This document shows positions 1-64,000 of a DNA stretch of 64,000 nt, piece after piece. Numbering within the stretch: position 1 is the stretch's first letter; each line of letters opens with the position of its first letter. The stretch is from Paralysiella testudinis (GTDB taxonomy: Bacteria > Pseudomonadota > Gammaproteobacteria > Burkholderiales > Neisseriaceae), in NCBI RefSeq assembly GCF_016894345.1, contig NZ_CP069798.1:2129385-2193384 (forward strand), read 5' to 3'. Made by a program: the position numbers and the translations under genes. Below the pieces are notes generated by a model. That model was not told the origin of the DNA and searched no databases. It saw nothing but the letters and a program-made list of their open reading frames with translations.

Positions 1-1
1 C

Positions 2-1097
2 CTGCACGACTTTCTTAAACTGGGCGAAAACACCATCGGCAGCCTCGGTGCAGGCAAAGGCACACTTAACGGCAAGCTCGACATCGCCCTACTGCAAACC
101 CTGTCGCGCCGACAAGACCTAGCCGAACTGCTGGCACCCTATGGGCAAATCATTGTCGACGAATGCCACCACATCTCCGCCGTTTCGTTTGAACAAACCC
201 TCAAACAAGCCCCTGCCCGCCATATACTGGGCTTAACCGCCACCCCCACCCGCCGCGACGGCCACCAGCCCATCGTCTTGATGCAATGCGGAAAAATCCG
301 CCACCACGCCCAAACCGGCGCCGGCCTGCCGCAGCAACGCCTGATTTTGCTGCGCCACACCGACACACCCGATTTACCCGGCAGCCGCATTCAAGACTTA
401 TTCCGCCACATCGTCCACCACCATCCCCGCAACCGGCAAATCATTGCCGATGTTCAAGCAGCCTATCAACAAGGCCGCAAAATCCTTTTGCTCACCGAAC
501 GTACCGACCACTTGCTGCTGCTGGCCGCAATGCTGCCTGAAACCTGCCCGCCCATCATCCTGCACGGGCGGCTGTCGAAAAAACAGCGCCTAGCCGCTTT
601 TGCGCAACTGCAAAACCTACCGTCCGAGCACTCGCGCCTGCTTCTCGCCACCGGCCGCCTGATTGGCGAAGGCTTCGATCACCCGCCGTTGGACACCCTG
701 TTTCTGGCCATGCCGGTATCTTGGCAAGGTACCCTACAACAATACGCCGGCCGCCTGCACCGCCCCAGCCCCGGCAAATCAGCTCTGCATATCTACGATT
801 GGTGGTGTCCTGAAAAGTATGCTGCTGAAAAAAGCAAGATCCAGCAAGGTAAAAGTCATGGTGCAGGGAAATAAGAAACTATAGATAAGCAGGGTTTTTT
901 CTGTTTCGCTTATGCAAATAATAGTCTTATTTTTTGCCTAAAATATAGGCAGCATACTTTTCAGGACACCACCCTACGATTATGTCGACAACAACATCCC
1001 CATGCTGCTGCGCATCGCCGACAAAAGGCGCAAAACCTGGACAGCGATCGGCTACCGGCTGCTGACAGAAATCGCCCAAGCAGGTTTAAACCTATAA
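2..1097 (+). pseudogene. Superfamily II DEAH-type helicase, 3' part, split by a MITE
   Basis: The reading frame is open from the left window edge, so the 5' end is missing. It shows a DECHH Walker B box (about 160-175), motif III-like GLTATPTRRDG, a helicase C domain and the motif VI stretch YAGRLHR, as in COG1061/SSL2-like helicases of defence and restriction modules. At 800 the frame enters a 173-bp insertion and ends at an alien stop (872-874). If the insertion (801-973) and one 8-bp duplication (974-981) are removed, the frame continues as YDYVDNNIPMLLRIADKRRK to a stop at 1095-1097, which is the usual C terminus of this family. The gene is therefore probably disrupted. The truncated product keeps all helicase motifs seen here and loses only about 40 C-terminal residues, so residual activity cannot be excluded. 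Confidence 0.85.
801..973. mobile_element. 173-bp MITE with 25-bp perfect terminal inverted repeats
   Basis: Positions 801-825 and 949-973 are perfect inverted repeats, starting GGTGGTGTCCTGAAAAG. The element is flanked by an 8-bp direct duplication, CTACGATT, at 793-800 and 974-981. No transposase is encoded, so it is non-autonomous. An 8-bp duplication with GG-starting ends resembles IS1595/IS1016-family elements; the family assignment is inference. Removing it restores the helicase frame, which confirms it as a recent, cleanly inserted element. Confidence 0.92.
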
Positions 1098-1211
1098 GCA
1101 ATCATCCATTATTGATATGAACAATATTCGATTCTCGCTCTGAGCTTATTCTGCCTGCATGCCACACATGATATTATTTGGCCGAAACCATATTTACGGA
1201 AATCAGTTGCA

Positions 1212-4200
1212 ATGCATTACAGCCTGCAAAACATCATTCTGCACCACTCTTACTTTCGCCATAAGCGTGTCAAAATCCCCTGCTTCGGCCATACCAACAA
1301 TACCGGCGACAATGGTGCCGGCAAAACCTCTGCATTACAGCTGATTCCGGTATTTTATGGCTATCCGCCCGAGTCCTTTATGTCTCGTGCCGCCGGAAAA
1401 GACAGCTTTCTCGATTATTATCTGCCGCACACCCACAGCATGATTGTATTTGAATACCAACGTCCCGGCGGCATGTGCTGTGCGATACTTTATCGCCACC
1501 CACACAGCCCGAAACTGATTTACCGCTTTGCAAGCGGCGCCGCAGATCAAACCTTATTCACCGACAACACCGCCGATCATTTCAGCCAAAACGGCACCAC
1601 TGCCGACCTATTCAAACTCCTGGAAAAACAAGAAATATACGTCAGCGGGCAAATCGGCACCATCAGCGACTACGCTGCGGTATTGGGCAATACTCAGGCA
1701 CGTTTGCGCCGCAGCCAAGATAAACGCCTCAGCATTTATGCCCGCGATTTTTCTTTATGCCCTGCCGGTACCCAAATGCAGCACATCGGCGAGCTCACCG
1801 GCGTATTGCTGAATACCGGGCAGCTGCTCAACCAATTGCGACGTATGCTGGCCACCACCCTGATGGCAACAATCAGCATCAACAAAAAACCCTTGCACGA
1901 CAAAAACAGCCGCCTACCCGAAACCATCCGCAGCCTGCACCTACTAACCCAAGAAAAAACCAAGCTGGAACAAGGCGTCATCGAAGCCAAAGCCATGCGC
2001 AATACACTTAACGACTTGGCCGTACAACGCCATCAGGCATACCGATTATCGAGCCGAATCCAAACAGAAGAAAACCGCCTGAACGCCGAAAAAGAGCAAC
2101 TGAAAGAGCAAAACCAAACACTGGAATCCCTATTCACCCAACAGCTCAGCATATTCGCAGAAGAAAAGGCCACTCAGGAAGGCTGCCTGAAAAGCACTCA
2201 AAAACAATTAAAAATGCTCAACAAACAACAAGAAAACTACCGCCGCGACAATATGGCCGGGCAAGAACGTGAGCTGGCCAACCTCTCGCAATATGAGGAT
2301 GAATACCAAGCTGCTTATCGGTTTTACAACACCCTGCATGAATCCGAACGCCTGATTATCGAAAATTTCCAACGAAACTGCCGTGAAGTGGAGCAACAAG
2401 CAGGCAAACAGAAAAACGCTTTACTGCAGCAGCAAAAAAGTGAGCAGCAAAAATTCCGCCAAACACAAACCCGCCTCCAAGAGGCACTCGAAAAACTGCG
2501 ACAGCAAGAACGGCAAGAAGAAGGCTGCCTGAAAGCCCAACACCAGCAAGAAGCAATGGTTTTGATTCAAGCACGGTCGGATACCAAAGCCGCCATCGGC
2601 CCTGCCGTTTTGCCCACACCGGAAGAAGCAGAAGAACTATCTGATTACAACAATCAAATCAACCAAGCCGAAACACAACAACACCATGCCGCCCGTGCAG
2701 CCGCCACTGCCGAGCAACAACACCGCCAAGCCGAGCAAAGCCACAAAACAGCCGTAGCCGTATGCGAGGAAACCGAAGGCCACATCCGCCGGCTGGATCA
2801 AGAACAACAAAAGCTAAGAGAGATTTTGTTTGGCGAAGGCAATTTATTGTCATTTCTGCGCCAAAGCGGCACCGACTGGCATCAGGATATTGCCAAGATA
2901 ATCAATCCCGACCTATTACTGCACAAAAGTTTGCAGCCGCAATGGCATGCCAACCAACACAATTTTTACGGCCTGAGCATCGACACCCGCCAATTAGCAT
3001 TGCCCGCAGAAGCTGCCGATGAAGCCACCCAGCAACAACGCTGGAACCGTCTGCAAGAAAAGATGGGCTTATTGCAACGCCAGCTTACCGAACAACAAAA
3101 CACCGCTGCCGCCTTATTTCAGGCAGCCGCCAATGCCCAAACCGCTTGGACGCAAAAAACCATTGCGGCCAGCCGCGCGGAACAACACACCCTCTCACTC
3201 AAACAAGCCTTAAATCAAGCCAAAATCCGCCATGTTCAAACTGCCAATGAGCGTCGGCAAGCAGCTGAAGAAACCGCGCAGCAGGCCGAAACCGATTTGG
3301 AGCAACAACAGCAACAGCATCAACAAGCCCAAGCAGATCTACAACACAAATTTTTCATCAAACAACAGCAGTTCCAAGCACAAATAACGCAAACTAAAGA
3401 TGAGTTTGACGCCATTTTGGTTGATTTTGATGAACGCAACGCCGCCATCGAACAACACACCGAAGCACAAATTGCCGCATTGAGTCATAGCCGTGACCGC
3501 GCCTTGGCCACAGAAGGGGTAGATCCGAAAACACTAAAGCAGGCAGAACAAAAACTGCAGGCTGTGGAAACAAAAATAGAGCGCATCAAAAAAACACGCG
3601 AAAGCGTTTACCGATACCAACAATGGCTAGCAAACGAATGGCCGCAACACAATCACCTGATTGAAGAAGCAGAAGCACAGGAGATTGCACTCGCCCACTT
3701 ACAAAGCCAAATCGAAAATCTGCGCAATCAACACACGCAAGCACAGCGGCAAATAACGCAAAAACAGCAGATTTTGAATCAAAAAGCCGCACGGCACAGC
3801 CAGCAACAAGACATGCTGAAGACTTTATTACATAAACTCAACGATACCCTCAGCACTGATTTGACAGATGAAACTTCGAAAAATACCGAACAGACAGAAC
3901 TGGATAAGCTGCCGTTTGATGCCTTTACAGCCACCGTACAAAACAGTTTGGTGCGGCAGCAAGAGCAAGAAAAAACCTTAAAACAAGCCGTACTGGCCGC
4001 CAACACCGCCTTGCAGCACGGCGATTTGGCACAGGCATGGCAAGACCGCATGGCCGCTTACCATCACTTTCCATTCGGCACCCTGCCGTATAATTTGGCC
4101 GCCATGGACCAAATTGCCGAAATGCTGCAATATGACATCCCGCAAACCATCAGCAGCAATATCCAAACCTTCCGCTCGGTGGCCGATGGCATACACAATT

Positions 4201-4877
4201 ATTATCAGGATTTGCAAAACTTTAACCACCAAGTACAACGGCTGTCCAAGCGACTGTCGGCACAAATCAACGCCGAACACGGTTTCCCGGCTTTAAGCGA
4301 TATTCAAATCCGACTGACTTCCGCTATTGAAGACGAAAGCCTATACAACGGTTTAAAAATCTTTGCTCACAAATGGGAAGACGAAAGCGAGCCGAACAGG
4401 CTGCCTGAAGACAAAATGCTGGAAGCTTTTACCAATGCCCTGCATATTTTGGAACACAGCAACATCAATACCGAGCAAACCGCGTCACTGATTCACTTGG
4501 AAATCAGCTGTAAAGAACAAGGCCGTCCGTTTGTACTCAGCCACCATACCAATCTGAAAAAAAGCAGCAGCGAAGGCATTTCCACCCTACTCACCGTGGT
4601 GTTGTTCGCCAGCCTTACCCGCTATCTGTGCCCGGATCCCGACACCGTTATCCACTGGCCTTTGGATGAATTAGGGCGCTTATCCAGCGGTAATATCCGC
4701 CTCTTATTTGAATTTATGGACAAACAGCACATCCGCCTGTTTTGTGCCCAACCAGAACTCAATGCCTTATTGTCGAACTTATTTGTCTGTAAAAACGACA
4801 TCGACCGCAATATCGGCGTAGTACATTACCAAGCCGCCAAACGCAGCGCCAACCCTTTGCTGGAGCACCCACAATGA
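1212..4877 (+). CDS. SMC-type ATPase of a Wadjet/Mks-like complex (JetC/MksB-like)
   Basis: The 1221-residue protein has SMC architecture. An N-terminal Walker A motif, GDNGAGKT, lies at residues 32-39. A very long Gln/Glu/Ala-rich coiled coil spans about 230-1040 with a central hinge-like interruption. The C-terminal head carries a signature-like SSSEGIS (1118-1124) and Walker B VIHWPLDE (1146-1153), so the ATPase appears intact. The length fits JetC/MksB rather than MukB (about 1480). ATG 1212 gives the expected short lead-in to Walker A and follows a weak GGAAA; the frame stays open upstream but offers no better start. It is the first gene of a four-gene operon with ATGA overlaps. In known families this subunit translocates on or extrudes loops of DNA; the function here is inferred. 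Confidence 0.88.
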   Translation: MHYSLQNIILHHSYFRHKRVKIPCFGHTNNTGDNGAGKTSALQLIPVFYGYPPESFMSRAAGKDSFLDYYLPHTHSMIVFEYQRPGGMCCAILYRHPHSPKLIYRFASGAADQTLFTDNTADHFSQNGTTADLFKLLEKQEIYVSGQIGTISDYAAVLGNTQARLRRSQDKRLSIYARDFSLCPAGTQMQHIGELTGVLLNTGQLLNQLRRMLATTLMATISINKKPLHDKNSRLPETIRSLHLLTQEKTKLEQGVIEAKAMRNTLNDLAVQRHQAYRLSSRIQTEENRLNAEKEQLKEQNQTLESLFTQQLSIFAEEKATQEGCLKSTQKQLKMLNKQQENYRRDNMAGQERELANLSQYEDEYQAAYRFYNTLHESERLIIENFQRNCREVEQQAGKQKNALLQQQKSEQQKFRQTQTRLQEALEKLRQQERQEEGCLKAQHQQEAMVLIQARSDTKAAIGPAVLPTPEEAEELSDYNNQINQAETQQHHAARAAATAEQQHRQAEQSHKTAVAVCEETEGHIRRLDQEQQKLREILFGEGNLLSFLRQSGTDWHQDIAKIINPDLLLHKSLQPQWHANQHNFYGLSIDTRQLALPAEAADEATQQQRWNRLQEKMGLLQRQLTEQQNTAAALFQAAANAQTAWTQKTIAASRAEQHTLSLKQALNQAKIRHVQTANERRQAAEETAQQAETDLEQQQQQHQQAQADLQHKFFIKQQQFQAQITQTKDEFDAILVDFDERNAAIEQHTEAQIAALSHSRDRALATEGVDPKTLKQAEQKLQAVETKIERIKKTRESVYRYQQWLANEWPQHNHLIEEAEAQEIALAHLQSQIENLRNQHTQAQRQITQKQQILNQKAARHSQQQDMLKTLLHKLNDTLSTDLTDETSKNTEQTELDKLPFDAFTATVQNSLVRQQEQEKTLKQAVLAANTALQHGDLAQAWQDRMAAYHHFPFGTLPYNLAAMDQIAEMLQYDIPQTISSNIQTFRSVADGIHNYYQDLQNFNHQVQRLSKRLSAQINAEHGFPALSDIQIRLTSAIEDESLYNGLKIFAHKWEDESEPNRLPEDKMLEAFTNALHILEHSNINTEQTASLIHLEISCKEQGRPFVLSHHTNLKKSSSEGISTLLTVVLFASLTRYLCPDPDTVIHWPLDELGRLSSGNIRLLFEFMDKQHIRLFCAQPELNALLSNLFVCKNDIDRNIGVVHYQAAKRSANPLLEHPQ

Positions 4878-5497
4878 GCAACTATTTTAGCGATATCTGC
4901 CACCAGCTGCTTTCCGGCAACATCATCGACCAAGTACGTTTTCCACATCTTTATGATGAATTGACCAACGAAGATTTCTTAAATCAAGTCAACGACTTTT
5001 TGGCCAAATTGCAACGGCGCTGCACCGGCACCGCCAATGGCAGCGGCTATTACTGTGTTTACACCGATGCCCGCTCACCCGAAGTACAAGCCGCTGTACG
5101 CCGGCAATTCAACGAATGGGCAGAAAAAATAGAACCTTTACTGATGTGGCTGCGTTTGTGCCGCAATGTAAGCGAAAACGACCATCCCATCAGAAGCGGT
5201 GAAATCATACGGCACAGCGAATTATTGGTGCACATTGAGCAGTCCGAACGCGCCCGCAGTCAGCTTGCCGAAATCATCAAACTGCTGGAGCGCAAAAGCA
5301 GCGAAGCCAAAGAACAGCTCAACAGCCTGCTGGGGTATTTGGAAAAAGAACACTATCTTTATCCCATCAACAACAGCGGTGCGGTATACCGCGCCACCGC
5401 CAAATGGGATTTGCTGTACGAACAGCTGGCCTATATTGCCGCATGCGAAAATATCTCCTTGGCAGAGAATCCGGCTGAACAGGAAGTTTTATTATGA
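4874..5497 (+). CDS. MukE/KITE-like subunit (JetB/MksE-like)
   Basis: This 207-residue protein starts inside the stop of the SMC gene (ATGA overlap). The pattern resembles MukE: an N-terminal helical stretch (FLNQVNDFLAKLQRR), a hydrophobic strand segment ending in YYCVY (about residues 56-60), a middle helical region, and a C-terminal winged helix (about 140-185) with LLGYLEKEHYLYPINNSGAVYRAT cut here to its key feature, a loop followed by a strand. KITE subunits bind the kleisin and regulate DNA entrapment. The assignment rests on size, position and this pattern, not on a database hit. Confidence 0.75.
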   Translation: MSNYFSDICHQLLSGNIIDQVRFPHLYDELTNEDFLNQVNDFLAKLQRRCTGTANGSGYYCVYTDARSPEVQAAVRRQFNEWAEKIEPLLMWLRLCRNVSENDHPIRSGEIIRHSELLVHIEQSERARSQLAEIIKLLERKSSEAKEQLNSLLGYLEKEHYLYPINNSGAVYRATAKWDLLYEQLAYIAACENISLAENPAEQEVLL

Positions 5498-6729
5498 GCC
5501 AACACAAACATCCTGCCAGCGCCGCCGCCCGCACCCTAGCCCGATATATGGATGATATCCTTACCGCTATCCAGCGCAATAACGGCTTGATTGAAAATAC
5601 CGCGGCCAATCAAACACTGATTCAAGCCTTGAATCAGCATGCCTTGGGCTACCCTGCCGCCGAATTGGATGGTTTGATTTTGCACAGCACCGTGGTGCGT
5701 TTTGTACGCCATTATGAAAGCCGTTTCCGCTTTCACCAAAGCAGCGGCAACATTGCCCTGATTTTGGACAACATCAAAGAAAAAGCTGAGCTATATCGGT
5801 TTTCCTGCAGCAGAAGCAGCGTCGACAGCCTGGTTTTTGAGCGGGAGCTGTGCGATGAAATCAGCCTGCTGGCTGAAGCCCTGCTCAATATATGCCACCA
5901 TTTCTCAGCGCAGGTTTATGAAGAAATGGCCACCATTGCCGACTTGGAAATTCGCATCCGCTTCAACGAAAACCAGCTTGCCGAGCTGCAAAAACTCAAC
6001 GATATACTCGGTGGCTTGAATAACGACAAAATCAATGAGCTTGGCTCACAAGACCCCGATTTGGAGCAGCTATTACGCCGCATATTGAAGCCGGCGCTGG
6101 ACAAATGCCGCCGGGAAACCATTGATGCCGCCCACCGTTTGAATGCAGAGCTGCTTCGCTGGAAAAAAGACCTGCACAGCCAACAAACCAACCGCTTGCT
6201 CGAAAACCTGCTACGCCATTATCAGCACCACCCGCACTACCGCCCGGACAGCAATATCCTTCAAACAGCACCCGAATTTTTTTATACTGCTCAAGATCAT
6301 TTCAGCGCCTATGCCGATTTAAGCGACCCGGACGGCCACGAAATCTATGCTGATCTGGCAGAAAAAGCCGCCGAAAAACGCTTAAAGGCAACGGAGCCTG
6401 CGCCAAACCAAACAGTAACCGAGCCGGTAACTATTCAAGCCTTTGATACCGTTATCGAAACATCTTCTGCGCTAATAGAGCGCATACAATGGTTTTTTGA
6501 AGCTTTGCAGCAAACAAACGACAGTACATCACTCAGCGGTATCGAAACATACAAACAATTGCAACCGCCGATTGATGCCGACACATGGCTGCTGATGCTG
6601 ACCACCCATTACCGCAGCCACAAAGACAGCTTCTACCCCGCATTAACCTTGCATTTTCATAGTGAAACCATGCCCAACTACAATGGCAACCGCATCGTGC
6701 ACGATATCGTTATCGAAAGAGCCGCATGA
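5494..6729 (+). CDS. Kleisin-like subunit (JetA/MksF-like)
   Basis: This 411-residue, mostly helical protein overlaps both neighbours by 4 bp (ATGA). Residues 10-130 could form the N-terminal winged-helix and helical part. About 150-230 is a coiled-coil-like segment. A low-complexity charged and proline-containing linker follows (about 290-320). The C terminus (about 360-411) could be the small winged helix that contacts an SMC head. Size and operon position fit the kleisin that bridges the two SMC heads. No single diagnostic motif is visible, so the assignment depends mainly on its neighbours. Confidence 0.65.
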   Translation: MSQHKHPASAAARTLARYMDDILTAIQRNNGLIENTAANQTLIQALNQHALGYPAAELDGLILHSTVVRFVRHYESRFRFHQSSGNIALILDNIKEKAELYRFSCSRSSVDSLVFERELCDEISLLAEALLNICHHFSAQVYEEMATIADLEIRIRFNENQLAELQKLNDILGGLNNDKINELGSQDPDLEQLLRRILKPALDKCRRETIDAAHRLNAELLRWKKDLHSQQTNRLLENLLRHYQHHPHYRPDSNILQTAPEFFYTAQDHFSAYADLSDPDGHEIYADLAEKAAEKRLKATEPAPNQTVTEPVTIQAFDTVIETSSALIERIQWFFEALQQTNDSTSLSGIETYKQLQPPIDADTWLLMLTTHYRSHKDSFYPALTLHFHSETMPNYNGNRIVHDIVIERAA

Positions 6730-7595
6730 ACAAAAATACGTTAATGCAGATTCAAAAAGCCTTGCGCGAACGGCCAACTCATGTAAAAGCCAATAAAATC
6801 TGGCAGCAACTGCACCACGAAGAAAATATCGGCACCCCCGGCAGCGGTGGCCTTATCTTGTCTGAGTCTGATCTCAGCCACTTGGAAACCATTTACGCAC
6901 GGCACAGCAAACAATCAGCAGAACACCGCCTACCCAAGCACAGTGACCGCATGGATACAGCAGCCGTCTACCGCAACGAAAAATACAGCGCCCGAAACGT
7001 GTTTGCCGATATGCTGGTGTTTGCCGCACCTCATGCCACACTGCCACTGAAACAAGGGCATGTTCCCGGTGGCATTAAAGGGCTGGTGCCCACAGTAATG
7101 CTGCCTGAATTAGCCATTGCCGATATTCACAAACTGATTGTGGTTGAAAACGGCAATATGCTTACCCGCTGGCACGATTGGCATCTTCTACTGCCCGAAA
7201 ACTGGCAAGATGCACTGTTGCTCTACCGTGGTCACGGCCAAAACAGCAAACAAGTGCGCCAATTAATTAACTTGCTACCTGAAAATAGCAAGCTGGCCAT
7301 TTACCCTGATTTCGATCCTGCCGGCTTGGGCATTGCGGCAGATTTTGCCCAATTGCGCCATTTTTCTGTGGCTATACCTCAAAATTGGCCGCAATTACGC
7401 CGTAACCACCCTGATAACCAAGAAGCGCAATTTATCCGCCAAACCCAAAGCACTATTGATGCTGCCTTAACGAAAAAACTTCAACCATTTCCACCATTAA
7501 CCCTAATGCTGGCACATTTAAAACAGCAACATCTCGCACTTATGCAGGAAAACTGCCTGCGCTTAGGCGGTTTGCAAATGGTAGAAATAAAATAA
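6726..7595 (+). CDS. TOPRIM-fold nuclease subunit (JetD/MksG-like)
   Basis: The 289-residue protein carries a C-terminal TOPRIM-like domain. The first acidic motif is LIVVEN (Glu141). The DxD motif is YPDFDPAGL (Asp195, Asp197), as in DUF2220/JetD proteins, which use TOPRIM metal sites to cleave DNA. The protein is short compared with typical JetD proteins (about 350-400 residues), so the N-terminal DNA-binding part is reduced. Translation is coupled to the previous gene by an ATGA overlap, and the operon ends 22 bp before a convergent lipoprotein gene. In Wadjet, JetD cleaves closed circular DNA after loop extrusion; by analogy this is the effector. Confidence 0.8.
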   Translation: MNKNTLMQIQKALRERPTHVKANKIWQQLHHEENIGTPGSGGLILSESDLSHLETIYARHSKQSAEHRLPKHSDRMDTAAVYRNEKYSARNVFADMLVFAAPHATLPLKQGHVPGGIKGLVPTVMLPELAIADIHKLIVVENGNMLTRWHDWHLLLPENWQDALLLYRGHGQNSKQVRQLINLLPENSKLAIYPDFDPAGLGIAADFAQLRHFSVAIPQNWPQLRRNHPDNQEAQFIRQTQSTIDAALTKKLQPFPPLTLMLAHLKQQHLALMQENCLRLGGLQMVEIK

Positions 7596-7617
7596 CGCTG
7601 TAACACCAAACTGCTGT

Positions 7618-8034
7618 CTACCAAGCACAACGATACCCATACGGTCGCCCATAGCGATAAGCCGGGCACATAAACATATCGTCCATCATGTGCTCACGCA
7701 GGCGCAGCTGTTGCTCGGCTTGCAATTGCATTTGGTTGAGGTGGTTTTGCCATGCCAGCCGGTAGCAGCTTTGAAACAAAGGCTCGCTGATTTTTTGCCG
7801 GTAGTTTTGTGCCGCCGCTGCGGTGGCTTCTGCAGTAAAGAAATCGGGATCAGCGGCCTGCTGGCGCATCAATGCTGCGGTTTCGGCATCGCATTGCGCC
7901 GCCAAGGCAACCGCCAACGCTTGTTGTTGGCGGTATTGCTGTGCCTGCTGCTCGGCGCGTTGTTCCGGCGTGAGGGCGCAGGCTGCCAGCAATACTGCCA
8001 AAAAACCCATCCATAACTTGAAAATGCGTTTCAT
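7618..8034 (-). CDS. Small putative lipoprotein
   Basis: The start at 8034 (MKRIFKLW) is preferred over an in-frame ATG 12 bp upstream because AAAGGTGG lies 8 bases before it. The N terminus has a positive charge, a hydrophobic core and the lipobox LAAC, so export and lipidation at the inner or outer membrane are expected. The mature part is Ala/Gln-rich and helical with four more cysteines, and the C terminus is rich in Tyr and Arg (PAYRYGRPYGYRCAW). No function is recognised. It converges on the Wadjet-like operon. Confidence 0.7.
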   Translation of the reverse strand: MKRIFKLWMGFLAVLLAACALTPEQRAEQQAQQYRQQQALAVALAAQCDAETAALMRQQAADPDFFTAEATAAAAQNYRQKISEPLFQSCYRLAWQNHLNQMQLQAEQQLRLREHMMDDMFMCPAYRYGRPYGYRCAW

Positions 8035-8157
8035 CGTCAATACCACCTTTACTCAAATAAGCCAGAATATAAAGTAAAACTACCACAAAACCGCATGAGA
8101 ATGCGGCCGGATTCACAGCCATTTTGTTAAAAAATAGCCTGATACCACAAATTCAAT

Positions 8158-8171
8158 TTGATTCAAATCAA
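8158..8171. promoter_or_regulatory. Perfect FNR-type operator upstream of adh
   Basis: TTGATTCAAATCAA matches TTGAT-N4-ATCAA exactly and is fully palindromic. It lies about 180 bp before the dehydrogenase start in a 309-bp intergenic region. An A/T-rich TTTTAT stretch about 35 bp downstream could be a -10 region with the operator near -41.5, the usual place for FNR activation. The function is inferred. A divergent role for the lipoprotein gene is also possible. Confidence 0.7.
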
Positions 8172-8343
8172 ACCACCAGCCGCATTACGCTTTTTTTACC
8201 TTTTATTGCATGGCAACAAGCGGAACGACAAGGCTAAACTTTGTTAAAGATTAAAGCGCGTAATAAGCCATAAACCGCCCTATCAGCTGAAACAATCCGC
8301 TTTGATTTTTTACGACAAATACAACAAACAAAGGAGCCGCAAC

Positions 8344-9438
8344 ATGAGCATGATGAAAGCCGCTGTTTTTCTGGAAAAAGGCCGTATTGAGCTGGTTGAC
8401 AAGAAAATCCCCGATGTCGGCCCCAACGATGCGTTGGTAAAAATCACCACCACCACCATTTGCGGCACCGATGTGCATATTTTGAAGGGCGAATATCCGG
8501 TGGCGAAAAACCTCACCGTGGGGCATGAGCCGGTGGGCATTATTGAAAAACTGGGCAGCAATGTGAAAGGCTACCATGAAGGCCAGCGGGTGATTGCCGG
8601 TGCCATTTGCCCCAGCTTTACTTCCTATCCTTCGCAAGATGGGTTCCCCTCGCAAGACGGTGCCTATCTCCAAGAAGACGGCACCTGCTCCTGCCACGGC
8701 TACAAGGCCACTGCGGGCTGGCGCTTTGGTAATATGATCGACGGCACTCAGGCCGAATATGTGCTGGTGCCGGATGCGCAAGCCAATCTGGCGCCGATTC
8801 CGGATGGTTTGAGCGATGAAGAAGTGCTGATGTGTCCGGATATTATGTCCACCGGTTTTAAGGGCGCGGAAAACGCCGATATTAAAATCGGCGATATTGT
8901 GGTGGTGTTTGCGCAAGGCCCCATCGGCTTGTGCGCCACCGCCGGCGCGCGTTTGCGCGGTGCCAGCACAATTATTGCGGTAGACGGCAACGATGCCCGC
9001 TTGGCAATGGCCAAAAAACTGGGCGCCACGGTAACGCTGAATTTCAATAATGTGGATGTGGTGGACGAAGTGATGAAGCTCACCGGCGGGCGCGGTGCCG
9101 ATGCCAGCATTGAATGCTTGGGCTTGCAGGCCACGTTTGAGCAGGCTTTGCGCGTGCTCAAACCCGGCGGCACTTTGTCGAGCCTAGGTGTGTATTCGCA
9201 AGACCTCACCATTCCGATGCAGTATTTTGCGGCGGGCTTGGGCGACCACACCATCCGCACAGCCTTGTGCCCCGGCGGCAAAGAGCGTATGCGCCGCCTG
9301 ATGAATGTGGTGCAAAGCGGCGGCGTAGACTTGAAGCCGCTGGTTACCCACACTTATCAGCTGGATGATATTGTGGAAGCCTACGATTTGTTTGCCCATC
9401 AGCGTGACGGCGTATTGAAAGTGGCGATTAAGCCGTAA
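8344..9438 (+). CDS. Zinc-dependent alcohol dehydrogenase
   Basis: A medium-chain dehydrogenase/reductase of 364 residues. The start MSMMKAAVF has AAAGGAG at good spacing; the frame is open further upstream but without support. The catalytic zinc motif is CGTDVH, followed by GHEPVG (ligand region). The NAD-binding region has FAQGPIGLCATAGARLRG, and the acidic VDGN after the second strand suggests NAD rather than NADP. The sequence resembles the isopropanol/short-chain secondary alcohol dehydrogenase branch, which lacks the structural-zinc four-cysteine lobe. It would oxidise alcohols or, in low oxygen, reduce aldehydes/ketones to recycle NADH. The FNR-type box upstream supports anaerobic expression. 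It ends at a DUS hairpin. Confidence 0.88.
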   Translation: MSMMKAAVFLEKGRIELVDKKIPDVGPNDALVKITTTTICGTDVHILKGEYPVAKNLTVGHEPVGIIEKLGSNVKGYHEGQRVIAGAICPSFTSYPSQDGFPSQDGAYLQEDGTCSCHGYKATAGWRFGNMIDGTQAEYVLVPDAQANLAPIPDGLSDEEVLMCPDIMSTGFKGAENADIKIGDIVVVFAQGPIGLCATAGARLRGASTIIAVDGNDARLAMAKKLGATVTLNFNNVDVVDEVMKLTGGRGADASIECLGLQATFEQALRVLKPGGTLSSLGVYSQDLTIPMQYFAAGLGDHTIRTALCPGGKERMRRLMNVVQSGGVDLKPLVTHTYQLDDIVEAYDLFAHQRDGVLKVAIKP

Positions 9439-9459
9439 ATCATTTGATTGCAGGATAAA

Positions 9460-9488
9460 AGGCTGCCTGAAATGGTTTCAGGCAGCCT
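9460..9488. terminator. Inverted simDUS pair, bidirectional terminator
   Basis: Two uptake sequences in inverted orientation form a 12-bp stem with a short loop, followed by TTTATT. The hairpin sits between the convergent adh and dut genes and can serve both. Confidence 0.8.
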
Positions 9489-9522
9489 TTATTATGGCTT
9501 CAATTGTATATTTGCCGTATTT

Positions 9523-9975
9523 TTAATGTTGGCCGGTACTGCCAAATCCGCCTTCGCCACGTTGGCTGGCGGCAAATTCGTCCACCACTTCAAACACCGC
9601 TTGCGCCACCGGCACCACCACCATTTGCGCGATGCGCTCCAGCGGGGCGATGGTGAAGGCTTGGTGGCTGCGGTTCCACAGCGACACTTTCAATTCGCCC
9701 TGATAATCCGAGTCAATCAGCCCCACCAAATTGCCCAGCACAATGCCGTGTTTATGCCCCAAGCCCGAGCGCGGCAGCAGCACGGCGGCATAGGCGGGAT
9801 TGGCCAAGTGGATGGCGATGCCGGTGGGCACCAGATACACCTCGCCCGGTTGCAAAACGACCGGCGCGTCCAAGCAGGCACGCAAGTCCAGCCCGGCGGC
9901 ACCGGCGGTGGCGTATTGCGGCAGTTGGTCGGCCATTTGGGGATTAAGGATTTTTAATTCTACGGTGGGGTTCAT
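9523..9975 (-). CDS. dut: dUTP diphosphatase (dUTPase)
   Basis: A 150-residue homotrimeric dUTPase that hydrolyses dUTP to dUMP and pyrophosphate, keeping uracil out of DNA and feeding dTMP synthesis. The conserved motifs are visible in order: motif 1 AGLDLRA, motif 2 PRSGLG, motif 3 [11 protein letters not shown] with its aspartate, motif 4 ERIAQMV and the C-terminal glycine-rich motif 5 [10 protein letters not shown]. Length and motif spacing are normal. It is monocistronic here and converges on adh. Confidence 0.97.
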
Positions 9976-10043
9976 AAAGGTTTTCCAAATTAAATGGTTG
10001 CTTATTGCTGCTTAATTATTGAAGATACACATTCAATGTTTTA

Positions 10044-10115
10044 AGGCTGTCTGAAAGGCAAAACCGTTATTGCCGAGGTTGATTCGGCAATCCATTTGTG
10101 TGTTTCAGGCAGCCT
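10044..10115. repeat. Imperfect inverted simDUS pair with long loop
   Basis: AGGCTGTCTGAA (one mismatch to simDUS) and TTCAGGCAGCCT are separated by about 48 bp. The loop contains a second small inverted repeat (GTTATTGCCGA / TCGGCAA). It lies upstream of dut in a 570-bp non-coding region. Confidence 0.7.
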
Positions 10116-10165
10116 AAACAAAATAATGACGCTTGATACGGGTGCGCAACTTCAGCTGCTTCATT

Positions 10166-10289
10166 TATACCAAATCTAAAAATAGCCTAACTCAGTTGCG
10201 TGCTACCTGTACAGCCTACGGCCAAGCCCAAAGAGCACGACTTACCGAGGTGCTGAAACGCCCAGTAAATCAGCTCCGTTTTGTGATCT
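10166..10289. repeat. Correia-like core with atypical ends
   Basis: Between about 10193 and 10280 the sequence aligns with the reverse complement of the interior of the 156-bp Correia element at 33245-33400: the stretches CTACCTGTACAGCCTACGG, AAAGAGCACGA and GTGCTGAA match with scattered differences. The left end (TATACCAAATCTAAAAATA) is not the usual Correia terminus. No gene is visible. Confidence 0.55.
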
Positions 10290-10467
10290 TATACCAATTT
10301 TAAAAATAACCTTACAAAATAAAAGCAGTTCGACAGCAGCATCTGCGTAGGTCGGATTCTTGAATCCGACATTTGGCCATCGGCCAAAGTAATGTGAGTA
10401 CTTTGCTCTGCGAACCAGTGTCGGATTCAAGAATCCGACCTACGGGCTTATTTTTAGCATTGGTTTA
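10290..10467. repeat. Palindromic repeat element with nested inverted repeat
   Basis: The outer arms are inverted copies with mismatches (ATACCAATTTTAAAAATAA and the reverse complement of TTATTTTTAGCATTGGTTT). Inside, 10346-10372 and 10419-10444 form a second, nearly perfect inverted repeat of 26 bp, each arm itself containing the palindrome CGGATTCTTGAATCCG. The structure looks like a small mobile repeat inserted in another. It has no coding content. Confidence 0.65.
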
Positions 10468-10476
10468 ATCTTCAAA

Positions 10477-10506
10477 AGGCTGCCTGAAAACCTTTTCAGG
10501 CAGCCT
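10477..10506. terminator. Inverted simDUS pair
   Basis: An AGGCTGCCTGAA/TTCAGGCAGCCT hairpin followed by TTGTTTT. It lies about 80 bp beyond the stop of the Hint-domain gene (minus strand) and probably ends its transcript. Confidence 0.7.
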
Positions 10507-10586
10507 TGTTTTATCTGCACAGAATGTGCCTAGGCGCAATGGATTTAGATACTCACTGCCCTCCATCTTTGGTGCGCGCCTCGATT

Positions 10587-11615
10587 TCATCCAAGGGCTC
10601 CCTCCCGTTGGGTTTTATCGCAATTGGTGTTGTACACCAAAATACCGGATCGGGTCACGCAATAGGTATGGTAGTCCTCCACCTCTATATTGTAGACATC
10701 GGTTAAATATGGCTGATAAGTGCGTTGCCCCTGCTCATCCACAGCCAGCAGCATTTCATCGTTGCGTACATGGAGCGCTACTGCCCGCTGAAATGTGTAA
10801 TCATTGTCTTTAGATAGGGTTAAATCATAAATATGACCAATTGCTGATTGTTCCCAATCATATCTATCACTATAGCCCTGAACCCAAACAGCATTATTAT
10901 CAGGTACAGCATAGAGTGGTCTGACCATTTCCACTACACGATAATTATTCTGCCAATCCAATACCACATCACCGCGTTCAAGCTGATCCACCCGCTTCCA
11001 TAACGGCTGCTCGTATAGGGTATAGGTATAGGGGGTGGCGACAAACTCACTCAGTGCCTCGAATTTCTCATTCCAGTCATCATCGCGCTCGACATCTACC
11101 TCCAACTCAACCCTACCCAGCTCACCAAAGCGGCTTTGGATAAACAGATTATTGACCGCACCATACACACACACCGGGTGGTTAGGGGTGGCAGCAAACC
11201 GCGCTCCCCCAGATTCTCTTTTAAGCTTTGGATTGCCAATCTCAACAAGCCATACTGCTTTATTTTCAAACTTAAAGGTATTCACCACCCGTTTCTGCAC
11301 CGCCTCACCGATGCCGTTTTCCGGGCGCGCCATCACCAGATCGCCCACTTTCAGTTCGTCAATCGGCGTCCAGCCCTCTTGTGTTTCCACCAGTGTGCCT
11401 TTGATAAAGCAGCCGATGGTCGACGACTGCATGTTTTCTGTGGCTTTGGTCTGGATAAAGCGGTGCATGGCATCGCCGGACAAGCCTTCTTGAATCGCAT
11501 CGGCTTTAAAATCCGCCAGCGAGCAAGCCGGGAAGAATAAATTGAAATTGCTCTGCGCATTGCCATCGGCAACGGCAACGGCAACGGCAACGGCACGGAT
11601 GGTGGCGCTAATCAT
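10587..11615 (-). CDS. Free-standing Hint-domain (intein-like) protein
   Basis: Residues about 69-331 form a Hint autoprocessing domain. It begins at Cys69 (GCFIKGTLVETQEGW), has the block B histidine in TPNHPV (His146), and ends in YNIEVEDYHTYCV...GILVYN, where Asn329 is in the C-terminal motif. Such domains usually sit before toxin domains in polymorphic toxins and release or modify them. Here only 11 residues follow the last motif, so no toxin is attached. The N terminus (68 residues) has no signal peptide and contains an AV repeat from a DNA hexamer. The start has AAAGGAAA about 7 bases upstream. It could be a truncated toxin, a delivery cassette or a remnant. Confidence 0.8.
   Translation of the reverse strand: MISATIRAVAVAVAVADGNAQSNFNLFFPACSLADFKADAIQEGLSGDAMHRFIQTKATENMQSSTIGCFIKGTLVETQEGWTPIDELKVGDLVMARPENGIGEAVQKRVVNTFKFENKAVWLVEIGNPKLKRESGGARFAATPNHPVCVYGAVNNLFIQSRFGELGRVELEVDVERDDDWNEKFEALSEFVATPYTYTLYEQPLWKRVDQLERGDVVLDWQNNYRVVEMVRPLYAVPDNNAVWVQGYSDRYDWEQSAIGHIYDLTLSKDNDYTFQRAVALHVRNDEMLLAVDEQGQRTYQPYLTDVYNIEVEDYHTYCVTRSGILVYNTNCDKTQREGALG
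11568..11594. repeat. Hexanucleotide tandem repeat (GGCAAC, four copies plus part)
   Basis: Four perfect GGCAAC units and a partial fifth lie in the 5' coding part of the Hint gene and encode AVAVAVAV. Slippage by whole units would keep the frame, so it would change length rather than switch the gene off. Confidence 0.85.
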
Positions 11616-11737
11616 GGCAGATTTCCTTTACTAATGGCCGATTTCATATTTCAGGCAGCCTGAAAATAAGGCTTTGCTGATGAAATCCATTTATTTTTAA
11701 GAGCTTATTTGCAATTTTTGTATAGGTTGAGCACAGT

Positions 11738-12919
11738 CTAAACCAACAAACCCGCCAAATGCGCCACAATTGCGGTGGCGGTGTCGGCTTTGCTCATGTG
11801 CGGCAGTGCGGTTTCGCCGTGTTGGTCTAAGATAGTAACTTGATTGCTGTCTTTGCCCATGGCTTGCGCTACTTGGTTAGCCACCAGCATGGGAATGTTT
11901 TTCTTGGCGCGCTTAATGCGGGCATATTCCAGCACCCGTTCGCTTTCGGCGGCAAAGCCCACGCAAAACGGCGGCTGCGGCAAGGCGGCCACGGAAGCGA
12001 GGATGTCGGGGTTTTCGGCCAGTTCAATCAGCGGCGGGCTGCCGGAAAGGTCTTTTTTCAGTTTTTGCGCGTGGCTGTTTTTCACTTTGTAGTCGGCCAC
12101 CGCGGCCACGGCAATAAAAATATCTTGGCGGCCGATATGGCGGTGTACGGCGGCATACATGGCTTCGGCGCTCACGGCTTGCACGGCTTGCGCCAATCCG
12201 GCCGGAATCGGTGCCTGCACTTGCCCGTAAATCAGGGTTACTTCGGCACCGGCAGCACGGCAGGCGCGCGCCAAAGCCAAGCCCATTTGGCCGCTGGAAA
12301 TATTGGTGATGCCGCGCACGGGGTCGATGGCTTCAAAGGTGGCACCGGCGGTGAGCAGCACTTTTTTGCCCGCCAGCGTTTGCGGCGTCGACACATCGGC
12401 CAGTAAGTCGGCCAACTCCACCGCTTCGAGCATACGCCCCACGCCCACTTCGCCGCAGGCTTGCTCGCCGCTGGCCGGCTCGAAGATATGTACGCCGTCT
12501 TGGCGCAATTGGGCAATATTGCGTTGATTGGCCGGGTTAAACCACATCTCCACATTCATGGCAGGGGCTACGGCCAGCGGGCATTTGCGGGCGGCGGCCA
12601 GATTGGTGAGCAAATTATCGGCCACGCCGTGGGCGATTTTGGCCAAGGTATTGGCGGTGGCCGGGGCAATCAGCATCACATCGGCGGCGCGGGTAAGGTT
12701 GATGTGTGCCATGCCGTTGCCATCGCCGCTGCCGTGGGTGTCTACCAGCACTGGATTGCCACTGAGCGCTTGAAAGGTATTGGGATGCACAAACTCGGTG
12801 GCCGCACGGCTCATGGCCACACTCACTTCATGCCCTTGCTTTTTCAGCAGCCGCACCAATTCGCACGATTTATAAGCGGCAATGCCGCCGCTGATGCCCA
12901 ATAAAATATGTTTGCTCAT
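11738..12919 (-). CDS. coaBC: Bifunctional phosphopantothenoylcysteine decarboxylase / phosphopantothenate-cysteine ligase
   Basis: A 393-residue coenzyme A biosynthesis enzyme. The N-terminal CoaC half (about 1-185) is a flavoprotein: it starts ISGGIAAYKSCEL and has the FMN-site/active-site pattern with PAMNVEMW (Asn in PxMNxxMW) and HIFEPASGEQACGEVGVGRM, which carries the catalytic cysteine. The CoaB half (about 190-393) ligates cysteine using CTP, with GKKVLLTAGATFEAIDPVRGITN and the lysine-rich KVKNSHAQKLKKD loop. The length is normal. The ATG lies beside a DUS that overlaps the ribosome-binding region. Confidence 0.97.
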   Translation of the reverse strand: MSKHILLGISGGIAAYKSCELVRLLKKQGHEVSVAMSRAATEFVHPNTFQALSGNPVLVDTHGSGDGNGMAHINLTRAADVMLIAPATANTLAKIAHGVADNLLTNLAAARKCPLAVAPAMNVEMWFNPANQRNIAQLRQDGVHIFEPASGEQACGEVGVGRMLEAVELADLLADVSTPQTLAGKKVLLTAGATFEAIDPVRGITNISSGQMGLALARACRAAGAEVTLIYGQVQAPIPAGLAQAVQAVSAEAMYAAVHRHIGRQDIFIAVAAVADYKVKNSHAQKLKKDLSGSPPLIELAENPDILASVAALPQPPFCVGFAAESERVLEYARIKRAKKNIPMLVANQVAQAMGKDSNQVTILDQHGETALPHMSKADTATAIVAHLAGLLV

Positions 12920-12949
12920 GGTAAAGGCTGCCTGAAAAAAGTTTTACTA

Positions 12950-13258
12950 TCAATGGTGATGTTGCTGCGCATCAATCGCCGCCTGCCAAGCCTCGTCGTC
13001 GCCGTCAAATTCTTCTACTTCGGCGTATTCGCCGCTTTCCACCAAGGCCACGATTTCGGCCAAATCGTGCGCGCCTTCCACCCAATCGCAGGGAATGTCG
13101 GGCGGGGTGTCCGGTGCCAACACGGCGGCAATGCCGTTGTGCCAAGCCAGCCAGTAGCCGTTGGCGGTTTGGTAAAACACGGCTTGCGGGTGGATGGTTT
13201 CATCGGTGTCAGCCTGCATGCGCGCGGCAATGTCGGCCTGAAAAGGCAAGGTGTTCAT
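12950..13258 (-). CDS. Hypothetical acidic protein
   Basis: A 102-residue acidic protein with many Trp/Tyr residues (FYQTANGYWLAWHNG) and a C-terminal HHH. It has no signal peptide or membrane segment. GAAAG lies about 8 bases before the ATG. Codon use is like that of the host. It is followed by coaBC on the same strand, 30 bp away, and could be cotranscribed with it. The function is not recognised. Confidence 0.65.
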   Translation of the reverse strand: MNTLPFQADIAARMQADTDETIHPQAVFYQTANGYWLAWHNGIAAVLAPDTPPDIPCDWVEGAHDLAEIVALVESGEYAEVEEFDGDDEAWQAAIDAQQHHH

Positions 13259-13486
13259 GGTGTACTTTCATTGAATTCGCAAACAGGCGCATGGTACACC
13301 AAGGCGGGCTTAGCGTCACGACAGGCCAATCCGGCAACAAGCCCGCCAATTTCATTTGCCCTTACCCGGCGGCTCTAATACAATTCCCAATTGGACAAGG
13401 CTGGGCATACACCAACGGATGCGCAGGCTTTTATCAAAACCCGAACAAGCCCACCATATTACTTACCATTCGGAGCACGGAGCAAA

Positions 13487-14617
13487 ATGAGCGAACCCAG
13501 CGCAGCCAAAGCCGCCAAAATCCCGTATCTGCAAATCAAGGACATCGTGAAAACCTACGGCGACAACTACGCCGTGGATCATGTCAGCCTCAATATCGAC
13601 AAGCACGAAATTTTTGCCTTGCTGGGCAGCTCCGGCAGCGGCAAATCCACCTTGCTGCGCATATTGGCGGGCATGGAAACCCCCAGCCAAGGGCAGATTA
13701 TTCTGGACGGGCAAGACATCACCAAATTGCAGCCCTACGACCGCCCCATCAACATGATGTTCCAAAGCTATGCCCTGTTTCCGCACATGACGGTAGAGCA
13801 AAACATCGCCTTCGGCCTGAAGCAAGACAAGCTGAGCAAAGACGAAATTGCCGCACGGGTGGAAGAAATGCTGCGGCTGGTGCAAATGAGCCGCTACGCC
13901 AAGCGCAAGCCGCACCAGCTTTCTGGCGGCCAGCAACAGCGCGTGGCCTTGGCACGCAGCCTAGCCAAACGCCCGAAACTGCTGCTGCTGGACGAGCCTT
14001 TGGGCGCCCTAGACAAAAAACTGCGCCAACAAACCCAATTGGAGCTGGTGAACACACTGGAGCAAGTGGGCGCTACCTGTATTATGGTTACCCACGATCA
14101 GGAAGAAGCCATGACCATGGCCACCCGCATTGCCATTATGTCCGAAGGGCAATTGATGCAGGTAGGCCCGCCCAGCGATATTTACGACTATCCCAACAGC
14201 CGCTTTACCGCCGAATTCATCGGCGAAACCAACATCATCCCCGGCAAAGTAACGGTAGACAAAATTGATCATGTGGTGATTGAATGCCCTGATTTGCAAA
14301 ATCCGGTGCGGCTGGGTCACGGCATTACCGGCCCGGAAGACCAGAAAATTTGGCTCTCCATACGCCCTGAAGACATCAACCTGCATCGCGAGCAGCCGCT
14401 TGAGCAAGGCGAATACAACTGGGCGCAAGGCACGGTGAAAGAAATCGCCTATCTGGGCAGCTTTGCCATTTTCCACGTACGCCTGCCCTCGGGCAAAATC
14501 ATCAAAAGTCAGATATTGTCGTCTTATTGGGAGCTCAACAAAATCACTCCGCCCACTTGGGACGAAACCGTCTACATCAGCTGGCCCGACAACCAGCCCA
14601 CCCCGCTGAACCGCTAA
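13487..14617 (+). CDS. potG: Polyamine ABC transporter ATPase (PotG/PotA-like)
   Basis: A 376-residue ABC ATPase that powers polyamine (putrescine/spermidine) uptake. It shows Walker [10 protein letters not shown], the Q-loop [10 protein letters not shown], the signature LSGGQQQR, Walker [13 protein letters not shown] and the H-loop [11 protein letters not shown]-terminal TOBE-type regulatory domain follows (about 290-376, [10 protein letters not shown]). The start at 13487 has GGAG just upstream; the longer open frame lacks a ribosome site. It is the first gene of a potG-potH-potI operon. Confidence 0.93.
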
Positions 14618-14633
14618 GGGCAAGGAGCGCGTT

Positions 14634-15608
14634 ATGACCAGCTTGCTATTGAAGCGCATCAAAAATTTCCGCCCCGGCCAAGGGCTGGTGGTGGGCGTGC
14701 CCTATGTGTGGCTGCTGCTGCTGTTTTTGATTCCGTTTGCCATTGTGTTGAAAATCAGCTTTGCCGAACAAGCGCTGGCGATTCCGCCCTACACGCCGCT
14801 GTACACCGTGGATGGCGATATGGGGCGCGTGAATGTGGCGTTAAGCTACATCAATTACAGCGATATTTTCCGCGACTTTTTCGGCTCGCTGTGGCAAATG
14901 TTCAAAGGCGGGCGCGGCGACAATATTTATTTACTTACTTATTGGCTGTCGATTAAAACCGCACTCACCACCACCATCATCTGTCTGTTGCTGGGCTACC
15001 CGATTGCCTACGCCATTTCGCGCGCGCCGGAAAACATCCGCAACGGCTTGCTGCTGGCGATTATGCTGCCATTTTGGACTTCGTTTCTGCTGCGGGTGTA
15101 TGCGTGGATGAGCTTGCTCGGCCACAACGGCATTCTGAACAACTACCTGCTCAAATGGGGCATTATCAATACGCCGCTGGATATGTTTTATAACAGCTTT
15201 TCTTTAAATCTGGTGATGGTATATGCCTATTTGCCGTTTATGGTGTTGCCGCTGTATACCCAATTGGTGAAGCTCGACGGCCGCCTGCTCGAAGCTTCCG
15301 CCGATTTGGGCGCCGGGCCGATTAAGTCTTTCCTCACCATCACCCTGCCTTTATCCAAAGTGGGCATTATCGCCGGCTCTATGCTGGTGTTTATCCCCGC
15401 CGTGGGCGAATTTGTAATTCCCGAGTTGGTGGGTGGGCCGGAAAACCTAATGATTGGCAAAGTATTGTGGCAGGCGTTTTTCGACCAAAACAACTGGCCG
15501 CTAGCCTCTGCCGTGGCGGTGGTGATGGTGATTTTGCTGGTGTTCCCCATTGCCCTGTTCCACCGCTACGAAACCCGCGAAATCGAAGGAGATACCGGCC
15601 ATGCATAA
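14634..15608 (+). CDS. potH: Polyamine ABC transporter permease (PotH)
   Basis: A 324-residue inner-membrane permease with six predicted transmembrane segments, the first at about 20-45 (VPYVWLLLLFLIPFAIVL). The EAA loop that contacts the ATPase is visible as EASADLGAGPIKSFLTITLPLS. It follows potG by 16 bp with a good AAGGAG site, and its end overlaps potI by 8 bp. Confidence 0.93.
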   Translation: MTSLLLKRIKNFRPGQGLVVGVPYVWLLLLFLIPFAIVLKISFAEQALAIPPYTPLYTVDGDMGRVNVALSYINYSDIFRDFFGSLWQMFKGGRGDNIYLLTYWLSIKTALTTTIICLLLGYPIAYAISRAPENIRNGLLLAIMLPFWTSFLLRVYAWMSLLGHNGILNNYLLKWGIINTPLDMFYNSFSLNLVMVYAYLPFMVLPLYTQLVKLDGRLLEASADLGAGPIKSFLTITLPLSKVGIIAGSMLVFIPAVGEFVIPELVGGPENLMIGKVLWQAFFDQNNWPLASAVAVVMVILLVFPIALFHRYETREIEGDTGHA

Positions 15609-16491
15609 GCAGAAATTATCGTGGTTTTTAAAACTCATGCTGGTGTTTGGCTTTGCCTTTTTGTATCTGCCGCTGGTGATTTTGGTGGTGTATTCCTTTA
15701 ACGAATCGCGCTTGGTTACCATCTGGGGCGGCTTCTCCACCAAATGGTATGCCGAGCTGCTGCAAAACGGCGTGATTTTGGAAGCCGCATGGCTGTCGAT
15801 CCGCATCGCCTTGGCTTCGGCCACCGCTGCGGTGGTATTGGGTACTTTGGCAGGCTACGCCTTGGCGCGCATCAAGCGCTTTAAAGGCAGCACCCTGTTT
15901 GCGGGCATGGTGTCCGCGCCAATGGTGATGCCCGATGTGATTACCGGCCTCTCCATGCTGCTGCTGATTATTCAGGTGCAAATGTTGTTGCAAAACAGCG
16001 GCTTTTTGCAGTTTCTGTATTTTGAGCGCGGCTGGTTCACCATTTGGCTGGGGCACACCACTTTGTGCATGGCCTATGTCACCGTGGTCATCCGTTCACG
16101 CCTCACCGAGCTGGATCAATCGCTAGAAGAAGCCGCCAAAGACTTGGGCGCACGGCCATTGAAAATCTTTTTCCTGATTACCCTGCCCTTAATTGCCCCG
16201 GCGATTGCCTCCGGCTTTTTGCTGGCGGTTACCTTATCGCTGGATGATTTGGTGATTACCTCCTTCTTGTCCGGCCCCGGTTCGTCTACCCTGCCGATGG
16301 TGATATTCTCCAAAATCAAGCTGGGGCTGGATCCGCAAATGAACGTATTGGCCACCCTCTTTATCGCCGTGGTGGGCACGCTGGTGATTGCCATGAACTA
16401 CTTTATCATGCGCCAAACCACCCGCCGCGAACGTGAAATGGCCGAAGCCTATCGGCAAAGCCAGCAGTTGGAACAACAAGCCGCAAAATAA
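15601..16491 (+). CDS. potI: Polyamine ABC transporter permease (PotI)
   Basis: A 296-residue permease, partner of PotH, with about six membrane segments and the EAA loop EEAAKDLGARPLKIFFLITLPL. The start at 15601 has GGAGATACC upstream and overlaps the potH stop; the frame is open for 17 more codons upstream, but without a ribosome site. No substrate-binding protein (PotF/PotD) gene follows, so it must be elsewhere. Confidence 0.92.
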   Translation: MHKQKLSWFLKLMLVFGFAFLYLPLVILVVYSFNESRLVTIWGGFSTKWYAELLQNGVILEAAWLSIRIALASATAAVVLGTLAGYALARIKRFKGSTLFAGMVSAPMVMPDVITGLSMLLLIIQVQMLLQNSGFLQFLYFERGWFTIWLGHTTLCMAYVTVVIRSRLTELDQSLEEAAKDLGARPLKIFFLITLPLIAPAIASGFLLAVTLSLDDLVITSFLSGPGSSTLPMVIFSKIKLGLDPQMNVLATLFIAVVGTLVIAMNYFIMRQTTRREREMAEAYRQSQQLEQQAAK

Positions 16492-16514
16492 AATCACCAT
16501 CATCGTGCACGTCT

Positions 16515-16553
16515 TTCAGGCAGCCTGAAATAAGCCCTTTCAGGCTGCCTGAA
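16515..16553. repeat. Two adjacent palindromic DUS sites
   Basis: TTCAGGCAGCCTGAA and TTCAGGCTGCCTGAA are separated by 9 bp. Each contains simDUS; the first also reads AGGCAGCCTGAA (the kingDUS dialect) on the plus strand. They lie between potI and the oxidoreductase gene. Confidence 0.85.
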
Positions 16554-16585
16554 CATTTTGGCCACCATCGCACAGCGGAGCCGCC

Positions 16586-17896
16586 ATGCAAAAACCCGAT
16601 TTCCAAGAACACATCGACTCCTACTACAGCGCCAGCCGCAACGACCATCGCACCTACCCCGCCCTAAACGGCCATTTGGATGTGGACACCTGCATTATCG
16701 GCGGCGGCTTGGCCGGCATCGGCACCGCCTTGCCGCTGGCCGAAGCCGGACACAATGTGGCATTGATTGAAGCCGCCCGCATCGGCTTTGGCGCCTCCGG
16801 GCGCAACGGCGGCCAAGTGTTGCCCGGTTGGGCGGCAGACAGCAGCACCATTGCCGCCGCCAGCAATACTGGCACCGCACAAAGCCTGTGGCAGCTCAGC
16901 GTAGACGCAGTCGATTTAATCGATACCCGCATCCGCCAACACCAGATTGACTGCGATTGGCAACGCGGCTATGCCACCGTAGCCATCAAACCGCGTCATT
17001 TACAGGAATTGCACCAAGCACGGCAAGAAGCCGAAAATATTTATGGCTACCACGGCCAGCAAGAATGGAGCCGCGAGCAATTGCAGGCGCAATTGGGCAG
17101 CACGCGCTATATCGGCGCCCTCTATGACCCTAATGCCGGCCATCTGCACCCGCTCAACTACACCTTGGGCTTAGCGCGTGCCGCCACAGCCGCCGGGGCG
17201 CAACTATTTGAACACACACCTATGTTGTCGGTAGCGCCGCACCAAGGCGGCTATCTCATCCGCACACCGCAGGGCAATATCCAAGCGCAGCGGCTGGTGT
17301 TGGCGGTAAACGTATTCCAACACGCTTTGCAACAGCCGCTGTTTCAGCCCATCACCGGCAAAATTCTGCCGGTGGGCACCTACATCATCGCCACCGAGCC
17401 TTTGGGTGAACGAGCCGACGGCATTATCCGCAACAATATGGCCGTGTGCGACACCCGCTTTGTGCTCGACTACTACCGCCTCAGCGCCGACAAACGGCTG
17501 CTGTTTGGCGGCAAAGTGAACTACTCCGGCCGCGAACCCAGCCGCCAAGCCATCGAACACAGCATGCGCCGCGATATGCTCAAAGTGTTTCCGCAATTGG
17601 CCGATATTCGCATCGACTACGCTTGGGGCGGCCATGTCGACATCAGCATGAGCCGCGCCCCACATTTCGGCCGCTTGGCCCCCAACCTGTACTTTATGCA
17701 AGGCTTTTCCGGCCACGGCGTGGCCGCCACCGGCATCGGCGGCCAAATTACCGCCGAAGCAATTTTGGGCGACGACAGCCGCTTGCGCTTATTTGAGCAA
17801 CTGCGCCACCGCAACTTCCCCGGCGGCACCTATCTGCGCTTGCCCAGCCAATGGCTGGGGGTGGGCTATTACCGCTTGAAAGATTTATTGCCCTAG
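16586..17896 (+). CDS. puuB: FAD-dependent oxidoreductase, gamma-glutamylputrescine oxidase-like
   Basis: A 436-residue DAO-family flavoenzyme. Residues 34-62 hold the FAD fold motif CIIGGGLAGIGTALPLAEAG, followed by the GASGRNGGQV motif typical of the PuuB/OrdL group. The C-terminal FAD-binding end is YFMQGFSGHGVAATGIGGQ. PuuB oxidises gamma-glutamylputrescine, the second step of putrescine breakdown. The neighbouring putrescine-type importer supports this. No puuA, puuC or puuD lies here, so the substrate is not proven; other amine substrates are possible. Confidence 0.82.
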   Translation: MQKPDFQEHIDSYYSASRNDHRTYPALNGHLDVDTCIIGGGLAGIGTALPLAEAGHNVALIEAARIGFGASGRNGGQVLPGWAADSSTIAAASNTGTAQSLWQLSVDAVDLIDTRIRQHQIDCDWQRGYATVAIKPRHLQELHQARQEAENIYGYHGQQEWSREQLQAQLGSTRYIGALYDPNAGHLHPLNYTLGLARAATAAGAQLFEHTPMLSVAPHQGGYLIRTPQGNIQAQRLVLAVNVFQHALQQPLFQPITGKILPVGTYIIATEPLGERADGIIRNNMAVCDTRFVLDYYRLSADKRLLFGGKVNYSGREPSRQAIEHSMRRDMLKVFPQLADIRIDYAWGGHVDISMSRAPHFGRLAPNLYFMQGFSGHGVAATGIGGQITAEAILGDDSRLRLFEQLRHRNFPGGTYLRLPSQWLGVGYYRLKDLLP

Positions 17897-18015
17897 CAGG
17901 TCTGTTCAAACCCTATTACCGCAGTGGCTGCCTGCACCTCACTGCGGTAAAATAGCCGCTTACATTAACCCACGCCGCCGCGCCGAAATCCGTTTCAGGC
18001 AGCCGCAGGAGCTTC

Positions 18016-18813
18016 ATGCACAGCCCCTCTTCTTTTGATTACTCAGCCGCTTTAAGCCAGTGTTTATTACAACAAAACAACAATATTGCCCGCCACACGC
18101 TCGCCAATGGCGAAACAGTATGGGTGCGCCGCGCCGATGCGCGTAATCCGGCTTGGCGCTACCGATTGCTCGGCGGCGTGGCGCGAATGCTGCGGCTGGG
18201 CGTACTCACCCCGGTGCCCAATCTAGGTGGCCCAGCCGGTATTGCCACCGAAGCGGCACGCCTGCAAACCTTGGCCGCCGCCAGCATCAACGTGCCGCCC
18301 TTATTGGCGCTACAACACGATGCCCTGATGATGGGCAGCATTGGCCAGCGCAATTTGCTTGATGAAATGCGGCATCAAATCCAATCGCCGCCGGTATTGC
18401 TGCAACGTTGGCAACTGGGGCTGGAGGCCATTGCCCAAGTACACCAACACGGCCAATATTTAAGCCAAGCCTTTGCCCGCAACCTGATGTATGCCGAGCA
18501 ACAAATTGGTTTTATTGATTTTGAAGACGATCCGGGCAGCGTATTGCCTTTGCCGCTGTGCCAAGCACGCGATTGGCTGTGTTATTTGCACTCCAGCGCC
18601 CGCTTGCTGCAAGAAGCCGGCGTGTTGGATCAGGCCGTACCGATATGGCAGGCCGCCATGGCTGCCGAAACCGCATCCGTGCACCGCCCTGTTGCGCAAG
18701 CCTTGCGCCGCCTGCGGCCATTGCACCGTCTGCAAGCCCGTTTCTGGGGCAACGACACCTTAAGGCTGGCCGCCATGGCACACTTCGCCAGCCCTTATTC
18801 GCAAACCCGCTAG
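18016..18813 (+). CDS. Kinase-like protein of the LPS/Kdo-kinase (InaA-like) group
   Basis: A 265-residue protein without a signal peptide. The N-terminal half has a nucleotide-lobe pattern (HTLANGETVWVRRAD, then an EAARLQTLAAASI helix that could supply the Glu). The C-terminal half has QAFARNLMY followed by IGFIDFEDDPGS, resembling the catalytic-loop Asn and the DFE/DFD metal motif of small bacterial lipopolysaccharide/antibiotic-type kinases. The canonical HxD of the catalytic loop is absent, so activity is uncertain. GGAG precedes the ATG. It lies 9 bp before the peroxidase gene and is probably cotranscribed with it. Confidence 0.6.
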   Translation: MHSPSSFDYSAALSQCLLQQNNNIARHTLANGETVWVRRADARNPAWRYRLLGGVARMLRLGVLTPVPNLGGPAGIATEAARLQTLAAASINVPPLLALQHDALMMGSIGQRNLLDEMRHQIQSPPVLLQRWQLGLEAIAQVHQHGQYLSQAFARNLMYAEQQIGFIDFEDDPGSVLPLPLCQARDWLCYLHSSARLLQEAGVLDQAVPIWQAAMAAETASVHRPVAQALRRLRPLHRLQARFWGNDTLRLAAMAHFASPYSQTR

Positions 18814-18822
18814 AGGATATCC

Positions 18823-19728
18823 ATGAGCACCCCGCAAACCGCCATCCTGCCCGAACACATGACTGCCTGCATTGTGATTGAAGCCAATGCCGCCAGTACC
18901 GATATGGCCAAAATCAAGGCCGCCTGCCGGCAAAGCCTGCAGCGCTTGCAACAGCACCGTGCCCTGCAGCCCGAAGCCAAGCTGGGCATGTGCATCGGCT
19001 TTGGCGATGCCGTGTGGCAAAGCTTGCGCCAGCCCGGCGAAGGGTTGGATTTGAAACCGTTTGCCCCGCTGGGTAAGGGCTTGGCACCGGCCACCCAACA
19101 CGATATCGCCATCCATATCCAGTCGCTCAGTCACGGTGCCAATATGTTGCTGGCGCTGGCCGTACTGGCCGCTTTTGGCGACAGCATCCGCCCCGCCGAC
19201 GAAACCCACGGCTTTCGCCTGCGCGAAGAACGCGGCTACGACGGCTTTGTTGACGGCACCGAAAACCCCGAAGGCGCCGACCGCTGCCCCATCGGCATTA
19301 TTGCCGAGCCAAACTTGGATGCGGGCGGCAGCTATTTGCTGCTGCAAAAATACCGCCACGATTTGCACAAATGGGCCAAAATCACCGAAGAGCAGCAAGC
19401 CAATGTGATTGGCCGCAGCAAGCACAGCAACGAAGAATTACCCAGCGAACAGCGCCTGCCCACATCGCACTTGGGGCGGGTGGATTTAAAAGAAAACGGC
19501 CAAGGGCTGAAAATCATCCGCCAAAGCCTGCCCTATGGCAACGCCAGCGGTGAGCAAGGGCTGATGTTTATTGCCTATTGCGCCCGCTTGCGCAATATCG
19601 AACAGCAATTGCTGAGCATGTTTGGCGAGCTGGACGGCAAAACCGATTTGCTGCTGAGCAAAATCAGCACCGCCATCAGCGGCAGCTATTATTTTGTGCC
19701 CAGCCAGGAAAGATTGGCGGATTTGTAA
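18823..19728 (+). CDS. Dyp-type heme peroxidase
   Basis: A 301-residue dye-decolorising peroxidase. The diagnostic GxxDG motif appears as GFVDGTENPEG (Asp catalytic), and the distal region has an Arg in SHLGRVDLKENG. The proximal heme-ligand histidine is most likely in the LPTSHLG segment. There is no Tat or Sec signal, so it is cytosolic (YfeX-like) rather than EfeB-like. It would use H2O2 to oxidise organic substrates. AGAGGA precedes the ATG. Confidence 0.92.
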   Translation: MSTPQTAILPEHMTACIVIEANAASTDMAKIKAACRQSLQRLQQHRALQPEAKLGMCIGFGDAVWQSLRQPGEGLDLKPFAPLGKGLAPATQHDIAIHIQSLSHGANMLLALAVLAAFGDSIRPADETHGFRLREERGYDGFVDGTENPEGADRCPIGIIAEPNLDAGGSYLLLQKYRHDLHKWAKITEEQQANVIGRSKHSNEELPSEQRLPTSHLGRVDLKENGQGLKIIRQSLPYGNASGEQGLMFIAYCARLRNIEQQLLSMFGELDGKTDLLLSKISTAISGSYYFVPSQERLADL

Positions 19729-19758
19729 AGCCCGCTTTTTATCGCGCAGTATGGCAAC

Positions 19759-19866
19759 TATAGTGAAATGCATAACAAAGTGCTACGGCGTTGCTGTGCC
19801 TTGCCGTACTACTTGTACTGTCTGCGGCTTCGCGCCTTGTATCACTTTATTCTTCATTCCACTATA
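19759..19866. repeat. Correia-like element, 108 bp, variant ends
   Basis: It starts TATAGTGAAATGCATAAC and ends CATTCCACTATA, with a core (GCCGTACTACTTGTACTGTCTGCGGC) like that of the Correia elements at 33245 and 42240. The inner arm sequence differs from the GGATTAAATTTGAA arms of those copies. A relative lies at 26165-26273. It follows the peroxidase gene. Confidence 0.75.
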
Positions 19867-19901
19867 TAAAGCCATATTTAATCATCGTTTAAACGCCATT
19901 A

Positions 19902-19931
19902 AGGCTGCCTGAAAACATTTTCAGGCAGCCT
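19902..19931. terminator. Inverted simDUS pair
   Basis: AGGCTGCCTGAA-N6-TTCAGGCAGCCT followed by TTAATTTATT. It lies about 170 bp after the peroxidase stop, beyond the Correia-like element, and probably acts as the terminator of the puuB-peroxidase unit. Confidence 0.75.
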
Positions 19932-20011
19932 TAATTTATTCACTGAAATTACGCACTCGCATTAAAGTACAGCCATTTACACACTATTTTGTTTAAATTA
20001 CCTGAAACGAA

Positions 20012-20245
20012 AAATCCGTGCAGCCTTCCCCTTGGCGCAGCCGAACGGAACGTGGTTTTGGCGGAAATAAGGGCGGTCCGGAGCGCAGCGACTAGCGCCC
20101 GCCGCCAAAACCATGTGTAGTGAGGGCAGTTTGGCGTAGCCAAACCTGCAACCGGGGTCGCCTTTCTTTGCCTACTTTCTTTGGCGAAGCAAAGAAAGTA
20201 GGTGGCCGCGCGGCCAAAAAGCGCAAAGTAAAACGATAAGAAACG
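20012..20245. repeat. Intergenic repeat block, no gene
   Basis: This is the middle of a 666-bp gap between the peroxidase and methyltransferase genes. It holds two inverted repeats. One is CCTACTTTCTTTGGCGAAGCAAAGAAAGTAGG at about 20170-20202, described here by its 13-bp arms around GGCG. The other is GGTTTTGGCGG near 20052 against CCGCCAAAACC near 20102. Short open frames are not convincing. It looks like a dispersed intergenic repeat. Confidence 0.6.
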
Positions 20246-20394
20246 AATACAAAAACACATTCTATTTTTAAAATAACCCGTTTCATTTCACAGCTTGCCA
20301 GTCGATTAACAAATCAAGTTCGGCAATAACGGTTTTGCATTTCAGGCAGCCTTTGATAAGTAAACGAGTATCTTCAGTTATTTCTCAATCCAAC

Positions 20395-21174
20395 TCAAGC
20401 CATACGTTGGCGCTGCTGCTCAAATAAACACACGGTGGCGGCCATGGCCACATTGAGCGATTCGGTATTGGCCGCCATCGGAATCTGCACCCGCACATCG
20501 GCGGCGGCCTGCATGGCAGCCGACACGCCGCTGCCTTCGTTGCCCAGCAGCCAAGCGGCTTCTGGGCGCAAGTCCAGCGCATACAGGCTGCGGCTGTCGG
20601 CGCTCAGGGCGGTGGCGTAGAGCGGCGGACGGTATTGGCCACACCAGGCGGGCAAGTCCACATCGCTGAAAATCTGCAACTGCGCATGAGCGCCCATGCC
20701 CGCGCGCAATACCTTGGGCGACCACACATCGGCACAATCGGCGCTGAGCAACACTTGTGCCACTCCGGCGGCGGCGGCACTGCGCAAAATGGTGCCCACA
20801 TTGCCCGGGTCTTGCACCCGCTCCAGCACCACGCAATCGCCGCTTTCAGGCAGCCTTGGCGGCGGTGGTAAGGCAATCAGCGCCATGATGTCGTCGGCTT
20901 GAGTGAGGCTGCTGATTTTGCCCAGCGCCGCATCGGCCACCACATACACCGGTGTTTCAGGCAGCCTGTTTAATAAAGCCGTCACTTCGGCATCGGCCAG
21001 TTTGTGTTGCGGCAGATACAGTGCCTCAATCCGATAAGCCGCATCCGCAAACGCCTGCGGCAGATGCACACCTTCCAATACCGCCTGCTGCGCCGCTTGG
21101 CGCGCGCGGCGGCTTTGAATCAGCTTGGCCAATTGTTTTAAACGGGCATTGTCGCCGGAGGTAATCAGTTTCAT
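20395..21174 (-). CDS. SPOUT-family RNA 2'-O-methyltransferase (TrmH/RlmB-like)
   Basis: A 259-residue SAM-dependent RNA methyltransferase. Residues 1-100 are a substrate-binding L30e-like domain (KQLAKLIQSRRAR). The SPOUT knot has its three motifs: VQDPGNVGTILRSAAAAG (motif 1, catalytic Arg), WLLGNEGSGV (motif 2) and IPMAANTESLNVAMAATV (motif 3). It methylates a ribose in rRNA or tRNA; the exact target cannot be read from sequence. The stop is 10 bp from the dusC coding end on the same strand, so the two are probably not coupled through dusC translation. Confidence 0.9.
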   Translation of the reverse strand: MKLITSGDNARLKQLAKLIQSRRARQAAQQAVLEGVHLPQAFADAAYRIEALYLPQHKLADAEVTALLNRLPETPVYVVADAALGKISSLTQADDIMALIALPPPPRLPESGDCVVLERVQDPGNVGTILRSAAAAGVAQVLLSADCADVWSPKVLRAGMGAHAQLQIFSDVDLPAWCGQYRPPLYATALSADSRSLYALDLRPEAAWLLGNEGSGVSAAMQAAADVRVQIPMAANTESLNVAMAATVCLFEQQRQRMA

Positions 21175-21184
21175 CAGGATACTT

Positions 21185-22144
21185 TCAGGCAGCCAATATG
21201 GCCGCCACCGCCGCCGGTTCTTTTAAGGTGCGGATGGCATCAAACAACACCGCTGCTTCCGGGTAAGCTTTTTTCATCATGCCCAGCCATTGCTTTAAAC
21301 GCGCCAACGGGTATTTATTATTGGCTTCTTTGGCGCAGCACAGCTCAAAAAACAGCCGTATCCACGGCATCAGTTCGGCCCAGCTTAACGGCGCCGGTGG
21401 GCGGCCCGCTTCATAAGCGGCAATCTGACGTGCCAAATCGGGCACCATCACCGCGCCGCGCCCCAGCATCACACTGTGGCAGCCGCTAATTTCTTTGATG
21501 TCGATATAGTCTTGCAAGCAAAACACATCGCCATTGGCGGTGAGCGGTATGCGCACATGCGCGCGCACGCGCGCCAGCCAATCCCAATGCGCGGGCGGCT
21601 CATAGCCTTCTGTTTTGGTGCGCGCATGTACGGTGAGCGATCCGGCACCACCGGCTTCGATGGCACGGGCGCAATCCAGCGCCAAGGTTTTGTCGGTATA
21701 GCCCAAACGCATTTTGGCGCTTAAGGCAATCTGTTCAGGCAGCCTTTGGCGCAAGGTGCGCACAATCGCTTCGATGCGTGCTGGCTCTTGCAACAGCACC
21801 GCGCCACCGGCATGTTTGTTTACCGTGGGCGCCGGGCAGCCGAAGTTAAGGTCGATTTTGTCTGCGCCGTGGCGCACGGCTTCCAGCGCATTCGCCGCCA
21901 TATTGTCGGCATCGCTGCCCAGCAATTGCAGCGTTACCGCCACGCCTGCGCGGGTGCGGTTGCCGTGTTGCAGCTCGGGCATGTATTTCAGCCATGTGGG
22001 GCGCGAATGCACGGTGTGGGTGATGCGCACAAATTCGGTGACGCATTCGTCAAAGCCGCCGATGCGGGTGAGCAAATCGCGCATCACGTCATCCACGAGC
22101 CCTTGCATCGGCGCCAACACCAAACGGTTTTCGGGTTTATTCAT
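21185..22144 (-). CDS. dusC: tRNA-dihydrouridine synthase, DusC-like
   Basis: A 319-residue FMN-dependent enzyme that reduces uridine to dihydrouridine in tRNA. It has a TIM-barrel start with LAPMQGLVDDVMR, DKIDLNFGCPAPTVNKHAGG cut to its key features (catalytic Cys in NFGCPAP), the HARTKTEGY substrate loop and GDVF near the FMN phosphate site. The MQG variant of the first motif and the length favour DusC over DusA/B. The ATG at 22144 is chosen; a TTG three bases before it is in frame. It lies downstream of a DUS pair. Confidence 0.9.
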   Translation of the reverse strand: MNKPENRLVLAPMQGLVDDVMRDLLTRIGGFDECVTEFVRITHTVHSRPTWLKYMPELQHGNRTRAGVAVTLQLLGSDADNMAANALEAVRHGADKIDLNFGCPAPTVNKHAGGAVLLQEPARIEAIVRTLRQRLPEQIALSAKMRLGYTDKTLALDCARAIEAGGAGSLTVHARTKTEGYEPPAHWDWLARVRAHVRIPLTANGDVFCLQDYIDIKEISGCHSVMLGRGAVMVPDLARQIAAYEAGRPPAPLSWAELMPWIRLFFELCCAKEANNKYPLARLKQWLGMMKKAYPEAAVLFDAIRTLKEPAAVAAILAA

Positions 22145-22161
22145 CAATCACACACAATACA

Positions 22162-22207
22162 AGGCTGCCTGAACTTTGGTAATCGACACACACGTTTCAG
22201 GCAGCCT
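22162..22207. repeat. Inverted simDUS pair with 22-bp loop
   Basis: It lies between the nucleoside transporter stop and the dusC start, both on the minus strand. It can terminate the transporter transcript. Confidence 0.7.
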
Positions 22208-22227
22208 TTTCATTATCAATCAACAAT

Positions 22228-23505
22228 CTAGCCCAATACCGACACACCGGACAGGCTAATAAACAAACCGGCAATCACCGCGCTCATCAGATTAGACAAA
22301 GTGCCTGCAATCACGGCTTTAAAGCCCAAGCGTGCCACGTCTTTGCGTCGGCTCGGCGCCATGATGCCCAAGCCGCCCACCAGTACCGCAATCGAGCCGA
22401 GGTTGGCAAAGCCGCACAGGGCAAAGGCAATAATGGCCTGAGTTTTGGCGCTCAGCACCACGGCACTGCCCGGCTGCATGTATTGCACAAAAGAAGCATA
22501 AGCCACAAATTCGTTGACCACCACTTTTTGCCCAATCAGCGAGCCGGCAATGGTGGCTTCGCCCCACGGCACGCCAATTACCCAAGCCAAGGGCGCAAAC
22601 AGCCAGCCCAAAATGCCTTGCAAGGTAACACCGCCATAACCAAACCAATTGCCCACGCCGCCGATAATGCCATTAATCATCGCAATCAGCCCCACAAACG
22701 CCAGTAAAGAAGCGCCCACAGCAATAGCAATTTGCGCGCCGGTAATGGCACCACCGGCGGCGGCATCAATCACATTTACCGGCTGGTTGTCTTCATCTTC
22801 TTGGCTCAAATCGGGCTCCGGGCGCACGGTTTCGGTTTCCGGCACCATCATTTTGGCAAACAGCAAACCGCCCGGTGCCGCCATAAACGAAGCGGCAATC
22901 AGATAAGGCAAAGGCACGCCCATTTGCGCATAGCCGCCCAACACCGTGCCCGCCACCGAAGCCAAGCCGCCGCACATAATCGCAAACAGCTCAGAGCGGG
23001 TCATGGTTTTGATGTAGGGGCGCACCACCAGCGGCGCTTCGGTTTGGCCGACAAAAATATTCGCCGCTGCCGACATCGATTCGGCGCGCGAAGTACCCAG
23101 CAATTTTTGCAAAGCGCCGCCGATGATTTTCACCACCCACTGCATCACGCCCAAGTAATACAACACCGACACCAACGAAGCAAAAAACACAATCATCGGC
23201 AACACCCGCAGCGCAAACACAAAGCCACCACCGCCAAACAGCTCAAACATCTTGTCGGAAATCAGCCCGCCAAACAGAAAGCCCATGCCTTCCTGGCCAT
23301 AGCCGATTACCTTGCCCACCACATCCGATACCGCCAGCAGCATATTGCGCCCTAAGGGCACATACAAAATAAACGCGCCCAAGCCCACTTGCAGCAAAAA
23401 CGCCCCCAATACCGTGCGCAAACGGATATGGCGCTTGTGGGTAGACAAGGCAAAGGCGATGCCCAACAGCACTGCCATCCCCAATAATGCATTTAATACG
23501 GCCAT
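22228..23505 (-). CDS. nupC: Concentrative nucleoside transporter (NupC-like)
   Basis: A 425-residue inner-membrane cation-nucleoside symporter of the CNT family. It has about ten hydrophobic segments and the family motifs GMGFLFGG and FVGQTEAPLVVRPY, in which the acidic residue of the QTEAP loop takes part in nucleoside binding, and a C-terminal FANLGSIAVLVGGLG. Start MAVLNALLGM is chosen because GGGAGG lies just upstream; the frame is open for 22 more codons. It imports nucleosides for salvage. Confidence 0.92.
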   Translation of the reverse strand: MAVLNALLGMAVLLGIAFALSTHKRHIRLRTVLGAFLLQVGLGAFILYVPLGRNMLLAVSDVVGKVIGYGQEGMGFLFGGLISDKMFELFGGGGFVFALRVLPMIVFFASLVSVLYYLGVMQWVVKIIGGALQKLLGTSRAESMSAAANIFVGQTEAPLVVRPYIKTMTRSELFAIMCGGLASVAGTVLGGYAQMGVPLPYLIAASFMAAPGGLLFAKMMVPETETVRPEPDLSQEDEDNQPVNVIDAAAGGAITGAQIAIAVGASLLAFVGLIAMINGIIGGVGNWFGYGGVTLQGILGWLFAPLAWVIGVPWGEATIAGSLIGQKVVVNEFVAYASFVQYMQPGSAVVLSAKTQAIIAFALCGFANLGSIAVLVGGLGIMAPSRRKDVARLGFKAVIAGTLSNLMSAVIAGLFISLSGVSVLG

Positions 23506-23666
23506 GACCGCCTCCCGATTGATTGACCTTGTGGGCACACGCGATAAAAAACACCATTGCGGCCAGCGCAATGGTGTGGTGTGACTGGATTAGGGCGGAT
23601 TATAACGGCTTTATGCTGCCGATGGCAGTGGCTTTTTTGCCGCCATAATAAACCGCATAACCAAGC

Positions 23667-24413
23667 TTAATCCAACAAGGTTTCCATTAAGTCGATCATA
23701 AATTCGGCGTCTTCTTGGGTAAGGGTTTCAAAGCCTTCAGGCAGCCCCAAGTCTTCCAACACCATTTGGCCGGCCGCATCGTTGCCCATTTCCAGAAAAG
23801 CACTGCGCAATTTTTCTTGCTGGGCACTGTGGCGCGGATGCAGCAGCAATACATGCGAAATATCGGTAATTTTGCTTTCCATCAAGGTGCGCAACTGGTT
23901 AAGCGTAAGGCTGGACAAGCCTTGATAGGCACTGGCGAGGAAAAAGCCCACCTCGGCATCGCCGTCAATCAAATGCCGTGCCACCGCTTGGAAGGCATCG
24001 GCCTCAACCCACTGCAAGTTGCCTTCATTTAAATCCACCGCTTCCAATAAGCGCAAACCAATCAGCTTTACATCGCGATTTTCGGTGTGCAGCACACGCA
24101 TATCGGGCTTGATGTCTTCCAGCGTTTGTAAAGGCTGGCTGGCCGCCGTGGCAATCACCATTTCATCGGGCTTGTTCACCGGGCGCACCAAGGGCAGATA
24201 ACCCATATCGCGTACCAACTGCGCCGCATCAAACGGGTTGGCATAAATGATGTCCACCGTGCCCGAAGCAATCAGCGCCTGCTCCTCTTGCGGGCTGGCC
24301 GGGGTTTGCAGGTGGATGGCGGCATTGGTTTTGCGCTGCAAGCGGGTATTGAGCAAATGCCAGCCGGCAAAATATTGCGGCGGAAAATCGGGGGCAATCA
24401 GAAACTGAATCAT
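23667..24413 (-). CDS. PhnD-like binding-protein fold without signal peptide
   Basis: A 248-residue protein of the phosphate/phosphonate (PhnD/SsuA) type-2 periplasmic-binding-protein fold. It starts directly with the mature fold, MIQFLIAPDFPPQYF, and has GTVDIIYANPFDAAQLV (ligand-hinge region) and DAEVGFFLASAYQG. There is no Sec signal, lipobox or membrane anchor and no ABC transporter gene beside it, so it probably acts in the cytoplasm. Its ATG overlaps the stop of the PAS gene (TGATG), with AGGAGG just upstream, so the two are translationally coupled. A sensor or ligand-binding role paired with the PAS protein is inferred. Confidence 0.78.
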   Translation of the reverse strand: MIQFLIAPDFPPQYFAGWHLLNTRLQRKTNAAIHLQTPASPQEEQALIASGTVDIIYANPFDAAQLVRDMGYLPLVRPVNKPDEMVIATAASQPLQTLEDIKPDMRVLHTENRDVKLIGLRLLEAVDLNEGNLQWVEADAFQAVARHLIDGDAEVGFFLASAYQGLSSLTLNQLRTLMESKITDISHVLLLHPRHSAQQEKLRSAFLEMGNDAAGQMVLEDLGLPEGFETLTQEDAEFMIDLMETLLD

Positions 24414-24907
24414 CAGGAGGCACTCCTTTCGGCCGCCAGCATTTGCTCATACAAAGCACCCAATTCCGCCACCTTGCTGCGCGAAGGCTTGCGCCGCACC
24501 GAAGTGTAGCCTTGGATTTCGCCGTCGCGGATATTCGGCACCACCGTGGCATACACCCAGTAAAAACCGCCGTTTTTGCGCAGGTTTTTCACATAGCCGT
24601 GCCATTTGGTGCCGGTGCTCACCGTATCCCACAAGTCTTTAAACGCGGCTTTGGGCATATCGGGATGGCGCAAAATGCTGTGCAAAGAGCCCATCAGCTC
24701 CTCGCGCTCCCAGCCGCTCATAATCACAAAGGCATCGTTGGCATGGGTAATAATGCCTTTGGTATCGGTGCTGGATACAATCAGGCGGCCATCGGGAAAC
24801 TGCTTTTCTTCATCGGTGGTGTACACCGTTTGGGTGAAGCCTTCATAAAATTGCAATTCATGCTGCCGGTGCGGCAGCTCGGGTACAGGCATTTGGGGTA
24901 AACGCAT
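24413..24907 (-). CDS. PAS-domain protein, Aer-type sensor module
   Basis: A 164-residue protein consisting of one PAS domain: IVSSTDTKGIITHANDAFVIMSG, then EELMGSLHSILRHPDMPKAAF and NGGFYWVYATVVPNIRDG. This is the FAD- or ligand-binding type seen at the N terminus of Aer aerotaxis receptors. No membrane segment, HAMP or methyl-accepting domain follows, so the module is free-standing. The start at 24907 has AAAGGA 9 bases upstream. It is the first gene of a pair with the PhnD-like gene. Possibly a redox or oxygen sensor; the partner is unknown. Confidence 0.83.
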   Translation of the reverse strand: MRLPQMPVPELPHRQHELQFYEGFTQTVYTTDEEKQFPDGRLIVSSTDTKGIITHANDAFVIMSGWEREELMGSLHSILRHPDMPKAAFKDLWDTVSTGTKWHGYVKNLRKNGGFYWVYATVVPNIRDGEIQGYTSVRRKPSRSKVAELGALYEQMLAAERSAS

Positions 24908-25132
24908 GAGCATCCATCCTTTAAACAAGCAAATAGCGCGGCGAAACCGGGCGCAAGAAGCAATAATACAGCCCAATGTGGATAATCGGGCTATGATTCC
25001 ACAAAAAGACGTTGAACCTCAAGCCTAAAGCCGATTAAAAACGCATTAAAATCGGCTTCTTTGATTTATATTAAATTTGGCGGCGGGCAAACTCATCACC
25101 GGATTGATACACACAAGCGCCCGCAAGCCGCT

Positions 25133-26122
25133 TTAGCGGCGCCGATCGCCCGGCACCGGCAAATCGGCCCAGCGCATAATATTGGCCACTTCAAACTGGT
25201 TCAGCTCATAAAACTGGCCACGTTTTAAGCGTGCGGGCAAGCCCACCGGGCCGAAGCGGATGCGTACCAAACGGCTTACTGTAAGACCTTGGCTTTCAAA
25301 CAGGCGGCGCACTTCGCGGTTGCGGCCTTCTTTGATAATCACGTTATACCACTTATTGGCCCCTTCACCGCCCTGCTCCCAAATGCGCTCTACTTTGGCC
25401 ACGCCGTCTTCCAACTGCACGCCATCCAGCAATAAAGCACGCTGCTCATCCCCCAATTCACCCAGCACCCGCACCGCATATTCGCGCTCTACTTCAAAGC
25501 TCGGGTGGGCAAAGCGGTTTACCAATTCGCCTGAAGTGGTGAGGATAATCAGCCCGCTGGTATTGATGTCGAGCCGCCCGATGGCCACCCAGCGGCTGCT
25601 GGCGGTTTGCGGCAAACGGTCGAAAATGCTCACTCGCCCTTGCGGGTCGTCACGGCTCACGATTTCGCCTTCTTGCTTGTAATACAGCAATACGCGCGGC
25701 AGGCGGTCCGGCCATTTCAATTTTACGGCCTGGCCTTTCACCTGCACTTGGTCGTCGGGGCTCACTTTATCTCCCAATTGCGCCACTTTGCCATTTACCT
25801 TCACCATGCCTTGGGCAATCCACTCTTCCATTTCACGGCGCGAGCCCACGCCGGAAGCGGCCAGCGCTTTTTGCAGGCGCACCGGCTCGAAGCTGTCGAT
25901 GTCGATGCGCTTTTCTTTCAGGTTGCGTGCACGCTCTTGAATTTGCTGATTGGGGCCGCGCACCACCAGCTTTTTGGCACGTGCCACACGCACTTTGGGT
26001 GCAGGCGCACTACTGCTTTTAGCGCCTTCTTTAGCGGCACCGCTGCGTGGTTTGGCGGCTTTGGGTTTGGCAGCCACGCCGTCGCGTTGCTGGCGTTTGG
26101 TGATGGGTTTATTCGGTTTCAT
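25133..26122 (-). CDS. rluB: 23S rRNA pseudouridine synthase RluB
   Basis: A 329-residue enzyme that makes pseudouridine in helix 89 region of 23S rRNA (position 2605 in E. coli). The N terminus is a Lys/Arg/Ala-rich tail (1-70). An S4 RNA-binding domain follows (about 80-135, VRLQKALAASGVGSRREMEEW). The catalytic domain has GRLDINTSGLIILT with the catalytic Asp, and RNREVRRLFESQGL near the C terminus. The ATG follows a GGAG within AGGAGCTGTAA. Confidence 0.94.
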   Translation of the reverse strand: MKPNKPITKRQQRDGVAAKPKAAKPRSGAAKEGAKSSSAPAPKVRVARAKKLVVRGPNQQIQERARNLKEKRIDIDSFEPVRLQKALAASGVGSRREMEEWIAQGMVKVNGKVAQLGDKVSPDDQVQVKGQAVKLKWPDRLPRVLLYYKQEGEIVSRDDPQGRVSIFDRLPQTASSRWVAIGRLDINTSGLIILTTSGELVNRFAHPSFEVEREYAVRVLGELGDEQRALLLDGVQLEDGVAKVERIWEQGGEGANKWYNVIIKEGRNREVRRLFESQGLTVSRLVRIRFGPVGLPARLKRGQFYELNQFEVANIMRWADLPVPGDRRR

Positions 26123-26164
26123 TTACAGCTCCTGACATATCGTCGGCGGGTTCTTCTGCGGCCA

Positions 26165-26273
26165 TATCGTGGAATAAATAATGAAGTGCTACAGCGTTAG
26201 CTCGCCTGGTCGTACTACCTGTACTGCCTGCGGCTCGCTGCCTTGTATCACTTCATTCTTTATTCCACTGTAT
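26165..26273. repeat. Correia-like element, 109 bp, between rluB and scpB
   Basis: It starts TATCGTGGAATAAATAATG and ends TATTCCACTGTA, with the core CGTACTACCTGTACTGCCTGCGGC shared with the element at 19759-19866. The right end supplies the last codons and stop of scpB (see that entry). Confidence 0.75.
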
Positions 26274-26835
26274 CGGCGGCAGGCACAAGCAAATCGGGCA
26301 AAACCAGTTCGCCCAATTCGGTTAAAGGGGGCAATTGTTGCAAGCTGTCCAATTGCAAATCGCTTAAAAAAGCGGCGGTAGTGGCCCACAAACTGGGGCG
26401 GCCTAAGGTGTCGCGCTGGCCGATTACCTCAATCCAGCCGCGCTCCTGCAAGGTTTGCATCACATTGCTGGACACGGCCACGCCGCGGATGGCTTCGATA
26501 TCGCTGCGCGTTACCGGCTGCTGATAGGCAATAATCGCCAGCGTTTCCATTACCGCACGCGAATAGCGCGGCGTGCGCTGTTCATTTAAGCTGCCCAGCT
26601 GCACTACCGCAGCCGGGGCTACCTGAAAGCGCCAGCCTTCGTGGGTGTGCACCAAGCACAAGGCACGCTCATGCCAACGCAGCTTGATGGCCGCCAGCAC
26701 ATCAATCAATTTATCCGCCGACAAGGGCGGGTCAAACAATTGGCGCAAAGCGCGTTCGCTTAAAGGCTCGGCTTGGGTGAGCAATGCCGCTTCAATCACG
26801 GCATCGGCAGGCAAAACGGTTAAAGGCGTGTTCAT
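26260..26835 (-). CDS. scpB: Segregation and condensation protein B
   Basis: A 191-residue KITE-family subunit of the SMC-ScpAB condensin, with two winged helices. Recognisable parts are the N-terminal IEAALLTQAEPLSERALRQLF, RYSRAVMETLAIIAYQQPVTRSDIEAIRGV and RGWIEVIGQRDTLGRPSLWATT cut here to its features. Start MNTPLTVL at 26835 is chosen, 4 bp after the stop of the small lipoprotein gene; an in-frame ATG upstream overlaps that gene and is less likely. The last residues (TVE) and the stop lie inside a Correia-like element. scpA and smc are not in the window. Confidence 0.9.
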   Translation of the reverse strand: MNTPLTVLPADAVIEAALLTQAEPLSERALRQLFDPPLSADKLIDVLAAIKLRWHERALCLVHTHEGWRFQVAPAAVVQLGSLNEQRTPRYSRAVMETLAIIAYQQPVTRSDIEAIRGVAVSSNVMQTLQERGWIEVIGQRDTLGRPSLWATTAAFLSDLQLDSLQQLPPLTELGELVLPDLLVPAADTVE

Positions 26836-26839
26836 CGGC

Positions 26840-27160
26840 TTAAGGGGTTGCTGCAGCAGGCAATAGCGCAAAGCCGCGTTGCTCGGCTTGGCGGCGTTGT
26901 TGCGCATCAATGGTGTACACATTGATGCTGCCGGTGCCGCCGCCGCACACGGCGGGGAACATTACATCAGGCAAATGGCTTTTTTCGGCCGCGTGCACGC
27001 GAATGCCCACCAGCTCAGCCTGCATGGCGGCCACCGAGATGCCCTCGCCTTCGCATTGGCGGGCACCATCCAGTTTGTAAATCTGAATGGTTTGGGTATT
27101 CTGAGCACTTGCACAAGCCGCAAGAAATAAACTGAGCGTTAAATAAATAAATAACTTCAT
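26840..27160 (-). CDS. Small putative lipoprotein
   Basis: A 106-residue protein with a signal peptide and lipobox, LSLFLAACASAQ. The mature part has IQIYKLDGARQCEGEGI, a pattern seen in small Neisseriaceae/Pseudomonadota lipoproteins. Two cysteines remain in the mature region (QCEG and AVCGG) and could form a disulfide. It lies directly upstream of scpB on the same strand. The function is unknown. Confidence 0.72.
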   Translation of the reverse strand: MKLFIYLTLSLFLAACASAQNTQTIQIYKLDGARQCEGEGISVAAMQAELVGIRVHAAEKSHLPDVMFPAVCGGGTGSINVYTIDAQQRRQAEQRGFALLPAAATP

Positions 27161-27195
27161 ATAATCAATATTTTATTTATAAATGAAAAATTAAA

Positions 27196-28035
27196 TTATT
27201 CTTTAATCAATTCATTTAATTTAGCAACCGCGTTATAGTTATGAAAACGAGCGTATACACTCATTTTCCCATTGTCTTTTAATCCGAACAAAGCATCATG
27301 CCAATAAGCAATTAATGCACGCCGCACCCCTTCCAATCGTAAAAAATGCTGCGCTATTTCAAAGTTTCCTTCAAAAAACACCAACACAGCTCTGGGCAAC
27401 GCAGTTTGGTAATGGCTATCATTTACAAAGCCATTGTGTTGCTTTAACCATTCACGTACCTCAAAAAATTCCAAAATCAATTTATCCATTAAAATCATAT
27501 GAATAGAAAGATTTCCTCTTTTTTCTAAAGTACTAAATGCAACTTCATGAGAACCGATATTTAATGTGAAATACCTGCCTCCTTCTGTCGCAGGAAATAA
27601 CACAAACGTCCAAGCACCTTGATACTCCAACCAATGTGTTATTCCTGAAAAAACAAATAACTCTTTTAAATAATGGCAAAAATGCTCGTCATGAAACATT
27701 CTATCCACTTTAGGCTTATAAATGATAAAAGCATCATCAACATTATTTAGAGCATCTATTGCTTCTTTAACGGATAAATAAAACAGCTCTTTTTGATTGG
27801 GTTGCCGGGTATTGAGCTTGCTTCTAAAACAATAATGCAGTTGATATTCAACTGCTCGCCAATCGGTAACTTGCCTAAAATCAGCCAATTGCCAACGCCC
27901 TAAATTTTTATAAGGCAGCGTGCTATTGATTTCTTTAATACGCTTAATAGGTGGATAATTTGTGCCGCCAATTTTAATAGAGTCACAATTTACCGAAGAT
28001 AAAACATAAACATAACCCTGTTTAGATTTATCCAT
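27196..28035 (-). CDS. GIY-YIG-family nuclease-like protein, AT-rich
   Basis: The 279-residue protein begins with a GIY-YIG-type core of the T5orf172/MUG113 group: GYVYVLSS...SIKIGGTNYPPIKRIKEIN, in which YVYVL and IKIGGT correspond to the two half motifs. The rest (about 110-279) has no recognised domain and is rich in aromatic residues. The gene is clearly richer in A and T than its neighbours rluB, scpB and ylqF, which suggests acquisition by transfer. A nuclease role in a phage-defence or mobile context is possible but unproven. It ends 7 bp from ylqF's stop on the same strand, downstream of it. Confidence 0.72.
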   Translation of the reverse strand: MDKSKQGYVYVLSSVNCDSIKIGGTNYPPIKRIKEINSTLPYKNLGRWQLADFRQVTDWRAVEYQLHYCFRSKLNTRQPNQKELFYLSVKEAIDALNNVDDAFIIYKPKVDRMFHDEHFCHYLKELFVFSGITHWLEYQGAWTFVLFPATEGGRYFTLNIGSHEVAFSTLEKRGNLSIHMILMDKLILEFFEVREWLKQHNGFVNDSHYQTALPRAVLVFFEGNFEIAQHFLRLEGVRRALIAYWHDALFGLKDNGKMSVYARFHNYNAVAKLNELIKE

Positions 28036-28041
28036 TATTTT

Positions 28042-28965
28042 TCAACCTTTGCGTGCCGCTTTTTTCGCTTCACGCTCAGCTTTTAATGCCGCTTCGTTTT
28101 GGCGGGCTTTTTTCAGCCAGATTTCCCACTGATGTGGGGTTTCCAAAGTAATGCGGCCAATTTGGCCGTCGCGAAAATCGGTGAGCGTGTTCTCGGCGGC
28201 TTTTTGGTGGTTGATTCGCCCGCCGGGCAGCAATGCACCGCGTTTTTTACCTATCCACTCCAGCCATTCGTCGTCGCGCCAATGGCTGCTGGCGTCTTTA
28301 TCGGCCTGATAACGCGCTTGCAGCTGCGGCAGATAATGGCGGCGCAGATAATCGAGTAATTCCAGCGCCACCACTTCTTCATCCAGCGCATTGCGCCCCA
28401 CGGCACCGCTGGCGGCTAGGTTGTAGCCGCTTTCTTCCACAATGATTTTCGGCCACAGCATCCCCGGGGTGTCGTAGAGCCAGAAATCATCGGCCAAAAA
28501 CAAGCGCTGCTCGGCCTTGGTGATGCCCGGCTCATTGCCGGTTTTGGCCGATTTTTTGCCCAACATGCCGTTAATCAGCGTGGATTTGCCCACATTGGGA
28601 ATGCCGCAAATCAGCACGCGCAAGGGTTTGTCAATGCCTTTGCGGTGCGGCACCAATTTGCGGCAGGCTTCAATCATTTTGGCCGCCGCGCTGCGATCGG
28701 AAGCATCCAGTGCAATGGCATTGGTGTTGGCGCGGCTCTGAAACTCGGCCAGCCAGGTTTCGGTGCGCTCGGCATCGGCCAAGTCTTGTTTATTCAGGAT
28801 TTTCAGCTTGGGTTTGTCGGCCGAGAGCTTGGCCAGCAGCGGGTTTTCGCTGGAAGCAGGCAGGCGCGCATCCAGCACTTCAATCACCATATCCACGCTT
28901 TTCAGGCGCTCGGTAATGGCTTTTTTGGCCTTGTGCATGTGGCCCGGATACCATTGGATGGCCAT
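28042..28965 (-). CDS. ylqF: Ribosome biogenesis GTPase YlqF/RbgA
   Basis: A 307-residue circularly permuted GTPase needed for late 50S assembly. The G motifs occur in permuted order: G4 LNKQDLAD first, then G1 GIPNVGKSTLIN, and G3 DTPGM, which is the hallmark of the YlqF/YawG group. The N terminus WYPGHMHKAKK is conserved. Lys-rich C-terminal tail. The length is normal. Confidence 0.95.
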   Translation of the reverse strand: MAIQWYPGHMHKAKKAITERLKSVDMVIEVLDARLPASSENPLLAKLSADKPKLKILNKQDLADAERTETWLAEFQSRANTNAIALDASDRSAAAKMIEACRKLVPHRKGIDKPLRVLICGIPNVGKSTLINGMLGKKSAKTGNEPGITKAEQRLFLADDFWLYDTPGMLWPKIIVEESGYNLAASGAVGRNALDEEVVALELLDYLRRHYLPQLQARYQADKDASSHWRDDEWLEWIGKKRGALLPGGRINHQKAAENTLTDFRDGQIGRITLETPHQWEIWLKKARQNEAALKAEREAKKAARKG

Positions 28966-28999
28966 AGTTGGTGTAACCCTTGCTAGAAATAAATAATGA

Positions 29000-29069
29000 T
29001 TTAGTAAATTAAATTTGAACCAATACTGCGTTGGCCCGCCTTATCTTGATTCAAATTTAATCCACTATA
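29000..29069. repeat. Correia remnant, about 70 bp
   Basis: It has inverted ends (AAATTAAATTTGAACCAATACTGCG and its counterpart ending TTTAATCCACTATA) around a very short core, CCCGCCTTATC. It appears to be an internally deleted Correia element with a degraded left tip. It lies upstream of ylqF. Confidence 0.7.
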
Positions 29070-29081
29070 ATGCAAAACGTT

Positions 29082-29106
29082 TTCAGGCAGCCTTAGGCTG
29101 CCTGAA
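29082..29106. terminator. Head-to-head simDUS pair
   Basis: TTCAGGCAGCCT and AGGCTGCCTGAA are separated by one base and flanked by TTTT and AAAA, so they form a near-perfect palindrome. It is located about 45 bp after the rapZ stop (minus strand). Confidence 0.75.
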
Positions 29107-29152
29107 AACCGGCTTGATTGCGGCTGCCGGATTATAGCACGGCAGCAGGCTC

Positions 29153-29998
29153 TTAATCTTCTTGCGCCAGTTGGCTATGGCGCACCAGCAAGGCATAGCC
29201 GCTCAAACGGCGTGCCAGCGCCTCAACCACATACACCGAACGGTGCTGGCCGCCGGTGCAGCCGATGCCGATGTTTACATAGCTGCGCCCTTCGGCCACC
29301 ATATTGGGCAGCCATTTGCACAGAAAGTCGCCGATATCGCCCGCCATTTCGGCTACCTGCGGCTGGGTGGCAAAAAAATCGATAATCGGCTGATCCAGGC
29401 CGGTGAATGGCCGCAACGCCGGGTCGTAAAACGGGTTGGGCAGGCTGCGCACGTCGAACATAAAGTCCAGATTATTGGGCGCACCATGCTTAAAGCCAAA
29501 AGAAGTGAGGCTCACCAACATGCGGGTTTCGTCCAATGCCAGCCAAGTGCGCACACGCTGGCGCAATTGCGGTGCGGTTAAGCGGGTGGTGTCCAAATCA
29601 TAGGCGATGGAGCGGATGGGGCGCAGCCATTCGCGCTCAGCGCGGATGCTTTCCATCAGGGTGAGCTGCTGCGCCGCCAGCGGATGGGAGCGGCGGGTTT
29701 CGGAAAAGCGCCGCAGCAGTACGTCGTCGTTGGTGTCCAAAAACAGAACGTCTACGCGGTGGCCTTGGCGGCGCAAGCGCTCAATCAGCTCGGCAATGTC
29801 GTCCAAACGAAAACGTGAGCGTATGTCCACGCTCACGCCGATTTGGGTAATGCCGGCATCGGCGGCGTAGCGGCCAATCAAGTCCGGCACCATGGGCAGC
29901 GGCAGATTGTCGACACACACAAAGCCCACATCTTCAAGCAATTTCAATGCAATGGATTTTCCCGAGCCGGAAACCCCACTAATCAAAACTATCCTCAT
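29153..29998 (-). CDS. rapZ: RNase adapter / nucleotide-binding protein RapZ
   Basis: A 281-residue protein of the RapZ (YvcJ) family. It has an N-terminal P-loop, SGVSGSGKS, and the C-terminal motif [19 protein letters not shown]. In enteric bacteria RapZ senses glucosamine-6-phosphate and targets the sRNA GlmZ to RNase E; whether that holds here is unknown. Start MRIVLISG is chosen over an ATG four codons upstream on spacing from AGGA. It overlaps hprK by 20 bp, giving an hprK-rapZ order next to ptsN. Confidence 0.93.
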
Positions 29999-30941
29999 GG
30001 TTGCCCGCATCCTCTTTCAATACCGCCTGATGGCGCTCTAAAAATTCTTTGGTGCTGTCTTTGCCGCGCATCTGCAAAATATAATTGCGCACCGCCGCTT
30101 CCACCAACACCGCCAAGTTGCGCCCCACCGCCACCGGCAGGGTAACGCTGCGGATGGCCACATTGAGTATGGTTTGGGTTTCGCTCTGAATGCTTAAACG
30201 ATCCAAGCTTTGCATATAATCATCGTTGGCCATCACCAGATTGATAATCAGCTTGAGCGGTTTTTTCGGCCGCACGGCGGTTTCGCCGAAAATGGCACGG
30301 ATATTGAGTACGCCAAGGCCACGCACCTCCAGAAAATCGCGCAGCATTGGCGGGCAGCGGCCTTCTAGGGTTTCCGGGCCGGTGCGGTACAGCTCCACCG
30401 CATCGTCGGCCACCAAGCCATGCCCGCGTGAAATCAGCTCCAGCGCCAACTCGCTTTTGCCCAGCCCCGATTGGCCGGTAATCAACACGCCCACTTCAAA
30501 TACATCCAGAAACACGCCGTGCTTCACTGTGGAAGTGGCCAGCACCCGCTGCAAATAAATGCGCAGCACGTCCATCAAAAACGGGCTTTCGGCTTTGGAA
30601 GTTAACAGCGGCACACTGTGGGTGTGGCAATAGTCGCGCAGCATATACGGCACCGGCAAATCGTTGGCCACCACCACCAGTGCCATGGTGAGCTCAAACA
30701 ATTCGTCAAAGCTGGCCTTAACCTCACCCGATTCCATTTTGTTGAGGTATTCCACCTCGGCCACCCCCAATACCTGCACTTGGTTGGGGTGGATAAAATT
30801 CAAATGCCCCACCAGCGCCAGCACCGGCTTGTCGGCATCCACACTGATGCGGTTGTCGGCACCGGCGGTACCGGCGGACCACGCCAATTGCAGCTTGGTT
30901 TGATTGTCTTGATACAGGCGGCGCACGGAGATGCTGGGCAT
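29979..30941 (-). CDS. hprK: HPr kinase/phosphorylase
   Basis: A 320-residue bifunctional enzyme that phosphorylates HPr on a serine and removes the phosphate again. The P-loop is [16 protein letters not shown], and the HPrK signature [15 protein letters not shown] follows. In Neisseriaceae it works with the incomplete PTS without sugar transport. ptsN is 15 bp upstream on the same strand; rapZ overlaps downstream. Confidence 0.96.
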
Positions 30942-30956
30942 GGGCGTTGTCCCGCT

Positions 30957-31406
30957 TTATTCGGCGGTGAGAATGGCGTGGGCTTCTGCCGGGGTTTGCA
31001 CCGCCATTAAGGCTTCGCGCACGCTTTTTACCGAAAACTTCTCCGCCAGCTCAGACAGCACTTCCAAATGGCTGCCTGAAGCATTTTCCGGCACCAGCAA
31101 TACAAACACCAACGATACCGGCTTGCCGTCGGGTGCATCAAACGACACCGGTTCTTTCACACGGATAAACGCACCCACGGTTTTTTTCACCGCCGCATGG
31201 CGCCCATGCGGAATCGCCACACCTTGGCCTAAGCCGGTGGTACCCAGCTTTTCACGCGCAAACAAACACTCGAACACATCGGCACGGCCAAGCCCTGCCT
31301 CATTTTCCAGCAGCAACCCTGCCTGTTCGAAAATGCGCTTTTTGCTGCCCACATCCAAATCCAACACAATGTGCGACAACGGCAAAATATCACCAATCAG
31401 GCTCAT
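30957..31406 (-). CDS. ptsN: PTS-Ntr component EIIA(Ntr)
   Basis: A 149-residue EIIA domain of the fructose/mannitol type. The phosphorylated histidine is in GVAIPHGR. ATG 31406 with GAGGG five bases upstream is preferred; an in-frame GTG lies two codons before. It belongs to a ptsN-hprK-rapZ cluster that links nitrogen/carbon state to regulation rather than sugar uptake. No ptsH or ptsI is visible in the window. Confidence 0.93.
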   Translation of the reverse strand: MSLIGDILPLSHIVLDLDVGSKKRIFEQAGLLLENEAGLGRADVFECLFAREKLGTTGLGQGVAIPHGRHAAVKKTVGAFIRVKEPVSFDAPDGKPVSLVFVLLVPENASGSHLEVLSELAEKFSVKSVREALMAVQTPAEAHAILTAE

Positions 31407-31580
31407 AACCACCCTCTGAAATTGAAAAACCTAATGCAAAATGCCCATTTGATTGACATCAACAGTGTAAACACAAATGGGCATCCAACGGCAAAACAGC
31501 GCAAATTGTAACGCTGGGCGGGCTTAAGCTCAAACACTTTACCACCCAAAGCGGCGGCTTTACATTCAAACCTTGTGGTT

Positions 31581-32513
31581 TCAGGCAGCCCAAGCATAAT
31601 GCAGCACCAAACCGGCAAACAGGGCAAAGCCAATACGGTTATTGCTTAAAAAAGCGTGGAAACACTGCCAGCGGTCGCGCTGGGCAATGATGCGGTATTG
31701 GCAGTATTGCCCATACACCACCAACAGCAGCGCCAGCCAATACGGCCAAGCAGCACCAATCAGCCAGCCCACCAAGCCCATCAGCAATGTAAACCAGGTA
31801 TGGCAAAACATCACCGCCGCCACATCATGCTGGCCAAAGGTAATCGCCGAGGTTTTAATGTTGATTTTTAAATCGTCTTCTTTATCCACCATGGCATAAA
31901 TGGTGTCGTAAGCCAGCGTCCAAAACACATTGGCAACAAAAATCAGCCATGCCAGTGGCGGTACTTGGTTTTGCACCGCCGCAAACGCCATGGGGATACC
32001 AAACGAAAACGCCAAGCCCAGATAAAACTGCGGCAGCGGTAAAAAACGCTTGGTAAAGGGATAAGTTATCGCCAAAAACAATGCCGGCAAACTCATCAGC
32101 CAGGTCAGCGTGTTCAGCGGCAATAGGCACAGCCCCGCCAAAAGGCACAAAATCAGCGTGAGCAACAACGCCTCGGTGCTGCTTACGCGGCCGGTGGCAA
32201 AAGGGCGCAGGCGGGTGCGCTCTACCGCGCCGTCAATTTTGCGGTCGGCAAAATCGTTGACCACACAGCCAGCGCTGCGCATCAAAAACGTGCCCATCAC
32301 AAAGGCCAGCAATACGCTCAACGGCGGGCGGCCATCGGCGGCAATCCACAAAGCCCACAGCGTGGGCCACAGCAGCAACAGCGTGCCCACCGGTTTTTCC
32401 AGCCGCATTAGTTGGCCATACACCGACAAGCGGTCGCGCACATGCGCCCACACGCTGGCGGCGGTATGCAGCTCATCAATAGGTTTATTGTCCAATATGA
32501 TTTTCCTATTCAT
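31581..32513 (-). CDS. ubiA: 4-hydroxybenzoate polyprenyltransferase
   Basis: A 310-residue integral membrane prenyltransferase for ubiquinone synthesis, with about eight hydrophobic segments. Two Asp-rich motifs bind Mg-diphosphate: NDFADRKID (first) and [12 protein letters not shown] (second). The start at 32513 overlaps the ubiC stop (TGATG), so the two genes are coupled; the frame continues upstream through ubiC but without support. Confidence 0.95.
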
Positions 32514-33052
32514 CAAACCGATTGGGATGATGTTAAAAATCCGGCCAATGCCGGCAAAAACGCCTCGCCCAAATATAATTTTTCGCCCTGCCAATCAAAC
32601 GCCGAGCGACGCATCCACACCGTCTCGGCAGCGCCCGGCTGCGGGTTGGCGATGGGCGCATATTCAAATGCCGTGCGCTGCAAAGGCAAGTCGTGGCCAA
32701 ACAAGCGCGCACCCAAAGGCTGGGTGCCGCAATCGAGTAAATCGCGCCATTGCGGCGAAGCGGCGGCACACACACTGCGCGCCCACACCACCGGCACGTC
32801 ATCCAAGCACAGCAATACTTCACGCCCATGCAAGGGCGTGGCCGCTGCCAGCTCGATAAACCCGGCTTCGTGCGGCTGCCAAGCCACCGCACCCAAATGC
32901 AATAGCCGCACCGAAAACGGCGCCGCCAGTGCCTTTAAAGCCGCCGTCAGCGATTCGGCTTGCATCAGCGCCGCCAAGGCCGGATTTTCATGCACCCATG
33001 CGCTTGGCAAATGCTTGTGCCATTGGGCAGATTCAGTCATTATATTCGCCAT
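32513..33052 (-). CDS. ubiC: Chorismate lyase
   Basis: A 179-residue enzyme that converts chorismate to 4-hydroxybenzoate and pyruvate, the first ubiquinone-specific step. The typical pattern is visible: SVRLLH near the middle, then [21 protein letters not shown] and [21 protein letters not shown] cut to its features (RRS and LYLGEAFLP with the catalytic Glu). Two ATGs four codons apart (33052, 33040) are possible starts; neither has a strong ribosome site. Confidence 0.92.
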
Positions 33053-33244
33053 TATTGTGTAACCATTTCACCGGCGCCGTACATAAAGCACCCACATAAA
33101 AAATAAATATTTTCAATATATTATTACAGCAGCGCAGCAATCATGCCGTGATTTGGATTTTATCAGGCCGCCATTCTACCTTGTTCTGCACATCGGGATA
33201 AGCCCTGCATAAACCGCGGGCTTTCAGGCAGCCTATTTAAGTAC

Positions 33245-33400
33245 TATAGTGGATTAAATTTGAATCAAGACAAGGCGGGACTGATTTACTTGGTGCTTCA
33301 GCACCCTAGTAAATCGTTCTCTTTGAGCTGAGCCGTAGACAGTACAGATAGTACGGCAAGGCGAGCCAACGCAGTATTGGTTCAAATTTAATCCACTATA
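33245..33400. repeat. Full-length Correia element, 156 bp
   Basis: TATAGTGGATTAAATTTGAA at the left end and its inverted counterpart at the right (TTCAAATTTAATCCACTATA) enclose the classic core with TACTTGGTGCTTCAGCACC, GTTCTCTTTGAGCTGAGCC and GACAGTACAGATAGTACGGC. The 156-bp length is one of the two canonical sizes. It occupies most of the 374-bp gap before sixA and ends 26 bp before its start codon. Confidence 0.92.
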
Positions 33401-33426
33401 TTTCTGCCAAACTCAAAACGGAGCAC

Positions 33427-33915
33427 ATGATGGATTTGATTCTATGGCGCCATGCCGAAGCCGAAGACGGCCACGATGATTTAGCACGTCAACTCACTGC
33501 CAAAGGCCAACAGCAAGCACGCAGCAGTGCCGCTTGGTTGGCAGCACAATTGCCGCCGCAATACCGCGTATGGGCATCTGCCGCGGCACGCAGCCAACAA
33601 ACCGCCGCCCATTTACCGCCCGATTTTGAGATTATTCCCGCCCTCAATCCCGATGCCCAGGCGCCGGCTTTGGCCGACTTATTGCGCCGGCTAGCGCCGG
33701 ATGCCACGCTGGTGTGGGTGGGGCACCAGCCGTGGATCGGCCAATTGTGCGCTTGGCTGCTCAATGGCGACGGGCAACCTGCGGCTTATTGGTCGGTGAA
33801 AAAAAGCGGTTTTTGGTGGTTTGAGTTATGGTTTGATGCCGAAGGTCAAGTGCAAGCCAAGCTTAAAGCCGTGTTGACACCGGCGGTATTGAAAAGCCCA
33901 AACACTAAAAAATAA
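33427..33915 (+). CDS. sixA: Phosphohistidine phosphatase SixA
   Basis: A 162-residue histidine-phosphatase-family enzyme. It has the reduced RHG motif LILWRHAEAE (catalytic His) and the second catalytic His in LVWVGHQPWIGQL. SixA dephosphorylates histidine phosphotransfer proteins and acts on the PTS-Ntr protein NPr in E. coli, which would fit the ptsN cluster 2 kb away. GGAG precedes ATG 33427; a second ATG follows directly. Transcription may start in or near the Correia element. Confidence 0.9.
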   Translation: MMDLILWRHAEAEDGHDDLARQLTAKGQQQARSSAAWLAAQLPPQYRVWASAAARSQQTAAHLPPDFEIIPALNPDAQAPALADLLRRLAPDATLVWVGHQPWIGQLCAWLLNGDGQPAAYWSVKKSGFWWFELWFDAEGQVQAKLKAVLTPAVLKSPNTKK

Positions 33916-34049
33916 GCAGTCATGCGCGTAATGGGTTTCAGGCAGCCTTTGAACAGTATGCATCAGCTTGATTTTTTTGATATGCATACCGTTACGGCGT
34001 GCTGCCTAACCGTAGCTACCCGCAAGGTTTTTTAATATTGCAAACAACC

Positions 34050-34634
34050 TTAAGTACGGGTCGCCAACAATAATCCTGAGCCAATATCCAATACGGTACT
34101 ACTGAAATTCTTATCCGCCTCAACTTGGGTGATAAAGTCCCGCACTTCGTTCGCATGTGATAATACATTGTCCACCACCAGCAAGCTGCCGGGCTTGGCG
34201 AGGAGACGCTGTAAATCCGGCCAATACGCAGTATATTGGCTGCGGTCAGCATCGAGCAGTACCACATCGTAATATTTCGGATATGTGCGCAAAAATTCGC
34301 CCGCATCACACACTTCCATCCGTACATCATCAGCAAACCCGGCCTCATCCACATGCTGTTTGGCCACTTTTTGACGCGCTTTATCAATTTCCAAGGTATG
34401 TAACAAGCCGCCGGTATCACGCACCGCATCGGCCAACCATAAAGTGGCATAACCATTGGAAGTGCCTATTTCCAGCACCTTGCGCGCCTGTTTCGCCCGT
34501 ACCAGCAAGGCCAGTAATGTGGCACTATCGGGATGCAGGTTGCGCCAACAGGCTATGCGTTCCGTTTGCGCTGCATCATGCGCACAATTGTCGGCATAAA
34601 ATTGATCCAGATAAGCTTTTAGCTTGGCTTCCAT
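34050..34634 (-). CDS. SAM-dependent O-methyltransferase
   Basis: A 194-residue class I methyltransferase of the catechol-O-methyltransferase-like (methyltransferase 3) group. Motif I is VLEIGTSNGYATLWLA, the acidic end of strand 2 is LEIDKARQ, and VVLLDADRSQY gives the metal-binding Asp. GGAG lies before the ATG. The substrate is unknown. Flanking codon use is less GC-rich than in trxA. Confidence 0.88.
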   Translation of the reverse strand: MEAKLKAYLDQFYADNCAHDAAQTERIACWRNLHPDSATLLALLVRAKQARKVLEIGTSNGYATLWLADAVRDTGGLLHTLEIDKARQKVAKQHVDEAGFADDVRMEVCDAGEFLRTYPKYYDVVLLDADRSQYTAYWPDLQRLLAKPGSLLVVDNVLSHANEVRDFITQVEADKNFSSTVLDIGSGLLLATRT

Positions 34635-34734
34635 GGCTTTTCTCCAATGTTAGAAATAAAAAATTTAGACTTGGAAAGCATAATCATGCGCGCTATTTAC
34701 GATACGGGTATTACCTAAGCACCCACAAACCAAA

Positions 34735-34761
34735 CCCCGGCCATATTTACAATGGCCGGGG
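34735..34761 (-). terminator. Hairpin after trxA
   Basis: CCCCGGCCATATTTACAATGGCCGGGG forms a strong stem. On the minus strand it is followed by TTTGGTTTG, and it lies about 30 bp past the trxA stop. Confidence 0.75.
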
Positions 34762-34788
34762 CTGGGTATAAAGCGCTTTAATCAAGGC

Positions 34789-35118
34789 TTAAATCGAGGC
34801 ATCCACAAAGGCCACCAGCTGGCCTTTGGCCAAGGCGCCTACTTTGGTGGCCACGTTTTCGCCACCTTTAAACACCATCAGCGTGGGAATGCCGCGCACG
34901 CCGAATTGGGCGGGGGTTTGTTCGTTTTCGTCGATGTTGATTTTCACGATTTTCAAGCGGCCTTGGTATTCGGCGGCCACATCGTCCAAAATCGGGGCAA
35001 TCATTTTGCAAGGGCCGCACCACGGTGCCCAAAAGTCGAGCAATACCGGTACATCGGCTTGCAAAACTTCTTTCTCGAAAGTGGCGTCGGTGGCGTGGAC
35101 AATTAAATCACTGCTCAT
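34789..35118 (-). CDS. trxA: Thioredoxin 1
   Basis: A 109-residue thioredoxin with the redox motif WAPWCGPCK, the buried Asp region VLLDFWA and the cis-proline GIPTLMVF. It reduces protein disulfides in the cytoplasm. The start at 35118 has AAAAGGAAA at good spacing; the frame is open 41 codons further upstream without support. Confidence 0.97.
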
Positions 35119-35185
35119 GTCGGTTTCCTTTTTTGTGTGGGTGGTGGTTTTGACCACGCTAAGATACGGCCATATCGGCCAAATT

Positions 35186-36730
35186 TCAAGCCAAACTGTG
35201 CTGTAATAGCTTTTGCGTATAAGCAGCATTGGGTGCGGCAAACACGGTTTCGCAATCGCCCGCTTCCATCACGGCGCCGTCTTTGAGCACCAGCACGCGG
35301 TGCGCCAAGGCGCGGATTACCGCCAAATCGTGGCTGATTAACACATAGCTTAAGCCGTATTGCGCCTGCAAATCGGCCAGCAAGGCCAGAATTTGCTGTT
35401 GCCATTGCACATCCAATGCGCTGGTGGGCTCGTCTAATACCAGCACTTGCGGGCGCACAATCAGGGCACGGGCAATGGCAATGCGTTGGCGCTGGCCGCC
35501 GGAAAAAGCATGTGGATGGCGTGCCAAAATGTCTTCAGGCAGCCCCACATCGCGCAAGGCGGCGCACACGCGGTTTTGCTGCTCGGCCAAGCTCAGGCCC
35601 GGCTCGTACACGCGCAAGGCTTCGGCCACGATTTCAAAAATACTCAGCCGCGGATTAAGCGCGCCAAACGGGTCTTGAAACACCATTTGCATTTGGCGGC
35701 GCAAGGCCGGCTGCCATGGCTCTCGGTTTAAATACAGGCTGCCTGAAGCGGGCAGCAAGTGCATCAGCGCTTTGGCCAGCGTGGTTTTGCCGCTGCCGCT
35801 CTCGCCGATAATGCCTACAGTTTCGCCCGCTTGCAGTTGAAAATCCAAGGGCTGTAATAATTCGAGGTGGCGGCGGCGCCAAAAGCCCTGTGCCTGCGCC
35901 ACTTTCACGCCCATTTGGCGCGCTTCAAGCACGGTGGTGGCGGTTTCAGGCAGCGTTTGCACGCGCCGTTGCGGGCGCGCATTCAACAATAGGCGGGTAT
36001 AGGGATGCTGCGGTGCGTTAAATACTGCGGCGGCGCTGCCTTGCTCCACCACGCGCCCTTGCTGCAATACGGTAACTTCATCGGCAAAGCGGCGCACCAA
36101 GTTTAAGTCATGGCTAATGTAGAGCATGGCCATCTGCCGCTCGCGTTGCAGGCGGTTAAGCAAATCGAGGATTTGCGCCTGTACCGCCACATCCAGCGCG
36201 GTGGTGGGTTCGTCGGCAATCAGCAGTTTCGGCTCGGCGGCAATCGCCATGGCAATCATGGCCCGCTGGCGCTGGCCGCCGGAGAGCTGAAACGGATGGG
36301 CAGCGGCTTTGGCGGCGGCGTCTTGCATCCCCATTTCAGCCAATAGCGCCACGGCTTGCTGCCAAGCGGCGGCTTTGGGCAAGCCCAGATGCAGGGTGAA
36401 TACTTCGGCAATTTGCCGCCCCACCGGCATAATCGGGTTGAGCGCCGTCATCGGCTCTTGAAACACCATGCCGATTTCGCGCCCGCGCAGGCGCTGTAAT
36501 TGGCGTGCCGATGCGCCCAATAATTCTTGGTCGTTAAATTGCAGGCTGCCTGAAAGGCACACATCGGGGTTGAGCTGCATTACGCCTTGCGCCAACACGG
36601 TTTTGCCGCTACCGCTCTCGCCGATTAAGGCGTGTTTTTCACCAGCACGGATGCGCAAGTCCACCTCACACAGCACTTGCCGGCGGCCGAAAAAGGCATT
36701 CAGGCCGCGGATAGCCAATACATCAGCCAT
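35186..36730 (-). CDS. yejF: Peptide ABC transporter ATPase, tandem fused (YejF)
   Basis: A 514-residue protein with two ABC cassettes of the OppD/DppF type. The first has [20 protein letters not shown] and [12 protein letters not shown]; the second (from about 265) has [22 protein letters not shown] and [12 protein letters not shown]. Both ATP sites look complete. It is the last gene of yejB-yejE-yejF and overlaps yejE by 8 bp. It drives import of oligopeptides or microcin C-like peptides in known cases. Confidence 0.94.
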
Positions 36731-37763
36731 TATCTGCCTCCTGCCGCGCATCCAGCGCCTGGCGCAGCCCTTCGCCGATAAAAATCAACAGCAGCAGCAT
36801 GGTGGTGAGCACGGCAAAGGCGGATAAACCAATCCACCACGCGTCCAGATTGTCTTTGCCTTGCGCCAGCAATTCGCCCAAGCTGGCTTGGCTGGCGGGC
36901 ACGCCCAAGCCCAGAAAGTCCAAGCTGGTGAGCGCCAACACCGCGCCGGAAATGCGGAACGGCAAAAACGCCAACACCGGCGTGAGGCTGTTGGGCAGAA
37001 TATGCCGCCACATAATCGCGCGGTTGGGCACGCCCATGCTTTTGGCCGCCAGCACATAGTCCATTTGCCGGTTTTTGAGGAATTCGGCACGCACATAGTC
37101 CGACAAGCCCATCCAGCCAAACAGCGACAGCAGCAATAGCAACAACAATAAGCTGGGGTTGAAAAACGACGACAAAATAATCAGCAAATACAATTCCGGC
37201 AGCCCGCCCCAAATTTCCAGAAAACGCTGCGTAACCAGGTCTACCCGCCCGCCGAAATAGCCTTGCACCGCGCCCACCACAATGCCGATGGCGGTGGCCA
37301 CTGCAGTGAGCGCCAGCGCAAACAGCAGCGAATCGCGAAAACCGTATACCAGCCGCGCCAAAATATCGCGGCCGCGGTCGTCGGTGCCGAGCCAGTGCTG
37401 GGCATTGGGGGCGGCCGGAAACGGCGCGGTGTCGAAGTCGTTGAGGGTATTGGGGCCGTAGGGATTGGGCGGCATCAGCATGCGGTTGCCGTTTTCGCTG
37501 AGCAATTGGCGCAGATAGGGGTCGAGATAATCGGCGGGGGTAGCAAAGTCGCCGCCAAAATCGGTTTCATAATAGGTATTGAACAGCGGAAAATAAGACT
37601 GCCCCTGATAGTGCAGCCACAGCGGTTTGTCGTTGCTCCACAGCGGCGCCAGCAGCGACAGGGCAAACAGCAGCAGCAACACGCGCGCACTCCACAGCGC
37701 CCGTTTATGCTGCCTGAAACGCGCTCGCGCGCGTTGCCACAAGCTGTCGGTGGCGCGGCTCAT
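36723..37763 (-). CDS. yejE: Peptide ABC transporter permease (YejE)
   Basis: A 346-residue permease with an N-terminal membrane segment (residues about 20-40), a long periplasmic loop containing GTDDRGRDILARLVYG, and five further segments. The EAA loop is AAKSMGVPNRAIMWRHILPNSL. The start overlaps the yejB stop (ATGA). Confidence 0.94.
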   Translation of the reverse strand: MSRATDSLWQRARARFRQHKRALWSARVLLLLFALSLLAPLWSNDKPLWLHYQGQSYFPLFNTYYETDFGGDFATPADYLDPYLRQLLSENGNRMLMPPNPYGPNTLNDFDTAPFPAAPNAQHWLGTDDRGRDILARLVYGFRDSLLFALALTAVATAIGIVVGAVQGYFGGRVDLVTQRFLEIWGGLPELYLLIILSSFFNPSLLLLLLLLSLFGWMGLSDYVRAEFLKNRQMDYVLAAKSMGVPNRAIMWRHILPNSLTPVLAFLPFRISGAVLALTSLDFLGLGVPASQASLGELLAQGKDNLDAWWIGLSAFAVLTTMLLLLIFIGEGLRQALDARQEADNG

Positions 37764-38812
37764 CGCTCTTGCCCATCAAAGTGAATGCGCGGGTCTATCC
37801 ACATATAGGATAAATCCGACAGCAATTTGGCCAACAACCCCAGCAAGGTAAACACATACAGCGTGCCCATCACCACCGGATAATCGCGCTTAATCACCGC
37901 TTGGTAAGACAACAGCCCCAAGCCGTCGAGCGAAAACAGGGTTTCAATCAGCAGGCTGCCGGTGAAAAAAGCGCCGATAAACGCCGCCGGAAAACCGGTA
38001 ATCAGCGGAATCAGCGCATTGCGAAACACGTGTTTCAACAAAATCTGCCGTTCAGGCAGCCCTTTGGCGCGGGCGGTATACACATATTGGCGGCGGATTT
38101 CTTCCAAAAACACGTTTTTGGTGAGCACCGTCATCACCGCCAGATTGCCCGCCACCATGGCGGTAATCGGCAAGGCCATGTGCCAGAGGTAGTCGGTGAT
38201 TTTCTGCCCCAGGCTCAAATCGGCCCAATTGTCGCTGGTGAGGCCGCCCAGCGGAAACACCGCCCAGAAGCTGCCGCCGCCAAACAACACCAGCAATACC
38301 AATCCCAACACAAACGGCGGAATGGCATAGCCCACCAAAATCAGCAGGCTGCTGGCGGCATCGAAGCGCGAGCCGTCGTACACCGCTTTGGCAATGCCCA
38401 AGGGAATGCAAATCAGATAAGTGAGCAGAAACGTCCACCAGCCCAGGCTTATCGACACCGGCAATTTATCAATAATCAATTGCCCCACACTTTGGTGGTG
38501 GAAAAAGCTGTCGCCCAAGTCAAAACGGGCAAAACGCCACAGCATATCGCCAAAGCGCTGCAAGGGCGGCTTGTCGAAGCCGTAGAGCTTGTTGAGCTCG
38601 GCAATCTCGTCCGCACCTAAATGGCCGCCCTTTTGCCAGCCCACACTGCCGCCACCGCTGCTCTCCGCCCCGGCCTGATTATTGCTTAGCTGCGCTACCA
38701 TCTGCTCCACCGGCCCGCCGGGCACAAATTGGATTACCGCAAAGGTAATGGCCAAAATCCCCAGCAAAGTGGGGATCAGCAGCAGCAGACGTTTGAGGAT
38801 GTAGCGCAGCAT
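37760..38812 (-). CDS. yejB: Peptide ABC transporter permease (YejB)
   Basis: A 350-residue permease. The N terminus MLRYILKRLLLLIPTLLGI is the typical start of OppB/YejB proteins, followed by VIQFVPGGPVEQ. The EAA loop is ARAKGLPERQILLKHVFRNAL. It is the first gene of the operon; the binding protein gene yejA, usually first, is not present upstream within the window. Confidence 0.94.
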   Translation of the reverse strand: MLRYILKRLLLLIPTLLGILAITFAVIQFVPGGPVEQMVAQLSNNQAGAESSGGGSVGWQKGGHLGADEIAELNKLYGFDKPPLQRFGDMLWRFARFDLGDSFFHHQSVGQLIIDKLPVSISLGWWTFLLTYLICIPLGIAKAVYDGSRFDAASSLLILVGYAIPPFVLGLVLLVLFGGGSFWAVFPLGGLTSDNWADLSLGQKITDYLWHMALPITAMVAGNLAVMTVLTKNVFLEEIRRQYVYTARAKGLPERQILLKHVFRNALIPLITGFPAAFIGAFFTGSLLIETLFSLDGLGLLSYQAVIKRDYPVVMGTLYVFTLLGLLAKLLSDLSYMWIDPRIHFDGQER

Positions 38813-38925
38813 AGGGCGGGCTTTATGAGCAAGGCGGGTGGCGCATCTTACTGTGTTTGCGCCATCGGCGGCAAGCCAAGATGGCGTGGGATAAATTAAC
38901 GGCAAATAGGCACACCAAGGTGTTA

Positions 38926-39000
38926 AGGCTGCCTGAAATAAAACCCGGTTGTTGCCGAGCTGGATTCAGCCATAGCGGGTTTAATGCTTTCAGGCAGCCT
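38926..39000. repeat. Inverted simDUS pair with structured loop
   Basis: The loop contains further short complements (AAACCCG / CGGGTTT), so a long hairpin is possible. It lies between the yejB start region and the DUF2788 gene end and can end the latter's transcript. Confidence 0.75.
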
Positions 39001-39006
39001 TATTCA

Positions 39007-39213
39007 TTACTTAAAATGCATAATCAAGCTGATTAAGGCTTCTTTAAACAAAAATCCGGTCACACCCAAGCCCAACACCAAAAACAAAATCGCGGTGCCA
39101 AACTTGCCCGCCTGCGATTTTTTGCCCAAATCCCAAACAATAAAGCCCAGAAAAATAATCAGAATGCTCAGGCAGATTTTCATTGCCCAGCTGGCAAATT
39201 GTGCTTCATCCAT
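39007..39213 (-). CDS. Small membrane protein, DUF2788-like
   Basis: A 68-residue protein (MDEAQFASWAMKICLSILII start) with two membrane segments (about 12-32 and 43-65) joined by the basic loop DLGKKSQAGKFG. This matches the pattern of DUF2788 proteins of Neisseriaceae. GGAACAACC precedes the ATG at 39213. The function is unknown. Confidence 0.8.
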   Translation of the reverse strand: MDEAQFASWAMKICLSILIIFLGFIVWDLGKKSQAGKFGTAILFLVLGLGVTGFLFKEALISLIMHFK

Positions 39214-39223
39214 GGTTGTTCCT

Positions 39224-40438
39224 TTACAAATTCTGTTGGCTTTGCCGTAAAGTGAGCGGCTGCGCGCTATACCAGCCAAAACCGCATTTTAACAGCAACA
39301 GCAGCGATAATACCGTCAGCGGCGCATGCCAAGAGTGGGTAAGGTCAAACAATATCCCCGCCCCCAAAGGCCCGGCGGCGGCCACCAGATAGCCCACCGA
39401 TTGCGCCATGGCCGACAAACGCGCCGCTTCAATGGCATTATCGGTGCGCAGATTAAAAAACATCAGGCTGAGCGAAAACACCCCTGCCGCGCCCACGCCC
39501 ACCAGCGCCACGCACAACCACATCCAGCCGCCGGGCAGCCACCAAATCCCCAACACACCGATAAAATTGAACAGCGCCATCGTCAGCGCCAAGGGCTGCT
39601 GGTTGGCCATTTTTTCGGCCAACATGGTTACCGCAAACACCGCCGGCAGCCCCACCCATTGCAAGATCGAGCCATACCAGCCCGCATCGGTGGGCGTAAT
39701 ACCCTTGCCGATTAAAATGGCAGGCAGCCAGCTGGCCAAGGTGTAATACATCAGCGATTGTAGCCCCATAAACAGGCTGATGCTCCATGCCAAACGGCTG
39801 CGCCACACCCGCACCGGCACGGGTGCCGCCGTGGCCGAGTGCGGTATGCGCAAGGTTTGGCGGCCACGGTAAAAGCGCACCGCCAGCCACACCGCCAATG
39901 TGGGCAAAGCCACCCAAGCCCACACCCCCAGCGCCAGCGGCCAGCCTTGCCGCTGCGCCAACGGCACCGCCACGCCCGAAGCCAGCCCCGCGCTTAAGGA
40001 CATCACTGCCGAAAACAGCCCGGTCATCAGCCCCACCCGCAGCGGGAAATTCAACTTCACCACGCCGGGCAGCAGCACATTGCCCATCGCAATGGCCATC
40101 GACAACAACACCGTGCCCAACAGCAGCCCGGCAGCGCTGAGCCACAGCGAACGCAAGCCCAGCCCCACCAGCAGCAGCAACAAGGCGCCAATCAAGACTT
40201 CGTCCACGCCAAACCGGCGTGCCAAAGGCGGTGCCAAGGGCGAAAACAGCGCAAAACACAGCACCGGCAGGCTGGTAACCAAGCCCATCAGTGAAGCCGA
40301 AATGCCCAAGTCTTGCTGCACAAAATACACCACCGGCCCCAACGCAATAATCGGCGCACGCAAATTGGCCGCCATCAGCACCACCGCCAACACCAGCAAC
40401 ACCGCCAGTGGGGTGCTTATTTTGGGCTGTGTGTGCAT
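39224..40438 (-). CDS. MFS transporter, CynX/NimT-like
   Basis: A 404-residue major-facilitator protein with twelve predicted membrane segments. The N terminus has the family pattern NLRAPIIALGPVV, which is shared with the CynX/NimT/YycB group of anion or nitroimidazole exporters. The loop between segments 2 and 3 has PLAPPLARRFGVDEVL in place of the classic motif A. AGGACAC is near the ATG. The substrate is unknown. The DUF2788 gene follows 10 bp downstream. Confidence 0.88.
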   Translation of the reverse strand: MHTQPKISTPLAVLLVLAVVLMAANLRAPIIALGPVVYFVQQDLGISASLMGLVTSLPVLCFALFSPLAPPLARRFGVDEVLIGALLLLLVGLGLRSLWLSAAGLLLGTVLLSMAIAMGNVLLPGVVKLNFPLRVGLMTGLFSAVMSLSAGLASGVAVPLAQRQGWPLALGVWAWVALPTLAVWLAVRFYRGRQTLRIPHSATAAPVPVRVWRSRLAWSISLFMGLQSLMYYTLASWLPAILIGKGITPTDAGWYGSILQWVGLPAVFAVTMLAEKMANQQPLALTMALFNFIGVLGIWWLPGGWMWLCVALVGVGAAGVFSLSLMFFNLRTDNAIEAARLSAMAQSVGYLVAAAGPLGAGILFDLTHSWHAPLTVLSLLLLLKCGFGWYSAQPLTLRQSQQNL

Positions 40439-40486
40439 GTGTTTGTGTCCTTAAAATATTGAATGGCTTTATTTTATTCGACTAAA

Positions 40487-40514
40487 AGGCTGCCTGAAAC
40501 CTTTCAGGCAGCCT
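40487..40514. terminator. Inverted simDUS pair
   Basis: AGGCTGCCTGAA-N4-TTCAGGCAGCCT followed by TTGG on one side and TTTTAGT on the other. It lies 32 bp past the metZ stop (minus strand). Confidence 0.75.
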
Positions 40515-40546
40515 TTGGTTAATAATGCCTATTGCATCAAACCGCT

Positions 40547-41725
40547 TTACAGCAAAGCCAATGCGGCAGCCAAGTCGGCACGTATATCGTCGAGGTGTTC
40601 CAGCCCCACCGACACACGAATCAAGCCCGGGGTAATGCCGGCGGCCAATTTGTCTTCGGCACTCATGCGCCCGTGGGTGGTGGTCCACGGGTGGGTGATG
40701 GTGGATTTTACATCGCCGAAATTGGCGGTTTTCGACAACACCTGCACCGCATCAATCACCTGCCAAGCAGCGTCTTGTCCGCCCGCCACTTCCAACGCCA
40801 GCACGGTACCGCCGCTGCTTTGCTGTTGCGCAATCAAGGCCGCTTGCGGGTGCTCGGGCAGCCCGGCGTAAAACACGCGCAACACTTGCGGCTGGGTTTG
40901 CAACCATTGCGCCAAGGCCAGTGCGTTGGCGCTTTGGGCGGCCATGCGCACAAACAGGGTTTCGCAGCCGCCCAGCAATACCCAAGCATTAAACGGCGCC
41001 AAGCTCAAGCCAGCGGAATTCACATACAGCGCAATCTGGTTGACTAAGTCGGCCTTGCCGCACACCACGCCGCCCAATACCCTTCCTTGGCCGTCGATGC
41101 CTTTGGTGGCGGATTGAATCGACAAATCCGCGCCCAATTTCAATGGCTGCTGCACGGCGGCAGAGCAAAAGCAGTTGTCTACCGCCAGCAAAGCGCCGTG
41201 ACGGTGCGCCAATTCGGCCAGCGCCGCCACATCGGCCACTTCGCCTAAAGGATTCGACGGTGTTTCCAAAAACAGCATTTTGGTGTTCGGGCGGATGGCG
41301 GCGGCCCATTCGGCGGTGTCGGTTTGCGACACAAAACTGATGTCGATGCCGAAGCGGCTGATGTGGCCGCTAATCAGCCCGGCCGTGGTGCCAAACAGGC
41401 TGCGGCTGGTAATCAAATGGTCGCCCGCGCTTAAGAAGGTGAGCAAGGCTGCCTGAATCGCTGCCATGCCGGTGGCGGTGGCAATACCGGCTTCGCCGCC
41501 TTCCAGCTGAGCCACCCGCGCCTGAAATGCGGCCACGGTGGGGTTGGCTGTGCGCGAATAGGTATAGCCGGCCTTGGTTTTGGCAAACAACGCCGCACCA
41601 TCGGCCGCACTGTCGAACATAAAGCTGCTGGTTAAAAACAGGGCGTTATTGTGTTCGCGGTATTCGGTTTGCGACTTAGCGCCACGGATGGCCAAGGTTT
41701 CGGGCTTCAGTTGTGTGGGTTTCAT
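40547..41725 (-). CDS. metZ: O-succinylhomoserine sulfhydrylase
   Basis: A 392-residue Cys/Met-metabolism PLP enzyme that makes homocysteine from an O-acylhomoserine and sulfide, in methionine synthesis. It has YTYSRTANPT (phosphate binding), the PLP-facing LAVDNCFCSAAVQQPL, the PLP lysine in SIQSATKGIDG and the C-terminal ISVGLEH-like VSVGLEHLDDI. The N terminus (TLAIRGAKSQTEYREHNNAL start) is that of MetZ rather than MetB. The ATG at 41725 is taken; a TTG just before is in frame. Confidence 0.92.
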   Translation of the reverse strand: MKPTQLKPETLAIRGAKSQTEYREHNNALFLTSSFMFDSAADGAALFAKTKAGYTYSRTANPTVAAFQARVAQLEGGEAGIATATGMAAIQAALLTFLSAGDHLITSRSLFGTTAGLISGHISRFGIDISFVSQTDTAEWAAAIRPNTKMLFLETPSNPLGEVADVAALAELAHRHGALLAVDNCFCSAAVQQPLKLGADLSIQSATKGIDGQGRVLGGVVCGKADLVNQIALYVNSAGLSLAPFNAWVLLGGCETLFVRMAAQSANALALAQWLQTQPQVLRVFYAGLPEHPQAALIAQQQSSGGTVLALEVAGGQDAAWQVIDAVQVLSKTANFGDVKSTITHPWTTTHGRMSAEDKLAAGITPGLIRVSVGLEHLDDIRADLAAALALL

Positions 41726-41881
41726 CAATCAAAAAACCGGATAAATTAGGTGGGGCTGCCCAGCGGCAACAGGGTTGCTATTGTGCGCTTTTTTGTGCAC
41801 AACAGCAAATCGGATTCCCTGTGTTTCAGGCTCTCTGTGCTATAGTTCCGCCGAATAATAAAACCCATTCGGCCACACACC

Positions 41882-42193
41882 ATGAATCTCACCGTCTTAT
41901 TGCAACACAAAATCAGCAACCCCGATTACATCGGCCTAATTGAGCGCACCAACGCCGGCTTCAGCCAGCCGGAGCAAGCGTTGCTGGCGGAAATTCTGCA
42001 ACAGTTTGAGTTTGATGTAGTGCAGGCGCAGGCATTGGCGCAGGCGGTATTGCAGCAAAGCCGCTTCGATCCCAATGCGCTGCATCAAGATGACGACGAC
42101 GAAGACTTCACCGGCGTGTGCCCGCATTGCATCAACCCGCCCATGCCGCCCTTGCGGGATTATCAAATGTGGCGGCTGCAACGGGCAAACTAG
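41882..42193 (+). CDS. Hypothetical protein with acidic loop and CxxC-type cysteines
   Basis: A 103-residue protein. The first half is helical (QPEQALLAEILQQFEFDVVQAQAL), then an acidic run, DDDDEDFTGVCPHC, with a CPHC pair that could bind metal or be redox active. There is no signal peptide. It stands alone between metZ (divergent) and the decarboxylase, with no recognised family. Confidence 0.7.
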   Translation: MNLTVLLQHKISNPDYIGLIERTNAGFSQPEQALLAEILQQFEFDVVQAQALAQAVLQQSRFDPNALHQDDDDEDFTGVCPHCINPPMPPLRDYQMWRLQRAN

Positions 42194-42239
42194 CCGCCCT
42201 GTTTTCAGGCAGCCTTAATTAAATGCCGAAAACCAATAA

Positions 42240-42345
42240 TATAGTGGATTAAATTTGAATCAAGACAAGACGGCGAGCCGCAGACAGTACAGATAGTACG
42301 GCAAGGCGAGCCAACGCGGTATTGGTTCAAATTTAATTCATTATA
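42240..42345. repeat. Short-form Correia element, 106 bp
   Basis: It has the same ends as the element at 33245-33400 and lacks the internal 50 bp (the TGGTGCTTCAGCACC part), giving the second canonical Correia size. The right terminus has changed (ATTCATTATA), creating a TATAAC-like -10. It ends 33 bp before the decarboxylase start. Confidence 0.92.
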
Positions 42346-42378
42346 ACGGCAGCCAACACACAATCTTAAGGAGAAACC

Positions 42379-44286
42379 ATGAGTGCATTGTGCAGCGTAA
42401 TGGTGCTGTCCAAAGACGGCATCAGCCAACTCAAAGACCAAATGCAAGTGGCCGCACCGATGATGCTGGTGTTCGACAACTTCCGCTTCGACGAATGGGA
42501 AAACGGCATGCACGATGCCCGCACCCAAGCGGTGTTGCTCGATGCGGCCAAGCTCACCCAAAAACAGCTGAAAACCATGCAAGAAGCCGTGAACAGCGGC
42601 CAATGGCGTGCCGAAGTGCCGCTGTATTTATGGGACGAAGGCGGCAGCAAGCAGGTGTTCTGCCCTAGCGCACGCCTACTCGATACCCCGCGCCGCGATG
42701 CCGCCGCCGTGGTGGCCGCCATCGCCGCCGATTTGCAGCAAAAAGCACTCACCCCGTTTTATTCCGCCCTCAAAAACTATGTCGACAAAAAGCCCGACTC
42801 TTGGCACACCCCCGGCCACTCCAATGGCGACTCTTTGCGCCAAAGCGCCTGGGGCAGCGATTTCTATCATTTTGTCGGCCAGAGCATGTGGCAGGCCGAT
42901 TTGTCGGTGTCGGTGCAAAGCCTTGATTCGCTGCTGCACCCCGAAGGCGTGATTGCCGAAGCGCAAGATTTGGCCGCCCAAGCCTTTGGGGCACGCCACA
43001 CCTACTTTGCCACCAACGGCTCTTCCACCGCCAATAAAGTCATTCTGCAAAGCTTGCTCACCCCCGGCGACACTTTGCTGCTGGATCGCAATTGCCACAA
43101 ATCGGTGCACCACGGCGTAATTTTGTCGGGTGCGCGACCGGTATATCTGGACAGCAGTATCAACAAAGCACTGGGGCTGTTTGGCCTCGTGCCGCAAAAA
43201 ACCGTGTTGCAGGCCATCGAGGCCAACCCACACGCACGCGCACTGATTCTCACCAGCAGCACCTACGACGGCATGTGCTACGACCTCAAGCCGATTATTC
43301 AGGCAGCCCATGACCACGGCATCAAGGTGATAATCGACGAAGCTTGGTACGGCTTTGCCCGCTTTCATCCCGCCTTTCGTCCCACCGCGCTGGAGCTGGG
43401 CGCCGACTACGTTACCCAAAGCACCCACAAAACCATGTCCGCCTTTTCTCAAGCCAGCATGGTGCATGTAAACAACCCCGGCCACGACAGCCACCTGCTG
43501 CGCGAAACCTTCAATATGCACGCCTCCACCAGCCCGCAATACAGCATCATCGCCAGCCTGGATGTAGCACGCCAGCAAATGGTGATGGAAGGCTACGGTC
43601 TCTTGAGCGGTGCCTTGGAATTGGCCGCCCTGCTGCGCAAACACATCAACGCCCTGCACCACTTTAAAGTATTGCAGCTAGACGAGCTGATGCCCGCCGA
43701 AATTCGCCGCGACAATGTGCGCCTGGATCCCACCAAAATCACCATCGACACCCGCGCCAGCGGCTTCTCCGGTAACCAGATTCAGCATATTCTGTATGAG
43801 CGCTTCAATATCCAAGTGGAGAAATCCACTTTCGCCACCGTGAGCACCTTGGTTACCATCGGCACCACCGCCGAAAAAGCCATGCGCTTAATCCACGCCC
43901 TCACCACCTTGGATCAGGAAAAACCGAAACGCAAAACCCGCCTGCTCGCCCCCAGCCTCACTGTACCGCATTTCTCCGCCCTCGCCTGCCTGCCGCGCGA
44001 CGCCTTTTATTGCCAAGGCGAACGCCTGCCCCTAACCCGCAACGGCAAATTCAACCCCGCACTGGCCGGGCGCGTATGCTGCGACCAAATCGTGCCCTAC
44101 CCGCCCGGCATCCCCGTGCTGGTGCCCGGCCAAATCATCAGCACTGAAATCGGCGAATTTTTGGCCAAAATGTACAGTGGCCACGACGACAAAGAAATCC
44201 ACGGCCTCACCCACAGCCCAGAAGGCGACGGCATCCGCGTTTTACGCCCCGAAGAGCTGGCCGACTTACAAACCCATGCTACCTGA
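42379..44286 (+). CDS. Orn/Lys/Arg decarboxylase (PLP, fold type I)
   Basis: A 635-residue basic amino acid decarboxylase. An N-terminal wing domain (about 1-125) is followed by the PLP core: TPGHSNGDS near 140, DEAWYGFARFHPAF with the pyridoxal Asp, and the Schiff-base lysine in STHKTMSAFSQ (Lys351). A C-terminal domain ends with VPYPPGIPVLVPGQ. The protein is shorter than E. coli AdiA/CadA (about 715-755). The substrate (arginine most likely, by similarity to Neisseriaceae SpeA-like proteins) cannot be fixed from sequence. It would produce agmatine, putrescine or cadaverine and consume protons. GGAGAAACC gives a good ribosome site. The Correia element upstream may carry its promoter. Confidence 0.88.
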   Translation: MSALCSVMVLSKDGISQLKDQMQVAAPMMLVFDNFRFDEWENGMHDARTQAVLLDAAKLTQKQLKTMQEAVNSGQWRAEVPLYLWDEGGSKQVFCPSARLLDTPRRDAAAVVAAIAADLQQKALTPFYSALKNYVDKKPDSWHTPGHSNGDSLRQSAWGSDFYHFVGQSMWQADLSVSVQSLDSLLHPEGVIAEAQDLAAQAFGARHTYFATNGSSTANKVILQSLLTPGDTLLLDRNCHKSVHHGVILSGARPVYLDSSINKALGLFGLVPQKTVLQAIEANPHARALILTSSTYDGMCYDLKPIIQAAHDHGIKVIIDEAWYGFARFHPAFRPTALELGADYVTQSTHKTMSAFSQASMVHVNNPGHDSHLLRETFNMHASTSPQYSIIASLDVARQQMVMEGYGLLSGALELAALLRKHINALHHFKVLQLDELMPAEIRRDNVRLDPTKITIDTRASGFSGNQIQHILYERFNIQVEKSTFATVSTLVTIGTTAEKAMRLIHALTTLDQEKPKRKTRLLAPSLTVPHFSALACLPRDAFYCQGERLPLTRNGKFNPALAGRVCCDQIVPYPPGIPVLVPGQIISTEIGEFLAKMYSGHDDKEIHGLTHSPEGDGIRVLRPEELADLQTHAT

Positions 44287-44335
44287 AACGGTATAGACCA
44301 CCAGCACGCCGAAAGACAAAACATATTTGTATTTC

Positions 44336-44349
44336 TTGATATATATTAA
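44336..44349. promoter_or_regulatory. FNR-like palindrome, one mismatch
   Basis: TTGATATATATTAA differs from TTGAT-N4-ATCAA at one base. It lies about 180 bp upstream of the hemerythrin gene, similar to the distance of the adh box from its gene. In an A/T-rich gap the match could be by chance. Confidence 0.35.
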
Positions 44350-44528
44350 AGCCCGTTTATCCCAAATGGCATACACATATAATTGAGCCGAAGTTAAAAT
44401 AACAGGGTTTTCATAAGCTTTATGGCACGGCTATTTACCCGCAAATATTGGGCTATAATTTATTTAAATAAACCCATGTTTTAATTTCATTTCTTAAAGT
44501 TTATACAAACACTAAAGAGGTAGTAGCT

Positions 44529-44933
44529 ATGCGTTTTTTGGAGTGGACTTCTGATCTGGCTACCGGCATTGAAACCATTGATGATCAACACAAGCAAATC
44601 GTTGAATACATTAATGCCTTGCATTAAGCGCAGCAACAACAAGACAAAAGCAATACCGGCGTTATTATCGGGCAGCTGGTGGATTACACAGTGCAACACT
44701 TTGCCGGTGAAGAAGCGATGCTGGAAGGTGCTGGCTATCCGCTGATTGAACAGCACAAAGCCATACACCGCCGTTTTGTAGATAAAGTGAGCCAAATGCA
44801 AGCCCGACACGAAATGGGGGTGGACACTACGGACGAATTGCTGAAAATGCTGGAAGTTTGGCTGTTCAGCCATATCCTGCATCACGACCACGGCTATGTT
44901 AAAGTGGTAAAAGCTTCATTAGCGCAACACTAA
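44529..44933 (+). pseudogene. Bacteriohemerythrin with an in-frame stop at codon 33
   Basis: From ATG 44529 the frame reads MRFLEWTSDLATGIETIDD then QHKQIVEYINALH and meets TAA at 44625-44627. It then continues in the same frame for another 101 codons to the natural stop at 44931-44933. All di-iron ligands are present: His in DDQHKQ, HFAGEE, HKAIH and HILHHDH. The intact protein would be 134 residues, normal for bacteriohemerythrin (oxygen binding or delivery). The stop sits where related proteins usually carry Asp, Glu or Lys, so a single base change explains it. A downstream ATG (44718) would give only a fragment lacking the first ligands. It has AGAGG upstream. Confidence 0.9.
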
Positions 44934-45042
44934 CGGCAACATATTATTGATTAAATCCGTTTGTATCCATAATTTGTATCCATAAACGACCGCATCACCG
45001 GCCATTATTCAATCAAACCAATAAAAATCCCAACCACAAATA

Positions 45043-45074
45043 CAAAAAAACCCAAACCGAAACAGTTTGGGTTT
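45043..45074 (-). terminator. Rho-independent terminator of tRNA-Ser
   Basis: AAACCCAAACCG...CAGTTTGGGTTT forms a 10-bp stem. On the minus strand it is followed by a run of T residues, 7 bp after the tRNA CCA end. Confidence 0.88.
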
Positions 45075-45080
45075 AGCATC

Positions 45081-45171
45081 TGGCGGAGAGGAAGGGATTC
45101 GAACCCTCGATACGCTATAAACGTATACACGCTTTCCAGGCGTGCGACTTCAACCACTCATCCACCTCTCC
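45081..45171 (-). tRNA. tRNA-Ser(GGA)
   Basis: The reverse complement folds as a class II tRNA of 91 nt. The acceptor stem is GGAGAGG/CCTCTCC, and the anticodon loop CTGGAAA has the GGA anticodon reading UCC/UCU. There is a long variable arm (TGTATACGTTTATAGCGTAT region), the T loop GGTTCGAATCC and an encoded GCCA end. Confidence 0.96.
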
Positions 45172-45533
45172 GTGAAGTGGAACAACGAAAGACGCGCATT
45201 ATAGCGGCTATTTCGATGGCAAGCAATGGCTGTATGTATTCGCACATTGCCGTTATTGCCTGTGTCTTCCCACGGATTTATCAATCCCTTCTAATGCTAA
45301 AGAACTAAGCCATGTCCACCGTTCAGGCAGCCTGTGCCACCTACTTTGCGCGGCGGCTTTGCGCTGTTTGGGGCATATGGTTGCCCCGTGCTTTGCTTTA
45401 AGCTGCTAGGCATTGAAAAAGGGTTTTGCCCGTTCACAAACCATGCAGCCGCAGCGGTTTGCCGAACGGGCGCCAGAACGGGCGCCGGTTGTTGTGTTAA
45501 CAAGCCGGGCAGTCACCACCAGTGAGGGACACC
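45172..45533. other. Gap between tRNA-Ser and narG
   Basis: This 362-bp region holds one simDUS (about 45323) and no convincing gene: a 29-codon frame at 45312 lacks a ribosome site, and a minus-strand frame has no family resemblance. No good FNR (TTGAT-N4-ATCAA) box is visible, although TTTATCAATCC at about 45275 is a half site. The nar promoter must lie here or further left. Confidence 0.5.
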
Positions 45534-48500
45534 ATGAGCCATTTCCTAGACAGACTAAAATTTTTCCAACAAAAACATGAGGCTTTTGCCAATGGTCACG
45601 GTGTACTCACCGAAGAAGACCGCCAATGGGAAAACGCCTACCGCAGCCGTTGGCAACACGACCGCGTGGTGCGCTCCACTCACGGCGTGAACTGCACCGG
45701 CTCTTGCAGCTGGAAAGTGTACGTCAAAAACGGCCTGATTACGTGGGAAACCCAGCAGACCGACTACCCGCGCACCCGCCCCGATTTGCCCAACCACGAG
45801 CCGCGCGGCTGCCCGCGTGGCGCTTCTTATAGCTGGTATGTGTATTCCGCCCAGCGTGTGAAATACCCAATGATGCGCGGCGTGCTGGCCAAAATGTGGC
45901 GCGAAGCGCGCAAAACCATGTCGCCCACCGAGGCTTGGGCCTATATCGTGGAAGACGAAGCCCGTGCCAAATCCTACAAAACCCAGCGCGGCTTGGGCGG
46001 CTTTGTGCGCGCCAACTGGGATGAAGCCAACGAAATCATCGCCGCGGCCAATGCCTACACAGTGAAAAACTACGGCCCCGACCGCGTCATCGGCTTCTCG
46101 CCGATTCCGGCGATGTCGATGGTGAGCTATGCTTCCGGTGCCCGCTATCTGGGCTTGATTGGCGGCGTGCCGCTGTCGTTTTACGACTGGTATTGCGACT
46201 TGCCGCCCGCCAGCCCGCAAATCTGGGGCGAGCAAACCGACGTGGCCGAAAGTGCCGACTGGTACAACAGCAATTATCTGATGGTGTGGGGCTCCAACGT
46301 GCCGATGACGCGCACGCCCGACGCTCACTTCTACACCGAAGTGCGCTACAAAGGCACCAAAACCGTGGCCGTATCGAGCGACTTTGGCGAAATGGCCAAA
46401 TTCGGCGATATTTGGCTCGCACCCAAGCAAGGCACCGATGCCGCGCTGGCGATGGCCATGGGCCATGTGATTATGAAGGAATTCCACCTCGATAATCCTT
46501 CGCCTTATTTCACCGACTACATCCGCCGCTACACCGACATGCCCATGCTGGTGCGCCTGCATGAAGACGGCGCAGGCTTTGAGCCGAAATACTTCCTGCG
46601 CGCTTCCGACATCAAAGACGGCTTGGGCGAAACCGACAACACCGAATGGAAAACCTTGGTATGGAACAGCCTTTCAGGCAGCCTTGCCGTGCCCAACGGC
46701 TCGGTAGGCTTCCGCTGGGACGGCAGCCAAAAATGGAATCTGGAAACCCGCGCCCAAGGCGAAGCCACCGAATCGCTGTTGAGCCTGAAAGATTCACACG
46801 ATGAAGTGGTGCAAGTGGCCTTCTCTTACTTTGCCGCCGAAAAAGACGAATTGGTTTACCGGAAAGTGCCGGCCAAACGCATCACCCTGGCCGACGGCAG
46901 CACCACCCTTGTGGCCACCGTGTTCGACTTGATGGCCGCCAACTACGGCATCGAGCGCGGCTTCAATGATGAAAACTGCGCCAGCTCTTACGACGACGAC
47001 AAACCCTACACCCCCGCCTGGCAGCAAGCCCACACCGGCGTAAACCCGGCGCAAGTGATTCAAGTGGCACGCGAATTCGCCCAAAACGCACACGACACCG
47101 AAGGCCGCAGCATGGTGATTGTGGGCGCTGGGCTGAATCACTGGTATCACATGGACATGGCCTACCGCGGCATCATCAATATGCTGATGTTGTGCGGCAG
47201 CATCGGCAAATCCGGCGGCGGCTGGTGCCACTATGTGGGCCAGGAAAAACTGCGCCCGCAAAGCGGCTGGGCGCCGCTCACCTTCGCGCTCGACTGGCAC
47301 CGCCCGCCGCGCCAAATGAACGGCACTTCATTCTTTTATGCCCACACCAGCCAATGGCGGCATGAAAAAGTGGCGGCAGAAGAAATTCTCGCCCCCAATG
47401 CCCACGGCGAAATGGCGCAATTGAGCATGATCGACTACAACGCCAAAGCCGAGCGCATGGGCTGGCTGCCCAGTGCACCGCAATTGAGCGCCAACCCGCT
47501 CGATGTGGTGGATCAAGCCGAAGCCGCGGGCATGAGCCCGGCCGATTATGTGGTAAACGGCCTTAAATCCGGCAGCCTCGATATGGCGTGTAATGACCCG
47601 GACAACCCGCAAAACTTCCCGCGTAACCTGTTTGTGTGGCGCTCTAATCTGCTCGGCTCTTCCGCCAAAGGCCACGAATATTTCCTCAAATACCTGCTCG
47701 GCACCCAAAACGCCGTGTTCAGCGAAGAAGAAGACTGCATCACGCCGTCTGAAATCAAAGTGCGCCCGGCAGCCGAAGGCAAGCTCGATTTGCTCACCGT
47801 GCTCGATTTCCGCATGTCTACCACCTGCCTTTATGGCGATGTGGTGCTGCCCACCGCCACTTGGTATGAAAAAGACGACTTAAACACGTCCGACATGCAC
47901 CCGTTTATCCACCCGCTCACCGCGGCGGTAGACCCCTTATGGGAAAGCAAAACCGACTGGGAAATCTACAAAGGTATTGCCAAGAAATTCAGCGAAATTG
48001 CCGCTGATTACATCGGCGTGCGCAAAGACATCGTGCTCACCCCGCTGATGCACGACAGCCCGCAGGAAATGGGCCAGCCTTTCGACCCGAAAGACTGGAA
48101 ACACGGCGAATGCGACCCGATTCCGGGCAAAACCATGCCCGCCATGAGCGTGGTAGAGCGCGATTACGGACTGATTTACGAAAAATTCACCAGCATCGGC
48201 CCCTTGCTGGAAAAAATCAACAACAACGGCAAAGGCTTGGCATGGCAAACCGGCCATGAAGTGGAATTGCTGCGCAAACTCAACGGCGTGCGTGCCGACG
48301 GTGCCGGCAAAGGCCAGCCCAAGCTCGACACCGCCATTGATGCGGCCGAGATGATTCTTACCCTCGCCCCCGAAACCAACGGCCACGTTGCCGTGAAAGC
48401 ATGGGAAGCGCTGAGCAAAGCCACCGGCCGCGAACACAAGCATTTGGCTGAAGCTTCCGAGCATACCCAAATCCGCTTCCGCGATGTGGTGGCGCAGCCG

Positions 48501-49208
48501 CGCAAAATTATCTCCTCGCCCATTTGGTCGGGCATCGAGAGCGAAGAAGTGAGCTACAACGCCGGCTACACCAATGTACACGAACTTATCCCGTGGCGTA
48601 CCCTCACCGGCCGCCAGCAGTTCTACCAAGATCACCTGTGGATGCGCTCGTTTGGCGAGAGCCTGTGCGTGTACCGCCCGGCGGTGAACTTCAAAACCAC
48701 CGAAAAAATGCTTGGCAAACACCACAACGGCAACCCGGAAATCACGCTCAATTTCCTCACCCCGCACCAAAAATGGGGCATCCACAGCACCTATAGCGAC
48801 AACTTGCGCATGCTCACGCTGTTCCGCGGCGGCCCCAATGTGTGGATTAGCGAAATCGACGCCAAAAAAGCCGGCATTGTGGATAACGACTGGGTGGAAG
48901 TGTTCAACGCCAACGGCACCATTGCCGCGCGCGCCGTGGTGAGCCAGCGGATTCCGGAAACCATGATTTTGATGTACCACGCACAAGAAAAAATCGTCAA
49001 TGTGCCCGGTGCGGAAACCTCCGGCAAACGCGGCGGCATCCACAACTCGGTAACGCGCGCCATTCTGAAGCCCACTCACATGATCGGCGGCTACGCCCAA
49101 TTGGCCTACGGCTTCAACTACTACGGCACCGTCGGCTCCAACCGCGACGAATACGTGGTGGTGCGCAAAATGAACCGTGTCGACTGGATGGACGAACCGG
49201 CACGTTAA
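45534..49208 (+). CDS. narG: Respiratory nitrate reductase, alpha subunit
   Basis: A 1224-residue molybdopterin (bis-MGD) catalytic subunit that reduces nitrate to nitrite on the cytoplasmic side of the inner membrane. The N terminus has the HGVNCTGSCSWKVYVKNG stretch, in which the His and three Cys bind the FS0 iron-sulfur cluster. The molybdenum-site Asp is in the segment YCDLPPASPQIWGEQTDVAE. The length is typical (E. coli 1247). ATG 45534 with GAGGGACACC is chosen over an in-frame ATG four codons upstream. It is the first gene of narGHJI. Confidence 0.97.
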   Translation: MSHFLDRLKFFQQKHEAFANGHGVLTEEDRQWENAYRSRWQHDRVVRSTHGVNCTGSCSWKVYVKNGLITWETQQTDYPRTRPDLPNHEPRGCPRGASYSWYVYSAQRVKYPMMRGVLAKMWREARKTMSPTEAWAYIVEDEARAKSYKTQRGLGGFVRANWDEANEIIAAANAYTVKNYGPDRVIGFSPIPAMSMVSYASGARYLGLIGGVPLSFYDWYCDLPPASPQIWGEQTDVAESADWYNSNYLMVWGSNVPMTRTPDAHFYTEVRYKGTKTVAVSSDFGEMAKFGDIWLAPKQGTDAALAMAMGHVIMKEFHLDNPSPYFTDYIRRYTDMPMLVRLHEDGAGFEPKYFLRASDIKDGLGETDNTEWKTLVWNSLSGSLAVPNGSVGFRWDGSQKWNLETRAQGEATESLLSLKDSHDEVVQVAFSYFAAEKDELVYRKVPAKRITLADGSTTLVATVFDLMAANYGIERGFNDENCASSYDDDKPYTPAWQQAHTGVNPAQVIQVAREFAQNAHDTEGRSMVIVGAGLNHWYHMDMAYRGIINMLMLCGSIGKSGGGWCHYVGQEKLRPQSGWAPLTFALDWHRPPRQMNGTSFFYAHTSQWRHEKVAAEEILAPNAHGEMAQLSMIDYNAKAERMGWLPSAPQLSANPLDVVDQAEAAGMSPADYVVNGLKSGSLDMACNDPDNPQNFPRNLFVWRSNLLGSSAKGHEYFLKYLLGTQNAVFSEEEDCITPSEIKVRPAAEGKLDLLTVLDFRMSTTCLYGDVVLPTATWYEKDDLNTSDMHPFIHPLTAAVDPLWESKTDWEIYKGIAKKFSEIAADYIGVRKDIVLTPLMHDSPQEMGQPFDPKDWKHGECDPIPGKTMPAMSVVERDYGLIYEKFTSIGPLLEKINNNGKGLAWQTGHEVELLRKLNGVRADGAGKGQPKLDTAIDAAEMILTLAPETNGHVAVKAWEALSKATGREHKHLAEASEHTQIRFRDVVAQPRKIISSPIWSGIESEEVSYNAGYTNVHELIPWRTLTGRQQFYQDHLWMRSFGESLCVYRPAVNFKTTEKMLGKHHNGNPEITLNFLTPHQKWGIHSTYSDNLRMLTLFRGGPNVWISEIDAKKAGIVDNDWVEVFNANGTIAARAVVSQRIPETMILMYHAQEKIVNVPGAETSGKRGGIHNSVTRAILKPTHMIGGYAQLAYGFNYYGTVGSNRDEYVVVRKMNRVDWMDEPAR

Positions 49209-49297
49209 ACCGCCCTGAGCGCCCCATAATAAAAATCGTTCAGGCAGCCTTATATCAAGCAAAACAGGCTGCCTGAAACAAGCAAAAGGAATCAACC

Positions 49298-50857
49298 ATG
49301 AAAATCAGAGCACAAGTCGGCATGGTGCTGAATCTGGACAAGTGCATCGGTTGCCACACTTGTTCGGTCACTTGCAAAAACGTGTGGACCAGCCGCGACG
49401 GCGTGGAATACGCCTGGTTCAACAACGTGGAAACCAAGCCGGGCATCGGCTTTCCGAAAAACTGGGAAGACCAGGAAAAATGGCAAGGCGGCTGGGTGCG
49501 CAAACCCGACGGCAAGCTTGTGCCCAAGCAAGGCGGCAAGCTGAAAATTCTGGCCAATATTTTTGCCAACCCCAATATGCCGCAGATTGACGACTACTAC
49601 GAGCCGTTTACCTTCGACTACGAGCATCTGCAAAACGCGCCCAAAATGAACACCCCGCCCACCGCGCGCCCCGTTTCCGTGCTCACCGGCAAGAAAATGG
49701 ACAAAATCGAATGGGGGCCGAACTGGGAAGACGATTTGGCCGGCGAATTTGAAAAACGCGCCAAAGACGTGCTGTTTGAAGGCATTCAAAAAGACATGCA
49801 CGCCGCGTTTGAGCAAACCTTTATGATGTATTTGCCGCGCCTGTGCGAGCATTGCTTAAACCCCACCTGCGTGGCTTCCTGCCCTTCAGGCAGCATCTAT
49901 AAGCGCGAAGACGACGGCATTGTGTTGATTGACCAAGACAAATGCCGCGGCTGGCGCATGTGCGTGTCCGGCTGCCCCTACAAAAAAATCTACTACAACT
50001 GGACTTCGGGCAAAGCCGAAAAATGCACCTTCTGCTACCCGCGCATCGAAGGCGGCCAGCCCACCGTGTGCTCGGAAACCTGCGTTGGCCGCATCCGTTA
50101 CTTGGGCGTGCTGCTTTATGATGCCGACAAAATCGAGCAGGCCGCTTCAGTAGAAAACCCGCAAGATTTGTATGAAGAGCAACTGGGGCTGTTTCTCAAC
50201 CCGCACGACCCCGAAGTGCAACGCGAAGCGCTCAAGCAAGGCATCAGCCAGCAATGGCTCGACGCCGCGCAAAAATCGCCGGTATACAAAATGGCGATGG
50301 AATGGAAAGTGGCCTTCCCGCTGCACCCCGAATACCGCACCCTGCCGATGGTGTGGTATATCCCGCCCTTGTCGCCGATTCAATCGGCCATCGAAAACGG
50401 CTTGGTGGGCGAAAACGGTATTATCCCCAGCGTAGACGAAATGCGCATTCCCCTGCGCTACTTGGCCAACCTGCTCACCGCCGGCAAAGTAGAGCCGATT
50501 AAAGCCGCACTTGAGCGCATGATTGCCATGCGCCGCTTCAAACGCGGACAAGTGGTGCACGGCGAAACCTTAGAAGCCACGCTCGATGGCACCGGCCTCA
50601 CCCCGGCCATGGTGGAAGACATGTACCAAATCATGGCCATTGCCAACTACGAAGACCGCTTTGTCATCCCCACTTCGCACAAAGAATTGGTGGAAAACAG
50701 CTTTGACGACAAATCCAGCTGCGGCTTCACCTTTGGCAACGGCTGCTCCGGCGGCAGCAGCGAAGAGAGCCTGTTTGGCAAACGCAAAGGCACACCGATT
50801 GTGTTCCACGACCGCCGCCGCGATATCGAAGAAAACCGCGACAAAGGAGCACGCTGA
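49298..50857 (+). CDS. narH: Respiratory nitrate reductase, beta subunit
   Basis: A 519-residue electron-transfer subunit with four iron-sulfur clusters. The cysteine sets are LDKCIGCHTCSVTCKNVW, LCEHCLNPTCVASCPSG, CRGWRMCVSGCPYKK (in which a Trp replaces one Cys, giving the 3Fe-4S cluster typical of NarH) and KCTFCYPRIE...CSETCVG. It passes electrons from NarI to NarG. Between narG and narH lies an 89-bp gap with an inverted DUS pair (49239-49278). The stop overlaps narJ by one base. Confidence 0.97.
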   Translation: MKIRAQVGMVLNLDKCIGCHTCSVTCKNVWTSRDGVEYAWFNNVETKPGIGFPKNWEDQEKWQGGWVRKPDGKLVPKQGGKLKILANIFANPNMPQIDDYYEPFTFDYEHLQNAPKMNTPPTARPVSVLTGKKMDKIEWGPNWEDDLAGEFEKRAKDVLFEGIQKDMHAAFEQTFMMYLPRLCEHCLNPTCVASCPSGSIYKREDDGIVLIDQDKCRGWRMCVSGCPYKKIYYNWTSGKAEKCTFCYPRIEGGQPTVCSETCVGRIRYLGVLLYDADKIEQAASVENPQDLYEEQLGLFLNPHDPEVQREALKQGISQQWLDAAQKSPVYKMAMEWKVAFPLHPEYRTLPMVWYIPPLSPIQSAIENGLVGENGIIPSVDEMRIPLRYLANLLTAGKVEPIKAALERMIAMRRFKRGQVVHGETLEATLDGTGLTPAMVEDMYQIMAIANYEDRFVIPTSHKELVENSFDDKSSCGFTFGNGCSGGSSEESLFGKRKGTPIVFHDRRRDIEENRDKGAR

Positions 50858-51531
50858 TGGCCGCCAATCCCGCCTACCAATGGCTCTCCGCGCTGTTGTG
50901 CTATCCGCAAGCCGACCTGATTGCGGCGCTGCCTGAATTTCAGGCAGCCTTAGATGAATGGCCGGCATTATCGGCACAGCGCAGCGAATTGCAAGCCTTG
51001 CTCGATTATCTGCACAGCCACGATTTGATTGAGTTGCAAGAAAACTACGTGGCCACCTTCGACCGCAACCGCAGCCACGCACTCTATCTGTTTGAGCATG
51101 TGCATGGCGAAGACCGCGATCGCGGCAGCGCCATGGTGGATTTGCTGCAAGAATACCAGCGCCACGGCTTTACCTTGGGCAACGACGAATTGCCCGACTA
51201 CCTGCCCGCCTTACTGGAATTTTTGGCACATATCGACACCGCACACGCGCAAAAACTGCTGGGCGATGCCGTGCATGTAATCGAACACATCCGCGTGAAG
51301 CTGGCCAAAAACCACAGCCCCTACGCCGCCGTGCTCGCCGCCGCCGTGGCACTCAGCCCGGTAACACCGCAGCCCTTAATCGAGCCGCCGGTGCGCGACA
51401 TGGACGAAGCCATGGAAACGTTCGGCCCCGATGTATCCGGTATCGAGCCTTTATTAAAACCCGCCATCGACACCATCCAGTTCTACCCCAAGTCTGACTT
51501 TCAGGCAGCCTGTAAAGGAGCAAGCGCATGA
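50857..51531 (+). CDS. narJ: Nitrate reductase molybdenum cofactor assembly chaperone
   Basis: A 224-residue helical TorD-family chaperone that binds NarG and helps insert the Mo cofactor and FS0 cluster; it is not in the final enzyme. Typical segments are ELQENYVATFDRNRSHALYLFEH and PLIEPPVRDMDEAME near the C terminus. A DUS lies inside the coding part near 50935. The start shares a base with the narH stop (TGATG). Confidence 0.93.
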   Translation: MAANPAYQWLSALLCYPQADLIAALPEFQAALDEWPALSAQRSELQALLDYLHSHDLIELQENYVATFDRNRSHALYLFEHVHGEDRDRGSAMVDLLQEYQRHGFTLGNDELPDYLPALLEFLAHIDTAHAQKLLGDAVHVIEHIRVKLAKNHSPYAAVLAAAVALSPVTPQPLIEPPVRDMDEAMETFGPDVSGIEPLLKPAIDTIQFYPKSDFQAACKGASA

Positions 51532-52211
51532 ATACGCTCAATCAATTTTTCTTCGGCATTTTCCCCTATATTGCCTTGAGTATTTTCTTTTTCGGCAGCT
51601 TGTTTCGCTTTGACCGCGAGCAGTATTCGTGGAAAAGCGACTCCAGCCAACTGCTCTACCGCGGCCAGCTGCGCTTGGGCAATATCTTGTTTCACGTCGG
51701 CATTTTGATGGTGTTTTTCGGCCATCTGTTCGGCCTGCTCACCCCGGTGTGGTTTTGGGACGCCATCGGCATCAGCCACAGCGCCAAGCAAATGATTGCC
51801 ATCGTGCTGGGCGGCGTATTCGGCCTGATGGCCATGGCCGGCTTGCTGATTCTGCTTAACCGCCGTTTGAAATCCGACCGCTTGGCTGCCAACGCCACTT
51901 GGCGCGACAAACTGGTGCTGATTTGGCTGATTGTCACCTTAGCCTTGGGCTTGCTCACCATTTTTGTAAGCCTTGGCCACCGCGACGGCCACGAAATGGT
52001 GAAACTGATGACTTGGGCGCAACACATTGTCACCTTCCGTGGCGATGCCGCCAGCTACATTGCCGATGTGTCGCCGCTGTTTAAACTGCATATGCTGATG
52101 GGCATGGGCTTGTTTGTGATTTTCCCCTTCACCCGCTTGGTGCATGTGTGGAGCGGCTTTGCCAGCGTGGGCTACTTAGGCCGAGCTTGGCAGCTGGTAC
52201 GCCGCCGTTAA
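51528..52211 (+). CDS. narI: Respiratory nitrate reductase, gamma subunit (cytochrome b)
   Basis: A 227-residue di-heme cytochrome b with five membrane segments that oxidises quinol at the periplasmic side and passes electrons to NarH. Candidate heme ligands are His in LFHVGILMVFFGHLFGL and the paired His near FKLHMLMGMGL and RLVHVWSG. It overlaps narJ by 4 bp (ATGA) and ends the operon, 9 bp before a strong terminator. Confidence 0.95.
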   Translation: MNTLNQFFFGIFPYIALSIFFFGSLFRFDREQYSWKSDSSQLLYRGQLRLGNILFHVGILMVFFGHLFGLLTPVWFWDAIGISHSAKQMIAIVLGGVFGLMAMAGLLILLNRRLKSDRLAANATWRDKLVLIWLIVTLALGLLTIFVSLGHRDGHEMVKLMTWAQHIVTFRGDAASYIADVSPLFKLHMLMGMGLFVIFPFTRLVHVWSGFASVGYLGRAWQLVRRR

Positions 52212-52220
52212 ATATATAGC

Positions 52221-52259
52221 CACAAAAAAAACCGGTGCCATTGCGCCGGTTTTTTTGTG
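52221..52259 (+). terminator. Rho-independent terminator of narGHJI
   Basis: CACAAAAAAAACCGGTGCC then GCGCCGGTTTTTTTGTG: a GC-rich stem extended by A/T pairs and ending in a T run. It is nearly symmetrical, so it may also act on the minus strand. Confidence 0.92.
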
Positions 52260-52290
52260 CTTGCAGCCAAATCAGCATAGCCACAGCTTA

Positions 52291-52356
52291 AGGCTGCCTG
52301 AAACACAATAATTTTGATAAATCAGAAAATACAGGCCTTTTGTGTTCAGGCAGCCT
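52291..52356. repeat. Inverted simDUS pair, 42-bp loop
   Basis: AGGCTGCCTGAA and TTCAGGCAGCCT lie about 40 bp before the end of the AraC-type gene (minus strand) and could end its transcript. Confidence 0.7.
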
Positions 52357-52396
52357 GAGATGGACATATATCCACGTTCTGCTTATAAGCTCGACC

Positions 52397-53332
52397 TTAT
52401 AAACTCGTTACCGGCAAGCATAATTCGCATTCAAAATAGCCGGTTTCCTCGTCAAAAGCAGCACCTTGCGGGTAATACTCGAAACAGGGGCGCGCATCAA
52501 GTTGCAAGCCACTGGATGGCAGCCAATCACGCAGTAGCGAAGCCCAAGCCTCACCGATGTGCGCGGCCGTGCCTTTGAAACGGAGCACCGCATACTTGCC
52601 GCCGGGAATGGTTTGCTTCAGTGCGCCGCCCGTCAGCACGAAATCCGGCGGCACTTCGGCACCAGCGTCATAGCGACATTGTGCTGCATCCGTAACGTCT
52701 GGGTTATCGTGGGCGATGCCGTAGCGGGCGTGATCCGCACCCAGTTTATTCATCGCAGCCCATGGCACATAGCTTTCCTGCCAAAAACGCGCAACGGATG
52801 CACCGTAAGAGCCAAGGTGGCGCAAATAGGCCACGGTTGCGGGTTTTCGGTCAACCAGTATGACTTGCATAATCATCTCCTGATGGATGTTTGAGGAGAT
52901 GCTATGTTCTGCTAATGGCGTTGGTAATGCCTGACTTTGCTTGCTATTGATCTGACCAAAATTGCTTTTTGCATGGCGCTGTGATGTTTGCTGCTCGCGC
53001 CATGCGCTAGGTGAACATCCAAAACGAATTCGGAATGCGCGTGAAAACGCCTCTGCAGAGCCAAATCCCACGGATAAGGCGATGTGCAGGATTTTAACTC
53101 TGGGCTGGGCTAACAGCTTTATGGCCGCCACCTCAATCCGCCGCCGACGCAGATAATCGCCCAGTGTTTCGCCCATCCATGCCGCAAAAAGCCGATGAAA
53201 GTGAAATGAGGAAAAGTGTGCCACTTCGGCCAAGGTGGCCAGATCCAGTGGCTTATCCAAATGTTGATCGATATACGCAAGCACCCGATGCATTCGGCTT
53301 TCGTATTCTGCGCGGCTATCGCAAGGATTCAT
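52397..53332 (-). CDS. AraC-family regulator with GyrI-like C-terminal domain
   Basis: A 311-residue regulator. The DNA-binding AraC domain is N-terminal (about 8-110): MHRVLAYIDQHLDKPLDLATLAEVAHFSSFHFHRLF cut here to its features, two helix-turn-helix units, the second with ALSVGFGSAEAFSRAFRIRFGCSPS. A linker follows. A GyrI-like effector domain (about 155-311) starts MQVILVDRKPATVAYLRHLG and resembles SbmC/Rob-type small-molecule binding domains. Such proteins respond to drugs or lipophilic compounds. The ATG 53332 is preferred over GTG one codon before. There is no obvious target gene nearby. Confidence 0.92.
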   Translation of the reverse strand: MNPCDSRAEYESRMHRVLAYIDQHLDKPLDLATLAEVAHFSSFHFHRLFAAWMGETLGDYLRRRRIEVAAIKLLAQPRVKILHIALSVGFGSAEAFSRAFRIRFGCSPSAWREQQTSQRHAKSNFGQINSKQSQALPTPLAEHSISSNIHQEMIMQVILVDRKPATVAYLRHLGSYGASVARFWQESYVPWAAMNKLGADHARYGIAHDNPDVTDAAQCRYDAGAEVPPDFVLTGGALKQTIPGGKYAVLRFKGTAAHIGEAWASLLRDWLPSSGLQLDARPCFEYYPQGAAFDEETGYFECELCLPVTSL

Positions 53333-53419
53333 CACAGGCGTTGTCAGATTTAAAAATGATTTTTTTATAGAAAAATGGGCTATCAGGATTTTGACGGATA
53401 TTCATCAAACCTGCGCATT

Positions 53420-53677
53420 TTAAAACTCAAAATCCATCTGCTCCGGCAGCCACAGCTCGCCCGTATCCGCTTGGCGCTGCTGCCAGGCCAATTGTTGCAA
53501 GCGTTTGCGCCGTTGCAGGCATAAATACAAAACATGCTGTTTTTGCGTGTCGCTAAACTGCAACCAATACAGGCGCTCGTCGCGGCTGCGCAAACAGCCT
53601 TTGCAATAGCCTTTACTGTTGGCCTCGCACACGCCCCGGCATGGGCTGGGGATGTTAAAAAATTCCAGTTGTTCCAT
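53420..53677 (-). CDS. DUF1289 family protein
   Basis: An 85-residue protein with the DUF1289 signature SPCRGVCEANSKGYCKGCLRS, in which four Cys probably bind zinc or an iron-sulfur cluster, followed by RDERLYWLQFSDTQKQ. The start MEQLEFF (53677) is chosen; it is preceded by weak GAAAGTGCCAGCC. The biochemical role of the family is unknown. It is divergent from typA, 184 bp away. Confidence 0.85.
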   Translation of the reverse strand: MEQLEFFNIPSPCRGVCEANSKGYCKGCLRSRDERLYWLQFSDTQKQHVLYLCLQRRKRLQQLAWQQRQADTGELWLPEQMDFEF

Positions 53678-53860
53678 GGCTGGCACTTTCTGATAACCCC
53701 GCCATTGTACGCAAAGCGCCATCAAAGCCAAACATCCCGATGCCATTTTTTGTCACAAAATGGATTTATAGGCTGCCTGAAACATATAAATCACAGAAAT
53801 GCAAAAAAACAATGCTATAATTTGCGGTTATCTATTTTTATCAAGCACCCAGCACACCTT

Positions 53861-55675
53861 ATGAGCAAACAAATCCGCAACATCGCCATCATCGCCCACG
53901 TCGACCACGGCAAAACCACTTTGGTGGACCAATTATTGCGCCAGTCCGGCACTTTCCGCAGCAATCAACACGTTGACGAGCGCGTGATGGACAGCGGCGA
54001 CATCGAAAAAGAACGCGGCATCACCATTTTGGCCAAAAACACCGCCATCGACTACGAAGGCTACCACATCAACATCGTCGACACACCGGGGCACGCCGAC
54101 TTCGGCGGCGAGGTAGAGCGCGTGTTGGGCATGGTGGATTGCGTGGTGCTGCTGGTGGATGCACAAGAAGGCCCGATGCCGCAAACCCGCTTTGTCACCA
54201 AAAAAGCCTTGGCGCTGGGCTTGCGCCCGATTGTGGTGATCAACAAAATCGACAAACCGAGCGCGCGCCCAAGCTGGGTAATCGACCAAACATTTGAATT
54301 GTTCGACAAACTGGGCGCCACCGACGAACAGCTCGACTTCCCCATTGTCTACGCTTCCGGCCTCTCCGGCTTTGCCAAACTGGAAGAGAGCGACGACAAC
54401 ACCGATATGCGCCCGCTGTTCGACACCATCCTCAAACACACCCCGCCGCCTTCAGGCAGCGTTGATGCGCCGTTGCAGCTGCAAATTTCGCAGCTCGATT
54501 ACGACAGCTACACCGGCCGCCTGGGCATTGGCCGTATTCTGAATGGCCGCATCAAGCCCGGCCAAGTGGTGGCGGTGATGAACCACGAAAAACAAGTGGC
54601 ACAAGGCCGCATCAACCAGCTCTTGGGCTTTAAAGGCCTTGAGCGCGTGCCGCAAGACGAAGCCGAAGCCGGCGAAATCGTGATTATTTCCGGTATCGAC
54701 GACATCGGCATTGGCGTGACCATTTGCGAAAAAGACAACCCGGTGGGCGTGCCCATGCTCAGCGTAGACGAGCCCACCCTCACTATGGACTTTATGGTAA
54801 ACACCAGCCCCTTGGCCGGCACCGAAGGCAAATTCGTTACCAGCCGCCAAATCCGCGAACGCCTGCAAAAAGAACTGCTCACCAATGTGGCCTTGCGCGT
54901 GGAAGACACCGCCGACGCCGATGTGTTCCGCGTGTCCGGCCGTGGCGAATTGCACCTCACTATCTTGTTGGAAAACATGCGCCGCGAAGGCTACGAGCTG
55001 GCCGTGGCCAAACCGCGCGTGGTGTACCGCGACATCAACGGCGAAAAATGCGAGCCGTATGAAAACCTCACTGTGGATGTGCCCGACGACAACCAAGGCG
55101 CGGTGATGGAAGAGCTGGGCCGCCGCCGTGGCGAGCTCACCAATATGGAAAGCGACGGCAATGGCCGCACCCGCTTGGAATACCATATGCCCGCTCGCGG
55201 CCTGATTGGTTTTCAGGGCGAATTTATGACCATGACCCGCGGCACCGGCTTGATGAGCCACGTATTTGACGACTACGCCCCGGTAAAACCCGATATGCCC
55301 GGCCGCCACAACGGCGTCTTGGTGTCGCAAGAACAAGGCGAAGCCGTGGCCTATGCCTTGTGGAACTTGGAAGACCGTGGCCGCATGTTTGTGTCGCCCG
55401 GCGACAAAATCTACGAAGGCATGATTATCGGCATCCACAGCCGCGACAACGACTTGGTAGTGAATCCGCTGAAAGGCAAAAAGCTCACCAACGTGCGCGC
55501 CAGCGGCACCGACGAAGCCGTGCGCCTCACCACGCCCATCAAGCTCACGCTGGAAAGCGCCGTAGAGTTTATCGACGACGACGAATTGGTGGAAATTACT
55601 CCCAAATCCATCCGTCTGCGCAAACGCTATCTGCAAGAGCAAGAACGCCGCCGCCACTTTAAAAAGCTGGATTAA
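53861..55675 (+). CDS. typA: Translational GTPase TypA/BipA
   Basis: A 604-residue ribosome-associated GTPase linked to stress and low-temperature 50S assembly. G1 is [10 protein letters not shown]2 carries RGITI, G3 is DTPGHADF and G4 is NKIDKP. Domains II, III and V and the BipA-specific C terminus follow. The start is the conserved [20 protein letters not shown]; the long open frame upstream is not coding. No strong ribosome site precedes it. It ends 21 bp before a DUS terminator. Confidence 0.97.
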
Positions 55676-55696
55676 GCACATTGTATGCAGGATAAA

Positions 55697-55723
55697 AGGC
55701 TGCCTGAAAGTTTCAGGCAGCCT
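55697..55723 (+). terminator. Inverted simDUS pair after typA
   Basis: AGGCTGCCTGAA-NNN-TTCAGGCAGCCT followed by TTTAC: a compact hairpin immediately after the gene, the clearest example in the window of DUS used as a terminator. Confidence 0.88.
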
Positions 55724-55935
55724 TTTACAATTGAGATTCCTGCAAAATTCAGTACGTAGGGTGTGTGGCACAATCACGAAACCGGATGTAAGAATCCGAA
55801 CAATATTGACTACCCATCTGGAAACAAGGGGTTCAGTTTTACCAAAGCCAACGCTGCCTAAAAACCAAATCCGCTTGTAAAACACCTCATCAGCCCTATA
55901 TTAGCCAGCGTCCCTTAATCCGAGTATGCTCGACC

Positions 55936-56508
55936 ATGAACACCCGTATTAGCCTGATTATGCTTACCACTTTTGCCCTAGCCGCCTGCGGCGACAACAG
56001 CCAGCAAAAAATGGCGCAGCAAATCGAAGCCCAACAGCAGCAAATTGCCCAACAGCAAGCCCAGTTGCAGGCCATGCAGCAGCAAATACAACAAGACGAC
56101 ACCGTTTACCAGCTGGCACCACAAGCCGTGGCCGACACCATTCCCGCCGAATTTCAGCAGGGCAATAACGGCGAGCCGGTTACCGGCACCGATGGCCAAC
56201 AATATATGTATGATGCCAACACCGGCAGCTGGCTGTTGTATAGCTTAGTGGGTGCCGCCGCCGGTGCCTTTATCGGCAACAGCCTGGCCAACAAATTCCA
56301 GCGCGCTCCGGCAGGCAATGCCGCCGCCCAGCGCGTGCGCACCCAGTATCACCAAGCCCAGCCGCACCGTGGCAACCCCGTGCAAACACCCAACACCTTG
56401 CGCGAGCAGCCCAAAAGCCAAGCCAATAATCCGAATTACCGCCAGATACAAAAAGCCCCCGCCAACCAGCGTGCGCCGGTACGCCGCAACGGCTTTCGCC
56501 GCCGCTGA
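55936..56508 (+). CDS. Putative lipoprotein with glutamine-rich coiled coil
   Basis: A 190-residue protein. It has a signal peptide with the lipobox FALAACGDN. Residues 24-55 form a Gln-rich coiled coil. Next comes a glycine-rich membrane-like segment (LLYSLVGAAAGAFIGNSLANKF, about 100-121) and a basic, Gln/Asn/Pro-rich tail ending RRNGFRRR. It is possibly an envelope-linking protein; the family is not recognised. Cotranscription with the next gene (36 bp away) is likely. Confidence 0.75.
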   Translation: MNTRISLIMLTTFALAACGDNSQQKMAQQIEAQQQQIAQQQAQLQAMQQQIQQDDTVYQLAPQAVADTIPAEFQQGNNGEPVTGTDGQQYMYDANTGSWLLYSLVGAAAGAFIGNSLANKFQRAPAGNAAAQRVRTQYHQAQPHRGNPVQTPNTLREQPKSQANNPNYRQIQKAPANQRAPVRRNGFRRR

Positions 56509-56543
56509 TATTTAGCCACTTTAGCCACTAAGGACACCACACC

Positions 56544-57032
56544 ATGACCGCCATACTGGTTACCCTCGCCCTAATTTTTCTGATTGTCGGTTTACTGGGC
56601 ACCATTCTGCCCGCCATTCCCGGCCTGCCGCTGATGTTTGCCGGTGCCTGGCTGTTGGCCTACACCGGCGACTACCAAATAATCGGCACCCCGGCGCTGA
56701 TTGCACTGGGCATACTGGCGCTGATTGGTTCGGCCATGGATTACGTGGCCGGGCTATTGGGTGCCAAATTCACCGGCGCCAGCAAACAGGCTTTATGGGG
56801 CGCGTTTGTGGGCGGCATTGTTGGCCTGTTTTTTGCCCTGCCCGGCCTGATTTTGGGGCCTTTGGTGGGCGCGGCACTGGGTGAATTCTGGGCGCGCCGC
56901 AGTTTGCTGTCGGCAGGCAAAGTGGGCATTGGCACCTTTATCGGCTTTATTATCGGCGTGGTGGCCAAAGTGGGCTGCGCCTTAGCCATTTTGCTCACCA
57001 TTGCGGCGCTGTTTATTTTTAGCCTGTTTTAA
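56544..57032 (+). CDS. DUF456 membrane protein
   Basis: A 162-residue, very hydrophobic protein with four to five membrane segments and glycine-rich helices (GLPLMFAGAWLLAYTGD; FVGGIVGLFFALPGLILGPLVGAALGE cut to its features). This is the pattern of DUF456 proteins, related to glycine-zipper membrane proteins. AAGGACACC precedes the ATG. The function is unknown. Confidence 0.85.
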   Translation: MTAILVTLALIFLIVGLLGTILPAIPGLPLMFAGAWLLAYTGDYQIIGTPALIALGILALIGSAMDYVAGLLGAKFTGASKQALWGAFVGGIVGLFFALPGLILGPLVGAALGEFWARRSLLSAGKVGIGTFIGFIIGVVAKVGCALAILLTIAALFIFSLF

Positions 57033-57048
57033 AATCAATACCCAAAGC

Positions 57049-57087
57049 AAAACCGCTGCCTTATAGCATGGCAGCGGTTTTGTTTTT
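57049..57087 (+). terminator. Rho-independent terminator after the DUF456 gene
   Basis: AAAACCGCTGCC-N9-GGCAGCGGTTTTGTTTTT: a 12-bp perfect stem and T tract. It starts 17 bp after the stop. Confidence 0.93.
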
Positions 57088-57171
57088 CAGGCAGCCTGAA
57101 GCTTTTGTAAAGCTCTTTTATCGTGATAAGCAATTAGAAATTTTTTAAAGGCTAAACGGTGGCTCAACCTC

Positions 57172-57831
57172 TTACCCTTGGCCGGATACCCACCATACCA
57201 CCGCAGCGGCCACCAGCACCGCCAAAACCAACATCGGCAGCGAAGCAAAGCGCAGGGGTTTGGTTTCGCCTTCCAGATATTTGTAGCCACTGAGCATAGG
57301 ATGAATCAGGTTGATTTTCTTAATCAATTTATAAGACAGCACCGCCAAAATATGCAGCGCAATCAGCCCCAGCAAAAACCAGAAAAAATTCACATGGATG
57401 GTGCGCATCAGGCTGCCGGTATCATCGCTCACCCAGCCGTTCAAATAGCCGGAGTGAGTAAAGGTGTTTTCATCAGCCGCAAACAAGCCGGTAAGCAATT
57501 GCAGGCCGATTGCCGCCAGCAACCCCACCACCATCAAGGCACCCATCGGATTGTGGCCCGGCTGCTCATTTTCACTCATCTGACCGGCCAGATAGCGCTT
57601 GATTTGCGCCGGACCTTGCACAAACTGGCTGAAGCGAGCCGTATCGCTGCCCCATAAACCCCAGCAAATACGAAACACCCATAAGCCTAAAATAAACAAA
57701 CCCACGCGCAAATGCCAAGTTAGCCAATTGCCGCCGGTGTCGGCGCTAAACCACATAAACGGAATCGCCAGCACCAAGCTCCAGTGAAATAAACGCGTGG
57801 GTGCATCCCATACCTTGATTTTTTGCTTCAT
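57172..57831 (-). CDS. Cytochrome b561-type membrane protein
   Basis: A 219-residue cytochrome b561 / hydrogenase-type b subunit. It starts IKVWDAPTRLFHWSLVL, with the conserved His of helix 1, and has four to five membrane helices. Further candidate heme histidines are in TWHLRVGLFILG and LIALHILAVLSYK. It probably carries electrons between quinol and a c-type partner. There is no obvious partner gene nearby. Start 57831 has AAAGAAAGG upstream; the frame is open 18 codons further. Confidence 0.9.
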   Translation of the reverse strand: MKQKIKVWDAPTRLFHWSLVLAIPFMWFSADTGGNWLTWHLRVGLFILGLWVFRICWGLWGSDTARFSQFVQGPAQIKRYLAGQMSENEQPGHNPMGALMVVGLLAAIGLQLLTGLFAADENTFTHSGYLNGWVSDDTGSLMRTIHVNFFWFLLGLIALHILAVLSYKLIKKINLIHPMLSGYKYLEGETKPLRFASLPMLVLAVLVAAAVVWWVSGQG

Positions 57832-57935
57832 GACTTGCCTTTCTTTGATTCTTGGCTGATTCAATGCACCAGCCGCCGTTGGCACAATAATTATTATAAA
57901 ATCGGCCTAAGTTCATTCATTAGGCCGATACCCAG

Positions 57936-58832
57936 ATGCCACCCTATTATAACCCAACCCCCGAGCAACTAAACCACTGGCAACGCCATGCCCGCAGCGC
58001 ATTTCCAGCATTGTGCCGGCCGCGTGCCGCCAACAGCCACAAAGGCAGCCACGGCACCTTAGCGCTGGTGGGCGGCTGTGTGGGCATGAGCGGCGCTTTG
58101 GTGCTGGCAGGCAGCGCAGCGCTGAAAAGCGGCTGCGGCAAAGTGTGGCTGGGCTTTATGCAAACCGCCCTGCCGCTGCCGGTGCTGCCGCAACAGCCGG
58201 AAATCATGCTCGCCACCGCCACCGATTTGGCGCAACGCACCGACATCACCGCCTGCGCAGTGGGCTGCGGCATGGGCACCGGCGCCGCAGCCGCCGCTTG
58301 GCTGGCGGCGCTGTTGGCGCAAGCCGATAAACCGCCGCTGCTGCTGGATGCCGATGCCCTTAATCTGCTCGCCGTTAACCCCGTATGGCAGCATCATTTG
58401 CAACAGCGTCATGGCGATACCCTGCTTACCCCGCACCCGGCGGAAGCGGCACGGCTGCTGCAATGCAGCACCCAAGCGATTGAAGCCAACCGCCCGGCCG
58501 CCGCCCAACAACTGGCCGCCCGTTTCCGCGCCTGGGTGGTGCTGAAAGGCCGCCACACCCTGATTACTTCGCCCAGCGGCCAAATCAGCCAAAACCACAG
58601 CGGCAACCCCGGCTTGGCCACCGCCGGCAGCGGCGATGTGCTTACCGGCATCATCGGCAGCCTGCTGGTGCAAGGCATTCCCACCGCACAAGCCGCCATC
58701 GGCGGCGTATGGCTGCACGGCACCGCTGCGGATTTGTTGGTGGCCGGCGGCTGCGGCCCGATTGGCTTAACCGCCGGCGAACTGGCCGATGCCGCACGCT
58801 GGTTGCGCAATCGGCTGGTGGTGGATACTTAA
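57936..58832 (+). CDS. nnrD: ADP-dependent NAD(P)H-hydrate dehydratase
   Basis: A 298-residue repair enzyme that dehydrates damaged NAD(P)H hydrates (S form) using ADP. It is a ribokinase-like fold (carbohydrate kinase, YjeF C-terminal type): KGSHGTLALVGGCVGMSGAL near the N terminus, LLLDADALNLLA, LTPHPAEAARL, and the active-site GNPGLATAGSGDVLTGIIGSL, containing the catalytic Asp. It lacks the N-terminal epimerase domain (NnrE), which must be separate. Confidence 0.95.
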   Translation: MPPYYNPTPEQLNHWQRHARSAFPALCRPRAANSHKGSHGTLALVGGCVGMSGALVLAGSAALKSGCGKVWLGFMQTALPLPVLPQQPEIMLATATDLAQRTDITACAVGCGMGTGAAAAAWLAALLAQADKPPLLLDADALNLLAVNPVWQHHLQQRHGDTLLTPHPAEAARLLQCSTQAIEANRPAAAQQLAARFRAWVVLKGRHTLITSPSGQISQNHSGNPGLATAGSGDVLTGIIGSLLVQGIPTAQAAIGGVWLHGTAADLLVAGGCGPIGLTAGELADAARWLRNRLVVDT

Positions 58833-58898
58833 GATTTAATCTACTATGGTTTGCAATATCTGATTTTTTAAACGGCACAAACGGCATTTAATTTTATG

Positions 58899-60182
58899 TC
58901 ACTTCATTAAAAAAGATACTTCAATTTCCTTGATAAATAGGCCAATCTCTTTAACAACCTCGGTTACCAAGGCATTGCCCATAAAAAACAGGCGCATTTT
59001 ATCGGAAACGTTTACAAGCAAGCCGTCTTGGTTTTTCTTAATAGCTGTCCAATCATCGGGAAAATCTTGCAAACGTTCTGCTTCAATAGGAGTTAATAGA
59101 CGGTAGCGGTTATTAACCTTTAGCAGGTGTGTGGATCGATTTACCGTTCCTTCTGAAGTCAGTATCGTGCGCCCCGGTAGGTTCAAATCATCATAAGGCG
59201 ACATACCGCCCTCTGTGTAGAGATAAGTATGCCCCTCTGAGGATATGCGTTCAATTTTCTTTGCCCCCCGCAAATAACGGAATTTTTCCAGCTTTTCCTC
59301 ATCCGTCAGAAAGTATTTTTCGGAAATATCTTTTTCATCTTGAATAATGTCGCCCAGTGTGATTGCTTTTCCAGCATAATCGGGCTCGGTATCAACTGAA
59401 TAATATTTGCCGTGCCGCATCACGCCTGTGTTCCATACCGTCCCTGTAAAGTTATCAGATACGTCAACAATATCATCATCAAGCGGATAGCAGACTTGCC
59501 TTCCCCTGTGTGTGAACGGTTTTACGGGGAATTGCGTTGCAAATAAACCTGTGCGGTAGAGATAGTCATCGTATCGGTGTGCTTCAAAAATAGCGTTGTT
59601 GTTTTCAAATTGTCGATCCACTTTTATAGCAAAATCCGTATCGTTACGGTATACAAAAAAGAATACGCGGCGGCGGCGTTGGCTTCTACCATATTCCGCA
59701 GCATTAATCACGCGCCACTCCACGCTGTAGCCCAATCGGTTAAATGCAGAAAGCATAATAGCAAAATCCCGCCCCCGTTGTTTGGACGGGGCTTTAAGCA
59801 AACGATCGACATTTTCAAGAATCAAATACTTGGGATGAATGATGCGGGTAGCTCGGATAATTTCCCAAAAAAGTACTCCTTTTTTGCCTTCTATACCTTG
59901 TTCGTTTTTCTTGCTGCGGGCTACAGAGTAATCTTGACAGGGGAAACCACCAACAATCATATCGGCATCCATCGCCGAGAATTGCTGGTCGGTAATATCC
60001 GAAATATTGATATTGAGGTTTTGGCTTGTAGGAAAACGATAGTTATACACTTCAAAAGCATCTTGGGACTTACGCGATGGTTCCCACTGATTTGCCCATT
60101 TTGTTTGAAATAAATGATTATCGGCCTTTTCCAGCCCAATGCGGAAACCGCCAACACCTGCAAACAGCTCGAGAATTTTCAT
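58899..60182 (-). CDS. DNA C5-cytosine methyltransferase (type II R-M)
   Basis: A 427-residue m5C methyltransferase. Motif I is LELFAGVGGFRIGLE, motif IV GGFPCQDYSVA with catalytic Cys82, motif VI ENVDRLL (123-129), motif VIII QRRRRVFFF (168-176), and motifs IX-X lie in the C terminus (FMGNALVTEVVKEIG). The start at 60182 follows AGGAAAATTC; the frame reaches back seven more codons. The gene is AT-richer than its neighbours. It is divergent from the nuclease gene (95-bp shared promoter region). Given the partner, GATC methylated on C is the most likely target, inferred. Confidence 0.93.
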   Translation of the reverse strand: MKILELFAGVGGFRIGLEKADNHLFQTKWANQWEPSRKSQDAFEVYNYRFPTSQNLNINISDITDQQFSAMDADMIVGGFPCQDYSVARSKKNEQGIEGKKGVLFWEIIRATRIIHPKYLILENVDRLLKAPSKQRGRDFAIMLSAFNRLGYSVEWRVINAAEYGRSQRRRRVFFFVYRNDTDFAIKVDRQFENNNAIFEAHRYDDYLYRTGLFATQFPVKPFTHRGRQVCYPLDDDIVDVSDNFTGTVWNTGVMRHGKYYSVDTEPDYAGKAITLGDIIQDEKDISEKYFLTDEEKLEKFRYLRGAKKIERISSEGHTYLYTEGGMSPYDDLNLPGRTILTSEGTVNRSTHLLKVNNRYRLLTPIEAERLQDFPDDWTAIKKNQDGLLVNVSDKMRLFFMGNALVTEVVKEIGLFIKEIEVSFLMK

Positions 60183-60277
60183 GAATTTTCCTGTATAGCT
60201 CACGGCTTTTATTATATCCTTTTCTTCAATAGCCGATCAAGCTCGGAATCAGAACAGTCACTCATAGGAAAAAATAA

Positions 60278-61759
60278 ATGGCAGGGCATCACTTTACGAA
60301 AAGCGAAATCGATAATATTTTGTTCGCCACTATCGGACAAACCTTAGGTCAAGTTGATAAAAATCATATTTTCGATAAAACACTTCATCAGCCTAAAATC
60401 ACAGGCATTGCGGGAGATGTAATTGAGCAATCGGTATTCGGTTATCCTGCAGACAACAAATCCGAAGCGGATTTATCCGTTGACGGTCAAGCGGTTGAAT
60501 TAAAAACAACAGGTTTAAAACGGGTTAGCTCAAGAGATAAATCAGGGCATAAACTGGAGGCCAAAGAACCGATGAGCATCACTGCTGTATCTCCTGGTTC
60601 AATCATCCGCGAGCATGATTTTTATGAATCTCAGTTATGGCATAAACTCGAAAATTTATTGATTATCTACTATCTTTATGACTCCGCCACAACAGTAACA
60701 TCTGCCGAATATGCCCATTTCCCAATTCAAGGCTATCATTTTCATCAATTTAGTGCAGATGACCAGAAGATTATTGAAAACGATTGGAATATTATTAGAA
60801 ATTTTATTGTGTTTGTCGCTGCCAACGGTTTGGATAAAGAAGTCGAATTTCCTAAGCTGTCCAAGTTACGAAGCCGTATGGCCTTTCTTGATACCGCCCC
60901 TAAATATCCTCATCCGCCCCGTTTCCGGCTAACTAGATCGGTTGTTACCTCAATAGCCAGAAAACATTTGGGTGAAACATTCGAGCCTTTATTACCACAG
61001 CTTCATTTTTCAACTTTTATGGAGCTGGATACTATTTTGTCGGAGCTTACGCAACAATATCACGGCAAAAGTATTGCAAGCATCGCGCAGGAGATGGGTG
61101 TTGATTTACCGCGAACCACATCGGGGAAAGTTGCCAAGCATGCTTCTTCTATATTGATAGCCAGAATGTTCAGCCAATCGGCAGCCGCTTTGGAAGATAT
61201 AGAATTATTCAATAAATTCGGTATCTGTTATAAAACCATTACCCTAAACCCGCAAGGGTACAGAACAGAAGATACTAAATTTTTAAAAGTTGATTTTCAG
61301 GAATGGACGGATAAAAGCATTGGGTTTGAAGATTCATTTATCTATTCGTTCTTTGCAGAGCAAAAATTCTTATTCGCCATTTTTAAAGAACAAACTAAAA
61401 ACCATAGCTATGAAAATAATATTTTTATCGGTTTTAAACGGATAATGTTTGATGATGATTTTTTGAATGATGAAGTGAAGAAAACTTGGGAACGCGTCCG
61501 AGTGTTGGTTAATGAGAATCTACTGACAAACGACAAACTCTACAATAAAGACGGATATCCGAGAATAAATAAAACAGGTATTCAACAAGAAGCGCTCAAT
61601 CTTCCAAAATCGGGACATTACGCATTATTTTTAAGAGGATCGGGCAGCGATTCAACCAAGAAACCCGAACAAGTAAACGGAATACAAATGTATTACCAGT
61701 ATTTTTGGCTACAAGGCCGCTATTTGGTCAATATGTTGGCAAAGTTTGATTTTTTATAG
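60278..61759 (+). CDS. Type II restriction endonuclease, Sau3AI/MutH-like
   Basis: A 493-residue nuclease. The N-terminal MutH/Sau3AI catalytic domain has Glu50 (GDVIEQ), Asp65 and the ExK pair Glu74/Lys76 (ADLSVDGQAVELKTTGLK in context), the E-D-ExK pattern of this fold. A C-terminal MutH-like second half (from about 250) repeats a related fold, as in Sau3AI, where it is an allosteric DNA-binding domain. Length equals Sau3AI (489). Sau3AI-like enzymes cut before GATC. AT-rich composition and the divergent methyltransferase mark an acquired R-M unit. GGAAAAAATAA is upstream of the ATG. Confidence 0.9.
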   Translation: MAGHHFTKSEIDNILFATIGQTLGQVDKNHIFDKTLHQPKITGIAGDVIEQSVFGYPADNKSEADLSVDGQAVELKTTGLKRVSSRDKSGHKLEAKEPMSITAVSPGSIIREHDFYESQLWHKLENLLIIYYLYDSATTVTSAEYAHFPIQGYHFHQFSADDQKIIENDWNIIRNFIVFVAANGLDKEVEFPKLSKLRSRMAFLDTAPKYPHPPRFRLTRSVVTSIARKHLGETFEPLLPQLHFSTFMELDTILSELTQQYHGKSIASIAQEMGVDLPRTTSGKVAKHASSILIARMFSQSAAALEDIELFNKFGICYKTITLNPQGYRTEDTKFLKVDFQEWTDKSIGFEDSFIYSFFAEQKFLFAIFKEQTKNHSYENNIFIGFKRIMFDDDFLNDEVKKTWERVRVLVNENLLTNDKLYNKDGYPRINKTGIQQEALNLPKSGHYALFLRGSGSDSTKKPEQVNGIQMYYQYFWLQGRYLVNMLAKFDFL

Positions 61760-62004
61760 CAAGTATATAGTGCGTCCTGAGCACTATTTCACCGCAATGC
61801 CGAGCATACCCTACTTTCGGACAATAATATCTTCCTCAGAAATATCTTTCTCAGATAACGATAAAAAGATGAATATGACCAAGCGGCTACGCGCTGGACG
61901 TAGCCGTATTTTCGCGAGTTGATATGAATGTGGTCGGTATGGGGTTTAAATCGTTTTGAATGCAAATTTCGCGTTTCTAATTCGGTATAAGAATAATCGC
62001 GCCC
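61760..62004. other. AT-rich gap between the restriction gene and polA
   Basis: 245 bp with no gene. It contains a possible hairpin (GCGGCTACGCG.. CGTAGCCG near 61883-61907) that could terminate the nuclease transcript. It marks the right border of the AT-rich restriction-modification island. Confidence 0.5.
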
Positions 62005-64000
62005 TCAATGCGCCTCTTCCCAATTATCTCCCACACCCACTTCCGCCAATAGCGGCACATCCATCTCTCCCACCGCCGCCATGATTTCAGGCAGCCTGTG
62101 TTTTACGGTGTCTAATTCGGTTTGCGGCACTTCTAGCACCAGTTCGTCGTGCACTTGCATAATCAATTTACTCTCCAAATTATCTGAAGCCAGCCAGTGT
62201 TGCACATCAATCATGGCGCGTTTAATCAAGTCGGAGGCGGTGCCTTGCATGGGGGCGTTGATGGCGGCGCGTTCGGCACCGGCGCGTTCGTTGCCGTTGC
62301 TGCTGTGGATGCCGGGCAGGTATAGGCGGCGGCCGAATAGGGTTTCCACATAGCCTTGGGCTTGCGCTTGCTCTTTGGTGCGCTGCATATAGTCGGCCAC
62401 GCCGGGATAGCGGGCGAAGTAGCGGTCGATAAAGTTTTTGGCAGCGAGGTTGTCGATACCCAGTGATTTGGCCAGGCCGTATTGGCCCATGCCGTAAATC
62501 AGGCCGAAGTTGATGGTTTTGGCATAGCGGCGCTGCTCGCTGCTCACGGCTTCGGGGGCGATGCCGAATACTTCGGCGGCGGTGCGGCGGTGGATGTCTT
62601 CGCCGTGGTTAAAGGCGTTGATTAAGGTTTGGTCGCCGCTGAGGTGCGCCATAATGCGCAATTCGATTTGCGAGTAGTCGGCCGACACCATCAGGCTACC
62701 TGAAGGGGCGATAAAGGCGCGGCGCACGCGGCGGCCTTGTTCGGTACGGATGGGGATGTTTTGCAGGTTGGGGTTGTTGCTGGCCAGCCGCCCGGTGATG
62801 GCCACGGCTTGGGCATAGGTGGTGTGCACGCGGCCACTGGCGGGGTTGATGAGCTGCGGCAGTTTGTCGGTATAGGTAGATTTGAGTTTGGCTAGGCTGC
62901 GGTTTTGCAAAATCAGCTGCGGCAGCGGGTAGTCTAGCGCCAGCTTTTCCAGCACGGCTTCGTTGGTGGAAATGCCGCCGGAGGCGGTTTTTTTAAGGCC
63001 GTTGGTGGGGATGCCCATTTTGTCGAACAGGATTTCCTGCAATTGTTTGGGCGAATTGAGGTTAAACGGCTGCCCGGCCAATTCATAAGCCTGCTGCTCT
63101 AGGGTGATTAGTTCGCTGCCCAGCTCGTGGCTTTGCTGCGCCAGCTCGTGCTTGTCAATCAACACGCCGGTGCGCTCCATTTGAAACAGCACTTGCGCCA
63201 CCGGCAGCTCCATGTCGGTGTACATGGCCAATTGGGCGACGTCCATTTGGGCGCGCAAATGCGCTTCGATGCGCAGGGCGAAGTCGGCGTCTTGGCAGGC
63301 GTAGGTGGTAGCGTCGGCCAGTGCCACATCGGCAAACGAAATCTGCTTGGCGCCTTTGCCGCACAGGTCTTCGTATTTGATGGTATTCAAGCCCAAATGG
63401 CGTTCGGCCAATTCATCCAAGCCATGCCCCAAATGGCTTTCCACAATATAAGAAGCCAGCATGGCATCGCCGGCAATGCCGCCCAAGGTGAGCTGGTAAT
63501 TGGCCAGAATATGTTGGTCGTATTTGAGGTTTTGGCCGATTTTGGCCGGGGTTTCAGCGGCTAGGAATGGTTTCAGGCAGCCTAATACGGTGTTAAGCGG
63601 TAATTGTTCGGCCACGGCGGTGAGGCTGTGCCCCAGCGGAATATACACGGCTTCGCCGGGTGCGAAGGCGATGCTGATGCCCACCAGTTGGGCATTCATG
63701 GCGTCTAGGCTGGTGGTTTCGGTGTCAAAGCCGATGGTGTCGGCGGCGGCCAAGCGGGCGCACAGGGTGTCTAGCTCGGCTTGGGTGGTGATGGCTTGAT
63801 AGCTTAACTCGGCGGGTGCAGCGGCCGGTGCCTTGCTTTCAGGCTGCCTGAAGGCTTCGGCGGGCGGTTTGTTGTCCGCAGCAGCGGCAAATAAATCACC
63901 GCTCTGCCCTTGCTGTGCCGCTTCCGCCAGCCGGGTTTGCGCTTCTTTTAGCCAAGTGCGGAAGCCCAATTGCTGGAAATGGTGGCTCAAGGCCGCCCAG
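62005..64000 (-). CDS. polA: DNA polymerase I, C-terminal part (5' end outside window)
   Basis: The frame is open to the right edge, so only the C-terminal 665 residues are seen; the full gene would add the 5'-3' exonuclease domain. The 3'-5' exonuclease domain keeps its motifs: DTETTSLD (Exo I), NLKYDQHIL (Exo II) and YACQDADFAL (Exo III), so proofreading is probably active. The polymerase domain shows DYSQIELRIMAHLS (motif A), RRYAKTINFGLIYGMG (motif B) and MQVHDELVLE (motif C). It fills gaps in repair and Okazaki fragments. Confidence 0.97.
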   Translation of the reverse strand, partial: WAALSHHFQQLGFRTWLKEAQTRLAEAAQQGQSGDLFAAAADNKPPAEAFRQPESKAPAAAPAELSYQAITTQAELDTLCARLAAADTIGFDTETTSLDAMNAQLVGISIAFAPGEAVYIPLGHSLTAVAEQLPLNTVLGCLKPFLAAETPAKIGQNLKYDQHILANYQLTLGGIAGDAMLASYIVESHLGHGLDELAERHLGLNTIKYEDLCGKGAKQISFADVALADATTYACQDADFALRIEAHLRAQMDVAQLAMYTDMELPVAQVLFQMERTGVLIDKHELAQQSHELGSELITLEQQAYELAGQPFNLNSPKQLQEILFDKMGIPTNGLKKTASGGISTNEAVLEKLALDYPLPQLILQNRSLAKLKSTYTDKLPQLINPASGRVHTTYAQAVAITGRLASNNPNLQNIPIRTEQGRRVRRAFIAPSGSLMVSADYSQIELRIMAHLSGDQTLINAFNHGEDIHRRTAAEVFGIAPEAVSSEQRRYAKTINFGLIYGMGQYGLAKSLGIDNLAAKNFIDRYFARYPGVADYMQRTKEQAQAQGYVETLFGRRLYLPGIHSSNGNERAGAERAAINAPMQGTASDLIKRAMIDVQHWLASDNLESKLIMQVHDELVLEVPQTELDTVKHRLPEIMAAVGEMDVPLLAEVGVGDNWEEAH

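Follow-up and report, generated by a model that had tools for sequence, protein, structure and literature searches.

What kind of system is formed by a stand-alone PAS protein and a PhnD-like protein that are encoded by two overlapping genes? The genes lie in a stretch of 64,000 nucleotides from Paralysiella testudinis, which was analysed as a whole and is called the window here. A first-pass annotation described the pair as a two-piece soluble sensor, with an Aer-type PAS half responding to redox or oxygen and a PhnD-fold half responding to a small anion. The analysis described below confirms that the pair exists and is conserved, and indicates that it belongs to a signalling system which can be recognised but has been described only incompletely. 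It is best filed under the accessory sensors of Group 3 MglA/roadblock systems.

The gene pair and its predicted products

The PAS gene (24413..24907, - strand) encodes a protein of 164 amino acids from an ATG start, an alternative TTG start being possible at 24976. It was recognized from the list of open reading frames, a Pfam match to PAS_3 (E 2.5e-14), a match to the Aer PAS structure 8dik and an alignment of 34 sequences. The PhnD-fold gene (23667..24413, - strand) encodes 248 amino acids without a signal peptide and was recognized from its open reading frame, a Pfam match to Phosphonate-bd (PF12974, E 1.1e-34, residues 4-235) and an AlphaFold2 model. The junction reads ...CTCCTGATGATTCAG; within its TGATG, the TGA stop codon of the PAS gene and the ATG of the PhnD-like gene have one base in common. 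The coordinates and the overlap first annotated are confirmed, both genes being on the - strand.

The pair is flanked upstream by an RluB-like gene and downstream by nupC, followed by a DusC-like gene. A terminator-like hairpin with a T tail (23551..23577, - strand) lies between the pair and nupC; this is a pattern match only, of a type found at 6 sites versus 2.9 expected. NupC is a nucleoside transporter and thus not an ABC transporter, and no ABC-transporter genes were recognised either in the window or in the gene families that recur around the pair at the 74 loci discussed below. The claim that the PhnD-like gene has no transporter of its own next to it is therefore sustained, with nupC located behind the hairpin. 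No histidine kinase gene is found among the window neighbours of the pair, nor is a roadblock or mglA gene located beside it, the roadblock matches of this genome being at three other places only. Elsewhere in the window a short repeat core, for which no chance occurrences are expected, has two copies (26209-26237 and 42274-42302, with 0 and 3 mismatches). The first copy lies in a stretch (about 26170-26270) that has outward inverted repeats and resembles a small mobile element or a repeat element of the Neisseriaceae. The window also harbors a gene for a Dyp-type peroxidase (18823-19728, TIGR01413, E 9.4e-69).

In agreement with the first-pass annotation, no output domain was found in the window PAS protein; a gene for the likely output partner lies at another place in the genome. 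Among solved structures the Aer PAS domain (8dik, E 3.2e-37) is nearest, and outside its own family the window protein is closest to PAS domains, namely those of the Aer aerotaxis receptor and of long Aer-like open frames. In Aer, FAD is contacted by H53, R57, W70, N85 and R115, of which R57 forms a salt bridge with the FAD phosphates (PMC9668731). Mapping by the 8dik alignment gives H76, R80, W93, N108 and R138 as the respective counterparts in the window PAS protein. Among the 34 aligned sequences, H76 is kept in at least 90% and the other four residues are invariant. The counterpart of Aer R57, R80, is part of an LRHPDMP motif (residues 79-85; 24653..24673, - strand), in which R80, H81, P82 and P85 are invariant in the same alignment. 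The Aer-type assignment thus holds. From these conserved positions, the PAS protein is predicted to bind FAD and to sense redox.

The resemblance to Aer also fits a bipartite energy-taxis sensor of the CetA/CetB kind, in which the PAS protein would signal to a chemoreceptor in trans. CetB from Campylobacter is likewise a PAS-only partner protein that acts in trans (PMC2628428). We regard this arrangement as highly improbable, since it is contradicted in the present organism: the genome has no match to the MCP signalling domain PF00015, which excludes an Aer- or CetA/CetB-type chemotaxis partner here. Unlike Aer and CetB, the PAS protein is associated with a PhnD-fold protein and a roadblock protein.

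Upstream of the ATG of the PhnD-like gene the open frame extends by only 11 in-frame codons, without a start codon among them. A strongly hydrophobic N-terminus was not found in the 42 sequences of the PhnD-like family (top 15-residue Kyte-Doolittle mean 1.29), in line with the annotated lack of a signal peptide, and was likewise not seen in the PAS family. Judged from sequence, both products look cytosolic. The AlphaFold2 model of the PhnD-like protein (mean pLDDT 95.3) has ArrX, AioX and PtxB as its best fold matches, with a TM of about 0.8. A sequence search of the structure database with the single protein returned only a repeat-protein artefact, and the family profile matched PtxB weakly (E 3.8e-5) when compared with solved structures. 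In PtxB and PhnD the ligand oxygens are held by an STS-H motif (PMC5700983). In the window family, the loop of residues 110-114 reads T-D/E-N/D-x-D in place of STS, and position 141 is Tyr or Phe where PtxB has His. With the alignment being this weak across such a distance, loss of the oxyanion motif is likely rather than certain.

The most conserved stretch of the PhnD-like family is the C-terminal helix (residues 233-247, QEDAEFMIDLMETLL; 23673..23717, - strand), as indicated by the column entropy (0.83 versus 1.79 elsewhere) and the model. It is located almost wholly past the Pfam match, which ends at residue 235. Because the STS-H motif appears to be missing and this helix is the most conserved part, there is doubt about a function as small-anion sensor, and a role in docking is more likely, with the helix as the proposed docking element. 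Thus, the small-anion half of the first-pass annotation lost ground, although the PhnD-like fold itself is present. The cleft may accommodate another ligand; residues W18, Y57-A58-N59, E84, S180 and H187 are invariant or nearly so.

The bilobed fold (TM about 0.8) is shared with AioX, ArrX and ArxX and with PtxB and PhnD, and AioX-type proteins are sensors, not transporters (PMC5908839). Whereas those proteins are periplasmic, the window family is predicted to be cytosolic. Furthermore, it lacks the STS-H motif that belongs to PtxB and PhnD, and the histidine kinase that is the partner of AioX and ArrX has no counterpart beside the window pair. In comparison to a phosphonate or phosphite ABC binding protein, the PhnD fold is present but a signal peptide, adjacent permease and ATPase genes, and STS-H are not. 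The PF12974 match and the substrate-binding fold would also suit a decayed or moonlighting transporter part, i.e. a PhnD protein drifting after loss of its signal peptide. This is very unlikely in view of the residues that are invariant among phylum-wide relatives, the high conservation of the C-terminal helix, the reading frames that are intact throughout and the co-duplication with the PAS gene; in addition, the neighbourhoods that were read contain no ABC-transporter gene.

Linkage to roadblock and MglA genes

The PAS and PhnD-like genes are present together in most of the Neisseriaceae genera sampled (61 relatives), and in several genera a roadblock gene lies beside or between them. When 84,980 species genomes were scanned with the single window PhnD-like protein, 74 named loci were obtained. 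The PAS gene is located immediately upstream of the PhnD-like gene in 73 of these, the sole exception being cut by a contig end. The gap between the two has a median of 0 bp and 37 of the 74 pairs overlap; the count of 4-bp overlaps does not control for shared ancestry. A few records carry unlikely organism names (L109, 'Streptomyces cinereus', has a Moraxella-like locus; another is L099, 'Rhodoferax'), which makes single-locus labels unreliable. The pair is thus conserved across genomes, and no signal peptide from another start, ABC-transporter linkage or lack of co-occurrence, the three results named as refuting by the first-pass annotation, was found. That annotation had also raised fusions to kinases or cyclases. 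Neither protein was found fused to these or to other domains of the system; the sole fusion met is an MglA-type GTPase behind a Ser/Thr kinase domain (Pkinase 8.5e-34) in a relative (L078 10937-12424, genome G056). The operon of this relative also holds two consecutive PhnD-like genes.

The same 74 loci contain genes for roadblock proteins (46), MglB-like proteins (42), a helical protein X (40), receiver proteins (33) and MglA (33). The typical gamma-proteobacterial order is X, receiver/wHTH, MglA, MglB-like, roadblock, PAS, PhnD-like, with a roadblock protein of 120 amino acids in this fuller operon, whereas in Moraxella and part of Psychrobacter roadblock-PAS-PhnD opens the block. Full operons are found in Methylococcales, Thiotrichaceae, Moraxella, Psychrobacter, Zoogloea and others. 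X199 and X234, the X proteins, can be aligned with each other as members of a single family, and their models are all-helical; the model of X (pLDDT 87) gave no significant fold match. The PADLOC phage-defence search gave no match for PAS, PhnD-like, MglA or roadblock proteins. The description as a two-piece soluble sensor therefore stands in part: the pair is a conserved and cytosolic-looking unit, but it is not free-standing, since a roadblock gene usually accompanies it and a whole MglA operon often does.

The Group 3 MglA system as described by Wuichet and Sogaard-Andersen in 2014 is composed of a receiver/wHTH-like protein, MglA and one or two MglB proteins (PMC4316618). Their survey does not mention the PAS, PhnD-like and X genes, and in the open-access literature no paper was found that gives Group 3 MglA a PAS or PhnD-like partner. 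In many genomes the Group 3 genes share an operon with roadblock-PAS-PhnD; in the present genome the mgl operon is separate and the window pair lies away from it. A related case is found in the Group 2 conservons, where the stand-alone GAF protein CvnF8 binds and stimulates its kinase (PMC13343842). CvnF is similar in being a stand-alone cytosolic protein with a sensor fold that is encoded with an MglA/MglB operon and proposed as its input. It differs in its GAF domain and in its target, the histidine kinase CvnA, as Group 3 systems have no such kinase.

Co-occurrence with MglA also extends to whole genomes. Among 83 Neisseriaceae genomes, MglA is present in all 33 that are PhnD-positive versus 37 of the 50 that are PhnD-negative (Fisher p 7e-4, uncorrected for relatedness). 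In a class-wide draw of 321 genomes the corresponding numbers are 16 of 17 versus 41 of 304 (Fisher p about 2e-12, again uncorrected for relatedness). The 17th PhnD-positive genome (G252, locus L167) has receiver, MglB-like, roadblock, PAS and PhnD genes and no MglA match. The association is one-sided, most Neisseria carrying MglA without the pair. The PAS gene occurs without a PhnD-like gene in L065 and L079, and the PhnD-like gene without PAS in L075, L076, L169, L170 and L171, the genomes of which carry MglA elsewhere. In L065 (7214-10145, from a Stenoxybacter relative), the PAS gene lies beside genes for a histidine kinase and a response regulator.

MglA is not the whole story. Fourteen genomes were chosen in which MglA was absent at or near the locus or the locus was cut there, and nine of these lack a Group 3 MglA match anywhere at E 1e-8. 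All nine retain the pair, in most cases together with roadblock and MglB-like genes, which shows that pair and roadblock can outlive MglA. The functional unit may accordingly be roadblock-PAS-PhnD with MglA being optional, the roadblock protein serving as a dimeric scaffold with an output such as the receiver/wHTH protein, X or another NTPase. The gene set of G252 agrees with such a unit, as does a Tessaracoccus record that holds only the trio. Nevertheless, we consider it rather unlikely, because MglA shows strong co-occurrence at the genome level and frequently shares the operon; moreover, MglA losses could be recent, the genomes could be incomplete, or another GTPase may substitute.

Some of these loci deserve a separate description. 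Five Psychrobacter loci (L112, L119, L122, L124 and L157) and L167 of G252 contain roadblock-PAS-PhnD with an MglB-like gene and no MglA at the locus. The gene for X is present in the five MglA-less Psychrobacter loci, and for most of the six loci Group 3 MglA is found nowhere in the genome. The bare roadblock-PAS-PhnD trio of the Tessaracoccus record, which is named as an actinobacterium (L155 5133-6747), adjoins an osmoprotectant-type ABC transporter and a gene similar to that of GTPase Der. Horizontal transfer of this trio is possible.

The second copy and the mgl genes of the same genome

The genome (2.9 Mb, one contig) harbors a second pair, copy B, at C1:1058512-1059685, which has 64% (PAS) and 40% (PhnD-like) sequence identity to the window pair, copy A. 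Copy B directly follows two small roadblock/LC7 genes, both with a Pfam match to Robl_LC7, in the order roadblock-roadblock-PAS-PhnD. A kinase/regulator pair lies beside it, downstream and on the opposite strand (L005 9843-11874). The genome has three roadblock genes in all, and the third is located in an operon with genes for an MglB-like protein, an MglA-type GTPase and a receiver/wHTH protein (C1:505177 on; L087 genes 8100-11020). The GTPase is a Group 3-type MglA (G000:C1:506200-506724, E 2.0e-86). The receiver/wHTH assignment follows the published survey (PMC4316618), the protein itself giving no Pfam match.

In the gene trees, copies A and B fall in the same separate clades for PAS and for the PhnD-like protein (mirror r 0.80, a value that is no control for shared ancestry), from which it follows that the pair was duplicated as a unit. 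The position of copy A between the RluB-like and DusC-like genes is also found in the Snodgrassella loci L066, L068 and L082 and is thus old. Since the window pair itself adjoins no roadblock or mglA gene, the case for its membership of the system comes from homology and from the second copy rather than from the genes around it.

Copy A stands alone in the window genome and also in Snodgrassella, Stenoxybacter and rumen Neisseriaceae. Such an isolated position would fit a self-contained two-protein sensor of redox and a small anion that works independently of roadblock proteins and GTPases, and oxyanion sensors with a PhnD fold, the fold matched here, do exist (AioX/ArrX, PMC5908839). However, the deep linkage to roadblock and MglA elsewhere, the missing STS-H oxyanion motif (as defined in PMC5700983) and the lack of an output domain in both proteins make this improbable.

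A mutation in a roadblock gene of this type may already have been described. In Snodgrassella, a G78R replacement (GGA to AGA) in the 'orphan mglB-3' altered soft-agar/colony spreading and competition in the bee gut (PMC11112851). The gene was treated as an orphan, and its PAS and PhnD-like neighbours were not mentioned (PMC11112851). In Snodgrassella communis, the Gly78 codon of the roadblock gene beside copy B is GGA; the corresponding gene of S. alvi (G025) is ~1 Mb away from mglA. It is very probable that mglB-3 is the roadblock gene adjoining copy B, an assignment based on one residue, its codon and the separation from mglA, not on published coordinates. The case differs from that of the window in that mglB-3 adjoins copy B, whereas the window pair is copy A.

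A proposed sensory input of the MglA switch

The pairing, the operon linkage, the co-occurrence with MglA, the conservation of FAD contacts, the fold, the oxyanion-motif loss as graded above and the duplication as a unit are directly supported. Considering these, we propose, with a probability of about 0.6, that the window pair arose by duplication, as a pair, of the sensory end of a Group 3 MglA/roadblock system, has become detached from it, and conveys redox input via a roadblock protein to MglA. The pair in general is probably an unrecognised sensory input of the MglA switch, given its linkage to roadblock (MglB-like) genes across beta- and gamma-proteobacteria.

For the mechanism, we infer a sequence of steps that starts with FAD binding by the PAS protein, which would report on the cell's redox or respiratory state. 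The PhnD-fold protein would form a complex with the PAS protein and act as a clamp or adaptor that docks by its conserved C-terminal helix. Together, the two proteins would change the state of the roadblock (MglB-like) protein, which in turn would alter the GTPase cycle of MglA. The output of MglA would be type IV pilus behaviour and/or transcription via the receiver/wHTH protein. In case of the window copy, the roadblock partner would have to act in trans, the candidates being the products of the two genes beside copy B and of the one in the mgl operon.

More tentatively, and with clearly less confidence than we place in the sensory role itself, it can be suggested that the cytosolic protein with a binding-protein fold, the flavin PAS protein and the roadblock protein form one complex, in which redox and possibly a ligand set the GAP or scaffold activity of the roadblock protein. 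Such a complex would couple respiration to pilus-based surface behaviour without chemotaxis receptors and would represent a new kind of input for bacterial Ras-like GTPases.

Group 3 MglA/roadblock switches occur in Neisseria, Moraxella, relatives of Xanthomonas and others, and the parts named for them in the published survey are limited to the GTPase, homologues of MglB and a protein of the receiver type (PMC4316618). Gene linkage now names two specific sensor candidates for Group 3 MglA, the PAS and the PhnD-like protein. It also suggests that the 'orphan mglB' that shifts bee-gut colonisation by Snodgrassella when mutated belongs to a sensor operon. If the proposed model is true, the redox state of respiration would be signalled to a bacterial Ras-like switch, and a substrate-binding-protein fold would have moved to the cytosol as a signalling part.
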